DNA of 50,446 nucleotides from Verrucomicrobiota bacterium (GTDB taxonomy: Bacteria > Verrucomicrobiota > Verrucomicrobiia > Limisphaerales > J093): NCBI GenBank assembly GCA_022710935.1, contig JAKLFY010000047.1, positions 1-50,446 of the forward strand. Reading direction: 5' to 3'. The translations under genes and the position numbers were made by a program. Under the pieces are notes generated by a model, which was given only the letters and a program-made list of their open reading frames with translations, did not search any database and was not told the origin of the DNA. Shown here in pieces: positions 1-50,446 of this stretch. Within the stretch, counting starts at the first letter, position 1, and every line of letters starts with the position of its first letter.

Positions 1-39
1 GTTCCAGTGGGCGGGTCAGGTTTGCGTCCATGCCAATAA

Positions 40-57
40 TGTATCTATACAGATACA
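40..57. promoter_or_regulatory. Palindromic operator-like site
   Basis: TGTATCT-ATAC-AGATACA is a perfect inverted repeat with 7-base arms and a 4-base spacer, in an AT-rich stretch that stands out from the GC-rich surroundings. A TACAAT hexamer (54-59) that could serve as a -10 box overlaps its right arm. It lies about 165 bases before the exported oxidoreductase gene. The size and symmetry suit a GntR- or LacI-type repressor site. The regulator is not visible, and the assignment is inference. Confidence 0.45.
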
Positions 58-220
58 ATATGGCAATCAAAAAAACACTGCAGAGACAGGCTTTCTCAAA
101 TTCGGTTACTCTTTCGTCCTACACCCTTACGGAATTGCTGACGCAACTTCGGATTGACCGTGAAGAGAAAAGCCCTAGGCTGCGTCCATAACGGCAACGT
201 AAATCTTATTCCATTTGCCT

Positions 221-1594
221 ATGCAACACGACTCGGTTCAGCAATCGGCCGGCGGGGAAAGCCGCCGGAGTTTCATTCGAAGGACCGCGACGGCCACGGC
301 GGCGGTGGCGGCGGTGAACATGTTCAAGACCCCGGTTTACGGGCAAACCCAAGCCCCGTCCACCGGACGGGTCATCGGCGCCAACGACCGGATCGCGGTC
401 GGTTTCGTCGGTGTCGGTCCTCAGGGCATGCTGCACGTCAACAAGATGAAGCAGAATGCCGACAAGAACAATGTGGCGCTGGCGGCAGTCTGCGATTTGT
501 GGGAGAAGCGGCGCGAGGCGGCGAAGGCTGTGATGGGCGACTGCAAGACTTACGACGACTATCGTAAGATGCTTGAAGACAAAGACATCGATGCCGTGTT
601 GTGCGCGACTGTCGACCACTGGCACGCACAGATCTCCATCGAATCGATGAAAGCCGGCAAACACATCTATGTCGAGAAGCCGATGAGCCGCTATCTCCCG
701 GAGGCCTTCGAGGTCATGGATACGGTCAAGGCCACCGGCAAGGTCTTCCAGGTCGGGTCGCAAGGCTGTTCGGACGCCAAGTGGCACAAGTGCGCCGAGC
801 TGATCAAAGCCGGATCTCTGGGGCCGCTGGTGCTTGGTCAGGGCTCGTACATGCGCAACAGCCCCGCCGGGGAGTGGAATTACACAATCGACCCCGACTT
901 GAAGGCCGGCAGCGTCAAGTGGGACCAGTGGCTCGGCCCCAACATCAAGACACGCGCCGACTTCAGCGCCGATCATTTCTTCCGCTGGCGCAAGTACTAT
1001 CCCTATTGCGCCGGTCTCCTGGGCGATCTCTTCCCCCACCGCCTCCACCCGCTTGTGCTCGCCACCGGCAATCCCGAGTTCCCCAACCGGGTGGTCGCCG
1101 TGGGCACCAAAGCGATTCACACGGACAAGAACACGCCCGGCACGCAGGAGCGCGATTGCCCCGAGTGTCTCACCCTGGTGGCCGAGTTCCCGAGCGGCTA
1201 CAGCCTCATGGTCTGCAGCAGTTCGGTCAACGAATACGGGCTGCCCGACGTCATCCGCGGCCACTATGCCACGCTTCTCATCGGCGGGGCCAATGTGGAC
1301 CTCAAGCCGGAAGCCAAGTTCAGCGAGGAGATCGATCCGGAAAGCTTCAAGAATCTCCTCCCCGTCGAGGACATCGGCGAGCACGAATCGAACTGGATCT
1401 CCTGCATTCGGTCGGGCAAACAGCCCAACGCGAACATCGACCTCGCCGTGCGCGTCCAGACCATCGTCTCGCTGGGCGAGATGTCGGACCGCCTGGGGAT
1501 CGCCTGCCACTACGACGAGAAGACCCGCACCGTCATGGATGGCACCGGCAAAAAGGTTGATCCCGTCACGTACGGCACCCTGAAGCCCTCCTGA
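221..1594 (+). CDS. Gfo/Idh/MocA family oxidoreductase, Tat-exported
   Basis: A 457-residue NAD(P)-dependent sugar oxidoreductase of the Gfo/Idh/MocA family. The N-terminus carries a twin-arginine signal (SRRSFIR, residues 14-20, then an Ala-rich segment), so export by Tat is likely. The Rossmann glycine motif follows near residues 60-70 (GFVGVGPQG), then DHWHAQ, and the family EKP motif at 152-154. The C-terminal part is the usual alpha/beta oxidoreductase domain. I chose the ATG at 221 over a TTG two codons upstream; there is no clear Shine-Dalgarno. It is monocistronic: an intrinsic terminator follows and a palindromic operator-like site lies upstream. Exported members are typical of polysaccharide-degrading Verrucomicrobiota and Planctomycetes. 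The substrate cannot be told from sequence. Confidence 0.9.
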   Translation: MQHDSVQQSAGGESRRSFIRRTATATAAVAAVNMFKTPVYGQTQAPSTGRVIGANDRIAVGFVGVGPQGMLHVNKMKQNADKNNVALAAVCDLWEKRREAAKAVMGDCKTYDDYRKMLEDKDIDAVLCATVDHWHAQISIESMKAGKHIYVEKPMSRYLPEAFEVMDTVKATGKVFQVGSQGCSDAKWHKCAELIKAGSLGPLVLGQGSYMRNSPAGEWNYTIDPDLKAGSVKWDQWLGPNIKTRADFSADHFFRWRKYYPYCAGLLGDLFPHRLHPLVLATGNPEFPNRVVAVGTKAIHTDKNTPGTQERDCPECLTLVAEFPSGYSLMVCSSSVNEYGLPDVIRGHYATLLIGGANVDLKPEAKFSEEIDPESFKNLLPVEDIGEHESNWISCIRSGKQPNANIDLAVRVQTIVSLGEMSDRLGIACHYDEKTRTVMDGTGKKVDPVTYGTLKPS

Positions 1595-1621
1595 CCCGGA
1601 CTTCACGGATCGAATTCGACC

Positions 1622-1653
1622 GGCCCCGCGGCTGCCCGCCGCGGGGCCTTTTT
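1622..1653 (+). terminator. Intrinsic terminator after the oxidoreductase
   Basis: A perfect 11-bp GC stem (GGCCCCGCGGC / GCCGCGGGGCC) with a TGCCC loop is followed at once by five T. It sits 28 bases after the oxidoreductase stop and directly before trpD, so trpD must have its own promoter or rely on read-through. Confidence 0.9.
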
Positions 1654-1703
1654 CCTCAAATGAACGAGTGGCTTTTCCGGTGGGAAGTCGCTACCGTCCG
1701 CCC

Positions 1704-2756
1704 GTGCTCGATAAGCTGACTGCTCACGTGCGATCGGGGCTGGCCATGTCCGGCGATGAAGCCGCCGCCGCCGTCGCGTGCCTCCTCGACGAATCGTTGT
1801 CGGTCGAGACAAAGGCCGATTTCCTGAGCGCCCTGTCCCAGAAAGGGGAGACTGCCGACGAAATCGCCGCATTTGCGCGATTCCTCCGCGGCAAGGCGAT
1901 CGCGCCTCCCCTGGACACCGCTTTGCGAAATGGCGGGATCCTGGACGTGGTTGGAACCGGAGGCGATCGGGCCGGCACGTTCAACATCTCGACCGCCGCC
2001 GCCCTCGTCGCGGCCTCGGCCGGTGTGAAGGTGGCCAAACACGGCAACCGTGCCGTCACCTGCCAGACCGGCAGTGCCGACGTCATCGAAGCGCTCGGCA
2101 TTCCCATCGACCTGCCGCCCGAACGGGCCGTCTCGGCTCTGCGCGACCATGGTTTCGCCTTCTTCTTCGCGCCTTTGTATCACCCGGCCTTTAACCACAT
2201 CGCCCCCGTTCGGCGGCTCTGTGCCGACCGCGGCCAGCGAACCTTGTTCAACTACCTGGGCCCGCTGCTCAACCCGGTTTGTCCGACGGCGCAGGTGATG
2301 GGCGTGCCGCGGCCCGATCTGTGCGCGCCCCTGGCCCGAGTCCTCCAGGCCCTGGGCGTCCGACGCGGCATCGTTGTCTGCGGCCGCACCGGCCTCGCGA
2401 CTGGCGCCATGTACTTCGACGAGTTGTCCATCCTCGGCGACACCACAATTGCCGAGTTCTACCAGGAACGCGGCATGCATTGTAGCACGCTCAGACGGAC
2501 GGATTTCCCGATCCAGCCCGCCGTGCTGCCGGACCTTCAGGGCGGTGACCGCGCCGCCAACGCCGAGACCTTGCGGCGCGTCCTGCGCGGAGACGAGCGC
2601 GGTCCCAAGCGCGACGCCGTGCTGCTCAACGCGGGCGCGGCGTTGTTCGTTGCGGATCGGGTCCGCACCGTCGCCGACGGCTGGGAGGCCGCCGCCGAGC
2701 TGATTGACAGCGGACGGGCTTGGACCAAACTGGAGGAGCTCCGAATATCGCGTTGA
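1704..2756 (+). CDS. trpD: Anthranilate phosphoribosyltransferase
   Basis: Second step of tryptophan synthesis: transfers phosphoribose from PRPP to anthranilate. The PRPP-binding loop GTGGDRAGTFNIST, the KHGNR motif, the GSADVLEALG-like segment (GSADVIEALG), HPAFNHIAPVRR, and a downstream acidic metal-binding pair (DELS) are all present in order. The usual HGxDGLDE stretch is replaced by CGRTGLATGAMYFDELS, a slightly longer loop that keeps the acidic pair. There is no ATG start; GTG codons at 1668, 1680 and 1704 are in frame. I prefer 1704 because the conserved helix (LDKLTAHVRSG) begins there, and 1668 lies close to the terminator U-tract. No other trp genes are nearby, so the pathway is split. 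The next gene starts 114 bases on. Confidence 0.9.
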   Translation: MLDKLTAHVRSGLAMSGDEAAAAVACLLDESLSVETKADFLSALSQKGETADEIAAFARFLRGKAIAPPLDTALRNGGILDVVGTGGDRAGTFNISTAAALVAASAGVKVAKHGNRAVTCQTGSADVIEALGIPIDLPPERAVSALRDHGFAFFFAPLYHPAFNHIAPVRRLCADRGQRTLFNYLGPLLNPVCPTAQVMGVPRPDLCAPLARVLQALGVRRGIVVCGRTGLATGAMYFDELSILGDTTIAEFYQERGMHCSTLRRTDFPIQPAVLPDLQGGDRAANAETLRRVLRGDERGPKRDAVLLNAGAALFVADRVRTVADGWEAAAELIDSGRAWTKLEELRISR

Positions 2757-2870
2757 CGCTGGGCGGGCGTCGTACCCACTATCCGCGCTCTGGTCGGGCG
2801 GGCCAGCAATCGGAGACGCCCCGGCCACCGGAGCAAACCTTGAACCTGAAAACTGAATACTGAAATACCT

Positions 2871-4109
2871 ATGAACCTCGACTCTCTGTACTCGGAACTG
2901 ACCCTCCCGACCAAGGCCAAGCTCGCCTTGATCGTTCTGGACGGCCTGGGCGACCTCGCGGTCGTTGGCCAGGGCGAAATCACGCCGCTCGAAGCCGCGC
3001 GCACGCCCAATCTCGACGCCTTTGTCGCCCAGGGCTGCGCCCAGGGCCGCATGATCCCCGTGGCGCAGGGCATCACCCCTGGCAGCGGCCCCGGCCATCT
3101 GGCCCTCTTCGGCTATGACCCGATCGAGTACCAGGTCGGACGCGGCGTCATCGAGGCCCTGGGCCTGGGCGTGCACCTGAAGGCCGGCGATGTCGCCGCC
3201 CGCGCCAATTTTTGTTCTCTCGATTCCAAGGGGATCATCACCGACCGCCGCGCGGGCCGGATCGCCACCGACGTGTGCGAGGAACTCTGCGCCATCCTCT
3301 CGCAGGGAATCAAGAAGGCCGGCCCGAAAGGCAGCGAGGTCGAGGTCATCATCCAGCCCGGCAAGGAACACCGGTTCGTCGTCGTCTTCCGCGGCGAAGG
3401 CCTGGCCGGCCCCCTGACATCAACCGATCCGAACCGGGAAGGCCTGCCGATCGCCATCGCCAAGCCCGAGAACGAGAAATCAGCGGCGCAGGTGAAGACG
3501 GCGAAGATCGTGGCGGACTTCTACAAGCGGGCGTTGCCGCTGATCGCCAAGCATCCGCGGGCGAACGGCTTCCTGATGCGCGGCATCGCCCATCAGCCGC
3601 GGATTCCGCTGTTCCAGGAGCGCTACCAACTCAAGGCGGCGTGCCTGGCGGTCTACCCGATGTACAAGGGACTCGCCCAGTTGGTCGGGATGACCAAGAT
3701 CGAAGGACCCAAGACCATCGCCGAACAATTCGAGCGTTACCTGGCGGAGTACGACAACTACGACTTCTTCTTCATCCACTACAAGTACACCGACAAGGCC
3801 GGTGAAGACGGCAACTTCGAAGCCAAAAAGAAGGCCATCGAGGATTTCGACGCCGCCCTCCCAATCCTCCTACGCAAGAAGCCGGACGTCATCGCCATCA
3901 CCGGCGATCACTCGACCCCGTGCGCGGTCAAGGGCCACTCGTGGCACCCCCAGCCGGTCCTCGTGCACTCCGCGTTAAGCGGATCGGACAAGCTCGAGCG
4001 CTTCACCGAGACGGGCTCGAACATGGGATCGCTCGGCGTCTTCAAAGCCAAGTACCTCATCCGCCTTATGCAGGCCAACGCGCGGATGTTCGACAAGTTC
4101 GGCGCCTGA
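2871..4109 (+). CDS. apgM: 2,3-bisphosphoglycerate-independent phosphoglycerate mutase, archaeal type
   Basis: Interconverts 3- and 2-phosphoglycerate in glycolysis. The 412-residue protein belongs to the alkaline-phosphatase-superfamily mutases of archaeal (ApgM) type, close to the usual length of about 400. Visible hallmarks are the metal-binding Asp in IVLDG (D24), the phosphorylated serine in TPGSGPGHLALFGYD (S72), the VGRGVIEALG segment, and the C-terminal metal ligands in TGDHSTP (D346, H347) and HSWHP (H356, H359). It starts with ATG; no strong ribosome site is seen. It converges on the cytochrome gene, with a strong hairpin between them. Cytoplasmic and probably housekeeping. Confidence 0.92.
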   Translation: MNLDSLYSELTLPTKAKLALIVLDGLGDLAVVGQGEITPLEAARTPNLDAFVAQGCAQGRMIPVAQGITPGSGPGHLALFGYDPIEYQVGRGVIEALGLGVHLKAGDVAARANFCSLDSKGIITDRRAGRIATDVCEELCAILSQGIKKAGPKGSEVEVIIQPGKEHRFVVVFRGEGLAGPLTSTDPNREGLPIAIAKPENEKSAAQVKTAKIVADFYKRALPLIAKHPRANGFLMRGIAHQPRIPLFQERYQLKAACLAVYPMYKGLAQLVGMTKIEGPKTIAEQFERYLAEYDNYDFFFIHYKYTDKAGEDGNFEAKKKAIEDFDAALPILLRKKPDVIAITGDHSTPCAVKGHSWHPQPVLVHSALSGSDKLERFTETGSNMGSLGVFKAKYLIRLMQANARMFDKFGA

Positions 4110-4119
4110 TCCCGACACC

Positions 4120-4147
4120 GAGGCGCGACCACACTCGGTCGCGCCTC
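4120..4147. terminator. Hairpin between convergent genes
   Basis: A perfect 11-bp stem (GAGGCGCGACC / GGTCGCGCCTC) with a 6-base loop lies between the convergent mutase and cytochrome genes. There is no U-tract, so termination would be weak or Rho-assisted. It may act in both directions. Confidence 0.55.
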
Positions 4148-4197
4148 ATCGCGAAATCAGCGGCCTGCTTCGGTCCGCGCTCCGGAGACAAAGCCGC

Positions 4198-6096
4198 TCA
4201 GAGCGAAAGCACGTACTCGGCCAGATCGCTCAGCTCGATCGGCGTCAGGCCCGACGTGCGCCCGTGACGGTCGTCCGGATTCGCCTCGCCCAGCACGTCG
4301 CGCATGGTGGCGGCCCGCCCGTCATGCAGATACGGCGCGGTCCGCCAACACTCGATCAGCGTCGGCGTGTCCATCGACTTTCCCTGTTCACGCCCCGTCC
4401 CCATCCCGACATCGTGATGCCGCAAGTCGGTGTACAGGGGCGGCGGATGGCACTCGGCGCACCCGGCGCGCTGGAAGATCTGCTGGCCCCGCTGCGCTGC
4501 CCCGCTCAGATCCTTGCCTTGCCGATGGGGGCTGAGGCCGGGGCGAAGGTTCTTGAGGTAGACGTCGATGGCGACCGCCTCTTCCTCGGGCCGCACGAGA
4601 AACTGAATGTGGCGAATGCCGGCCCGCACCGCATCCTCGGCCGTCTCCCGCACGCCCATGATCATCGCCGGCGGCGTCTCGTGGCTGAGCAGCATGTTCT
4701 TGGTGTTTTTCGGATTCCCCAGCCCGTCGTTGAGAAGATCCCAGTTCAACCCGTCCACCCGGGCGTCCGGATGGCAACTGGCGCAGCTCTGCCAATGCTG
4801 AAAACAGAGCCGCGCATCGTTGAAGAGCATCTCGCCGCGCCGTGCCTGCGTCGGCGCAACAGCCGGACCGAGCGGAAATGACTTGGCCCGCGGCGGCCCG
4901 GCGGCCGCCAGATCCACCAGACCCAGGCTGTCCGAGTAGTACTCGGCAACGAACAGACGCTCGCCCACCAAAGCCACCCCCCGCGGCCCCTCCCCACTCA
5001 AATTCACCCGGCGCCGCAACCCGACCAGGAAACTCAGGTCGTTCGGCACGTCCTCGGACGAAAGGCTCGCGCCGCCAACCCGTTCGCCCGCCCCGATCCG
5101 ACGCAGCTTCTCGATCAGACCGGGCTGGTCGATGACGCTCACCTCGTGCGTGCCGGCGTGGCTGACGACGATCCAGCGCCCGTCACTCGAACAGGCCACG
5201 CCCCACGGATTCGCCGCGCCCAGGTCCACGTCGTCCACCAGCACCGTGTTGATGCGTTCGGCCTTGGCCACATCGATCACACTCAACGCCGAGGTGTTCA
5301 TCCAGCCGCGGTCCAATTGCGTCGTGGGCATCTGGTAGCGCCCAAGCCCGTGCGTCGCATACACGACCGCGCCGTCGCCCGACACCGCCAGACCGCGCAC
5401 CGCCGTGCTGCCATTGGGAAGCTGAATCTGGGCCACAGGCTCGAGCCGTTCCGTGTCGATCGCGCTGATCGCCGCCGCAATCTCCGCGGCGTCCGCCCGG
5501 CCCGCGGGAAGGTGGTTGCCCACAAACAAACGCCGCCCATCCGGTGTCAGGGCCAGCGCAACCGGCTCCCGCACGACCGGGATCCGCCCAAGCTCCCGGC
5601 CGCCCTTCCAGTCGATCACACTGACGTCGTGGTTGAACCGGTTCGCGACGTAGAGCCGCGCGCCATCCGGTGACACCGCGAGCGCGGACGGCGTGTGGCC
5701 GGCGCGCACCAATCGCTCGACGCGCCCCGAACGCGCGTCGCAAACCTCGATCTGCCCGGACGCTTCACCGGTCGCCACGATCAACCGCGTCCCGTCCGGC
5801 GTGAGCGCCAGCGCGTTCGCATGGCCCTCGAGTGCGGTCGCGCTCCGGACCTCGCCGCTCCCGGCGTCGACGACCAGCACCCGCCCAGCCGTCCCGGCAG
5901 CCACAAAAAGCGTCGCGCCATCGGGAGAAGCGGCGATTGCCACCGGCGAAAGATACTGCTCCGCGTCAGCCGCTCGCGCCCACCCCCCAGCCCAAAGGCA
6001 AAGAGACAACCAGATCTCAACCCGACACCATCTGGGGCGACGGGCGGTGCGGACAACAGCCCCAACAACGCGCGGAGTGGTCAAGCGGACGTGCAT
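4198..6096 (-). CDS. YVTN beta-propeller / di-haem cytochrome c peroxidase-like protein
   Basis: A 632-residue predicted exported protein with two parts. After an N-terminal hydrophobic segment ending near ARA-AD, residues about 45-400 form a beta-propeller with repeated YVTN-type blades (SPDGxxLYVAN, TPDGRRLFVGN, DVSVIDWKGG). The C-terminal third resembles MauG/cytochrome c peroxidase: two c-type haem motifs, CASCH (near residue 438) and CAECH (near 545), followed by HDGRAATMRDVL and a closing LTPIELSDLAEYVLSL. Such fusions are common in Planctomycetes and Verrucomicrobiota as periplasmic redox proteins, but their substrates are largely unknown. It starts with ATG at 6096 and converges on the mutase gene. 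The start region borders a mosaic repeat. Confidence 0.85.
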   Translation of the reverse strand: MHVRLTTPRVVGAVVRTARRPRWCRVEIWLSLCLWAGGWARAADAEQYLSPVAIAASPDGATLFVAAGTAGRVLVVDAGSGEVRSATALEGHANALALTPDGTRLIVATGEASGQIEVCDARSGRVERLVRAGHTPSALAVSPDGARLYVANRFNHDVSVIDWKGGRELGRIPVVREPVALALTPDGRRLFVGNHLPAGRADAAEIAAAISAIDTERLEPVAQIQLPNGSTAVRGLAVSGDGAVVYATHGLGRYQMPTTQLDRGWMNTSALSVIDVAKAERINTVLVDDVDLGAANPWGVACSSDGRWIVVSHAGTHEVSVIDQPGLIEKLRRIGAGERVGGASLSSEDVPNDLSFLVGLRRRVNLSGEGPRGVALVGERLFVAEYYSDSLGLVDLAAAGPPRAKSFPLGPAVAPTQARRGEMLFNDARLCFQHWQSCASCHPDARVDGLNWDLLNDGLGNPKNTKNMLLSHETPPAMIMGVRETAEDAVRAGIRHIQFLVRPEEEAVAIDVYLKNLRPGLSPHRQGKDLSGAAQRGQQIFQRAGCAECHPPPLYTDLRHHDVGMGTGREQGKSMDTPTLIECWRTAPYLHDGRAATMRDVLGEANPDDRHGRTSGLTPIELSDLAEYVLSL

Positions 6097-6158
6097 GGGG
6101 AGGGACGGTAGTCGAAAGGCCGTCTCCTCCTCAAGCGAAACCCGACACGCGACAGACC

Positions 6159-6351
6159 CAGCGCCAATTCATGAAGACGAAAAGGCTGGAGGGGGGACGG
6201 CCCTCCCGTGCTCTGCTCGTGCACACGAAGGCGTAGGAGTGGGGACGTCCTCGTCCCCGGCCAATGGAGTCGCACAATGTGTTGGCGGGGCGACGAGGAC
6301 GTCTCGTCCCCCGCCATTGCGAGTGAACACGGTGTTTCTCGGCGACGGGCC
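6159..6351 (+). repeat. Mosaic intergenic repeat, copy 1 (modules A-B-C-D)
   Basis: This occupies most of the 6097-6515 gap, which holds no gene. Four modules shared with the repeat near 42.2 kb are recognisable: A (6159-6197, starts CAGCGCCAAT), B (6209-6239, TGCTCTGCTCG), C (6254-6303, ends GACGAGGACGTC) and D (6304-6351, contains GTGAACACGGTGTTTCTCGG). Perfect short hairpins lie at 6241-6258 (GGGGACG/CGTCCCC) and around 6292-6309 (GACGAG/CTCGTC). In the other copy B and C are in the opposite order. Confidence 0.7.
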
Positions 6352-6515
6352 GTCGCCGCTCCACTTCCTGAATCGGCCCTGCGACAAACCCGACACCCAA
6401 CCTTGCGCCTTCGCCTAAACCGGCTACAGTGCGCACGTCTCCGCCTGCCGCCGGCATGCCGCCGCCCGGTCCAGTGGCGGGACCCGGAAAACGCAACACT
6501 GAAAGGATAACTGCT

Positions 6516-7028
6516 GTGAGGACGACTGTTGTACTGGCTCGATCGATCGCCCTGGGACTCTTGGCGTGTGCCACCTGGACCGGCCTCCTGGCCCAAACCA
6601 CCCTCGAAGACATGGTCGATCAGGGAAACGCCTCCTGGATGCTCGGCAAATGGCAGGGCTCGACCGATGACGCAACCACGGTGACCCTCGAGTTCTCGTG
6701 GGACCTGAACAAGCATGTCGTTGTGATGCACGGCAAAGTGGGTTACGACATGGAATTCAAGGGCTACAGCGCTCTCGAACCCGGCACATCCGAGGTCAAA
6801 TACACCGGCTATGACAATCGCGGCGTTCTGAGCCGCGGCACGTGGGATCTCGAAGCCGGCGAATTGACCCTGCGCCTCGAAAGCAAGACCGCCGACAGAA
6901 ACTCGAAGATGGCCGCCGTCTTCACCGGCAGCCCAACGCAGGGCCTCGAAGTCCGGTTGCACGGCGTCAGCGACTACGGCAGCATCTCGTATCCCGCCCG
7001 CACGACCCTCAAGCTCAAAAAGCAGTAG
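6516..7028 (+). CDS. Small secreted protein of unknown function
   Basis: A 170-residue protein with an N-terminal signal peptide (positively charged VRTTVVLARS, then a hydrophobic stretch to GLLAQ). The mature part is rich in beta strands: WMLGKWQGS, TVTLEFSWDLNKHVVVMHGKVG, FKGYSALEP, GVLSRGTWDLEAGELTLRLES. This pattern resembles the lipocalin/FABP-like beta-barrel proteins that open with a LxGxWxG motif (DUF1579-like), but the match is only by eye. I chose the GTG at 6516 because GAAAGGA lies 8 bases upstream and the signal peptide begins there; a longer in-frame extension to 6429 is Pro/Gly-rich and unlikely. It converges on the GH13 gene. The function is unknown. Confidence 0.75.
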   Translation: MRTTVVLARSIALGLLACATWTGLLAQTTLEDMVDQGNASWMLGKWQGSTDDATTVTLEFSWDLNKHVVVMHGKVGYDMEFKGYSALEPGTSEVKYTGYDNRGVLSRGTWDLEAGELTLRLESKTADRNSKMAAVFTGSPTQGLEVRLHGVSDYGSISYPARTTLKLKKQ

Positions 7029-7065
7029 CAAAGCAATGGGGTCAGATCCGTAATGGGTGACTCCT

Positions 7066-8325
7066 CTACTTTATGAGTGAGTCCCCGGGCGCACGAGAAA
7101 ACGCACGCTTCCAGCCGGCGATGAGTTCCTGAAACCGCTGGCGGATCGAACGTCCGGGTTCTTGGTTGAGACCTGTCCACGGCATCGCAGGACGCGCGTG
7201 CAAATCGCCGTAAGGGCCGGCTACCGGATGCGCGTGGCTGAGGCCGAGTTCGGTCCCGTAATAAATGACGGGAGGCTGCGGTTGCAGAAACTGCAGGGCG
7301 GCGGCTTCGAGCAGACGATCCACTCTGCCCTTCGCCTCGTGGAGGAATCGGTTAACGTCGTGGTTGTCGAGGAAACTGGGCAGGCAGGCGTCCCACTCGA
7401 AGCGGGCGTAATGCGCGTCCAGCGCGGCCTGCACCTCCCCAGGATTAACCGGCCCTGCCCGGCGGGCCACCCGTTGGCAGAGCAGGTTGCGGAAGCCGAA
7501 GTCGAGCACGCCATCGAACACCGTTGCGTACTCTGCCTGGACCGCATCCGTTATGTCATGGCCGAGTTGGGCCTCGAAGAAGTAGCGGCGTTTGTCAGGC
7601 AGTCTCAGCGTGACCAAGTGCTCCCGCCGCACACCCATCAGCGTGGCCTCGCCCATCAGAAACACGCCCGGGCGATGCGCTTTGAGGTCCGCCCGGAAGG
7701 TGCGCCAGAAGTCCATTGATGGGCCAACCACGTGATCCATCCGGAAACCGTCTACGCCCCGGTCGAGCCAACGCTTGCACTCTCCCAACAGGTAAGAGCG
7801 AACATCGGGATGGTCGAGATTGAGCTTCGGAAGTTCATCGAAGTGCAAGAAGCAAAGCGGCCGGCCATCGCGGCCGAAATGGAACCACTCGCGGTACGGG
7901 CTGTGCGGATCGGCAATCGCCTGCTGGAAGAAGGGGTGCTCGCGGTGGATGTGGTTGGGGACCCAGTCGAGGAGAATACGAAAGTCGGGGCGGGCGGCTC
8001 TCATCAGGGCGTCCCAAGCCCGTTCGCCGCCGAATCTCGGTTCGACCCGGTCGTATGCGAGGACATGGTAACCATGATAGGCCGCAGATGCTGTAACGGG
8101 CGACAGCCAAAGCGTGTTGACACCTAATCCGCGCAGGTAGTCCAAGCGGCGGGTAACGCCGTCAAGCGTTCCCCCGCAGAAGACCGGCAGTCGGGACCGA
8201 GAGGGATCGAGGGTGGTTGCTGCCGCAGCAAAACGGTCCACCAGAAGGTGATAGATGACAGCCTGCCGCCACCAAGAGGTAGGGGCAGGGGGCGTTGCTT
8301 GAGCGTCAGTGGCGAGAGCCTGCAT
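7066..8325 (-). CDS. GH13 alpha-amylase family glycosyl hydrolase, cytoplasmic
   Basis: A 419-residue GH13 (alpha-amylase clan) enzyme without a signal peptide. It shows the conserved regions in order: VNTLWLSPV, LLDWVPNHI (region I), DGFRMDHVV (region II, nucleophile Asp near residue 197), FLMGEATLM (region III, acid/base Glu near 225) and LDNHDVNRF (region IV, Asp near 324). The protein is short for the family and lacks an obvious C-terminal beta domain beyond GTELGLSH and a brief tail. It probably works on imported or stored alpha-glucans. It begins 18 bases after the upstream 3-TM protein gene, so the two form a likely operon. Confidence 0.87.
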   Translation of the reverse strand: MQALATDAQATPPAPTSWWRQAVIYHLLVDRFAAAATTLDPSRSRLPVFCGGTLDGVTRRLDYLRGLGVNTLWLSPVTASAAYHGYHVLAYDRVEPRFGGERAWDALMRAARPDFRILLDWVPNHIHREHPFFQQAIADPHSPYREWFHFGRDGRPLCFLHFDELPKLNLDHPDVRSYLLGECKRWLDRGVDGFRMDHVVGPSMDFWRTFRADLKAHRPGVFLMGEATLMGVRREHLVTLRLPDKRRYFFEAQLGHDITDAVQAEYATVFDGVLDFGFRNLLCQRVARRAGPVNPGEVQAALDAHYARFEWDACLPSFLDNHDVNRFLHEAKGRVDRLLEAAALQFLQPQPPVIYYGTELGLSHAHPVAGPYGDLHARPAMPWTGLNQEPGRSIRQRFQELIAGWKRAFSRAPGDSLIK

Positions 8326-8343
8326 CCTGGAAAAACGTAGAGG

Positions 8344-8847
8344 TCATGGCTTGGCAGTCGCTACCCCTTGGAAGAAGACAAAGAAGATGGCTCCGACCAA
8401 GTTGAACAACAGAAGCGCTCCCCAGAACCAGCGGTGCCAGCCCGGACCCGGCAGTGCCGTGGCTGCCGGCTGTTCCGTGCACTGCGCACACACGGAGGTT
8501 CCGCTGTCCTTCGACTTGTTCTCTCCGCGAGCCTTCGCCAGCGTCGTCTCCCAGCCTAGATCACCCAGATTCTGATCGGCCTCAGTCTTCGCCAAGTGCC
8601 GACCGATCGAGGTGATGCTTCTGCTCAACTCCAACGACCGGACGAAGAACAACACACCAATCACAAATGGCAGAAGGTAAGCGGCTGCGGGAAGCGCGCT
8701 CGACTGATGAGCGAGAAACCACGCCCAAGTTGCGGCAGTCGCTCCGATGCCGTAGATGACATTCTGCTCCCCGATTTGGATCTTGCCTTCGATCTCCTTT
8801 CGCAGGCACTCGTACTGCTTGAGCAGGAGTTGTTCTCGCGCATTCAT
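8344..8847 (-). CDS. Three-TM hypothetical membrane protein
   Basis: A 167-residue protein with three predicted membrane segments: NVIYGIGATAATWAWFLA (about 28-45), ALPAAAYLLPFVIGVLFFV (about 51-70) and WFWGALLLFNLVGAIFFVFF near the C-terminus. A charged loop of about 60 residues (KTEADQNLGDLGWETTLAKARGE, then two Cys in CAQC) lies between TM2 and TM3. I set the start at the ATG of MNAREQLLLKQYE; the frame is open further upstream but reads as non-coding there. It lies directly upstream of the GH13 gene. I do not recognise the family. A role with the amylase is only suggested by position. Confidence 0.65.
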   Translation of the reverse strand: MNAREQLLLKQYECLRKEIEGKIQIGEQNVIYGIGATAATWAWFLAHQSSALPAAAYLLPFVIGVLFFVRSLELSRSITSIGRHLAKTEADQNLGDLGWETTLAKARGENKSKDSGTSVCAQCTEQPAATALPGPGWHRWFWGALLLFNLVGAIFFVFFQGVATAKP

Positions 8848-9017
8848 GCGAGACCAGAAGATGGTGGGCGAGGCCTCGGACCGCAAGAGAAAAGCCGCGA
8901 CAAAGATCGGACGTGGTGCTGCCGTGATCGTCACCAGAGCCCCATTTTCCCGGAAACTGGGCCGAAACCGACCGTTCTCACACTTGGACACCATCGCGCC
9001 TCCAGCGGTCGGCCTGA

Positions 9018-9490
9018 CACCGTGCCGGGCATGGTCGGCGCCATCCAGACCTTCGGCCAACTCATCCATGCGCACCCGCACATCCAACCCAACGGACCAT
9101 AATGCGGTGGGCCGATTCCCCGAACCGGGCGACGACGAACTCCTGGCCGGACCAGCCCGCAACTTCCAGGTGTTCGATCCGCTGGACTTCCTGGCGGAGG
9201 TGACCCAACACATCCCGGATCCGGGCAGCAAGTTGTTGCGCGACTACGGGTGGTATTCGCACAAGACTCGCGGCCAGCGGACCCAACGGGAAACGTCGGC
9301 GGGCGTCGGAACGGGGATTGCCGCCCGCTCACCCACGGCCCGGGAGGCCCGCAAAGGCTGGGCCACGCTGATCAAGCAGGTTTACGGGTTTGGCGCGGCT
9401 CAACCAGGATTGGCAGCCCCGGCACGCTCACGAGGTCTTGATCACCGAGAGCTTTGTCGATCACGCCGCGGGAATCGACGGAGAACGATG
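9018..9490 (+). pseudogene. Eroded IS91-like transposase remnant
   Basis: Pieces of a Y2/HUH-type IS91-family transposase lie in order but in alternating frames. First comes VPGMVGAIQTFGQLIHAHPHIQ (the HUH-motif region, about 9025-9102, ended by a stop). Next, in another frame, are NFQVFDPLDFLAEVTQHIP, then LLRDYGWYSHKTRG and ARKGWATLIKQVYG (about 9103-9385). A third shift leads to RHAHEVLITESFVDHAA, where the zinc-binding CPxCG normally sits; the Cys are gone. The segment between the HUH motif and FDPL is deleted. It is clearly inactive. The IS91 assignment is by recognition of these motifs, not by search. Confidence 0.72.
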
Positions 9491-9848
9491 GAATACGAAC
9501 AGCACGGAAACAACAACGAATCAAACCGTTTGCATTGCTGGTCCTGCTGGCGGCGGCGCATGCTATCGTCGCGGCTGCCGGTGACAAGTTGGAACAGAAA
9601 CTCATCGAACCGCCGGTTCGAGGGTCCATTGTGCCGACTTTCACGTTTTCCTGTCAGAATTCGCCAAGACAGTTGGGGGGCTCACGATAATCTCGACCGA
9701 AATGTCACCGTGTCTGTCTTCCCGGGCCGGCAAGCGATCTGAACCGAGCCAGGCGAGGTTCGGATCATCGGCCTCTGGTGATGTCGCAGTCGGCAGAACC
9801 AGCCCAAGCACTCTGCTGTCCATGCACGATGTCACAAAACCACCAACC

Positions 9849-9867
9849 TAACCCGCATTTCAGGTGA
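9849..9867 (-). repeat. Short repeat, inverted relative to 9902-9921
   Basis: CTAACCCGCATTTCAGGTG read on the minus strand is CACCTGAAATGCGGGTTAG, a diverged form of the 20-base motif at 9902-9921. The two face each other 34 bases apart, next to the transposase remnant. Confidence 0.4.
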
Positions 9868-9901
9868 AATGTCACGGTGACCAGTCAGATGACATCAAAA
9901 G

Positions 9902-9921
9902 CTGGTGAGAAATGCGCGCTA
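9902..9921 (+). repeat. 20-base repeat shared with 25573-25592
   Basis: CTGGTGAGAAATGCGCGCTA is identical to 25573-25592. Here it lies between the IS91-like remnant and the GH106 fusion gene; there it marks the point where an esterase gene is cut off. It may be the end sequence of a past mobile element. Confidence 0.55.
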
Positions 9922-9936
9922 AACAGTGAGTTCTAA

Positions 9937-12900
9937 ATGCGCATCATGAAAACGCAAGCACGCGAGTCCGGGCGCGCGGTGTCACTCAGGGCACTGCTGG
10001 CTGTGGCCACCATCCTTCTGCTGTATCCGGCTTGGGCCGCCGACCCAGTGAAGCCGCACAAGACCTTGCCTCTTCCGGGCGAAGTCTTTGACGTCGAGGG
10101 CCACACCGCATTCGTGATCCTGCCGGCAGCCGAGAACCGGCACCCTAACCGCCCCGTGCCGTGGGTGTGGTATGCGCCCACGCTGCCCCATCTCCCCGAG
10201 GCCCGCGAGAGCTGGATGTTCGAGCGTTTCCAGGCGGACGGCATTGCCATCGCCGGCGTGGATGTCGGCGAATCCTACGGCAGCCCCGAGGGCCGCGGTT
10301 GCTATTCGGCCCTCTATCGCGAACTCGTCGAGCGGCGCGGTTTCAGCCGCAAGCCTTGCCTGCTCGCCCGCAGTCGTGGCGGGTTGATGCTGTACAACTG
10401 GGCTGCCGAGCATGCCGAGTCGGTGGGCGGGATTGCCGGCATTTACCCGGTCTGCAACCTCCGCAGTTGGCCCGGCGTCGAGAAGGCGTGCGCTGCTTAC
10501 GGTCTGACGGCCGCGCAACTGGATGAACAACTCGTCCACCATAATCCGATCGATCGCCTCGCCCCGCTCGCCAAAGCCGGCGTGCCCATCTTTCACATCC
10601 ATGGCGATGCGGACAGCCTGGTGCCGCTGGCAGACCACTCGGAAGCGCTGGCCCGGCGCTATCGCGAGCTCGGCGGCTCGATGCGACTGCGGATTCCGCC
10701 GGGCCAGGGCCACAATGTCTGGGATGGCTTCTTTGAATGCGAGGATCTCGTCGAGTTTGTCGTGGCCCAGGCCAGCCCAGCGGCATTGCGCGAACCGTCG
10801 CCAACTCGGTTCATGAACCCGCCGATGGACGCGCGCCCTGGTGCCTTTTGGGACTGGCTCAACGGCAACATCGATCTCGCTCAGATCACCCGCGAACTCG
10901 ATGAGATGAAGGCCAAAGGAATGTCCGGAGCCGAGATCTGGGATATCGGAGTCATCAGCCCTGATCCAGACGAACCCCTCCCGGCGGGCCCGGCTTTCCT
11001 GGGACCGGAATCGCTCAAGGCCATCCATCATGCGATCGGCGAGGCGGACCGGTTGGGCTTGCGCCTCGGGCTGGTCGCTTCAAGCAGTTGGAACGCCGGT
11101 GGCAGTTGGATTCAGCCGCGCGACGCCATGAAAGGTCTTTACCACAGCGAAGTCACCGTCAACGGCCCGACCCGGCTTTCGCGCGTGTTGCCCTTCCCAA
11201 CGAGCCGCGCGCCCAAGGGAACGAATGGCTTGCCGATCTACTACAAGGAAATCGCCGTGCTGGCTTTTCCGCAAACGACGAACAAGATCATTCGCGATGC
11301 CAACGCCGTCATCAACCTCAGCGCCAACACGGACGGCGACGGACGGCTCACCTGGGACGTCCCCGCTGGATCCTGGGTCATCGCGCGGTTCATCACCAGC
11401 AACACCGGACAGAAGCTCATGGTGCCCAGCCCCAACTCGAACGGCCTGCTCATCGATCACCTGGACGCCCACGCCGCCGAAACCCATTTCCGCCACATCA
11501 TCGACCAACTCCTCAAGATGCGCCCGAGCCTTGACGCCCTGCGCTACATGGAAGTGGACAGTGTCGAGGTCAGCAACCAGACGGACTGGACCGATTTGTT
11601 CGTCGAGGAATTCCAGCGGCGCCGCGGTTATGATCCGATTCCCTATCTGCCCGTGCTCAAGGGTAGCAGTTTTGCCGACCCGCAAGTCACTTCCCGGTTC
11701 CAGCACGACTACCGCAAGACGGTGAGCGATCTGTGGATCGACGGGCATTACCGCGCATCCACCAGGTTCCTCAACACCTACGGAATGCAGCTCGTGGCGG
11801 AGGCCGGCCACGGCGGCTACCCGCGCGCCGAACCCCTGCGCGCCTGCGGCGCGGTGGATGTGCCGCGCGGCGAGTTCTGGAACGGCGCGCAGTTCTGGGT
11901 GGTGAAAGAAGCGGCGTCCGCGGCCCACATCTACGGCCGGCAGATCGTGGATGCGGAGTCTTTCACCGGCTGGAGGCATTGGCAGGACGGGCCGCTCGAA
12001 TACAAGCGCCTGGCGGACACCGCGTTCTGTGACGGCCTCAACCGCATCACCTTTCACACCTTCGCCCATACCCCGCCGCGAGGCGGAGTGCCCGGGCACA
12101 TGTATCACGCCGGCGAACACTTCAACCTCAACTCGACCTGGTGGCCGCAAGCCGGGCCGATGTTGTCCTATTTCTCACGTTGCTGTTATCTCTTGCAGCA
12201 GGGTCTTCCGGTAGCCGACGTCGGTTTCTATTACGGCGACGACGCGCCGAACCTGGTGGCTACCCGCCGCATCGGGCCTGATTCCAAACGACTCGATGGC
12301 GCGACCTGCGCCCACTGTGGCCGACCCAATCCAGCCCCCGCCGACGCGCTGGGAGCCGGCTACGACTATGACGTCCTTGACTCCGACGTGATCCAGAACC
12401 GCATGGAGCTTAAGGAGGGACGGCTCGTGCTCCCCCATGGCGTGAACTACGCCGTCATCGTCTTGCCGGATCGCCCTGACATCCCGCTGCCGGTGCTCGA
12501 GAAACTGGAAGTGCTCGTTCTCGATGGCGCAACCCTGCTCGGCCCCAAGCCTTCGCGCAACACGTCCCTGGCTGACTACCCACGCTGTGACGAACAGGTC
12601 CAGAAGATCGCAGGGCGGATGTGGGGGGCAGACGATGGCGAGGGAGAGCGCCACCACCGTTACGGAAAAGGCTGGGTCGTAGCAGACCGCAATCGCGTCC
12701 GCGAGACTCTGCAAGCACTGGGCATCGGCCCCGATTTCGCCTACACGAGCCCAGGAAAGCCGGTCGATCTGGACTACATCCACCGCCGCACTCTGGATGC
12801 CGACATCTACTTTGTCAGTAACACCCGAATGGAGGAGACCGAGGCCGACTGCGTGTTCCGCGTGCCCCGGCGGGGGGCGCAACTGTGGTTTCCCGACACG

Positions 12901-13596
12901 GGCGAGATTCAGTCGTGCCTGGATGCCGAGAGTGTGGCCGGCGGGGTGAAGCTGAGGCTGCGCCTGCCGCCGGCCGGGTCGGTCTTTGTTGTCTTTGGGG
13001 CAACAGCCGCGCCCACGCTGCCGACCACCCTTCCACGGGCGCGAACGGACGTGCGGGGGGTCTTCGAGATCCCTGGCCCCTGGGAAGTGAGATTCCCTCC
13101 GAACCTGGGCGCGCCTCCCTCCCGCGTTTTCGAGGAACTGGTTTCCTGGACCACCGTTCCGGACGATGGAATCAAGTACTTCTCCGGCACGGCCACCTAC
13201 CTGAAGCAGTTCGACGTGGAGGCCTCGATGCTGGCCCACGGCGATCATCTCGAGTTGGACCTCGGGCAACTGCGGAACGTCGCCGAGGCAACCCTCAACG
13301 ACCAACCACTGGGCATTCGCTGGAAGCCGCCCTTCAGCTACGACGTTACCGGCCTCGTCCGGCCCGGCAAGAACAGGCTGGCGGTCAAGATCACCAACCT
13401 CTGGGCGAACCGCCTGGCCGGCGATGCCCAGCTCCCGCGCGACAAACGCATCACCCGCATCACGCAAAAAGTGGGCCTCGGCGGCCCCTTGGAAGCCGGC
13501 TTGTTCGGGCCCGTCCGGTTGCGCGTCGTTTCCAATGACGGCTCGGCTTCCGCCCGTCCGGTCAACAGACCCAACGGGCTGGATGCCGGGAAATGA
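9937..13596 (+). CDS. Exported alpha/beta-hydrolase fused to a GH106-type alpha-L-rhamnosidase
   Basis: A 1219-residue two-enzyme protein. A signal peptide (LLAVATILLLYPAWA-AD) is followed at about 29-283 by an alpha/beta-hydrolase domain: nucleophile Ser in ARSRG (S146, replacing GxSxG), Asp in HGDADSLVP (D224 or D226) and His in GQGHNVWDG (H259). From about 287 a glycoside hydrolase of GH106 type begins: RPGAFWDWLNGNI, ITRELDEMKAKGMSGAEIWD, LGLVASSSWNAGGSWI. It ends in a GH2-like jelly-roll carbohydrate-binding region (YFSGTATYLKQF, LDLGQLRNVAEATLNDQPLG, YDVTGLVRPGKNRLAVKITNLWANRLAGD). The combination suits removal of acyl groups and L-rhamnose from pectin-like or algal glycans in the periplasm or outside. 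The start could also be the ATG at 9946. A secreted orphan follows 123 bases on. Confidence 0.87.
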   Translation: MRIMKTQARESGRAVSLRALLAVATILLLYPAWAADPVKPHKTLPLPGEVFDVEGHTAFVILPAAENRHPNRPVPWVWYAPTLPHLPEARESWMFERFQADGIAIAGVDVGESYGSPEGRGCYSALYRELVERRGFSRKPCLLARSRGGLMLYNWAAEHAESVGGIAGIYPVCNLRSWPGVEKACAAYGLTAAQLDEQLVHHNPIDRLAPLAKAGVPIFHIHGDADSLVPLADHSEALARRYRELGGSMRLRIPPGQGHNVWDGFFECEDLVEFVVAQASPAALREPSPTRFMNPPMDARPGAFWDWLNGNIDLAQITRELDEMKAKGMSGAEIWDIGVISPDPDEPLPAGPAFLGPESLKAIHHAIGEADRLGLRLGLVASSSWNAGGSWIQPRDAMKGLYHSEVTVNGPTRLSRVLPFPTSRAPKGTNGLPIYYKEIAVLAFPQTTNKIIRDANAVINLSANTDGDGRLTWDVPAGSWVIARFITSNTGQKLMVPSPNSNGLLIDHLDAHAAETHFRHIIDQLLKMRPSLDALRYMEVDSVEVSNQTDWTDLFVEEFQRRRGYDPIPYLPVLKGSSFADPQVTSRFQHDYRKTVSDLWIDGHYRASTRFLNTYGMQLVAEAGHGGYPRAEPLRACGAVDVPRGEFWNGAQFWVVKEAASAAHIYGRQIVDAESFTGWRHWQDGPLEYKRLADTAFCDGLNRITFHTFAHTPPRGGVPGHMYHAGEHFNLNSTWWPQAGPMLSYFSRCCYLLQQGLPVADVGFYYGDDAPNLVATRRIGPDSKRLDGATCAHCGRPNPAPADALGAGYDYDVLDSDVIQNRMELKEGRLVLPHGVNYAVIVLPDRPDIPLPVLEKLEVLVLDGATLLGPKPSRNTSLADYPRCDEQVQKIAGRMWGADDGEGERHHRYGKGWVVADRNRVRETLQALGIGPDFAYTSPGKPVDLDYIHRRTLDADIYFVSNTRMEETEADCVFRVPRRGAQLWFPDTGEIQSCLDAESVAGGVKLRLRLPPAGSVFVVFGATAAPTLPTTLPRARTDVRGVFEIPGPWEVRFPPNLGAPPSRVFEELVSWTTVPDDGIKYFSGTATYLKQFDVEASMLAHGDHLELDLGQLRNVAEATLNDQPLGIRWKPPFSYDVTGLVRPGKNRLAVKITNLWANRLAGDAQLPRDKRITRITQKVGLGGPLEAGLFGPVRLRVVSNDGSASARPVNRPNGLDAGK

Positions 13597-13719
13597 GTAT
13601 CCTGACACGATGTCCTCGCTCGATTCACGACGTGGATGCGCTCGCAATGTGAACACTTGAAACCGTAAACGGGCATCCTCCGGCGAGGCTGCTGGGGGAA
13701 TGCCAAGAGGAAAACAACG

Positions 13720-15378
13720 ATGACACAAACCCCACGGATGATTCCACCCTCCACCGTTCTGTTCCTGTCGATAGGGCTCGTTGCAGCAACGGGCCTCTTT
13801 TCGGCGCATGCAGCCAGCCGGATTCACACAGGTGAGCTGGCCGGATACCTGATCGTTCCAAATGAGAAAGTACCACAGACCTACAACGCCGGCTTTTCTC
13901 AGTATGCCGCCGCCTGGCCGCTGCTACAGGACTATCCCGGCAGCGCGTTTCAAACGGGCCTGTTCGGCACGTGGATGTTTGCGCAACCTGATGGTGATGC
14001 GCCCGCCAAGAAGCTCTATTCGGATATCGAGGGCGGCTTGGGCTGGTGGCGTGACACGCGCTTCGCCACGGAAACGCCCAAGTTCATCATGGGTGGCGTG
14101 GCCCCTAACTTCATCGAGTGGGCCAACGGCCCTGGAGCCGGAAAAGGCAGAGACTGGGACAAGCCCAGCGGAAAATACGGCGTCGCTCAACTCAGTCCTT
14201 GGCTGCTGTGGCCGCCGGATGGCTTGAACCTGAAGCAGGGCACGTGCGGTGAACTGTTCGGCTACGGCTATCTGCCCCTGCCCCTGATCGACGCCAAGAC
14301 AACCACGGCCGGTACGAACGTGCCGACGGGAGGCAACTGTTGGACGCTGTTCCTGAATACGGGCAACTTCAAGGGACCCGTGGCGTTCTTCACACCTTTC
14401 TTCTGGTCCGCTCACACCATCGAGGAGCCGCTCTTTCGCGGCAAGCTGTTGGACAGCCGCCCCAGCGAACCCAACCGGGCTTTGCAGATGGAAACGCAGC
14501 ACATCCCCAGCGTTCAATCCGCCGATGCCCAGGGCGAGTCCTACGCCCGCATCGCCCCGACCTTCTTGCCCCGCGGACCGAACGGTGATTCGCTCGTCGT
14601 TCATCGCATTACGTCCTATAAGCGCGAGGCCCTCTGGAACGCGGTCAAGGCATGGTTCGATGGCGGGCCTCCAGCCAGCGGCGCAATCCGATCCCAGGAA
14701 GCCTATGTGCATGAGTTCGGCAGGGGCGGACGCGCCACGTGGCGAATGTACACCAATGGCGTTCCCAGTGATCAGCGGGTCAACCTTGCCTGGAGTTCGT
14801 TTGCCACGCCGATTGTGCCCGACGCCCACACTTACGGGTATCGCTGGGACTTTGCCTTCACCCGAAAGACCAACGCCATGAACAGCCCGGTGGTGGTCCT
14901 GCCGGAGTACTATCACCTCAGAACGGACGACAATCGAAAAGCGCAATGGGTCCCCGTGCAGGCTGAAGACGTCCCGCCGGAAACCGGGTTGGCCGCCGCG
15001 CAATTCCGCCGGGTTCGCAACCCGCATCCCGAACCCTACGTCACCCCCGACGATGCAAACAGTTGCTGGAGGAAGCCCGGCCCGAAAGCCGGCCCATTTC
15101 AAGCGAAGTTGGGCGATGGCAGCGTGCTCACCTACTCATGGTATCGCTTTGCCGACCAGCCCGCCATGCTGAACGCCGACCTGACCGACCAGGAGCGGGA
15201 AACCGTTCAGGCGCGCGTCGAAAAGATCCACCGAAACTGGAAGAAGGATCAGGAGTACTTGCCGGCGCCAACGATTGGCACGCTGGCGGACGTTGACCCG
15301 GCATTGATCGTCACGCCGCCGCCCGGATTGGAAGTGGGACACGTGCCGATCGTCACCCGGCAAGCCGCGCAGGAATAG
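13720..15378 (+). CDS. Secreted protein of unknown function
   Basis: A 552-residue protein with a signal peptide (VLFLSIGLVAATGLFSAHA-AS). The start is well supported: ATG preceded by AGAGGA about 8 bases upstream. The mature chain is rich in aromatic residues and glycine (SQYAAAWPLLQDYPG, LFGTWMFAQPDGD, GYGYLPLPLIDAKTTT, FFTPFFWSAHTIEEPLFRG) with no catalytic motif I recognise. It has few Cys and no membrane segment beyond the signal. It follows the rhamnosidase-esterase in the same direction, so it may belong to the same glycan-use unit. It is probably a family limited to Planctomycetes/Verrucomicrobiota, but I cannot name one. Confidence 0.8.
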   Translation: MTQTPRMIPPSTVLFLSIGLVAATGLFSAHAASRIHTGELAGYLIVPNEKVPQTYNAGFSQYAAAWPLLQDYPGSAFQTGLFGTWMFAQPDGDAPAKKLYSDIEGGLGWWRDTRFATETPKFIMGGVAPNFIEWANGPGAGKGRDWDKPSGKYGVAQLSPWLLWPPDGLNLKQGTCGELFGYGYLPLPLIDAKTTTAGTNVPTGGNCWTLFLNTGNFKGPVAFFTPFFWSAHTIEEPLFRGKLLDSRPSEPNRALQMETQHIPSVQSADAQGESYARIAPTFLPRGPNGDSLVVHRITSYKREALWNAVKAWFDGGPPASGAIRSQEAYVHEFGRGGRATWRMYTNGVPSDQRVNLAWSSFATPIVPDAHTYGYRWDFAFTRKTNAMNSPVVVLPEYYHLRTDDNRKAQWVPVQAEDVPPETGLAAAQFRRVRNPHPEPYVTPDDANSCWRKPGPKAGPFQAKLGDGSVLTYSWYRFADQPAMLNADLTDQERETVQARVEKIHRNWKKDQEYLPAPTIGTLADVDPALIVTPPPGLEVGHVPIVTRQAAQE

Positions 15379-15537
15379 CCAGCGAGGCGATCATGCGATC
15401 AGTGGCCACCGCCATGTCGACCGCGTGCGTGAGGTGGCGGATGCGAACCAACGTGAGACGGCTCGGATGGGCTTCACAAACGCGGATTGATTCAGATAGC
15501 CGGAACAAGCTGATTCGCGCCTCTTTAAGACGGAATG
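15379..15537 (-). other. Possible coding remnant
   Basis: The minus strand has an open stretch reading LTFRLKEARISLFRLSESIRVCEAHPSR and HLTHAVDMAVATDRMIAS, ending inside the previous gene's 3' end. It has coding character but no start and no recognised family. It is probably the debris of a gene lost beside the esterase fragment. Confidence 0.25.
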
Positions 15538-15672
15538 TCAACACCTCGTAGCCGCCCGACACACCTCGTAGCCGCCGCCGCCGTGCAGCCAATAGACCAC
15601 GGGAAACCGGCGATCCGGCTCGACGTCGTAAGCCGGCGGCGTGTAGAGGTGATAGCTGCCATTCGTGCCCGC
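15538..15672 (-). pseudogene. N-terminal fragment of a putative esterase (esterase D/feruloyl-esterase type)
   Basis: About 45 codons read GSYHLYTPPAYDVEPDRRFP and then VVYWLHGGGGYE, the typical opening of PF00756 esterases (YLPPGYD...YPVLYWLHGGGG). The frame then runs into a 20-base tandem duplication (ACACCTCGTAGCCGCCCGAC and its near copy, 15541-15580) and stops, so the catalytic Ser, Asp and His are all missing. Upstream the frame has no sensible start. It is a broken gene end, perhaps left when the neighbouring restriction gene or repeats moved in. Confidence 0.6.
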
Positions 15673-15845
15673 CGCCGCGATCTTCCCAAACCCCGCGCTT
15701 GTCGGCCCCGGCTCGCTTCGGCTATGCTGTCCGCGTTCGGAAAAACACTGCGACCAGAAAACCGATTTAACCAAAACACATTTCGCGTAGCTTCGGCTGC
15801 TGTCCAACTCGAAACTGGCAATTTCAATCACAGGACGGCTTTCGA

Positions 15846-15964
15846 GGCACGCCCCACGCGGGCGTGCCCGAAAGCGTTCCTGTGAGGGCATGCCAGTGCC
15901 TGAGTTGGGGCGTGAGTAGGTCACGCCCCTTCATTTTTCAGGCACTCGCACCCTCACGGAACGC
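15846..15964. repeat. Cluster of palindromes before the restriction gene
   Basis: A 9-bp hairpin (GGCACGCCC/GGGCGTGCC, 15846-15868) is followed by a nested near-palindrome from 15874 to 15964. Its outer arms are GCGTTCCTGTGAGGG and CCCTCACGGAACGC (one base missing), the middle arms AGTGCCTGA and TCAGGCACT (perfect, 15895-15903 and 15938-15946), and the inner stem GGGGCGTGA/TCACGCCCC (perfect, 15907-15929). The inner stem is followed by TTCATTTTT and could act as a terminator for rightward transcription. It resembles REP/BIME-like elements. Confidence 0.65.
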
Positions 15965-16040
15965 AAGCCATCCCCAGACCCGCCTGCGTCAAGACTCCGG
16001 CGGGCAGGCAGGGCTGATTCGCACGCGAGCGTTTCAGCCC

Positions 16041-19000
16041 ATGCCCAACCGCTCAAGAGGACGTGGAGCGTCCCGCCGGCGCCACACCGGCGCTGGCCAG
16101 CTCGACCTTGCCATCGCCGACGAGACAGGAGACAAACCGGTCACCTGTCGCGGGCTGTTTTCGGCCAACTACCTTCGCCGCCACTTTCCGAACCACGAAT
16201 CCTTCTCCAAAACCGAGGAAATTGCGGAGCTATATCAGGCCGCCCGCCGCCGCTGGGAAGACAACGCCGATGGCTTGCGGAACCAGAACGAAGCTTACAC
16301 CCGCACCCAGTTTCTCGATCCGCTGCTCGGCGGTCTTGGCTGGCAGTTTATTCCCGAAACCCAGCTCCCGCGCGGCACAAAGATCGAGAGACCCGACTAC
16401 TGCCTCTTCCCGGACGCCGCCCGCCGCCAGCAGGCCGCCGCCCAGCCGACCAACGCCGCCACCTTCCCTTTCGCCGACTCCGTGCTCGAAGCCAAACGCT
16501 GGGGGCACTCGCTCGACAAGGTGTCCGAGCGCGAAACGCCTGGTCGCTTTCCCGCCGAGCAAATCGAGAGCTACCTCCGCGCCGCGAAGGACGCCACCGG
16601 CCGCCGCTTGTTCAACTGGGCCATCCTCAGCAATGGCGCGCGCTGGCGGCTTTACACCGAGCACGCAGGCAACGGCGCGACCTTCGAGTTCACGCTGGTG
16701 GACTCGCGCGGGCAGTTCTGCTCGATCGAGGATTTCCGCCTGTTCGCCGCGCTGTTTCGTCCGGCGGCCTTCGCGCGCGATGCCGACGGACGTTGCCTGC
16801 TGGACCGCGTCCGCGAGGAATCCCTCAATCGGCAGCTCGAACTCGAGGAGAACCTTCGCGAACGCATCTTCGATGTCCTCGAAGACCTCGCCAACGCCTT
16901 TCGCGAGCACGCGCCCAACCAAATCACCCCCATGGACTACCCGGCGCTCTATCAGACCTCGCTCATCTTCCTCTACCGGCTGTTGTTTGTGCTCTACGCC
17001 GAGAGCCGGGAGCTCCTGCCGGTGTTTCTGCCGCCGCGCGAGGGGGCGAGCCTCCTCTATCGCAACCGCTTCTCGCTCGCCGCGCTCGTGCCGCGCCTAA
17101 AGCAACCCGCCGCCGATTTCCAGTCCGGCACGCTCTGCGACCTTTACCAACGCCTGCTCGACCTCTTCCACCTGATTGACGGCGACAGCGAGGCCTTGAA
17201 CCGCGAAGCCAAGGTCACCCGCTACAACGGCGGCCTGTTCGACGCCACCCAGAATCCGCACATCGAACGCTGGCGCGTGCCGGACCGCGCGCTCGCGCAC
17301 GTCCTGCAACAGTTCATCTTCGCCCAGCCGCCCGCCAGCGGTCGCCGCCGCCAGCAGCAAATCGTCACCGACGAAACGGTGGACTACGCCTCGCTGGAAG
17401 TCCGCCAGCTTGGCGACATCTACGAGGGCCTGTTGGGCGCGCATCTGGAGGCAGACGCCACCGGCCGGCTCACGCTGCGCAACGAAAAGGGCGAGAACCA
17501 CCGCGAAGGCATCTACTACACGCCGGACTGGGTTGTGACCTATCTTGTTCGCGAAACCCTCCAGCCTTTGCTCGATGAGATTGACCGGAGCGAGTCGGTT
17601 CAGAACGCCCTGCGCCAGCGCAGCGAGGAGCGCCGCCGCGACAACTCCTTCACCCACGCCGTCCTGCGCCTCAACGTCCTCGACCCCGCGATGGGCAGCG
17701 GCCACTTCCTCGTCCGGGCCACGGTATTCCTGGCCGACGCCATCCGCAAGCACCCGACCACCCGCGTCATGACCGCGCAGGTGGTCACGCACGGCCAGCA
17801 ACGCCGCACCCGCCGCGACATCGAGCAGGCCGGCCTCGTGCCCGTGCCGCCCGGCGTTTCCCAGCAGCAGGCCGAGACCGCTTACTGGCGTCGCCGCGTC
17901 GTCGAGGCGTGCATCTACGGCGTGGACCTCAATCCGCTGGCCGTCGAACTCACCAAGCTCTCGCTCTGGCTCACCTGCATCGCCGTGGACGAGCCGTTGA
18001 ACTTCCTGGACCACCACCTGTGCCAAGGTAATTCGCTGCTATCCGCCGCCACCGAGGAACTCGGCCACAGCCCGCACGCTACCTTCGACGAGCGCGACCG
18101 ACAGGTCGTGCTGCCGCAAGATCAACTCGCCAGCGCCCTCCGTGCGGTCATCGCTGAGAATCACCGCATCGAGGGCACTTATGCCACACACATGGCCGAG
18201 GTGAAGGACAAGGAGCGCCGCTGGCGCGCCGTCCGTGCCCAGATGAAACCATTCATCGAGATCGCCGACCTCTGGCTCGCCGCCGCCGACGGGCTGGCCG
18301 TCAACGAGCTGGATTACCAAACCCTCGTCCGTCTTGCGCTGAACCAGCTTCCGCGCCCCGAGCGCGCCGCCGCCGAACGGTTGGCCGACTCTTTCGCCGA
18401 CGCATTGAAGGTCAGGCGCGAAGCCCACCGCGCCTTTCACTGGCAGCTTGAACTGCCCGACGTGTTCTTCGCCGAGGACGGCTCACCGCGCCCGGTGGCG
18501 GGACGCGGTTTCGACGCCATGCTGGGCAACCCGCCTTACATCACACGCCAGACCATGTCGGGCCAGCCGTGGCTGGCGCTGGCCGACGCCCGCCTCGGCT
18601 ACGCGCAGGACACCTACGAATGGTTCACCCGCCTGGGCTTCCGGCTGCTCCGGCCCGGCGGGCGCATCGGCTTCATCACCGCGGACACTTTCTTCACCCT
18701 CGAAAACTTCACCACGCTGCGCGAACTGCTGCAAAGCCAAGAACTCACGCACCTCGGCCAGTGCGATCCCTTCGACGCCACCGTGGACGCCGCCATCTTT
18801 GTGGCGCGGAAAAAGGGGAGCGCAGGCGTCGCGCCTGCCGATTCCGGCGTCCCGCCGGAATCATTGTCCACACAGACCGCGGCTCGCGAGGCGCGAGCGC
18901 TCCCCACCGAAACGCTCCTCTTCATCCAAGCCCGACCACGAACGGCTCGCGATGGCCGCAAGACACGACCGGACAAATGGCTCAACCAACTTCCCTACGC

Positions 19001-20657
19001 GCAGGACTTGCCCGCAATCGCCACCACGCCGCTGCCGGGCGAACTCGGCACGGCCACGCACATGCAGCTCGGTCCGCCCGACGCGCCGGACACGTTGCGC
19101 CTTCACCGCGTGCCCGTGGCGCTTTACCGGGCGGCGCACAAACGCGCCTTCTTCGAGCCGCGTCCCGGCACCCTCCGGCTGTTCGCGCGGTTCAACGAAC
19201 CGGTGAAACGCCTCGTCGCCGAATGGTGGCCGCGCATCGAAACCTCGGAGAAGTTCACTGACAACGCCGCCCCCATCCAAGCATACCAGCGCACGTTGCG
19301 CCCGGGCGACGTGACGCTCGTCGGCCTCGTCGCCCAGGGCGGCCAGGGGATGCGAACGGCCAACAATGCCCGTTTCCTCGGCTACCTCGCTGGCACACCG
19401 CAGGCGAGGGACATCCTCGCCCGCCGTGAAGAATGGACGCAGCGCTGGCTCGCCAGTCCGAAAATCCGGCCCGTTTTCCTGGACCTGCTCGCCAAACACG
19501 GCGGAGACCCGGCGCATCCCACGCGCAACAGCGCCGCGTGGGAAGCCTGCGTCGAGCCGCTCCGCGAGGAGTTCGACGCGCGGGAACTCGGCTTTGGCAA
19601 GACCGACCTTTACCGCATCGTGCCTGCCGAATTGGCTGCGGTCGAGGACGACTTCCAGTTTGCCTGGCAGCAACGCAAAGCAGAACTGCTCGCCCGGTGG
19701 CGCAGTGAGGCAAGCCTTGCGGGCTTTTGGCGGACAGACGAGCTGGGCGCGAGCGAAGAACGGCAACGCGCCCGCAGGCTCAAGAAGGGGAAGACCGTTT
19801 CCGACGACGACTTCTGCCTGCTCTGCCAAGAGCTTCAACGCTGGGTGGCCGAGGAAAACGCCGTCCGCAAACGCCAGCGGCTACCGACCATCCCGCGCGA
19901 CGCCCTTGGCATGCGATCCGCCGAGAATTACATCGACACCGCCGACGTGCCGCGCATCGCCACCATCTACAATGGCCTGAGCGCGCGCGGCCAGTTCGTG
20001 CCGTTTCGCAAAGGCGACCCCGAAGGCAACCGCTGGGTGGACAACGAGCCGCTGTTCGTCTGCTGGTCGAGGGAAAACGTGGATTGGCTTTCGACTGCGC
20101 CAGAAGCGCGATGGCAGGGACACAGGTTCTTTCTAACAGCGGGTATCACCTGGACCGCCGTCGCCAACCATGTCGCCATGAAGGCGCGTTACCAAGATCC
20201 GTGCGTTTTTGACGCCGACAGCATGCGGTTGACGCCGCGTGCGTCTGTCATCCATCCGCTGGCGTTCCTTGCTCTGCTGAACTCGAACGTCGTGAGCTTC
20301 CTGAAGCTGAAGTTCATGAAGCACACGCAGAAGTGGGAGATTGGGGATCTCCGGCAGTTGCCCTTGGTCACGCCCAGGGCAGCGGAAGCGCGGCGATTGC
20401 AGCAGTTGGCAGAGCGGGCGATGGAAGCCAAGCGCCTGACCTTCACCGGTGGCGACGCGCCCCACGCGCTGGTCGCCTTCGCCCGCAACCTGAGCGCCGA
20501 CCTGCTCGCCCACGCACCCGCCTACCTGCATCCGCCCGCGCAACAGCGCCTGCTGGCCACCCCCGCCGACTGCCTCGAAGTCATCGAACTGGCCGTGAAC
20601 TGGGAAGCCGAGAAACTCTACGGTGTGGAAGGCCGCGGCCCATTCGACGAGTTTTGA
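16041..20657 (+). CDS. Type IIG-like restriction endonuclease/DNA methyltransferase
   Basis: A protein of about 1538 residues that joins nuclease, N6-adenine methyltransferase and specificity parts in one chain. A PD-(D/E)xK-like site is visible near the N-terminus: Asp in IERPDYCLF (about residue 119) and EAK in VLEAKRWG (about 150-152). The methyltransferase motif I is DPAMGSGHF (about 548), then IYGVDLNPLAVELTKLSLWL, and the catalytic NPPY (about 829). The C-terminal third (NYIDTADVPRIA, FLKLKFMKHTQKWEIGDLRQLPLV) looks like the target-recognition region of Eco57I/PglX-like enzymes. The ATG at 16041 is uncertain because a palindromic repeat covers codons 5-20. A 91-base palindromic element lies in frame at about residues 925-955. 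No partner restriction or BREX gene is adjacent; gene fragments flank it on both sides. Confidence 0.88.
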   Translation: MPNRSRGRGASRRRHTGAGQLDLAIADETGDKPVTCRGLFSANYLRRHFPNHESFSKTEEIAELYQAARRRWEDNADGLRNQNEAYTRTQFLDPLLGGLGWQFIPETQLPRGTKIERPDYCLFPDAARRQQAAAQPTNAATFPFADSVLEAKRWGHSLDKVSERETPGRFPAEQIESYLRAAKDATGRRLFNWAILSNGARWRLYTEHAGNGATFEFTLVDSRGQFCSIEDFRLFAALFRPAAFARDADGRCLLDRVREESLNRQLELEENLRERIFDVLEDLANAFREHAPNQITPMDYPALYQTSLIFLYRLLFVLYAESRELLPVFLPPREGASLLYRNRFSLAALVPRLKQPAADFQSGTLCDLYQRLLDLFHLIDGDSEALNREAKVTRYNGGLFDATQNPHIERWRVPDRALAHVLQQFIFAQPPASGRRRQQQIVTDETVDYASLEVRQLGDIYEGLLGAHLEADATGRLTLRNEKGENHREGIYYTPDWVVTYLVRETLQPLLDEIDRSESVQNALRQRSEERRRDNSFTHAVLRLNVLDPAMGSGHFLVRATVFLADAIRKHPTTRVMTAQVVTHGQQRRTRRDIEQAGLVPVPPGVSQQQAETAYWRRRVVEACIYGVDLNPLAVELTKLSLWLTCIAVDEPLNFLDHHLCQGNSLLSAATEELGHSPHATFDERDRQVVLPQDQLASALRAVIAENHRIEGTYATHMAEVKDKERRWRAVRAQMKPFIEIADLWLAAADGLAVNELDYQTLVRLALNQLPRPERAAAERLADSFADALKVRREAHRAFHWQLELPDVFFAEDGSPRPVAGRGFDAMLGNPPYITRQTMSGQPWLALADARLGYAQDTYEWFTRLGFRLLRPGGRIGFITADTFFTLENFTTLRELLQSQELTHLGQCDPFDATVDAAIFVARKKGSAGVAPADSGVPPESLSTQTAAREARALPTETLLFIQARPRTARDGRKTRPDKWLNQLPYAQDLPAIATTPLPGELGTATHMQLGPPDAPDTLRLHRVPVALYRAAHKRAFFEPRPGTLRLFARFNEPVKRLVAEWWPRIETSEKFTDNAAPIQAYQRTLRPGDVTLVGLVAQGGQGMRTANNARFLGYLAGTPQARDILARREEWTQRWLASPKIRPVFLDLLAKHGGDPAHPTRNSAAWEACVEPLREEFDARELGFGKTDLYRIVPAELAAVEDDFQFAWQQRKAELLARWRSEASLAGFWRTDELGASEERQRARRLKKGKTVSDDDFCLLCQELQRWVAEENAVRKRQRLPTIPRDALGMRSAENYIDTADVPRIATIYNGLSARGQFVPFRKGDPEGNRWVDNEPLFVCWSRENVDWLSTAPEARWQGHRFFLTAGITWTAVANHVAMKARYQDPCVFDADSMRLTPRASVIHPLAFLALLNSNVVSFLKLKFMKHTQKWEIGDLRQLPLVTPRAAEARRLQQLAERAMEAKRLTFTGGDAPHALVAFARNLSADLLAHAPAYLHPPAQQRLLATPADCLEVIELAVNWEAEKLYGVEGRGPFDEF
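16055..16100. repeat. Palindromic element overlapping the restriction gene's first codons
   Basis: This GC-rich stretch (GAGCGTCCCGCCGGCGCCAC, then ACCGGCGCTGGCC) has a 6-bp stem CGCCGG/CCGGCG. Read on the minus strand it aligns with the end of the in-frame element at 18815-18905 (about 18 of 24 bases), and its frame-1 translation gives the same PAGATPAL-like string that the other element gives in antisense. Confidence 0.45.
18815..18905. repeat. 91-base palindromic element inside the coding sequence
   Basis: Terminal inverted repeats GGGGAGCGC (18815-18823) and GCGCTCCCC (18897-18905) enclose three perfect hairpins: GCAGGCG/CGCCTGC (18822-18838), GATTCCGGCG/CGCCGGAATC (18840-18862) and GCTCGCG/CGCGAGC (18882-18898). 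The reading frame stays open and adds about 30 residues (AGVAPADSGVPPESL, then AREARALPT) between the methyltransferase core (VFVARKKG) and the following TLLFIQARPR segment. Confidence 0.82.
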
Positions 20658-21115
20658 TTCTGGGCACCCGCAGCCAAGAGTCTATCTCTGCCCTGTGCGG
20701 TCAGCACCTCACCCAAAGCACCCAATCGCCGCGACCAGCATCAGCCAGCACCACGGCGGGCCGCAGCTTGGCGGCGGAGAGGTCGGAGAAAGGGAGTTGG
20801 ACGAGAACTACGGTTTGGGTTGCAGGTGTGACCACGCCGCGTCCTCCTCGGGGCGATTCCAGTCCTCAGCCAGGGCGCGCAACGCCGCAAAAAGCGTGAA
20901 ACCACCGACCGCGAAGGGCGGATATGAGGCTGGAACACGCGCTCGTCTTGAATCGGTCACCTCACGCGGCGGGGACCGAGTCGCAGTGTTCGCTGATGTC
21001 CTGCTGGATCGCATTGGCGATGGTCTTGTCGGCGATGTCAGCGTACCGATCAAGCCCGGCAAGGCCAGCCCGCCCGCGACCCTGCCGCCGGTGACTTTTG
21101 GGAAAGCCCGCCGCC
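20658..21115 (-). other. Gene-poor gap with coding-like scraps
   Basis: There is no intact gene. On the minus strand about 20 codons (20808-20872) read LAEDWNRPEEDAAWSHLQP then stop, which resembles the C-terminal tail of small antitoxin-like proteins. A second stretch (20962-21067) reads GLDRYADIADKTIANAIQQD and then ISEHC before a stop; I do not recognise it. Both look like remnants, possibly of a toxin-antitoxin locus beside the restriction gene. This is weak inference. Confidence 0.3.
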
Positions 21116-23077
21116 TCATTTGCGCGCAGGGGAATCCGCCTCGACTGCGCCTTGCGCTTTCTCGAGCGCGGGTTTCAATTCCGCGATAGCCGCTTCCGCT
21201 TCCTTGAGGCGGCGTTCGAGGTCGTCGCGTTCGAGGATTTTGCGGAGCTGATTGCCCACGTAGTTGCGGGCGGCTTCCGGCGTCATGTTCTCCTGGATGG
21301 CCACCTTGACGGGCGTTTCCTCGAGAAGCCAGTCGTCGCTGCGCTGCGCGGCAAGCGGCACGCCGTGGCCGTTGACGATGTTACCCATCGGGTTTCTCGC
21401 CCACGCATAGCGGAAGTGAATTGGCTCCGGCACGAAGCGGCTGCTCAACACCAGGATGTTGCGTTGATACTGGGGCTGATTGCGGTTGTTCTTGGCGCCG
21501 TCAGTGAACCAGTCCACCTCGGCCGGATGGAACCGGCGGTCCTTGCCGGCAATGGCGAAGCCGAGCATCCGCCCGTCGCTGTCATCGCGGGTCTTCACGT
21601 CCGTGCTCAGCGTCAGCTTCATCGTGCCGCCGCCGACTTCAACGTTCTCGATTGTGGGCGGGAGCCACCAGGCCTCGCCGTCGCGGCCCTTAAACAATCC
21701 GTAGCGCGTCGCCAGCGCCCACTTGGCGGCGCGTTCGCCGACGGGGATCTTCATCTGCGGATGATACCAGGCCTTGCGCAAGTCGAAGCTGCTCGCGAAG
21801 CCGATGTTCTGGTCCCCCGCGTTGCGCAGGTCGCCGAAGGTCTGGTAGTGCGCCTCGCGGATGTAAATGCCGGCGTCGTACATCGGCACGAGGAAGTTGT
21901 CGCGGGTCTGTGGCTGGCTGTCCGTGCAAAGCGAAATGATGCAGAACGGCAGCTTGGGATCGGCGAAGGTTTCGCGCCAGGACGCGATCATGGGGGCGAA
22001 GACCTGCTGGTACATCCGCGCGCCGGCGGAGCCGTTGAAGGCGTTGTTGTAGCCCTGGTGCCAAACGGTGCCCGCCACCGCCAGGTCGCGCAGCGGACGC
22101 ATGACGCTGGCGTAGCAGTAGCCCGGACGGTTGCGGTCGGCGACCGGCCCTAGCCGCAAATCGCTGGGTGGTTTGCTGTCGGCGGGGATGGACTGGCCCC
22201 TGGCTTGCAAGTTCTTCAGCCGGTGTTCGTAGGCAGCCACGCGCGCCTTGAGATCGGCTTGAGGATCGAACGCGGCGATGCGGTCGGCCCAGTCTTTCAG
22301 CATCGCCTGCGTCTCGGCGCCCTCGATCTTTTGCAGCACATCCTCGGGCGTCCACGTTTCAAGGGTGGTCCCGCCGATGGAGCAATCAATCAGGCCGATC
22401 GGCACGCCGCTGGCCAGGTGGACGCGGCGCCCGAAGATGTAACCAATCGCGGAGAATGCCCGCACGGTCTGGGGCGAACAGGTATCCCAATCGCCTTTGC
22501 GAAAGTGCTGACTGAACCAATCGCTCCATTCGTGCAGACGCTCGAAACTGTGGACCGAGGCGAAGCCCTTGCCCTGCGGCACGGTCAGTAGCCGAATCTG
22601 GGGCAAGTTGGCCGAGACGATTTCCAATTCCCCATCGTCGGCGTTGCTGATGGGGAACTCCATGTTGCTCTGGCCGCCGAGAACCCAGACATCGCCGACC
22701 AGGATGTTGTCAAACGTCAGCGTTGCGCTCCGGCCTTTCACCGTCAGGGTCTGCGGGGTGTTGTTCACGGGCACGGGCTTGAGCGTGACCTGCCATGCGC
22801 GATCCGTCGCGGCTGTGGCGTGGGCCTCCTGTGCGGCGAAGAGGACCGCGACCTCCTCGCCGGGTTCGGCCCAGCCCCAGATGTTTAGCGGCTTGTCGCG
22901 CTGGAGGACCATGTTCGACTGAAATACGTTGGCGACGCAGAGCCCGGTGCCGATGGCGGGAACGTCCACCACGTCCTGCTTGGGCATCGCCCGTTCCTGC
23001 GCGGCGAAGGCCGCCGCGCCGGCCAGGCCGGTCGCCAGGATGACACCGTTCCACCACGATTTGAGCATTGGGTTCAT
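21116..23077 (-). CDS. Sialate O-acetylesterase-like SGNH esterase
   Basis: A 653-residue predicted exported esterase that removes O-acetyl groups from sugars. After a hydrophobic N-terminus (GVILATGLAGAAAFA) and a beta-sandwich, the SGNH block I appears as VLGGQSNMEFP (nucleophile S137), followed by GVPIGLIDCSIGGTTLETW. The usual WYQGE-N block reads VWHQGYNNA, so the Glu is replaced by Tyr. The catalytic His is likely in AWYHPQMKIPVGERAAKWAL. The C-terminal 40 residues (QLRKILERDDLERRLKEAEA) are a predicted coiled coil, unusual for the family. The ATG at 23077 is used. It is downstream of and co-directional with the sulfatase, which suggests joint removal of acetyl and sulfate groups from one glycan. 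A true sialic-acid substrate is not implied. Confidence 0.87.
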   Translation of the reverse strand: MNPMLKSWWNGVILATGLAGAAAFAAQERAMPKQDVVDVPAIGTGLCVANVFQSNMVLQRDKPLNIWGWAEPGEEVAVLFAAQEAHATAATDRAWQVTLKPVPVNNTPQTLTVKGRSATLTFDNILVGDVWVLGGQSNMEFPISNADDGELEIVSANLPQIRLLTVPQGKGFASVHSFERLHEWSDWFSQHFRKGDWDTCSPQTVRAFSAIGYIFGRRVHLASGVPIGLIDCSIGGTTLETWTPEDVLQKIEGAETQAMLKDWADRIAAFDPQADLKARVAAYEHRLKNLQARGQSIPADSKPPSDLRLGPVADRNRPGYCYASVMRPLRDLAVAGTVWHQGYNNAFNGSAGARMYQQVFAPMIASWRETFADPKLPFCIISLCTDSQPQTRDNFLVPMYDAGIYIREAHYQTFGDLRNAGDQNIGFASSFDLRKAWYHPQMKIPVGERAAKWALATRYGLFKGRDGEAWWLPPTIENVEVGGGTMKLTLSTDVKTRDDSDGRMLGFAIAGKDRRFHPAEVDWFTDGAKNNRNQPQYQRNILVLSSRFVPEPIHFRYAWARNPMGNIVNGHGVPLAAQRSDDWLLEETPVKVAIQENMTPEAARNYVGNQLRKILERDDLERRLKEAEAAIAELKPALEKAQGAVEADSPARK

Positions 23078-23117
23078 GGGATTTTCACGAGGGTTTGGAG
23101 AATGCGCAGTGGGTTAT

Positions 23118-24680
23118 TCATCGCGGCAGAGCCAATCGGTGCTCGGTGGGCCGCCTCGCGGTGTCACTCCGGTGTGACTGACGAGCCGGGGCCAGTGCGG
23201 CAGCGCGTCGGCTCGCGGGACCCGACGCGGTCTGCAGTGCGGACAGGAGCTCTTTGACTTTGTCCGGGTGCTGGGCGGCAAGGTTTGTCGTCTCCGCGGG
23301 GTCCGTGCGCAGGTTGTAAAGCTGCACCGCCGGCTCGCCGGGCTTGGGCTTGATCAAGCTTGGTTTGGTGAAGCCGCCGGAGCCGAGTCCGTTGATCAGT
23401 TTCCAATCGCCGGATCGAATCATCATCATGGACGGAGCACTGCCGGCGTGCATGACAATGGGCGGGCGAATGGGCCTGTCGGCAGGCCGCACACCGTCCA
23501 GCACCGGCACGAAGCTGAAGCTGTCCGGCCCCGCCTCGTCCGGCAGCGCGGCGCCGCAAATCTCCGCGAACGTCGCGAGCAGGTCCGTGAAGCAGATCGT
23601 CTGGTCGCTGACGGTCCCCGCCTTCACCCGCCCCGGCCAGCGCACGATAAACGGCATCCGGTGCCCCGCCTCCCAGGCGTCGCCCTTCATTCCGCGCAGG
23701 CCGCCGGCTGCGTCATGCCCAAGCCGCGCCACATCGGCCGGCAACCACATCGGGCCGTTGTCAGAGGTGAAAATCAGCAGCGTGTCCTGCATCAGGTTCG
23801 CGTTCTCCAGAGCGGCAAGCACGCGGCCGATTTGGGCATCCACCATCATGACGAAGTCGCCATACATTCCTGCGCCGCTCTTTCCGGAAAACTCCGCCGA
23901 AGGCAGCCACGGGGTGTGGGGCGCTGTGTAGGCGAGGTAGAGCATCAGTGGCTGGCGCGCGTCGCCCATCTTGCCGGCGTGCGCGTGGATGACCGCGCAG
24001 GCTTCGTCCGTGAGTCTCGGCAAGACCTCTTTCAAGTCCATGCCGGGCGCGATCCCGCCGCCTCGCCAAAACTCCCCCTGGGTCGAGGCCCATCCCGGCG
24101 AGTGGTGTTCCTCGATGTGCTCCGTCGGCGGGGTCACGGCCCGGTCGCCCCGGATGAAGAAATACGGCGGGATGTCCGTGGAGGCGCGAAAGCCGAAATA
24201 TGTGTCAAATCCGCACGCCACCGGGCCGCCGGGCAGCGGCTTGTCGTAGCCGTCCTCCTGAAAGCCGAGATGCCACTTGCCCACCATCGCGGTGCGATAC
24301 CCTTGCGCCTTGAGCAGCGACGCGATGGTCATTTGTCCTTTCTCGATCAACGGCTGCTTGGGCCACCGCGAGATGTCGGTGCGAAAAGGATACCTTCCCG
24401 TGAGCAGCCCGTAACGCGAGGGATGACACAGCGGGCCGGGCGCATGAGCGTCGGTGAACCGCATCCCTTCCCGAGCCAGTCGGTCAATATGGGGCGTGGC
24501 GATTCTCGAGTTTGGGTTGTAGCAACCGGGATCGCCATAGCCCAGGTCGTCCGCGAGCAGGATGAGGATGTTCGGCTTGCTGGCCGGCTTGGGCGCGTCG
24601 GCGGCGTGCAGCGCGGCCAGTGACGCGAGCAGGACGGCCGTGAGGAGGCCATTCAAGATTCCAGTCTCTGTGCGTGTCAT
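23118..24680 (-). CDS. Sulfatase (formylglycine-dependent, secreted)
   Basis: A 520-residue sulfatase of the alkaline-phosphatase superfamily, for removal of sulfate esters, probably from sulfated polysaccharides. A signal peptide (GLLTAVLLASLAALHA-AD) precedes the metal site ILLADDLGYGD. The CxPSR signature is CHPSR with the formylglycine Cys at residue 85 and a downstream LLTGRYP. MVGKWHLGF, APHTPWLPS and FTSDNGPMW complete the active site. The ATG at 24680 is chosen; the frame extends three codons to a TTG. Its ATG overlaps the TGA of the upstream truncated PDZ gene (ATGA), so translation may be coupled. An anaerobic or aerobic sulfatase-maturing enzyme is needed but is not in the window. 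Confidence 0.92.
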   Translation of the reverse strand: MTRTETGILNGLLTAVLLASLAALHAADAPKPASKPNILILLADDLGYGDPGCYNPNSRIATPHIDRLAREGMRFTDAHAPGPLCHPSRYGLLTGRYPFRTDISRWPKQPLIEKGQMTIASLLKAQGYRTAMVGKWHLGFQEDGYDKPLPGGPVACGFDTYFGFRASTDIPPYFFIRGDRAVTPPTEHIEEHHSPGWASTQGEFWRGGGIAPGMDLKEVLPRLTDEACAVIHAHAGKMGDARQPLMLYLAYTAPHTPWLPSAEFSGKSGAGMYGDFVMMVDAQIGRVLAALENANLMQDTLLIFTSDNGPMWLPADVARLGHDAAGGLRGMKGDAWEAGHRMPFIVRWPGRVKAGTVSDQTICFTDLLATFAEICGAALPDEAGPDSFSFVPVLDGVRPADRPIRPPIVMHAGSAPSMMMIRSGDWKLINGLGSGGFTKPSLIKPKPGEPAVQLYNLRTDPAETTNLAAQHPDKVKELLSALQTASGPASRRAAALAPARQSHRSDTARRPTEHRLALPR

Positions 24681-25387
24681 GGGTGGCAAGAAAGGGATGA
24701 AAGCTGAGGACGAACAACGTGAAAAGGCATCGTGGGGGTTCTCTTTGCTACTTCAGCCGCTTCAAGTCGGGGCGCTCCTGCGCGACTCGCCACCGGCGAG
24801 CAGGCGAGGGCGTTGAGCGTGCGCGGGATGGCGTCATCCTCTTTCGCGTGGTCCGGCTGCGCCATGCGCGCCGCGAGCGCCTCGAGTCCCCGGTTGAGAA
24901 TACGTTGTGACTTCGGGCAGTCATACGGCGCGGTGGCGCTGAACGTGCCCAGCACCGACAGCTTCAGCGTGACTTCCTCCGCTTTGCCCGCCCGCCAGCG
25001 CGTGAGCGTGAGCGGGCCGCCGCCGGCTTCCGTCTCCGCCGCGGTGATGGCGCGGCCCATTTCCGTACGCGGGTCGAAGGAAAAGGGCTTGCCGCCCGCG
25101 CCGAGGAGCACGTCGCCCACGGCGATGACGCCATCCGCCGGCGAGCCTTTGTCTACGGCGGTGATGGCAATCTGCCGGGCGTCGGTGGTCACCAACTGGT
25201 CGCAAAACATCCAGCCGCGCAGCCCCGTGGGGCCGAGATTCCAGTCATGCTTCGCTTTCGCTGGAATGGCGTCGCCCGGGGTGAAATCGGGAATCGCCAC
25301 CGCCTTGCCGCCGAAAGCGGCGGGCGCGAACAGAGCGAAGCCGAACCACGCGGCGCCGAGGAGTGAGAGCAGTGCGGTCTTCATCAT
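24677..25387 (-). CDS. Truncated DUF6288-type PDZ protein
   Basis: A 236-residue exported protein whose first 190 residues match the start of the DUF6288 family as I remember it: signal peptide (AAWFGFALFAPAAFG), HDWNLGPTGLRGWMF, then a PDZ-like domain (AITAVDKGSPADGVIAVGDVLLG, GGGPLTLTRWRAG) and TAPYDCPKSQRILNRGLEALAARM, IPRTLNALA. Family members are normally several hundred residues longer; here the frame slips after LNALA into an unrelated tail (SPVASRAGAPRLEAAEVAKR). I infer a frameshift plus deletion of the large C-terminal part. The stop overlaps the sulfatase start codon (ATGA). It may survive as a small PDZ protein or be a pseudogene. Confidence 0.6.
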   Translation of the reverse strand: MMKTALLSLLGAAWFGFALFAPAAFGGKAVAIPDFTPGDAIPAKAKHDWNLGPTGLRGWMFCDQLVTTDARQIAITAVDKGSPADGVIAVGDVLLGAGGKPFSFDPRTEMGRAITAAETEAGGGPLTLTRWRAGKAEEVTLKLSVLGTFSATAPYDCPKSQRILNRGLEALAARMAQPDHAKEDDAIPRTLNALACSPVASRAGAPRLEAAEVAKRTPTMPFHVVRPQLSSLSCHP

Positions 25388-25399
25388 GGCCGTGGGTGG

Positions 25400-25572
25400 T
25401 CAGCGGCTTTTCGGTTGAGGCAGCATTTGGAGATTCGCCTCCGCGAGCGCCTTGCCCATCAGCGCGAAAGTCCTGGCGCAGCCGAGGTAGTGGTCGCCGG
25501 CGTTGGAGGCGCCGCGTTTCCAGAGCGCGGCCTCGGCGGGCGTGATGACATCGGATTCGCGTTGCACAAAAC
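25400..25572 (-). pseudogene. C-terminal fragment of a sialate O-acetylesterase
   Basis: About 55 codons read ITPAEAALWKRGASNAGDHY, then LGCARTFALMGKALAEANLQM, the characteristic end of sialate O-acetylesterases (ALW.RG.S..G.HYLG...). The rest of the gene is missing: upstream the frame runs straight into the 20-base repeat at 25573-25592, which marks the breakpoint. It lies 12 bases before the PDZ gene. Confidence 0.7.
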
Positions 25573-25592
25573 CTGGTGAGAAATGCGCGCTA
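25573..25592 (+). repeat. 20-base repeat shared with 9902-9921
   Basis: Identical to CTGGTGAGAAATGCGCGCTA at 9902-9921. It forms the junction between the truncated esterase fragment and the oxidoreductase gene, and it supplies that gene's stop codon (CTA, read as TAG). Confidence 0.6.
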
Positions 25593-26915
25593 GACAATCT
25601 CCTCGCGCGCCGCATCCCACCGAACGATGCGTTGTTCCTGCTGCGATTTCAGCGACATCAGGAAGGTGGCGGTTTCAATAAACGCCTCGTCGGTCGAGCA
25701 TTTCGGGGCGCCACGGGACTGGATGCAGTTCACCCAATCCACCATGTGATTGGGTTGGGCGGGGGTTTTGCCCCGCGCGTATTCTTTGGGCAGGTCGGCG
25801 CGTCGGTTGTGGCCGGCGGGGATGATTTCAAAGGTGCTGACGTCGTGTGCAATGGCGTCAAAGCGCAAGGTGGCGTCGCGTCCGCACAAGGTCACGGGCT
25901 GACTGTCCGTGCAGTTCATGCTGCCCTCGAACGTGACCATGCGGCCGAGTTTCTCGAATTGGCAGGAGGTGATCCAGGTGTCAGGCACTTCACGGTCGTC
26001 GCGGAGCAGCGCGATCTGGCCCGAGCACGCGCAGGTGTCTGGAATGCCGTGGCCAAGGAGGTATTGCACGAAGTCCATCTCGTGCGAAAGCAGGTCGCCG
26101 GCGTAGCCCGTGCCGTAGGCATAGTAACAGCGCCAGTGCCAAAAGTGGCGTTCGTTCCAAGCAATCTTCGGCGCCGGTCCGAGCCAGAGATCCCAGTTCA
26201 CCTCCTTGCGCACTGGATCCGGATCGGGCCGGTCCCACTGGTCGTAATAACCGTACCAGCGCCAGTTGGGACGGTTCGGGGGAGTGGATTTGAAGCGCCC
26301 TGTGCGCACCAGCGTGATTGGGCCGAGGATGCCCTGGGCAATCAGCTCCTTGGCCTGCAACGCGCAGGTGGCCTGTCGCGCTTGGTGGCCAAGCTGGAAA
26401 ACCACCTTGCTCTTTTTCAATGCGTCGCGCATCTGTTTGGCCTCGGCCAAGGTCCGGGAAAATCCTTTCTCACAATAGATGTCTTTGCCAGCCTGCACAG
26501 CGTCCAGAACCATCTGGCAATGCCAATGATCCGGTGTGGCGATAATGACGGCGTCCACGTCCTTGTCGGCCAGCACCTCGCGGTAATCCACGTATGCTTT
26601 CGCCTGCGGATTGAGGCAGCGTTCCAGCCCTTTCTGCCGATGCGGGCCGTACACGTCGCAAATGGCGTTCACCCTGACGTTCGAAGCGTGGGCGACGGCC
26701 TGCAAAAGGTCACCCCCGCGGGTGCCCAGGCCGATGCAGCCCACGCCAATGGTCTTGCCGGGGGCTGGTGCCGATAGCAGGGCCGGGGCAATTGCCGATG
26801 CGGCGGTCAGGACCGTGGTGGTTTGCGCGGCCGTCCGCAGGAACTGCCGCCGGTTGAGGTTCGCCGGGTTATTCGGGTTGTCTTGCTTCATGGTTTTCAC
26901 GTTCGCAGTTTGCAT
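25590..26915 (-). CDS. Gfo/Idh/MocA family oxidoreductase, Tat-exported, EKG variant
   Basis: A 441-residue sugar oxidoreductase with a twin-arginine signal (LNRRQFLRTAA followed by an Ala/Thr-rich segment). The dinucleotide-binding motif is VGCIGLGTRGG, followed by ATPDHWHCQMVLDAVQAGKDIY. The family EKP motif reads EKG (YCEKGFSR), an uncommon change at the nicotinamide end. FWHWRCYYAYGTGYAGDLLSHEMD follows, as in the Planctomycete/Verrucomicrobial subgroup. The start could be 26915 or the internal ATG at 26891; both keep the Tat signal. The stop codon lies inside the 20-base repeat, so the native C-terminus may have been altered. An M24 peptidase fragment ends 7 bases upstream. Confidence 0.9.
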   Translation of the reverse strand: MQTANVKTMKQDNPNNPANLNRRQFLRTAAQTTTVLTAASAIAPALLSAPAPGKTIGVGCIGLGTRGGDLLQAVAHASNVRVNAICDVYGPHRQKGLERCLNPQAKAYVDYREVLADKDVDAVIIATPDHWHCQMVLDAVQAGKDIYCEKGFSRTLAEAKQMRDALKKSKVVFQLGHQARQATCALQAKELIAQGILGPITLVRTGRFKSTPPNRPNWRWYGYYDQWDRPDPDPVRKEVNWDLWLGPAPKIAWNERHFWHWRCYYAYGTGYAGDLLSHEMDFVQYLLGHGIPDTCACSGQIALLRDDREVPDTWITSCQFEKLGRMVTFEGSMNCTDSQPVTLCGRDATLRFDAIAHDVSTFEIIPAGHNRRADLPKEYARGKTPAQPNHMVDWVNCIQSRGAPKCSTDEAFIETATFLMSLKSQQEQRIVRWDAAREEIV

Positions 26916-26921
26916 TGATGG

Positions 26922-27160
26922 TTACAGCTTCACAAACTCGGTCTGCATTTCGCCAGTCACCCGCGCCCCGCGTTCCTCGACGAAGAGATTGATCTCCGTG
27001 CGCACGCCGAAGTCGGGCAGGTAGAGCGCGGGTTCGATGGAAAAGCACGTCCCGGGAATGACGGGCCGCTCATCATGCGTCTCGAAATTGTCCATGTTCG
27101 CGCCGACGCCATGCACTTCGCGCCCAATCGAATGGGCGCGCTCCCGGTTTCGGGCGGCGG
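26922..27160 (-). pseudogene. C-terminal fragment of an M24 (Xaa-Pro) aminopeptidase
   Basis: About 80 codons with SIGREVHGVGANMDNFETHDE, then PGTCFSIEPALYLPDFGVRTEINLFV: the last third of a pita-bread metallopeptidase, with one metal His (in REVHG) and both Glu ligands (SIEP, TEIN) still present. The preceding RNRERAHSIG is an eroded RTGHSIG. The N-terminal two thirds are missing; the sequence upstream toward the serine deaminase gene (27161-27289) has no matching reading frame. It is a remnant. Confidence 0.7.
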
Positions 27161-27289
27161 CATAGTCCTTCATCGGCGTGACCAACGCGACCAGGACGCC
27201 ATGCGGTTTGGCTTTCGGTTTCGTTTGTATTCGAGTGGTCAGTGGGTGTCTCGGAGACAGGGCACCGTTGGATCAACTGGCACGCATCC

Positions 27290-28879
27290 TCAGTGGCAGG
27301 CGCACCCGCTGCCGCAAGAAGCCGCTTTCTTCGCCCCCAACCGCAGTTCGATCGCCCGTGAGGTCGGCGTGATGGAAAGCCCGCCCAGCGCCGTGCAGCG
27401 CAATTCGCGCGGCATTTGTTCGGCGACTCGTTGGGCCGTTTCGATCACTTCATCGAGCGGAATGACGGGATCGTAGTTTGCCAGCGCCATGTTCGCGCAG
27501 GCGAAGGCATTGCTGGCGGCCATCACGTTCTTGCCCAGGCACGGGGCCTCGACGCGATTGGCAATCGGATCGCAAATCAGTCCCAACATGCTTTGAAAGG
27601 CCATCGAAGCAGCCGCCACGGATTGCGCCAGCGCGCCTCCCGTCATGTCCACCAGCGCCGCCGCCGCCATGCAGGCCGCCGAGCCGCCCTCCGCCTGGCA
27701 GCCGCCCACTTCCGCCGCGAATGTCGAGCGCGTTGCGATGAATACCCCGATGATTCCGCTGGCGAGCATCGCTTTCGCCATCTCTTCCTCCTCCAGGCCC
27801 ATTTCCTCAGCGAGTGCGATCACCGCGCCGGGCAGCGCTGCACAAGCTCCCGCGGTGGGAGCGGCGACAATCACCCCCATCGAGCTCTTCACTTCCATCA
27901 GAGCCGTGACGTAGAGGACGATGCGGTTGAGCACACCGCCATTGAGCAGCCGGCCCGCCTTCATCAAGTGGTTGAACTTGCCGCTCTGGTGACCCAACAC
28001 GCGGTCGTCATGCTTCGTGCCCGCGATGCCCTGGGCGATGGACCGGCGCAGGATGCGGACGATGTCCACCATCTGGGCGAGCACCTCCGCTTCGGCCAGA
28101 TTGCCGCGTGCCATTTCGTACTCGACGGCCAACTTCCACAACGGCATGTTGCGGCCGGCGTCCTGGCGGAGCATCTCCGCGCAGGTGCTGAACGGCACCT
28201 GGATGCCCCGGCGCGACAGCACGGGCAACACCGGCGACAGCCGTTTGACCGGACCGAGGTCGAAAGCCCGGCTCAGTCCGGCAATGGCCTGCTCGCTGAC
28301 GAACTCGGGCGCCTTCACCTCCACCATGAATTCGCCTCCGGCTTCATGCGCCAGGATGGCATCGGCCGACACCCGCGCCGCCAGTTCTTGCGCCAGTTCC
28401 GGGCCACGGGAGCGCACCCAGAGCAGGGTTTCGAAGCAGTCGCCGGACATCGAAATGTCGAATGCATCGACGTTCAGCACCTCGATCATGCCGCCGCCGG
28501 TGGAGATGGCGCGCAGAAAGCGGCGTTCGCGTCCGCGACGCAACGTGAGGCGGTACGTGTTCGGATGCGGATCGCGCGCGTCCACCGTCTCAATGCGAAT
28601 ACGCACCCGTGTGTCCCGCAGCACCTGCATGGAAACCGGCAGTCGCTCGTCGTCGGCTTCCCAGCCCATCAGTCCGCCGGCCAATCCCATGTCCGAGCCT
28701 TGCGTGGCGTGCGTCGTGGGCAGCGAGCCGTTGCGGTCGAACTCGATCAGGACTTCGTCGAATGCGCCGTTCATCAACTCGCGCGCCAACCGCCCGATCC
28801 GCAGCGCGGCAGCGCAATGCGAGCTGGACGGCCCGCGCATCACCGGACCGATCACATCGTTGAATATGCTTGGGCGCAT
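27290..28879 (-). CDS. sdaA: L-serine ammonia-lyase, iron-sulfur, single chain
   Basis: Converts L-serine to pyruvate and ammonia using a [4Fe-4S] cluster. The 529-residue chain holds the beta domain first (IGPVMRGPSSSHCAAALRIG; FLRAISTGGGMIEV) and the alpha domain second (VIVAAPTAGACAALPGAV). Conserved Cys that can hold the cluster are C394 (EVGGCQAEGG), C436 (LICDPI) and C447 (VEAPCLGKN). The tail ends in CGSGCACH, a Cys-rich terminus of a type common in this enzyme. It starts with ATG and is divergent from a PAS-AraC regulator 122 bases away, a natural candidate for its control. It is cytoplasmic and oxygen-sensitive by analogy. Confidence 0.93.
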   Translation of the reverse strand: MRPSIFNDVIGPVMRGPSSSHCAAALRIGRLARELMNGAFDEVLIEFDRNGSLPTTHATQGSDMGLAGGLMGWEADDERLPVSMQVLRDTRVRIRIETVDARDPHPNTYRLTLRRGRERRFLRAISTGGGMIEVLNVDAFDISMSGDCFETLLWVRSRGPELAQELAARVSADAILAHEAGGEFMVEVKAPEFVSEQAIAGLSRAFDLGPVKRLSPVLPVLSRRGIQVPFSTCAEMLRQDAGRNMPLWKLAVEYEMARGNLAEAEVLAQMVDIVRILRRSIAQGIAGTKHDDRVLGHQSGKFNHLMKAGRLLNGGVLNRIVLYVTALMEVKSSMGVIVAAPTAGACAALPGAVIALAEEMGLEEEEMAKAMLASGIIGVFIATRSTFAAEVGGCQAEGGSAACMAAAALVDMTGGALAQSVAAASMAFQSMLGLICDPIANRVEAPCLGKNVMAASNAFACANMALANYDPVIPLDEVIETAQRVAEQMPRELRCTALGGLSITPTSRAIELRLGAKKAASCGSGCACH

Positions 28880-29001
28880 GTCGTGTGTCTTCCAACGGTC
28901 TCAAGCGGTCCACGGCAACCCCCGTGGCCCCAGCGCTCCGTGAATCCGATCCAGTCTACCTTTGCTTCCCGGCTCGTCTTGGCTCATCTTGACGCAATAA
29001 T

Positions 29002-29775
29002 GTGAAAGTCGGCACAGCGAGAGCCGTGGAGGCCATGCTGCAGGTCAACGACCTGTCGGTGGCGGCCAGCGTGTTGGCGGAACTCTTCGACCACGCTCCC
29101 GATATGGCCTTCTTCGTGAAGGACAGCGCGGGACGGTATCTGGCGGTGAATGAATCGCTGATTAGGCGCCACGGTTACCGCCACAAGTCGCAGGTGCTGG
29201 GCCGGTGTCCCAGCGACATCTGCCCCGGCGATTTCGGCCGTCTGCCTGCCGAGCAAGACGATCGAGTATTGCGCACTGGAAATCCGCTCATCGATCATCT
29301 CGAACAGCAATGGTATCTGCCGCGAAAGCCCGTGTGGTGTCTGACCACCAAGCTGCCGCTCCGTGATGCGGACGGGGAGGTCATTGGGCTGGTCGGTATC
29401 TCGCGTGACGTGCGGGCGCCGGTGGATCCTCGCAACATCCCCATGGAATTGGCGGCTGCGCTGGAGCGTTTTGAAAACAACCTCGCGGAGTTCGTCACGC
29501 CCGCCAATCTGGCGCGGCAGGCCGGGCTTACCCCCGCCAAGTTTGCCCGGCTCATCCACCGTTTCTTCGATCTCACCCCCAGCCAGTTCCTCACCCAGAC
29601 CCGCCTGGCCGCTGCCGCGCGGTTGCTGCGCGAGACCGACCTCGGTGTCTCCGCGATTGCCCATGAATCCGGATTCTACGATCATAGCGCCTTCAGCCGG
29701 GCGTTTCACTCGGCCATGGGAGTAACCCCCAGCGCCTACCGAGAGGCCACCCGGAAGGCTCTCCCCTCGCCATGA
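29002..29775 (+). CDS. AraC-family transcriptional regulator with N-terminal PAS domain
   Basis: A 257-residue DNA-binding regulator. Residues about 20-130 are a PAS_4-like sensor ([20 protein letters not shown], then [19 protein letters not shown]). Residues about 150-250 carry the two helix-turn-helix motifs of AraC/XylS proteins ([52 protein letters not shown], in which the second begins VSAIAHE). I use the GTG at 29002; an ATG at 29035 is possible but its GGAGG is only 2 bases away. It is divergent from the serine ammonia-lyase gene, so it probably senses a small ligand and controls that gene and itself. The 280 bases after it hold no gene I can support. Confidence 0.87.
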
Positions 29776-30055
29776 TGGCAAACCAAGCCTCGCCTTCGCT
29801 GGTCCAGAGTCTCGGGCAACACCGGCTCGGACTGGCGGACGTGGACCGCGACCTGTTCGGCGATGCCTGCGAGTGCCTCCTCCGCAAGTTCGCCGAAGGG
29901 CAGGGAAGCAGCGCACGCGAGTTTCTATCCCCGCCCGCTTTTCCGGCGCGCAACTCCTCCTCTTTGCCCAGTCGCCGCACGTCGTCTGCGGCGCCATTGT
30001 TGCTGATCGCACCCAATCCTCGATGCAGCCTGGCCTCGATGATGCAATCGTCGAT

Positions 30056-30691
30056 TCACGGCGTGATCCGGTGGGCGACGAACGTGCCGTTGGTGCGCTC
30101 ACCGCCGAACGTGCTCCAGCCCCAACGTCCCTGGAAGATGGTGCCGTCGTAGACGCCGTCGAGAAACACGTTGTTGTCCGCCCAGCCCTTATTCAGGTTG
30201 ATCAACAATCGGCGACCGTCCCAGGAGCCCTCCAACTCACCTTGCCCGATTTGCGGGCCGATCTCGCGACCGGCCGTCTCCGGGCTGCCCGGGCCCACAT
30301 AGTCAAACGCCCAGGTGCCTATGACCAGGTTGGTTACCCACTCAAGGTGAAGCTGCCCTGTCACCAGCAGGATTCCCTCCGGGTTGAAGCCCTGATAAAC
30401 GAATCGCCCAGGCTGCGGTGGTGCATCCGTCCAAACCACCCGGTAGAACATGGGCACGGTCACGGTCACGGTCGTGTTGCTGGCCTGGACCCGGGACAGG
30501 TTAGTCAGCGCTTCGAACTGCTGCCAGGGGCCAGTGGCCGAACTGGCCCATTCGACCCGATAGGTCGCGCTACTGACGGTGTTGGTCCACGTCAATTGGC
30601 CGTGGCAGTCCAACGAACTGATGGTCACGTCGGCGGCGCTGACCGCGACAGCCAGCAACTCACAGAGACCCACGGCAATTGGAATCTTCAT
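30056..30691 (-). CDS. Secreted hypothetical protein
   Basis: A 211-residue protein with a signal peptide ([21 protein letters not shown]). Residues 22-85 look like the short fibronectin/beta-sandwich module of Verrucomicrobial exported proteins that reads [18 protein letters not shown]. The second half ([39 protein letters not shown]) has a repeated aromatic beta pattern but no known catalytic motif. It starts with ATG. It has no co-directional neighbour close by: upstream (30692-31380) is a long gap. The function is unknown. Confidence 0.72.
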
Positions 30692-30839
30692 AAGACATGC
30701 GGTGATATTCCAACTTCAAGATGGCCGCGTTTCTCTGAGAGTCAATGGGAGACATCGCCGACCGTCGGTTCTGCCGCCAGCCTGTTTGCTCTTGGGACGG
30801 CCCGCCAGGGGCCTGTGTCCGACAAGGCGCGCTATCCTG

Positions 30840-31231
30840 GTAGGATACCGGGTTCACCAGTCCGCTCCCGCCTGGCGTTTCACCGCGCCGTCGGTGACGT
30901 TTCAGAACAAGTACCCGGTCGGCATCGTGCCACTCGACGGGTCCTCGGTTGCGGACACCGGCCTGACCTGCTTCCAGACGCCTGGCGTGCCAGCTACGGT
31001 GCAGAGCGATTGGCCATTAACCACTTGCGCGGCCCACGTCTGGGCCACCGAAGCCACCAGAGGGCGCCCACCGTGGTGGCCCTTCGGCCAGCCCAATACC
31101 GCGGGCGGTCGAGCGACCCGAGCACGGCAAAGTGATGCATTTGCCGTTGGTTGACGGCTGGCATCATCGCTATGCGAGCCGAGCGGCGTGAGTGGAGCGC
31201 AGATTGCGGCGGTGAGCGCAGGTGATCTCAT
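30840..31231 (-). pseudogene. Degenerate structural-protein-like fragment
   Basis: On the minus strand a frame reads VASVAQTWAAQVVNGQSLCT, TPGVWKQVRPVSATEDPSSG, TMPTGYLF-stop-NVTDGAVKRQAGADW-stop. The reading continues sensibly across in-frame stops, so it looks like a decayed coding sequence; the pattern (TPGxWKQVRP, PTGYLxxNVTDG.xKR) recalls tail-fibre-like or repetitive secreted proteins. There is no start. The rest of the 30692-31380 gap holds nothing recognisable. Confidence 0.35.
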
Positions 31232-31380
31232 ATTCAGGTTCGCCCTGTTGCGGCGTTCGCCTCCTCATCGGGACTGACGGGGACACACGGCCTGTCAGCA
31301 CTCGCGCGGCGGAAGTCCGATCCTCATTGGAGTGGACCGGAATGGCCCCAACTGCCGGCCGCATGTATCCAATACCGGTA

Positions 31381-31914
31381 TTACGTCATGCGTGGGCGGT
31401 CGTTACCGCAAGCAGATTCGTGGCGCAACACGACCGAAGTCTCGACTTGTCGTTCGGGGATGGACCAGTAAGTCCGCAGCAAACGGTCTTTCTCAGCCGG
31501 GCCGACTCGGCGGAAGCCGTGTTTCTCGTAGAATCGGATGGCCCATCCCGCCGCGGCCCAGGTGCCCACGAGGATCGGTCTCGCTCTCTTTGCCAGCAGG
31601 TGCTCAAGAAGTTGACTCCCAATACCCTCCCCGCGGCGGGCGCTGGTCACGTAGGCGTGCCGGATCAAAGTCACGTCCTTGACCGGTTGCAGCCCCATGA
31701 CGCCCAACAACTGGCCCTCCTCCTCGAACCCCGAGAACACGACGCCCTGGTCAATCTCGTGCGCCAACGCCTCCCGTGACATATAGGGATCGTGCCAGCA
31801 GTCGGCGGGGATGACTCCACGGTAGGCCTGGGCGGCGTCGTTGATGATCACGTGCATCGCCTCGAAGTCCAGAGGCTGGCAGGGTCGGACGACCGACGGG
31901 ACTTGAGCCTTCAT
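31381..31914 (-). CDS. GNAT family N-acetyltransferase
   Basis: A 177-residue acetyl-CoA-dependent acetyltransferase. It follows the GNAT fold: VRPCQPLDFEAMHVIINDAA, a central strand GQLLGVMGLQPVKDVTLIRHAYV, the acetyl-CoA-binding loop RRGEGIGSQLLEHLL (R/Q-x-x-G-x-G/A form), and the late FYEKHGFRRVG. The start ATG overlaps the TGA of the three-domain gene upstream (ATGA), so the two are translationally coupled and probably one operon. The acceptor substrate is unknown. No signal peptide, so cytoplasmic, in contrast to its exported operon partner. Confidence 0.88.
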   Translation of the reverse strand: MKAQVPSVVRPCQPLDFEAMHVIINDAAQAYRGVIPADCWHDPYMSREALAHEIDQGVVFSGFEEEGQLLGVMGLQPVKDVTLIRHAYVTSARRGEGIGSQLLEHLLAKRARPILVGTWAAAGWAIRFYEKHGFRRVGPAEKDRLLRTYWSIPERQVETSVVLRHESACGNDRPRMT

Positions 31915-34900
31915 GGCTTGCGGAGGTCCAGGCACACCACCTGGCCGGCGGCATTGCGGACAAACAGCAGACCGTGGGACAAGACGGGGGTCGTCCAGCA
32001 GCGCCCCTCCAGTACCTGTGCCTGAGCCAGCGGCTGATAGCCCTGCGGACTCGCCTCGGCCACCACCAGCTTGCCCGTCTCGCTGAGCAGGATCAGTCGG
32101 TTCGAGGCGACGATCAGCGAGCCATTGCGAACATCTCGCGTGGTCCACTGCTCCTCACCTGTTTCCCAGGAGAGGCACGACAGATGCGTGTCGTTGAAAC
32201 CGTACAAATGACCCCGCCAAAGGACGGCCGTATTGATCGTGCTCTTGAGGTTTTTGTTGCGCCAACACTCCCGCGGCGGCGTCACCGAAATGTCGAACAG
32301 CGCACAGCCCACGCCGTTGCCCGACGACACGAACACTTTCCCGTCATGAACGATGGGGTCGGCGGCGTTCAGGTCCCACAGCGTCTTCCAGGGGATACTC
32401 CAAAGCTGTCGCCCGGAGCTTCGGTCCACACCGTAGACTGCCTGCCCTGAGAAGAATGCGAGCGCTTGGCCTGCGGGGGTCTCGAAGGGGACGGGGGACG
32501 AATAGCCAGGATGACCGGCAGCGCTCTCCCAAACCATGGCCCCGTCCTCCTTGTTGAACGCCATGCCCGACTCTCCCAAGTTCAGGAACAAGCGATCCCC
32601 CAACACCAAAGGCGAACTGGCGTAGCGCCACGTGTTTCTCCAGTCTCCCTCCCGGTAGGGCCAGGGGCTGAACTTCTTCGACCAAACCACGGTGCCATCG
32701 TGGGCGTTCAGGCAGAAGAGATCACCGCCTTTGCTGAAGGTGTACACACGCTGGCCATCCACCGCGGGCGTGGCACTGGGCCCCCCTTCATAGGAAAGCG
32801 GCTGCAACTCGCACGGATACGTGTGCCGCCACCGAACAGTCCCCGTGTCCGCTGCCAGACAAGAGACGGTGTCCTGGTCCTCCGTGTTGCCCAGGGTGTA
32901 GACCCGCCCGTCGGCAACCGCGAAAGACGAAAAGCCTTTGCCAACCGACGCCCGCCACAGGACCGCCGGATCGCCAAGACCCCGCGGCCATCCCCACGCT
33001 TCCTCGCGCGAGACACCGTTGCGCTCCGGGCCTCGCCAGCAAGGCCAGTCGTGTCGTTCCTCTGACCAAGCGGGCTTCCGATTCTGCGCGAACCAGTGCC
33101 GCAACAAACGCTGGCGGTTCGTCGGCTCAGCGCTCGGCTTGGTGTTGCTGCGATCCGAACCGTGCTCGACGCTCCAGCCGCTCCATTCCCGAAAGGCGTG
33201 GTAGCTCCAGTCCCAACCGTGCGCCTCGAATATCTCGATCAGGTCCTTGAGGTAGCGATAGGCGCTCTCGTCGGGGGCCCAACGAATGGCGCTGAACTCC
33301 CCAATGTAGATATGCACGCCGTAAGCCCGCTGGAAGTCAATGACTGGCTGCATCGCCGCTTCCAGTTGCGCCTTGTCCCACTGTTTCCCTTCGATCACCC
33401 CGGGGTAGCGATAGGCGGGACCTGAGCCATACACCCCCTGGTGGGTGAAGGCGTGCGGCAGGTACATGTGAACGCTGTAGACCACATTCGAGATCGGCAA
33501 GGGCACCAGATCATTGAGCCCGCTGGGGCCTCCCCACGAAGCCGGCTCAACAAGGATCGTCCGCGCCGGGTCGATCGCCCGGACTGCCCGAGCCGCCCGC
33601 TCGGCCAAACCCTGCCAGTCGTCACACTCGTCCGCGACGGAGTCTTCAACCGGCTCGTTGACGAGGTCGTAGCCCCAAATGGGCTGTGCGCCCTTGTAGC
33701 GCGCCGCAATGCGCTGCCAGACCTGGACAAACTTCGCCTGACAGGCCGGATCGGTGAAGAGCCGATCGTCCGAGCCCACATAGCCCCCTGAGGTCCCCTT
33801 GCCCCCGGGAGGCGAATGGAGGTCGACCACCACGTAAAGGCCGATCTCCCGACAAAGCGGCAACGCCGCATCGAGCTTCTTCAATTCACCCTCGAGCCAA
33901 GCGTCGTAATCCTCGAGGCTCGACGGTTGGCCGGCGCGACCGCGCCGGATGAGTTGCCAGCGAATGAGGTTCGCATTCCACTCCCGACCGAGGACCCGCA
34001 GCCCGGCGGCGTCGATGTCCGGACTGATCATTGCACCGCGCAATCGGGGCAGGTCGTGACCGGTGAATGGTGGACCGGCCTGAAAGAAGACATGACCGCG
34101 TGGCCTCAACGTAGGCGCCTCGGCGGCCAGTGGGATCGGCGACTTGCCCGGATCGGCCTCGATACCGTGTTCGTTGAACCACGGGAAGAGGTCCCGGCCC
34201 AGGGCGACGCTGAGCACGGCCACCGTGGCATGGACATCGTACTTCTGAATCTTGTCCGGCGTTGCCAGCCGGCGTTTGGCCTGGAAGTAGCGGGCGACGA
34301 CGTCCGGGTGCTCCTGGCGCAACTGCTCGAAGATCCAGAAGGTCTTGCCCCAGTGGATGCCGTTGGCCTCGCCCGCGCGCAACTCCCGGGCGCCGGCGCG
34401 GCCTTTGCCCTCGAGATCGTAGAGCGTCATGGTGGAATCGAGCCGGGTCGCGCGCGCGATCGTGTCCCGGATGCGCCGCTGGGCTTCGGCCTCGTGCCCC
34501 ATGTCGATCATGACCAGATTGCCGATGTAGGTGGCGATCGGTTCGTTCCAGATCTCCGCAAACGGCAGGACCCACGAGTGAACCGACTCGTGCGTGATGA
34601 ATTCGATCATGCTGTCCTCGCGGTCCGGAAAGCCTCCCCAGAACGCCGCCAGCCCCAGGGTCCGACCAGAGGAGAAGCCGCCGCCGCCCGTCGCCAGCAA
34701 CACAATCTCGGAGGCCATACCCTCGGAAAGCGGGACGCCCATGCGTTGCTCGATCACGGGCCGGCAACGCGCGTAGATGTCCGCCATAGACTTGGCATAG
34801 GGCTTGAGGTAACTGCTGTAGCGCAAGGTAATTGAGCCCAGGCTCTCGCTGAGCTCCAGCTCGCCCCAACCCCGGCCCCGAAACGGTTTGGCCGGATCAA

Positions 34901-35828
34901 CCCGCTTGCCCGAAGCCACGTCGGCCAGGAGCGGTCGCCACCAGGCGGCATTGATGTTGTCGCTCGCATCCGGGTTGTGGCCGGCCAGCCCCCGCGCGCC
35001 CACCAGCAGCGTTCCTTTGCCCACGGTTCGGCGGGCGAGCATCGGGTTGCCCTGGGCATCCACTACCAGCACGCGCCAGAGGTTTGTTTCCTGCAGGTTC
35101 AAGGTGTCCCCGCCGCCGGCAATCTCTCCCGCGATCGGAGCGGAGGCAGACTGCAGTGGCTTGTGGGCGGGCGGCCCGAAGGTACAGCCGAATTCGCGCG
35201 CCAAGTCGTTCTGCGGTTCGTCCGCAGTCGAACCCAGCAAGACGACACCCCCTCCTTCTTCGAGGAATGCCGTGATCGTGCGGATGTCCTCCGGCACGTA
35301 ACGCAAGTGAGGATCACAGCCCAGCAGGATGAGCAGATTGGCGTTCGCGAAATCATAGTGGAAGAGCGCCCCCCAACTCATCGCCACCGGCTGATCGGGC
35401 AGGTATTGCCGGTGAAACCGCCCATCGGCGTAGAACGTAAATTCATGCCCCAAGTCCACGACGGCATGGATCGGTGCTCGCTCCTGCGCCAGACCCGCCT
35501 GGCTCTGAGCTTTCAGATGGAGGACGGCGCCTCCTTCAAAGGGGGCTTGGAACTGGCGGGTGCCATCCCCGGCGTTCAGGCGTTCGCGCCCCGCTGGTTC
35601 GGACTGGGAGGGATTGATCCACTCGACGAGGTTGTTCCAGGTGTGAGACCCGGTGAGATAGACCGCTCGCAAGGAGCCATCCGGCATTCGAGCGCCATCG
35701 GTGACGACACGCGGGTTTTCCGGATGGATGCGCAGTGGTCCCGCAGGTGGTGCAGCCGCCGACAGAAAGGCGGGAAAACACAGTGCAAGACCCAGGACCC
35801 AGTGACTTCGCAGCTTCAGCACAGACAT
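31911..35828 (-). CDS. Exported three-domain protein: M60-like metallopeptidase, GH5 glycosidase, PQQ propeller
   Basis: A single open frame of 1305 codons. After a signal peptide (HWVLGLALCFPAFLSAAA) the first ~590 residues contain a Rossmann-like segment (LLILLGCDPHLRYVPEDIRT) and a gluzincin-type zinc site HESVH (H413-H417) with a downstream Glu in IWNEPIATYIG, as in M60-like peptidases. Residues ~600-910 are a GH5 cellulase-fold domain with acid/base E725 (DLVNEPVED) and nucleophile E844 (IYIGEFSAIRW). Residues ~925-1305 form a PQQ-type beta-propeller beginning DWPCWRGPERNGVS. No frameshift or stop separates the parts. Start at 35828; the frame extends upstream but looks non-coding. The coupled GNAT gene follows. 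I know no family with this arrangement. Confidence 0.83.
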   Translation of the reverse strand: MSVLKLRSHWVLGLALCFPAFLSAAAPPAGPLRIHPENPRVVTDGARMPDGSLRAVYLTGSHTWNNLVEWINPSQSEPAGRERLNAGDGTRQFQAPFEGGAVLHLKAQSQAGLAQERAPIHAVVDLGHEFTFYADGRFHRQYLPDQPVAMSWGALFHYDFANANLLILLGCDPHLRYVPEDIRTITAFLEEGGGVVLLGSTADEPQNDLAREFGCTFGPPAHKPLQSASAPIAGEIAGGGDTLNLQETNLWRVLVVDAQGNPMLARRTVGKGTLLVGARGLAGHNPDASDNINAAWWRPLLADVASGKRVDPAKPFRGRGWGELELSESLGSITLRYSSYLKPYAKSMADIYARCRPVIEQRMGVPLSEGMASEIVLLATGGGGFSSGRTLGLAAFWGGFPDREDSMIEFITHESVHSWVLPFAEIWNEPIATYIGNLVMIDMGHEAEAQRRIRDTIARATRLDSTMTLYDLEGKGRAGARELRAGEANGIHWGKTFWIFEQLRQEHPDVVARYFQAKRRLATPDKIQKYDVHATVAVLSVALGRDLFPWFNEHGIEADPGKSPIPLAAEAPTLRPRGHVFFQAGPPFTGHDLPRLRGAMISPDIDAAGLRVLGREWNANLIRWQLIRRGRAGQPSSLEDYDAWLEGELKKLDAALPLCREIGLYVVVDLHSPPGGKGTSGGYVGSDDRLFTDPACQAKFVQVWQRIAARYKGAQPIWGYDLVNEPVEDSVADECDDWQGLAERAARAVRAIDPARTILVEPASWGGPSGLNDLVPLPISNVVYSVHMYLPHAFTHQGVYGSGPAYRYPGVIEGKQWDKAQLEAAMQPVIDFQRAYGVHIYIGEFSAIRWAPDESAYRYLKDLIEIFEAHGWDWSYHAFREWSGWSVEHGSDRSNTKPSAEPTNRQRLLRHWFAQNRKPAWSEERHDWPCWRGPERNGVSREEAWGWPRGLGDPAVLWRASVGKGFSSFAVADGRVYTLGNTEDQDTVSCLAADTGTVRWRHTYPCELQPLSYEGGPSATPAVDGQRVYTFSKGGDLFCLNAHDGTVVWSKKFSPWPYREGDWRNTWRYASSPLVLGDRLFLNLGESGMAFNKEDGAMVWESAAGHPGYSSPVPFETPAGQALAFFSGQAVYGVDRSSGRQLWSIPWKTLWDLNAADPIVHDGKVFVSSGNGVGCALFDISVTPPRECWRNKNLKSTINTAVLWRGHLYGFNDTHLSCLSWETGEEQWTTRDVRNGSLIVASNRLILLSETGKLVVAEASPQGYQPLAQAQVLEGRCWTTPVLSHGLLFVRNAAGQVVCLDLRKP

Positions 35829-36209
35829 GGCCCGATGGTGAGGCCATTTGGCGGTAGATGCACAGGAGGAAATCGCGGACACAGCCCGCCGCCGGCCCGC
35901 GCCGTGCTCCTCAGCGCCTGCTTGGCCCAAACCACAGCCGCCGCCAGTTCGCCGGCCGCCGCCGATCTGTGGAGCCTCGCCCGTCAACAATCCGGCGTTC
36001 ACCGCTTCTCGACGCTGTTTACGGCGCAGGACGTACGGGGCCGGTTGGCGAACGAGAACTTCAACGACCAACCGGCGGAGGTGGAGCTGAAGGGGCGGAA
36101 ACTGGAGGTGGAAGCGCGCGGATGGCAGAAGATGTGGGCCGGTCCGTAGTCTGGGGCAATCTCCGCTGCGCCTTGTGCGGCGGGCGATGTTCCACCATGC
36201 TCGCTCGCC
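35829..36209 (+). pseudogene. Fragment of a secreted protein between divergent genes
   Basis: On the plus strand, 35905-36149 reads VLLSACLAQTTAAASSPAAA and then DLWSLARQQSGVHRFSTLFT AQDVRG before stopping, like a signal-peptide tail followed by the start of a secreted protein. No start codon in this frame precedes it sensibly and it ends after about 80 codons. I take it as a broken gene end. Nothing else is recognised in the gap. Confidence 0.35.
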
Positions 36210-37730
36210 ATGAAACAACACGCGAACGATTCGCTCTTATCCGCGCCGCGTCCTGACCGCACCTCTCTTCCGGCGATGGAATGGGCCGACGGGCCGACCA
36301 AGAGCTTCGATGCTGGCTCCGGCCCGGGAATCGGCAGAGGCGCCTCGCGATCGAAGCGTTATGGGCTGAGGCGGGAGCTTCCGCGTTTATTTCATGGTTG
36401 TCTGATTTGGATCGCATTGGCCTGCCATTCATTGGGCGGGCAGCCACCTCTGCCCGAGCCCAGAATGACGTTCCTCGACAACGGCGAGGTGCGCATCGGC
36501 ATGGACCTGGCCTTGGGCGGAGCCGTCACGCACATCTCCTCGAAGGATCACCCGGGCAATCTCATCAACAGCGCGGACCTGGGGCGGCAAATCCAGATGT
36601 CCCACTACTCCGGGCCGTGGCCGTTTGTCGTTGGCGACTCGAAGCCCAATCCGGCATGGGCCGGGCTGGGCTGGAACCCGATCCAAACGGGCGACTGCTA
36701 CATGAACCCCTCGAAGGTCGTCGAGCACCGCAACACCGGCCTGGAACTCTACGTCAAGTGCATCCCCATGCAGTGGCCGCTCGACAACGTGCCGGGCGAC
36801 TGCACGTTCGAAACCTGGACCTCGCTGGACGGCCCGGTCATTCACATGCGCTATCGCTGCACCAACCAGCGCGCCGACCAGACGCGGTACCGTCCTTGCC
36901 CGCAGGAACTGCCGGCCGTGTACACCATCTCCAGGCTCTGGCGCCTGATGTCCTATACCGGCAACAAGCCCTTCACCGGCGACGCGCTCACGCACGTCAC
37001 CAACGACTGGCGGAAGCCCTGGCCCTGGACGCGATTCGTGGCCACCGAACGCTGGGCCGCGCTGGTGGACGACACGGGATGGGGGCTGGGCGTCTTCAAA
37101 GACGACGGTGGCGAGTTCCACGGGGGTATTCATGGCGACGCGCGTTCGGACGACCCGAAGCATGGCTCGACCGCCTATGTGGCCCCGATCCACGTGGAGA
37201 ACTTCGATCACAACATTGTCTACGAACACCGGACCGACTTCATGATCGGCCAACTCGCGGACATCCGCCGACACTTCAATGGAGCCGCCACCAAGACGGC
37301 CCCGGCCTGGCATTTCGTGAGTGACCGGCAACACTGGGTTGTGCGCGACGCCACGGATCAGGGCTTCCCGCTGAAAGGCGAGTGGCGAATCAAGTTCGGT
37401 GCTCGTCCACCGCGCCTGGAGAGCCCGACCCAGTCCTGGCGGGCCGAGAGCGCGCCGGCGGTGGATTTGGAGATCGCTTCCACGGGCCAGGCGACAGCGG
37501 CGCGGATTCTCTGGAGACGTCTTGATGATCCCCAGTTCGACGTGCGCAAGAGTCTTCCGTTTGAGCTGAAACCGGACGGCAGGTTCCACACGTACCACCT
37601 CGACCTCGCCTCCTCGCCCGAGTACCGCGGTCTGATGATCGGTCTGGCGATTGAACCCGTGAGCGTTCCCCGCCCCGACGAAGAGATCGCCATCAAGTCG
37701 ATCGTGATGTCGGCGGTTCAGGGCCGGTAA
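36210..37730 (+). CDS. Secreted protein of unknown function
   Basis: A 506-residue protein. A hydrophobic, signal-like segment (FHGCLIWIALACHSLGG) lies unusually deep, at about residues 61-77, after a low-complexity N-terminus, so the true start may differ from the ATG at 36210 (another ATG is at 36276). The mature part is confident coding sequence: VRIGMDLALGGAVTHISSKD, NLINSADLGRQIQMSHYSGP, CTFETWTSLDGPVIHMRYRC, RFVATERWAALVDDTGWGLG. A C-terminal ~130 residues (LEIASTGQATAARILWRRLD) look like a galactose-binding beta-sandwich. The first part may be a beta-jelly-roll sugar-active domain, but I cannot name a family. A GH16 remnant follows directly. Confidence 0.72.
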   Translation: MKQHANDSLLSAPRPDRTSLPAMEWADGPTKSFDAGSGPGIGRGASRSKRYGLRRELPRLFHGCLIWIALACHSLGGQPPLPEPRMTFLDNGEVRIGMDLALGGAVTHISSKDHPGNLINSADLGRQIQMSHYSGPWPFVVGDSKPNPAWAGLGWNPIQTGDCYMNPSKVVEHRNTGLELYVKCIPMQWPLDNVPGDCTFETWTSLDGPVIHMRYRCTNQRADQTRYRPCPQELPAVYTISRLWRLMSYTGNKPFTGDALTHVTNDWRKPWPWTRFVATERWAALVDDTGWGLGVFKDDGGEFHGGIHGDARSDDPKHGSTAYVAPIHVENFDHNIVYEHRTDFMIGQLADIRRHFNGAATKTAPAWHFVSDRQHWVVRDATDQGFPLKGEWRIKFGARPPRLESPTQSWRAESAPAVDLEIASTGQATAARILWRRLDDPQFDVRKSLPFELKPDGRFHTYHLDLASSPEYRGLMIGLAIEPVSVPRPDEEIAIKSIVMSAVQGR

Positions 37731-37762
37731 CTCGGTGAGCCCAGGCTCGACCCGTCCCGCCG

Positions 37763-38043
37763 AAGATGTCGAAATGCGAGGAGCGCAACACTCATTGGGA
37801 CCAACCGCTGGCACTCTGCTTCGATAGCGAGACGTTCGCCGGTTGGTTTGGCCTGCCCAAGGACGACGCGCTCCCGGCCACGTTCAGCATCGACTACATC
37901 CGCACCTGGAAACGCGAGGTGCGGCAGACCGAATCCGGCCCCAAGACATCGCCGGCGTCAGCGTGTGCTTTGGCGCGTGGCTCTACCCGGCTCATGCGGC
38001 CGAACCGCACACCGTTGAAATCGAGGCGATCGAAGTCGAATAG
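37763..38043 (+). pseudogene. C-terminal remnant of a GH16 glycosidase
   Basis: About 50 codons read NTHWDQPLALCFDSETFAGW, then FGLPKDDALPATFSIDYIRTWKRE, the end of a GH16 endo-hydrolase (agarase/carrageenase/porphyranase type: ..QPL.LCFDSETM.EWFGLP...STF.IDYVR.WK). The catalytic ExDxxE region is missing. After a frameshift a short beta-sandwich-like tail (DIAGVSVCFGAWLYPAH, EIEAIEVE) follows to 38043. Both are broken pieces. The 37731-38124 gap holds nothing else. Confidence 0.65.
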
Positions 38044-38124
38044 ACCTGGAAAGGCACTCTTCCTGAGCGTACCGGTTGAGCGGTGCCTGCAAAGCAGCGA
38101 TCACCGCTGGGAAGCCTTGCGTGA

Positions 38125-39255
38125 TCAGGGAGCCGCTTGGGCCCGTTCGGACGCGAGCGCCCAATAGATGGCGGCTTGCAGCACGCCGCTGGCGGGCAGA
38201 ATGAGAACATCGTACCCCGGCACGCGGACGCAAGCGTCTGTCAACGGCCAACCAAGGTCCAGGTACACGATGTTGCTGGCGGGCTGCGGCGGTTGAACCG
38301 GCTGCACGGTCGTGTAGACCAGCTTCGCTCCCGATGCGCTGGCCCAGTCCACGAGTTTGCGCGGGGCGTATTGATAGCCGAGGTACAGAACAAACTCCGG
38401 AGGCCGAGCCGCATCGACCAGGACCTTGTCTTCCCAGACCGGGGCTGGCTCGAACCTGCCGCAAGGGATCGTGCGCGGGTCCTCTGCATGCCGCGGGAAC
38501 ATGTGGCCGGTGACCAGGATGGTGGTCGAGTTCGAGGAAGCCCGCTGCCACCACTGAGCGGCCTGGGCGATCTGGGGCATTTGGCTTTGCTGAATGTCAT
38601 CGAGCATCCGTTTGATCTGGGCCAGGTACTCTCGCCCGAGGACGCCGGGGCCGACGGGCTGAATGGTCAAATCGTCATGAAATCGCTTCCCCTGGTATTT
38701 CTTTCCGCGTTCGGGGCCGCCCGGCAGGCCGTAGCTCTGATAGAGCACAGGCATCTTGCCTCGCCGCGTGCAGGCGGCGACGAACTCCCCGGTCCAGATC
38801 CACAGGTCACTGACGTTGGCGACGGTATCGAGAGGGAAACGATCCGCAAAGACGCCCGCGGGCGAATGGAATGCCACCACTCTTGGACCCTTCTCTTCCC
38901 ATTGAGTGATCTTGTCGGAATCACTCTCAACCAGTCGACCCGGCACGGCGAACAGGATGACATCGCGGTTGGTCGCCGACCGCTCGCCCAACGGGGCGAT
39001 GGACAGCAAGCCCCCGGCGCGCCCGCAAGCCTCGGCAATGAAGTCCCCCTGCCGGCCCGCCGCCCAGAGGTTGCCTCCAGCCAGGAAATCCCCAGCCGCT
39101 CGCTCCGCGGACTGAGTGATCGCGGGCATATCTGTGCCCGCACGGCGGAGGGCTTCTTGCAGGCGGGACAAATAGGATCCCCCCCCGGCGTCGGCGGCCA
39201 GGATCCAGCGTAAACTGCAGATTGTGCAGATGATGAGTGCAGGGATTCTGCTCAT
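38125..39255 (-). CDS. Exported SIS-like (sugar isomerase fold) protein
   Basis: A 376-residue protein with a signal peptide (MSRIPALIICTICSLRWILA-AD). Two Rossmann-like halves can be seen: FLAGGNLWAAGRQGDFIAEA with VILFAVPGR and then VAFHSP in the first, and STTILVTGHMFPRHAED with EFVLYLGYQYAPRKLVDWAS and ASGAKLVYTTVQ in the second. This pattern suggests tandem SIS-type folds, normally cytoplasmic phosphosugar isomerases or binding proteins, so an exported version is odd. The assignment is by fold pattern only. ATG at 39255; the longer frame to 39429 is non-coding in appearance. No operon partner is visible. Confidence 0.65.
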   Translation of the reverse strand: MSRIPALIICTICSLRWILAADAGGGSYLSRLQEALRRAGTDMPAITQSAERAAGDFLAGGNLWAAGRQGDFIAEACGRAGGLLSIAPLGERSATNRDVILFAVPGRLVESDSDKITQWEEKGPRVVAFHSPAGVFADRFPLDTVANVSDLWIWTGEFVAACTRRGKMPVLYQSYGLPGGPERGKKYQGKRFHDDLTIQPVGPGVLGREYLAQIKRMLDDIQQSQMPQIAQAAQWWQRASSNSTTILVTGHMFPRHAEDPRTIPCGRFEPAPVWEDKVLVDAARPPEFVLYLGYQYAPRKLVDWASASGAKLVYTTVQPVQPPQPASNIVYLDLGWPLTDACVRVPGYDVLILPASGVLQAAIYWALASERAQAAP

Positions 39256-39457
39256 TTTCTTCTGTGTCGGTACAGGGTCTGTCAACCGGTGCTTGCGATT
39301 ATCGACGAAACGTGGGCTCGAGTCCAATCCAGGATGCGCGCTGCGGTAGAATCCTTGAAACCCCAAACGTGGTGCAGTCAAGTCAAGTTCTGGCCCCTCT
39401 CCCTCACTGGCTGATGAGCCGGCGCGCAAGGGTTGTGTTGCGAAGTCGAGGAGTAAA

Positions 39458-39760
39458 TTGTCAACTATTCAGATGCGACCCCATGGCTTTCTCGATGGCG
39501 CAACCAACCGAACCTACGAGTTCATTTCGGCGACAGCGAGCGATGACGGCTACTACGATGTGATCGTCGAGGATGCCCTGGGCGGGCGTCAACTCAGCCA
39601 TCTGGCGCACGTGCGGGTCGAATCCATCGCCAATCCGTTGGCGATCGAAGGCTGGGAAGCCACCGCCTGCGCTGCCAACCTCGGGGGCTTGCACCTGGCC
39701 TCGCGCCTCGCGCAATCCAGTCGCCCCGCGGAACCGGACGATATCCTCGTCCCAGCATGA
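39458..39760 (+). pseudogene. Ig-like domain remnant
   Basis: A 100-codon frame from a TTG encodes ATNRTYEFISATASDDGYYD, then VIVEDALGGRQLSHLAHVRVE, the second half of a bacterial immunoglobulin-like repeat (YT.PNVTAADAGSYTVVVSNA.G...S..A.L.V). The sequence after it (PLAIEGWEATACAANLGG) is not recognisable. It is probably a fragment of a large adhesin-like secreted protein. The rest of the 39256-39784 gap shows nothing. Confidence 0.45.
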
Positions 39761-39784
39761 CATCTGCGCTCTGGGAGGGAGAGG

Positions 39785-40546
39785 TCAGGGCAAGAGCAGG
39801 ATATCAGGGCGCAGCCGCCCGATGACTTGCGCTGGCAACCGCGCGTCGATCGAGCCGGCGAGTGGCGGCTCGGATGCCACATGGCCGTCGCAGAACACGA
39901 CGTTTGCGCGACGGGCATGGCGGAAGTGAACCGTGGGTTCGCTGGCGTTGATGTAATAGAACTCTTCGAGCATCGGATTCTCCGGCGAGGCCGGTGGTTG
40001 AAACGTGTTCACTTGAGCGGCGTCCGCCAGCAGCGCGATCTCGGAGGGACGCGCCAGGTGCGGGATCCGGACCGGGGGCTGCGAGGCCGGGGCGGACAGG
40101 TGGAAGTTGTACCCGTATCCGTAGGCCGCTCCGGACGCCTTGAGCTTGAAGGCGCCCAGCGCGTAGTTCAGGCTCGGACACGTTTCCACGCCCCGTCCGC
40201 CCAGGTATGGGAAGAGCGCGCCTGTCGCCGGATCGAAGTCGCGCTCCCCCTCAGCGCCCCGCCCCAGCCAGCCGAACCAGTACAGATCGCCGCCGTTGGT
40301 TGCGACACCGCGGTAGCGGAATGTGCTTCCGTCGTGGTCGTCCCAGTACATCTGAGCCGCCAGGCTGAGTTGGTGGAGGTTGTTGACGCAGGCCAGGCGC
40401 TGGGCCGCCGCGCGACTGCGGGAGATGGCCGGCAACAACAGCGCCGCCAGAATGCCAACGACGCCCAGCACCACAAGCAACTCGATGAGAGTGAATCCGG
40501 ATGCCGGGTCCCGCGAAGCCTTGTGAAACGCCCGGCTAACCCGCAT
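39785..40546 (-). CDS. Type II secretion/type IV pilin-like pseudopilin
   Basis: A 253-residue prepilin-type protein. The N-terminus is classical: a short charged leader, then the cleavage site [24 protein letters not shown] with Glu5, followed by [20 protein letters not shown] and [13 protein letters not shown], the helix of the Planctomycete/Verrucomicrobial pseudopilins with a large C-terminal domain (DUF1559-like). The domain ends in the [18 protein letters not shown] motif typical of that group. The ATG at 40546 has GGGGTGAG 8 bases upstream. It overlaps the end of the upstream secreted-protein gene by 11 bases, so both form one unit under the cobalamin riboswitch. A prepilin peptidase is not in the window. 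Confidence 0.9.
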
Positions 40547-41663
40547 GTTTCTCACCCCTTCTGTTCGCGCGGATCCGGTAGAAGGAGCGATCGGAGGCCG
40601 GGTGCGGATCCGTCAGGGCCTGGCGTCGGCCGGTTCCATCACTGGGCCCGTCTATGGCGGCCCAGGTGCGCAGATCGGATGAAGCCTCGAGGGTGTACTC
40701 CCATCCCAACCACCCGGTGAATTCAGCGCGCCACGCGCCCTCGACCCAACCGCCGCGGAAGCGGCGGACTGGCGGCGGCGGCAGTTCGAGCACAATCCGG
40801 TCGATGCGGCCATGTGCCAGAACGGAGCCTGACCAGCCCGGGTCCTGGCCGGCATCGCTGTAACTGCTGATGGCAAGGGCATCGACGGCGAAATCCCCAA
40901 ACGTTTCCGGGATGGTGACCGGATTCAAGGAGAACCTCTGGTCGCCCAACACCATCTCGAATTCCATCCTCCGCGCCGATGCGCGGTAATCCAGCACGAA
41001 GCGGTAGGGGGTGCCGATCTGCAATTCGCAGGCGGGATTGTCCCAAGAGGAGTTGTGACTCGGGTTTGCCCAGGCATTGCTTTCCGATACGATGGCTGCC
41101 GCCACGGTCGTGCCGTAGCCTGACTCGGGGAAGTAATTCCATTCCACCAGATTGGGCGAATCCATCCCGGTGCCGCGCCGGAAACTCGGGTCTGTGGCCT
41201 GAGCCAGGTTCACGAGGCCCAGCGCAAGCTGGAAAGCATACGGTTTGCCCGGCGTCGTCCCAACCGCAATGTCATCGAGTGTGAAGGTGAACTCGATCCG
41301 GAAATCGTCCTCCCGCGTGAGCCATGTGCCGAGGTGGAGGTAGTAATAGCTGTTCGACCGGGCCGAATCCCACGTGACAGCCAGGCATCCGGCGTCGGCG
41401 TCCCAGTGAAATAACGAGCCATCCCCGAAAACCCGCCAGCCGACACCGAACGGGTCGGCTTCGAAGTCCGCCTCGATGCGCAGCGGCGACGGTCCGGCCT
41501 GCGGAACCGGGAGGGCGAACAGCAAACTGGCGGCCAGAAGCAACCCCTGCAAGGGCGCTCGAGCCATGCGCAACCGCAATTGTTTTAACCACGGAGGAGG
41601 GCATATTGCCGCTCCCCGAAGGTGACGTCCAACCTTGTCCACGCGCTCATTTATGCCACACAT
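40536..41663 (-). CDS. Secreted beta-sandwich protein downstream of a cobalamin riboswitch
   Basis: A 375-residue exported protein. A signal peptide ([20 protein letters not shown]) precedes a beta-rich domain ([68 protein letters not shown]) that resembles a LamG/concanavalin-like sandwich. A C-terminal ~70 residues ([20 protein letters not shown]) is the beta module often seen in Verrucomicrobial secreted proteins. I chose the ATG at 41663, which has AAGGGA 5 bases and AGGAG 12 bases upstream; the ATG at 41567 lacks a ribosome site but begins the signal peptide directly. The riboswitch and terminator lie in its leader. It overlaps the pseudopilin gene by 11 bases. The role is unknown; cobalamin capture is a possibility. 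Confidence 0.75.
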
Positions 41664-41754
41664 AGCAGTCCCTTTCTCCTGGCCGCCCGACGCCGGGGCC
41701 TGGAACCGCGGCGCCGGTGGGCGATAACCCACCGAGACCAGCGCGGAAGGTGGC

Positions 41755-41796
41755 AAAGCAAAAGCCTTCACCCTCCGCCCAACGGAGAATGAAGGC
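41755..41796 (-). terminator. Leader terminator of the cobalamin riboswitch
   Basis: On the minus strand GCCTTCAT-TCTCCG pairs with CGGAGGG-TGAAGGC around a TTGGG loop, giving a stem of about 14 bp, followed by UUUUGCUUU. It lies between the aptamer and the start codon, where a transcription-terminating expression platform would sit. Confidence 0.75.
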
Positions 41797-41884
41797 ATTC
41801 ACGCGTCCGCTCGAAAAACCGTTCGAGCCACTGGCCTCATCCTTCTTTTGGTCGAAGAAGTTGATCCCGCACGGCGGGATCCGA

Positions 41885-42045
41885 CGAGCACAACCCAAGC
41901 GATATCCTGACTGAGGGCTTCCGGCCTTGCTCCCGCCTTCCCGAACGCGCCGAGGCGCATCCAGTGGCCTCTGGGAGCTCGTAGCCCGACACAGTGGCGC
42001 AACCGTCCCCGATTCTCACGGGGTTCCCTGACTTTGGGTCGTTGC
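41885..42045 (-). ncRNA. Cobalamin riboswitch aptamer
   Basis: Read on the minus strand, the conserved core is present in order: GGGAACCCCGUGAGAAUC (the GGGAA-n-GGUG-n-AA-n-UCC part), GGGGACGGUUGCGCCACUGU containing the B12-box GCCACUG, then after a variable arm AGCCCUCAGUCAGGAU, equal to the AGYCAGGAGAC segment. ACCCAA near 42040 and UUGGGU near 41893 can form the closing P1 helix. An intrinsic terminator follows downstream, so adenosylcobalamin or a relative should repress the genes after it. The rest of the 41664-42379 gap holds the leader and a mosaic repeat. Confidence 0.88.
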
Positions 42046-42156
42046 AGGATGACCTCGACGATCATCCCCATTCAAAGAACAACGACGTTGTTATGGTCAG
42101 CTCCCTTATCTGGCAAGAAGAATCAAAGGAAGAATCCACTGAAGAATCGCGGCGGA

Positions 42157-42345
42157 CAGCGCCAATCTATGAGGACGACAAGGCCCGAGGGGGGTACTGT
42201 TCGTCCCCGATCAATGGAAGCGCGGCATCTGCTCGCGGGCGACGAGGACGTCGCCCCTCCACTGCTCTGCTCGCACACACGAAGGTGCAGGAGCGATTCG
42301 TCCCCCGCCATCGCGAGTGAAGGCGGTGTTTGTCGGCGGCGGGCC
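42157..42345 (+). repeat. Mosaic intergenic repeat, copy 2 (modules A-C-B-D)
   Basis: It shares four modules with 6159-6351 but in another order: A (42157-42195), C (42204-42252, ends GACGAGGACGTC), B (42263-42293, TGCTCTGCTCG) and D (42298-42345, CGCGAGTGAAGGCGGTGTTT). It lies between the riboswitch and the end of the MFS gene. D is extended by GC-rich repeats (CCGCCCGGCAGGCAGGCG). Confidence 0.7.
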
Positions 42346-42379
42346 TTGCCGCCCGGCAGGCAGGCGTCCCCGCTCGACT

Positions 42380-43894
42380 TCATGAATTGGTCCTGCGCCC
42401 CGGGCGATCCACCAGCTCGCGCTCGATTTGTTCGAGCGATTTTCCCTTGGTCTCCGGCAGTCGGAACCAAAGCACCACGAACCCCGTGGCGCAGATCGCC
42501 GCGTAGATCCAGAACGTGTAGGACACGCCCAGCAGGGTCTTGAAGATCGGGAACGTGTAGGTGAGCAGGAAACAGGCGATCCAGAGGGCGCCGACGGCGA
42601 TCGACATCGCGGTGCCGCGGATGCGGTTGGGGAAGATCTCGGAGATGAGCACCCAGACCACGGGCGCCAGCGACATCGAGTACGTGCCGATGGCCGCCAG
42701 AACCAAGGCGAGGAACAGGATCGGGGGCACGGGCGTGCCCGTTGCCTTGAGGTGATAACAGGCCCCGATCGCCAGGTAGATCACCGTCAAGCCGGCCGCT
42801 CCGAAGAGCATCAGCGGCCTGCGCCCCAATCGGTCGACGGTGAACAGCGCCACAAAGACGAAGACCAGGTTCACCACGCCTGTGGCGACGATGTTGGTGA
42901 GGGCGTCGTTCAGGTTGAACCCGGCCTGGGCGAAGATCTCGCTGGCGTAATTGAAGATGACATTGATGCCGCACCATTGCTGGAACACCGCCAGGAAGAT
43001 CCCCAGGCCCAGCACGACCAGCACCCGCCGGTCGAGCAGGTCGCCCAAACGAACACGCCTGTCTTCACCGGTCAAAGTCGCTTGGATTTCGGCCATCGCC
43101 GCCGACGCATAGGACGCGCCGCCAATGCGCGACAGGATTCCCTCCGCCCGACTGCCTGATCCCGCCTTGCAGAGCCAGCGCGGGCTTTCCGGCACGAACA
43201 GAGCGCTGACAAAGAACAGCAGCGACGGCACCGCACAGGCACCAAACATCCAGCGCCAGCCGTGCGTCACGTTCCACGACGCCGCGAATGCGTCCGCGGA
43301 CATCCCATCCGGGATTGGGCGGGCGATGCACCAGTTCACGAATTGCGCGGCCAGGATGCCGATGACGATGGTGAGTTGGTTGATGGCGACGAGCAGCCCG
43401 CGCTGTCTGGCGGGGGCGATCTCGGAGATGTACAGAGGTGAGATGTTCGACGCCAGCCCGATGCTGACGCCACCCATGATCCGCCACGTGACGAACACCG
43501 GGAAGCTCTGGGCAAAGGCGATGCCGAGCGACGACGCCACAAAGTTGAACGCCGCCACGATGAGGATCGGTTTGCGTCCGAATCGGTCGCTCAGAGGTCC
43601 GGAGACGATCGCGCCGACCAGGCACCCCAGGAGCGCGCAGCTCTGCGCCCAGCCCACCGGCGAGATCGCGTTGGCCCTGACCTTGGCCCAGAAACCGGGC
43701 TCGGCGGCGAGGGCTTGGGCGGTGTCCTTGAGTTGGAAGAAGGCCTCGTAGAACTTCGCTGCCCCGCCGATCACCACCCAATCGTAACCGAACAGCAGCC
43801 CGCCCAGCGCGGCGACGAGGCAGATGGTCCAGATGTAACGTGTGTTGAGACGCGCTTCGAGATTCGAACCGGAGGCGGTCGTGGCGGTGATCAT
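42380..43894 (-). CDS. MFS sugar transporter (sugar porter family)
   Basis: A 504-residue permease of the major facilitator superfamily, sugar porter type, probably a sugar/H+ symporter in the inner membrane. It shows the family signatures: LGGLLFGYDWVVIGG in TM1, DRFGRKP in the loop after TM2, RIMGGVSIGLASNISPLYISEIAP, PESPRWL at the end of TM6, VDRLGRRPLMLFG after TM8 and RLPETKGKSLEQIE at the C-terminus. Twelve membrane segments fit the length. It starts with ATG. It is the only sugar importer in the window, so it may take up products of the nearby hydrolases; the sugar is unknown. It is divergent from gcvT across a gap full of repeats. Confidence 0.93.
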   Translation of the reverse strand: MITATTASGSNLEARLNTRYIWTICLVAALGGLLFGYDWVVIGGAAKFYEAFFQLKDTAQALAAEPGFWAKVRANAISPVGWAQSCALLGCLVGAIVSGPLSDRFGRKPILIVAAFNFVASSLGIAFAQSFPVFVTWRIMGGVSIGLASNISPLYISEIAPARQRGLLVAINQLTIVIGILAAQFVNWCIARPIPDGMSADAFAASWNVTHGWRWMFGACAVPSLLFFVSALFVPESPRWLCKAGSGSRAEGILSRIGGASYASAAMAEIQATLTGEDRRVRLGDLLDRRVLVVLGLGIFLAVFQQWCGINVIFNYASEIFAQAGFNLNDALTNIVATGVVNLVFVFVALFTVDRLGRRPLMLFGAAGLTVIYLAIGACYHLKATGTPVPPILFLALVLAAIGTYSMSLAPVVWVLISEIFPNRIRGTAMSIAVGALWIACFLLTYTFPIFKTLLGVSYTFWIYAAICATGFVVLWFRLPETKGKSLEQIERELVDRPGRRTNS

Positions 43895-44046
43895 CGGCCC
43901 CGCAGTGTGCCGGGGACGCCGTGGAAATCAAGGCGCCAGCGAGGCGCGCCTGACGCAATCCCAATCCTCCGCCTCATGGGCCACCCAACGCCTTGCCGGC
44001 TCTCTCCTCCCGCACCTCGCTCCACAGAATCCTTGCCTCTACGGCC

Positions 44047-44076
44047 GGTGAAGCCGGTGTTTGTCGGCGACGGGCC
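44047..44076 (+). repeat. Module D of the mosaic repeat, copy 3
   Basis: GGTGAAGCCGGTGTTTGTCG, then GCGACGGGCC, is a third copy of the D module (compare 42320-42345 and 6322-6351), without modules A, B or C. It sits between the MFS and gcvT genes. Confidence 0.6.
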
Positions 44077-44126
44077 CTGCCTGCGCCGCGTGGGGGCACG
44101 CGGCCTACAATCGGTGTCATCAACTT

Positions 44127-44260
44127 GTAGGCCGGGTCCCCTGACCCGGCGATGGAGTTTGGACATTCTCGATGCTTGTCGATGTGGTTGCACGATGAAG
44201 TGTGCGATGAAGTCCAATGCCAAGAATGTCCAAACTCCAGGCCCGGTGCCCGCACCGGGC
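44127..44260. repeat. Nested palindromic element upstream of gcvT
   Basis: Two 17-base arms are perfectly inverted: TGGAGTTTGGACATTCT (44153-44169) and its complement (44223-44239), with a 53-base spacer. The outer sides each carry a GC hairpin: GCCGGGT/ACCCGGC (44131-44150) and GCCCGGTGC/GCACCGGGC (44241-44260). The spacer repeats CGATGAAG twice. The whole 43895-44349 gap holds no gene; this element ends 90 bases before the gcvT start. Confidence 0.8.
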
Positions 44261-44349
44261 GACAGAACACCGACAACAACCAGGTGCACCGTCGCCTGCC
44301 CCCGCCTGCTTGACGGGCGCAGGAAGCTTGGTAGCGTCTGAGGCACGCT

Positions 44350-45501
44350 ATGCTCAAACACACCCCTCTCCACGATTTGCACCGCCAACTCGAAGCCCGC
44401 ATGGTCGATTTTGGCGGGTGGGAGATGCCCGTCCAGTACACCGGCATCGTCCAGGAACACCTTGCGGTGCGTCAGAGCGCCGGGTTGTTCGATATCTCCC
44501 ACATGGGCGAAGTGCTGGTGAGCGGTCCTGGGGCCGCCGAGTTTCTGAACCACACATTGACCAACGACATCCGGAAGCTGGCGATCGGGCAGGGGCAGTA
44601 CACGCTGCTCTGCCAGGAGCACGGCGGCGTCGTGGATGACCTGTACGCGTATCGGATCGACACCGACGAGTTCCTGATGATCGTCAACGCCTCGCGCATC
44701 GAGGCGGATTGGGACTGGCTCCAGATCCGGATCGACCATGCCCCCACACGCGACGGGTTTCGTCTTCGCAACGCCTCGTCCGAGTATGGCGCCGTCGCTG
44801 TCCAGGGGCCGGCTGCGGCGCAGTTCATCGACACCGCGATCGAGGGCGGATCGATGGGCTGCACCCTGGTGCCGCACGCGTCCGCTCTCAAGAAGAACCA
44901 GATTGGGGCCTTTGTGTTTCAGGGTGCCTCCGTGTATGTGGCGCGGACCGGTTACACCGGTGAAGACGGCTTCGAGGTTGTGGCGCCGGCCGAGGTGATC
45001 GCACCGATCTGGCGGGCGCTGACCGAGGCGGGCGCGCCGTTCGGACTGAAGCCGGCGGGTCTGGGCGCGCGCGACACTCTGCGCACCGAGATGGGCTATC
45101 CGCTCTATGGTCATGAACTGACCGAGGCGACGACCCCCATCGAAGCCGGCCTCGCTTTCTTTGTGGTGCTCGACAAGGGCGACTTTGTCGGACGGGATGT
45201 GCTGCTGAGGCAAAAGGCTGAGGGAGTATCCAAGCGATGCGCGGCGTTTCGAATGGCGGACAAGTCGCCGCCACCCCGCCCCGATTACGTCGTTTGGAGC
45301 GCCGATCCGGCCGCGGCGCCGATTGGCAAGGTGGTCAGCGGCACGCAAAGCCCGTCCTTGGGGGTGGGGATCGGGATGGCTTACGTGCAGCCTGCGATGG
45401 CGCAACCGGGCACGTCCGTGGCGATCGAGATTCGCGGACGCCGTTTCCCGGCGGGGATCGAGAAGAAGCCGCTCTACCGGAGGCCCGCGGCCCGCCCATA
45501 G
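44350..45501 (+). CDS. gcvT: Glycine cleavage system aminomethyltransferase (T protein)
   Basis: Transfers the methylene group from the lipoyl arm of GcvH to tetrahydrofolate, releasing ammonia. The 383-residue protein has the usual T-protein features: [121 protein letters not shown]. Length and motif order are normal for the family. The ATG has TGAGG upstream. gcvH and gcvP are not in the window, so this T gene is separate or its partners lie elsewhere. It converges with the thymidylate synthase-family gene. Confidence 0.94.
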
Positions 45502-45520
45502 CCCGGTCAGGCGGGCTCTT
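45500..45520. terminator. Weak hairpin between convergent genes
   Basis: A 6-bp stem AGCCCG/CGGGCT with the loop GTCAGG overlaps the gcvT stop and is followed by CTTTG. It may serve as a weak terminator for gcvT. Confidence 0.35.
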
Positions 45521-46355
45521 TGCCCATAACCGCCGCTTTCTCGAGGATCATCGGACGCGCCTCCTCCATCATCTCTCTCAGATCGGCGTAGCGGAGCGTC
45601 CGCTGCTCGAAGGAGCGTTTGCGGAGCGCGCCGAGGAATCGGCCTTCGAACTCGCGGAAATAGGAGCCGTAGATGTGGTAACTGTCCGCGACGTGGACAT
45701 AACGCCCGAGTTCGACGGGTCGCCCGGTCAGGCTGCCGATGCGGTCGGCGATGCGCCTCTGCAGTTGAACCAGGGCAAAGATATTCATGAATGCGGCCTT
45801 GTAGGCGTCGTTGGACCGGAACCGGACGTTCATGCTCAGGACCGGGCGCCCCTGCTCCTCGGTCAGTCGGCACCAGAGGCTTTGAAGGCAGGCCGGGTCG
45901 TAGCAATCGTTGTCCTCCCAGACCTTCCATGTGATTGCCTGGGCGCGCCTCGAGTGGGGTGTTCGCGCCAGTTTCTGGCAGAGGGTCTCGATCTGATCGG
46001 CGGGCTCGAGGGTGGGCACGGTGTAGGCAAACAAGCGCTGATGATAGGTGTATTCCCAGCGTGTGTCGTGCGGGTCGTCCGGATCGCGCACCAGGTGGTC
46101 TTTGATGCCCTCGCACACTTCCATCACGTACTCCTGCAGCTCGACGGGGCCCCCGGGGAAATCCCTGTGGATCATCGGCTCGCTCAGCGGGTCGGCGATC
46201 GTGATGATCATCGTCGCGTCCTTGCTCGGCGGATCGTCGGGCTTGTCATACTCGGTCCGGACGTTGCATCCGCGCTCATGCAGGGCGACGAGCGATTCTT
46301 CCCAGGCGCGGGCGATCCCATCGGCTTCGACGTGGAGGACAGGGATGCCTTTCAT
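45507..46355 (-). CDS. Thymidylate synthase-family protein
   Basis: A 282-residue protein with the thymidylate synthase core: RRAQAITWKVWEDNDCYDPA, the catalytic Cys in DPACLQSLWCRL, SMNVRFRSNDAYKAAFMNIFAL (the RxRSxD phosphate-binding element and the Asn that reads dUMP), and VADSYHIYGSYF. The PPCH motif of E. coli ThyA reads PACL here, and the N-terminus (HVEADGIARAWEESLVALHE) is of the diverged type. It probably converts dUMP to dTMP with methylenetetrahydrofolate, but a hydroxymethylase relative cannot be ruled out. I use the ATG at 46355; the frame runs on to 46442 without coding look. It converges with gcvT, another tetrahydrofolate enzyme. Confidence 0.82.
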   Translation of the reverse strand: MKGIPVLHVEADGIARAWEESLVALHERGCNVRTEYDKPDDPPSKDATMIITIADPLSEPMIHRDFPGGPVELQEYVMEVCEGIKDHLVRDPDDPHDTRWEYTYHQRLFAYTVPTLEPADQIETLCQKLARTPHSRRAQAITWKVWEDNDCYDPACLQSLWCRLTEEQGRPVLSMNVRFRSNDAYKAAFMNIFALVQLQRRIADRIGSLTGRPVELGRYVHVADSYHIYGSYFREFEGRFLGALRKRSFEQRTLRYADLREMMEEARPMILEKAAVMGKEPA

Positions 46356-46463
46356 AAGCGGGGAGGGGGCCGGCGACAGGATCGGATGGGCTGCGCGTTC
46401 ATGACAGGGAAAGATCTGTACAGTGTTCTTCCGCCGGCGCAAACAGGAATCGTCGAGGAATCG

Positions 46464-47597
46464 TCAAGGTTGCGCGGACCCATGCGGGCGTTTCGCCCGC
46501 CTGCCTGCCTGAGACGGCGTTCGCTGTCGATCGGTGCGTTCATCAGGCCAGGTAAAGTGCACCGTCGTGCCGCGCCCCTCCTCGGACCGGATCCAGGCGG
46601 CTCCGCCCCGGTCCTCGACGATCCGTTTGACCAGAGTCAGGCCCAGTCCCACGCCGGGCTTGTCGCCGCTGCGACGCAGCCGCCAGTATGGCTCGAAGAC
46701 CCGATCCAGAAAGCGCACCGGGATCCCGCGTCCGTTGTCAGTCACCAGAAACTCCCAGGCGGCGACTCGTCGCGCGGCGCTGACCTGGAGCCGCCCCTGC
46801 GGTTGGTCCAAGGAAGCCAGGGCATTGTCGAGCAGGTTCTGGAACACCTGCTGCAACCGCTCGCGGATCGCGTTCACGGTCGGCAGGTTGGGATCGACCA
46901 CCACCTTGACCCGCGGCGGGAGTGCGAGTTGCCCGGCGATCTCGCGCACCAGTTCACCCGTGGCGACCTGCCGCTCAACCTGGTGCGACTTCCCCACCCG
47001 GGCGCATTCCAGGAGCCCGTCGATCATCCGATCCAACTCGCGCACTCGCTCCTGCAGGAGCGTGAACAGTTGCTGCCCCTCCGAATCGAGCCGCGCGGCG
47101 TGGTCCCGTGCGATCCAGTCGGCAAGCTGGCGCACGCCGCGCAGCGGGGCCTTGAGATCATGGCTGACGACCAGGGCGTACTCGGTGAGTTGATCCACCT
47201 TGGTGCGTTCCTCGAGCAGCCGGCGATAGCGGTTCAACCGCAGAATGCTCTGGACACGCATGGTCAGCTCGGCGCGGTCAAACGGCTTTGAGACAAAATC
47301 GTCGGCCCCGGCCGAGATGCCCGCAAGACGGGAATCCCGGTCGTCCAGAACCGTGAGAAGCAGGATCGGAACCTCGGCGAGAGCGGGTTTGGCCCGTATC
47401 TGCCGACAGATCTCGAATCCGTCCAGTCCCGGCATGAGGACGTCCAGGAGGATCAGGTCGGGCTGCAGCTCGGTCGCGATGGCCAGGGCCTTGGTGGGGT
47501 TGGACACGAATTCGAGCCGCCGCTCTTCGGACGCCAGCAGCGCCCGGAGCGTTTCCTGCGTTCCGACGTCGTCATCGATGATCAGCAATGTGTTCAT
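46464..47597 (-). CDS. Response regulator receiver-histidine kinase fusion
   Basis: A 377-residue cytoplasmic signalling protein with the receiver first: acidic pocket IIDDD, phosphorylated D52 (LILLDVLMPGLDG), Thr in LLLTVLDD and Lys in FVSKPFDRAE. A kinase module follows: H146 in VVSHDLKAPLRGVRQLADW (DHp), then NLLDNALASL (N box), VTDNGRGIP (G1) and GVGLGLTLVKRI (G2). This receiver-kinase order is typical of proteins that act on a partner hybrid or phosphotransfer protein. The start overlaps the end of the upstream sensor kinase gene by 26 bases, so they form one operon. No DNA-binding domain is present. The input signal is unknown. Confidence 0.9.
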   Translation of the reverse strand: MNTLLIIDDDVGTQETLRALLASEERRLEFVSNPTKALAIATELQPDLILLDVLMPGLDGFEICRQIRAKPALAEVPILLLTVLDDRDSRLAGISAGADDFVSKPFDRAELTMRVQSILRLNRYRRLLEERTKVDQLTEYALVVSHDLKAPLRGVRQLADWIARDHAARLDSEGQQLFTLLQERVRELDRMIDGLLECARVGKSHQVERQVATGELVREIAGQLALPPRVKVVVDPNLPTVNAIRERLQQVFQNLLDNALASLDQPQGRLQVSAARRVAAWEFLVTDNGRGIPVRFLDRVFEPYWRLRRSGDKPGVGLGLTLVKRIVEDRGGAAWIRSEEGRGTTVHFTWPDERTDRQRTPSQAGRRAKRPHGSAQP

Positions 47598-50259
47598 GCG
47601 TGGACGGCGGTCCCGAGGGCGGCCCCTCCTTATCGAGGCCGTCTCGGAGCCCGCATTCGGTTTCGAGTCCGGTTCGCCAAGGCAGCACCACGCTGAAGCG
47701 GCTTCCGGTCCCCGGCGTGCTTTCGGCGTGCACGCGGCCGCCATGCAGTTCCGCCATGCGGCGCACAAGCACCAGGCCAAGACCGGTGCCGGCCGGGGTA
47801 TGGGAGAGCCTCTCGCCCACCTGGACGAAGGGCTGAAACAAGCGCGGCAAGTCCTCGGCGGCAATGCCCACCCCGGTGTCCCACACCGTCATGCGCAGGG
47901 TCCGCTTGGCTTCGTCCCCTTCCACAGCCAGGCCGAGGCGCCCGCCTCGAGGGGTGAACTTAACCGCGTTCGAGAGGAGATTCACGAGAATCTGTTTCAA
48001 TCGCCGCGCGTCCGCCACGCAACTGACGCCGGGCGGCCTGATGGTGACGCTGAGAGTCTGCCCCTTGGCGAGTGCGGACTCCTTGACAAGGCGCAGGGCC
48101 GACTCGCACACCCCGCCCACATCGCACAGGTCGAGTTGAAGTCGAATCCGCCCCGCCTGGCTCTTGGCGACATCGAGCACGTCATTGATCAAGTGCAGCA
48201 GATGCCGGCCGCTTTCTTCGATTGTGCGCACGTAATGGCGCTGGCGCCCGTTGAGCGCCCCAGGCGAATCGGTCTGCAAGGCCTCGGCCAGGCCGAGGAT
48301 GCTGACCAGCGGCGTGCGCAGTTCGTGGCTCATGCCGGTCAGAAACTCGTCCTTGAGCTTCGCCGCCCGCGCGAGTTCGGCGTTGGCTTCGCTCAATTGC
48401 CGGGTGCGCTCGTCCACCCGCCGCTCGAGGTCGACATTCAACTGGCGCACCAGCGCTTCCGCCCGGCACCGCTCGCGGGCCTCGATGGCCAGCACCACAA
48501 AATCGGCGCACGACGCCGCAAACACCTCTTCCTCGGGCGTCCATTCCCGCGCCAGGCCCGTGTGCTCGAAACTGAACACGCCCAGCACGCGCCCCGCCTG
48601 CCGAATCGGCGCATCGAGCAGCGAGGCGATCCCATGCCATGCCAGATAGTCCTTCCGCAACTCTTCGGTGCGCGGATCGGTGGCGGTTTGCCGCACTGCG
48701 ATGATGCGCGACAAACTGCACGCGTTGAAGTAGGCCGGATAGCGCGCCACCGACAGCCGCTCCCCGCACTCGTGCCGCCCCGAGTCAAGGTCGAACCTGT
48801 CCTCGCAACGCAGGTCTTCGCCGTCGGGCGTCAGCAGCCAGATCCCGACGCGGGCGACCTGGATCGCCCGGGCCCCGGCTTCCGTGATCTCGCGCGCGGC
48901 TTCCTCCCACGCCCCGCCGCCGATCTGCGGGCTGCGCGCGAGTTCAACGAGCCGCTTGTTCACCTCGGCCAGCCGTTCCGCCCTCCCCCGAAGCACCTCG
49001 TTGTTCCGATGTCGTTCGATCGCCAAACGAGCCAGAGAGACCACCAGACGCGCCGTGTCCGACTGCTTGGAATCCAGCGGCGTGGCCCGGTCGGCACAGC
49101 AACAGACCACGCCCAAAAGGTGCTTTTCGACTCCATCGATCGGCATGGACCAGGACCGGGCGCCGGCTCCATCTCCCCCCGTTGGATCCAGCCCGCCCCG
49201 CCACGACTCCGACGCCGTGAACACCTCTGGAACCCGTTCGACAGCCCGGTTTTTCTGTGCGCTCCACCGGTCCAGAACCGCAGGTCCAAAACAAGCCGCG
49301 CATGCCCGGCGCTCCGCGGCGGCCCGGCCCGCATTCAGGAACTCGAGGCGCCCTGCCGCGTTCACGACCGCGATGCAACACGTCGAGCCTGCGATGTGGT
49401 TCTGCCACAGCGCGCATGCCGCATCAAGCGCCACCGCAAGCGGGGCGTCGGTCGCTATCAGTTCGAGCACCCGCTGGCGATGCGCCGAGCGCTGCTCCAT
49501 CCTCTTGGTCTCCGTGATGTCCTGGAGCATGCCGACCCACGCCGTCGGTCTCCCATCGCGGGACAGCACCTGAGTCGAACTGTCGGCCACCCAGCGCTCT
49601 TCGCCCGAGCGGGTCCGAATGCGCAAGTCACATCGCCACAGGAGCGGTCCTCCAACACCCCCCTGGCGCGCAACTGAGGGCGCGTGTTCAGGACCGCCCC
49701 CGCCCCGCTCCGTCTCCTCGATGATCAGGCTGCGCCAAAGCGTCGGCGTCATCCCGGAGGCTGGATGGCCTGTGATGCCCTCGATCCCAGCGCCCATGAA
49801 GGCATAGAGATTGGTCGCAATGTCCTTCCGGTATGGGACGGCTCCCGCCGCGCCGATGGCCTCGCGGTAGACAGTCTCGAGCACCCGATACTCGGCCTTG
49901 AGTTTGGATTGCCGCCACAGCACAAAACCAAGGATAGCCAACGAAACGACCGAGATGACCCCCAATTCTTCGACAAACCGTTGCACTGCAAATACGCGCA
50001 TACCGACCAGCCCCGCGCACCCCACACGCACCCCGAGCCTCGCCTCCAGTGGTCGCCACGCCCGCGGTCGTTCCGGAGTTGCTGCCTTCGCACCCAACAA
50101 AGATCCCGCATCGAGGGCCTGCCGCGCCCATACGGCCTCTGGCCGAAATACTTCACATGGCTTTGCCGAGTTCAGCATCCGGGCTCGTGCGCCAGGAGCG
50201 CCGTGTGCCGAGCAGCCGAGAAACAAGATCAGGGAAAGGACTCCAAGCCCGGCACCCAT
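47572..50259 (-). CDS. Membrane sensor histidine kinase with PAS and GAF domains
   Basis: An 895-residue sensor kinase. A hydrophobic N-terminus (GAGLGVLSLILFLGCSAHG) and a short region lead to a membrane segment near residue 108 (GVISVVSLAILGFVLW). A PAS-like domain (IEGITGHPASGMTPTLW; DSSTQVLSRDGRPTAWVGML, then QDITETKRMEQ) is followed by two GAF-like regions (about 270-420 and 450-590), a coiled coil, the DHp His in GMSHELRTPLVSILG (H645) and the ATPase (LVNLLSNAVKFTPRGG, WDTGVGIAAEDL, TGLGLVLVRRMAELHGG). The ATG at 50259 is chosen over an upstream TTG. The extracytoplasmic part is short. It is followed by the receiver-kinase gene with an overlap. I see nothing in the last ~190 bases of the window. 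Confidence 0.88.
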   Translation of the reverse strand: MGAGLGVLSLILFLGCSAHGAPGARARMLNSAKPCEVFRPEAVWARQALDAGSLLGAKAATPERPRAWRPLEARLGVRVGCAGLVGMRVFAVQRFVEELGVISVVSLAILGFVLWRQSKLKAEYRVLETVYREAIGAAGAVPYRKDIATNLYAFMGAGIEGITGHPASGMTPTLWRSLIIEETERGGGGPEHAPSVARQGGVGGPLLWRCDLRIRTRSGEERWVADSSTQVLSRDGRPTAWVGMLQDITETKRMEQRSAHRQRVLELIATDAPLAVALDAACALWQNHIAGSTCCIAVVNAAGRLEFLNAGRAAAERRACAACFGPAVLDRWSAQKNRAVERVPEVFTASESWRGGLDPTGGDGAGARSWSMPIDGVEKHLLGVVCCCADRATPLDSKQSDTARLVVSLARLAIERHRNNEVLRGRAERLAEVNKRLVELARSPQIGGGAWEEAAREITEAGARAIQVARVGIWLLTPDGEDLRCEDRFDLDSGRHECGERLSVARYPAYFNACSLSRIIAVRQTATDPRTEELRKDYLAWHGIASLLDAPIRQAGRVLGVFSFEHTGLAREWTPEEEVFAASCADFVVLAIEARERCRAEALVRQLNVDLERRVDERTRQLSEANAELARAAKLKDEFLTGMSHELRTPLVSILGLAEALQTDSPGALNGRQRHYVRTIEESGRHLLHLINDVLDVAKSQAGRIRLQLDLCDVGGVCESALRLVKESALAKGQTLSVTIRPPGVSCVADARRLKQILVNLLSNAVKFTPRGGRLGLAVEGDEAKRTLRMTVWDTGVGIAAEDLPRLFQPFVQVGERLSHTPAGTGLGLVLVRRMAELHGGRVHAESTPGTGSRFSVVLPWRTGLETECGLRDGLDKEGPPSGPPSTHEHIADHR

Positions 50260-50446
50260 CAAGGATCGCAAGGATCGAGCCGTCAGGCGAGCGCGTCGCC
50301 GACCCCGTGCGGGAAGGCACAGGGCGGTTCTGAGCTGGGAGGGGGTGATTGGAGAATAGGGACTTAACGAATTTGCGGGACATTCCTCGGCCCATCTGTT
50401 TTGCTGGGCCGGATGACAAAGAAGAGCTTGGTACTAACGGACCCCG

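Follow-up and report, generated by a model that had tools for sequence, protein, structure and literature searches.

A gene for a predicted DNA methyltransferase in a Verrucomicrobiota genome (GenBank assembly GCA_022710935.1) carries within its open reading frame a 91-base palindromic composite, which in our judgment is likely a REP-type element from a GGAG-tagged branch of the GTAG REP superfamily, non-autonomous, moved by RAYT transposases, and tolerated in a loop of the protein. The composite (GGGGAGCGCAGGCGTCGCGCCTGCCGATTCCGGCGTCCCGCCGGAATCATTGTCCACACAGACCGCGGCTCGCGAGGCGCGAGCGCTCCCC) lies in the window, the 50,446-nucleotide stretch of contig JAKLFY010000047.1 analyzed here, and is built like a BIME, as a head-to-head dimer that encloses an additional hairpin (Table 1). 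The original prediction had described nine-base inverted ends around three tandem perfect hairpins, with the reading frame passing through them and gaining about 30 residues, and this description is borne out. The ends, GGGGAGCGC and GCGCTCCCC, are perfect 9-bp inverted repeats, the stems have lengths of 7, 10, and 7, and the surrounding frame of 1597 aa remains open throughout, reading VARKK, then GSAGVAPADSGVPPESLSTQTAAREARALP, and then TETLLF across the element with no break. A scan of the whole 50-kb window for stems of at least 7 with loops of 3 to 6 returned 48 hits, some of them double-counted, and three in a row within 91 bases were found only at this position. The predicted RNA folding energy of the element is −59.3 kcal/mol, compared with −39.3 ± 3.5 kcal/mol for dinucleotide shuffles, none of which reached so low a value (0 of 300; z −5.7).

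Table 1. Features of the palindromic composite and its host gene, in window coordinates.
Feature	Position	Strand	Basis
Inserted palindromic composite, GGAG-tagged, REP/BIME-like, ~30 residues in frame	18815..18905	+	inverted ends, hairpins, homolog comparison, folding
Left end GGGGAGCGC; tag GGAG at 18817-18820	18815..18823	+	sequence
Hairpin 1, GCAGGCG-TCG-CGCCTGC, unit common to many genomes	18822..18838	+	stem 7, loop 3
Hairpin 2, GATTCCGGCG-TCC-CGCCGGAATC, common to the G410 valyl-tRNA synthetase composite (L422, L129)	18840..18862	+	stem 10, loop 3
Hairpin 3, GCTCGCG-AGG-CGCGAGC, right-hand unit in opposite orientation	18882..18898	-	stem 7, loop 3
Right end GCGCTCCCC; inverse tag CTCC at 18900-18903	18897..18905	-	sequence
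Putative host gene, Type IIG/DrmMI-PglX-like DNA methyltransferase (Eco57I methylase domain)	15864..20657	+	frame open throughout

The terminal unit of the composite, a GGAG-C-hairpin, belongs to a widespread family. The pattern GGAGCGCNNGCGNCNCGCNNGC matches 32 of 58 relatives, one of which holds 121 copies (60 + 61), against a total of three for the reversed control. In a sample of 42 distinct GGAG forms drawn from the matches listed, 71 of 84 pairs at free stem positions are standard pairs, compared with 41.8 in shuffles. A GTAG version, GTAGCGCAGNCNTCCNGNCTGC, is present in 14 of the 58 genomes with no control matches, and base pairing is likewise kept at its variable positions. The GGAG tag of the window element occupies the position of GTAG in the sister hairpin GTAGCGCAGACTTCCAGTCTGC, from which GGAGCGCAGGCGTCCCGCCTGC differs by the tag and two compensated stem pairs. 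Outside the phylum, records carrying the GGAG unit bear the names Acidobacteria, Planctomycetota, Dehalococcoidia, Bacteroidales, Armatimonadetes, Chloroflexi, and others, and the units there are frequently arranged in inverted pairs. Single units also stand alone in many genomes. Features expected of a REP are seen in the short hairpin (stem 7, loop 3, where REPs have stems of 6 to 13 bp and a small loop), its compensatory stem changes, and its occurrence at high copy number, under-represented in open frames and in inverted pairs (up to 121 copies in one relative, with low copy number in the window's own genome); the tag at the hairpin foot is GGAG instead of GTAG or one of its listed variants, and we therefore file the element as a variant and not as a GTAG REP. 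The hairpin GCAGGCGTCYCGCCTGC occurs in other genomes (L063-L071, L072, L078) behind other 5′ tags (GTACC, GTGGT, and GGGACC), which suggests that one hairpin stem carries lineage-specific tags.

Units of this kind are joined into composites of ~90 to 110 bp with constant ends, GGGGAGCG..CGCTCCCC. The first 48 bases of the window element match the composite in a valyl-tRNA synthetase gene of another genus (G410) at 44 of 48 positions, with a score of 40 where the best of 500 shuffles reached 19.5. By the same shuffle test, the composites of three further genomes (G389, G402, and G411) show weaker but significant matches, and that of G399 shows no significant match. Within its own 7.5-Mb genome, the exact 91-mer has no second copy, an outcome that, taken literally, the original prediction had named as able to refute it. 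However, its GGGAGCGC..GCGCTCCC ends recur there on two composites, the genome is enriched in GGAGCG-tagged hairpins (16 vs 3.6 expected in the 1.2 Mb of stretches on which these statistics are based, with a P of 1e-6 that is too optimistic given that four of the 16 form one tandem array), and relatives in the order carry the same composite in other genes. The core GGCGTCNCGCC by itself is not enriched in the genome (117 vs 109 for the reversed control), and the family is therefore not recognizable at home by its core alone. The genome also holds a resident palindromic family of at least 40 copies, in which a GGAGCG hairpin pair lies inside outer inverted repeats CCAATTCATGAAG/CTTCATGAATTGG; copies in the window are at 6304-6361, 42282-42380, and 44048-44081. 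Elsewhere in the same genome (L317, ~4041-4457, C68), GGAGCGGGGACGTCCTCGTCCCCG hairpins form a tandem array in 104-bp steps.

RAYT-like single-strand transposases probably move these units, as suggested by the gene neighborhoods of the hairpins. In an acidobacterium (L100), a RAYT gene (~2488-2995) lies between inverted arrays of GGAGCGCAGGCGTCTCGCCTGC-type hairpins, an arrangement that corresponds to the REPtron layout. At two other loci (L109 and L269), a RAYT frame runs straight into such hairpins at its 3′ end, those of L269 bearing another tag. In the window's own genome, no RAYT gene clearly has the unit on its flanks, apart from one with a composite of the resident family ~110 bp upstream (L353, ~2140). 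Because most RAYT genes in ten other hairpin-rich genomes are likewise not flanked by it, the link to the transposase rests on three loci. The original prediction had pointed to target-site duplication as a feature to look for: no duplication is visible at the methylase locus, and 28 related composites show none of fixed length, with only a slight excess of matches of 2 to 3 bases (mean 1.2 vs 0.8). The flanking palindromy of the composites is inverted and not direct. Such an absence of target duplication is as expected for an HUH/Y1 enzyme. A RAYT transposase of this class, supplied in trans, may copy the units into fresh locations in the form of single-stranded hairpins.

These observations bear on the possibility that the composite is instead a MITE, the deleted relic of an insertion sequence with a DDE transposase, which would have short terminal inverted repeats and move by cut and paste with target duplication. 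Perfect 9-bp inverted ends, composites of ~90 to 110 bp with constant termini, and the further outer repeats of the resident family would all suit such an origin. However, the interior consists of hairpins in tandem whose stems covary, single units occur on their own in many genomes, and neither this locus nor the 28 composites bear the fixed-length duplication that a cut-and-paste element would leave. We consider a MITE improbable.

The host product is, by sequence, an Eco57I-type DNA methyltransferase near the DrmMI/PglX-like defense methylases. Its motifs DPAMGSG (17682) and NPPY (18528) are intact, and both lie upstream of the insert. Relative to an ortholog from another genus of the same family (G394; 81% identical), dN/dS is ~0.16 in the 100 codons before the insert and 0.20 in the 576 codons after it, so the gene appears to be alive. 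The host gene is under purifying selection and, with its insert, apparently a working methylase gene. An AlphaFold model of the methylase made with eight sequences has a mean pLDDT of 50, too poor for judging the loop. The annotated start is the GTG at 15864; the true start may lie downstream of it, and is probably further downstream. Two strong hairpins overlap the annotated GTG (15846-15929), and a short way past it (~16060-16100) there is a GGAGCG with a degenerate palindrome behind it.

Alignment with homologs identifies the element as an insertion. Seven homologs from the phylum, up to ~56% identical over this part, pass from VARK to LFxQARP by a short linker where the window protein has 38 residues, and the ~21 to 26 residues that they lack are missing exactly at the element. 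The linker is variable among homologs, and no exact empty-site allele was found at the locus. In the G394 ortholog, the same codon holds a different, GTAG-tagged composite, CGTAGCGCAGATTTCCAATCTGCC..GCAGACTGGAAGTCTGCGCTACG, followed by TGCGCTCCCC, and the frame is open there too. The TGCGCTCCCC segment resembles the right-hand terminus of a GGGGAGCGCA element and would be a relic of a GGAG composite. A GTAG composite and a GGAG relic at the codon occupied in the window would mean that the site was struck at least twice, or that one composite partly replaced another.

Copies within genes are also found in other members of the order and beyond it. In the G410 valyl-tRNA synthetase, the composite adds ~40 residues between positions matching residues 363 and 379 of 1gax, and a genome from another family of the order (G420) carries a different GGAG composite at the same site (L422, L423); after that in the methylase, this would be the second position to have been re-occupied. 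Compared with 8c9e, an isoleucyl-tRNA synthetase (L121) is longer by ~38 residues between residues 415 and 417 of that structure. Further in-frame composites lie in an altronate dehydratase (G402) and a DUF7133 protein (G416), a planctomycete FAD oxidoreductase has two inserts, and Lhr and UvrD helicases carry in-frame copies as well. One planctomycete insert (L091) is flanked by a 13-bp imperfect direct repeat, and its ortholog is not a clean empty site. The encoded peptides recur in unrelated proteins as GSAGVxPA .. AG(E/G)TPALP, and we found no paper on them (SAGVSPA, AGETPALP, and others) in the open-access literature. The family nonetheless avoids genes overall: 32% of 125 cross-phylum elements lie in stop-free open frames, compared with 75% of random positions, so the in-gene copies are a tolerated minority. 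The idea of a family of mobile palindromes that can settle in genes is accordingly upheld at the level of the order, and a second in-gene copy within the window's own genome is unproven. Within a DUF1156 methylase frame of 1244 aa (L159:3430-7161, minus strand), a RAYT-like Y1_Tnp domain is found together with a GGAG composite, and three other genomes (G228, G032, and G125) have similar long frames that match Y1_Tnp.

Both orthologs of the family keep an insert at the methylase codon, as do two valyl-tRNA synthetase genes of the order at a shared site of their own; together with the strong RNA folding, this could indicate that the hairpins are retained for a role in the methylase protein or its mRNA (e.g., pausing or stability). 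Against such a function, the inserts at the methylase codon differ in sequence, in length (91 bp vs ~140 bp), and in the peptide encoded, the same peptides appear in unrelated proteins, and the seven homologs do without an insert; we regard it as quite unlikely, and the extra 30 residues are most likely functionless in themselves. For the REP-type composite that we favor, insertions that yield a stop-free, in-frame stretch in a flexible loop would survive selection, and a site so tolerated could then act as a landing pad in which one REP composite nests inside another or takes its place.

The element had been likened to the Rickettsia palindromic elements, and the analogy holds for behavior and fails for sequence kinship. 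Like them (RPE-4 and RPE-6 being CGTC REPs), the composites enter unrelated conserved genes in frame and leave them unbroken, with 20 to 40 added residues in the methylase, the valyl- and isoleucyl-tRNA synthetases, the altronate dehydratase, and others. CGTC REPs, however, have a terminal CGTC tag, stems of 8 to 9 bp whose first pairs are AT, and a tail of CCA (PMC3733652), whereas the tag of the window unit is GGAG, its stem is GC, and it belongs with the GTAG REP superfamily as a variant; the Rickettsia elements also come from another lineage and have no known transposase. A true Rickettsia-type element is therefore very improbable, and we reject this identity on tag and stem. Chance palindromes in a GC-rich linker that does vary among homologs, or an assembly artifact, are hardly credible and stand refuted by the folding z score, the homologous composite in another genus, and the related composite at the same codon of the ortholog.

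In-frame REPs within genes are already known, also in a verrucomicrobium; what is new here is the GGAG tag, its breadth, and the re-occupied sites. Together with the Rickettsia elements, such REPs are the clearest cases of selfish DNA giving working proteins new peptide. The record at this locus is unusually complete, comprising the gene without an insert, with a GGAG composite, and with a GTAG composite plus an apparent GGAG relic at the same codon. More tentatively, and with greater doubt than confidence, we propose that the GGAG hairpins mark a branch of REP/RAYT systems that uses a guide tetranucleotide of its own and is distributed over many phyla. Its composites would repeatedly enter the same codons of conserved proteins and swap in place with GTAG composites, such that certain protein loops would serve as long-lived docking sites for REPs.

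Among the closest known systems are the GTAG REPs, which, with the CGTC REPs, were described in many phyla and with dimers by Di Nocera et al. (2013; PMC3733652). In-frame copies within genes were reported there most often in Opitutus terrae (Verrucomicrobia) and Rickettsia conorii, tRNA synthetase and repair genes included. Features in common with the GTAG REPs, including the intragenic dimers of O. terrae, are short tagged hairpins arranged as head-to-head dimers, sub-families whose stem changes are complementary, in-gene dimers that encode 20 to 30 residues, insertion into genes for tRNA synthetases and for repair, and, probably, a RAYT link. The elements described here differ in their GGAG tag, in composites of three to four hairpins in conserved order, and in a terminal unit found in many phyla. 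GGAG is absent from the tags listed in PMC3733652 (GTAG variants GYAG, GYRG, GTRG, GTMG, and GTGG) and from the texts, without figures, of the open papers PMC6006769 and PMC8266576. Those two studies of RAYT/TnpA-REP systems with REPINs and BIMEs share with our element the tetranucleotide 5′ of the hairpin foot and, at L100, a RAYT gene flanked by inverted REP arrays; the RAYT-adjacent REPs that they describe have GT[AG]G feet or atypical ones such as CnGA, unlike the GGAG found here. A known phenomenon is thereby extended to a GGAG tag over many phyla, and the specificity of RAYT guides becomes testable by comparing GGAG with GTAG hairpins.
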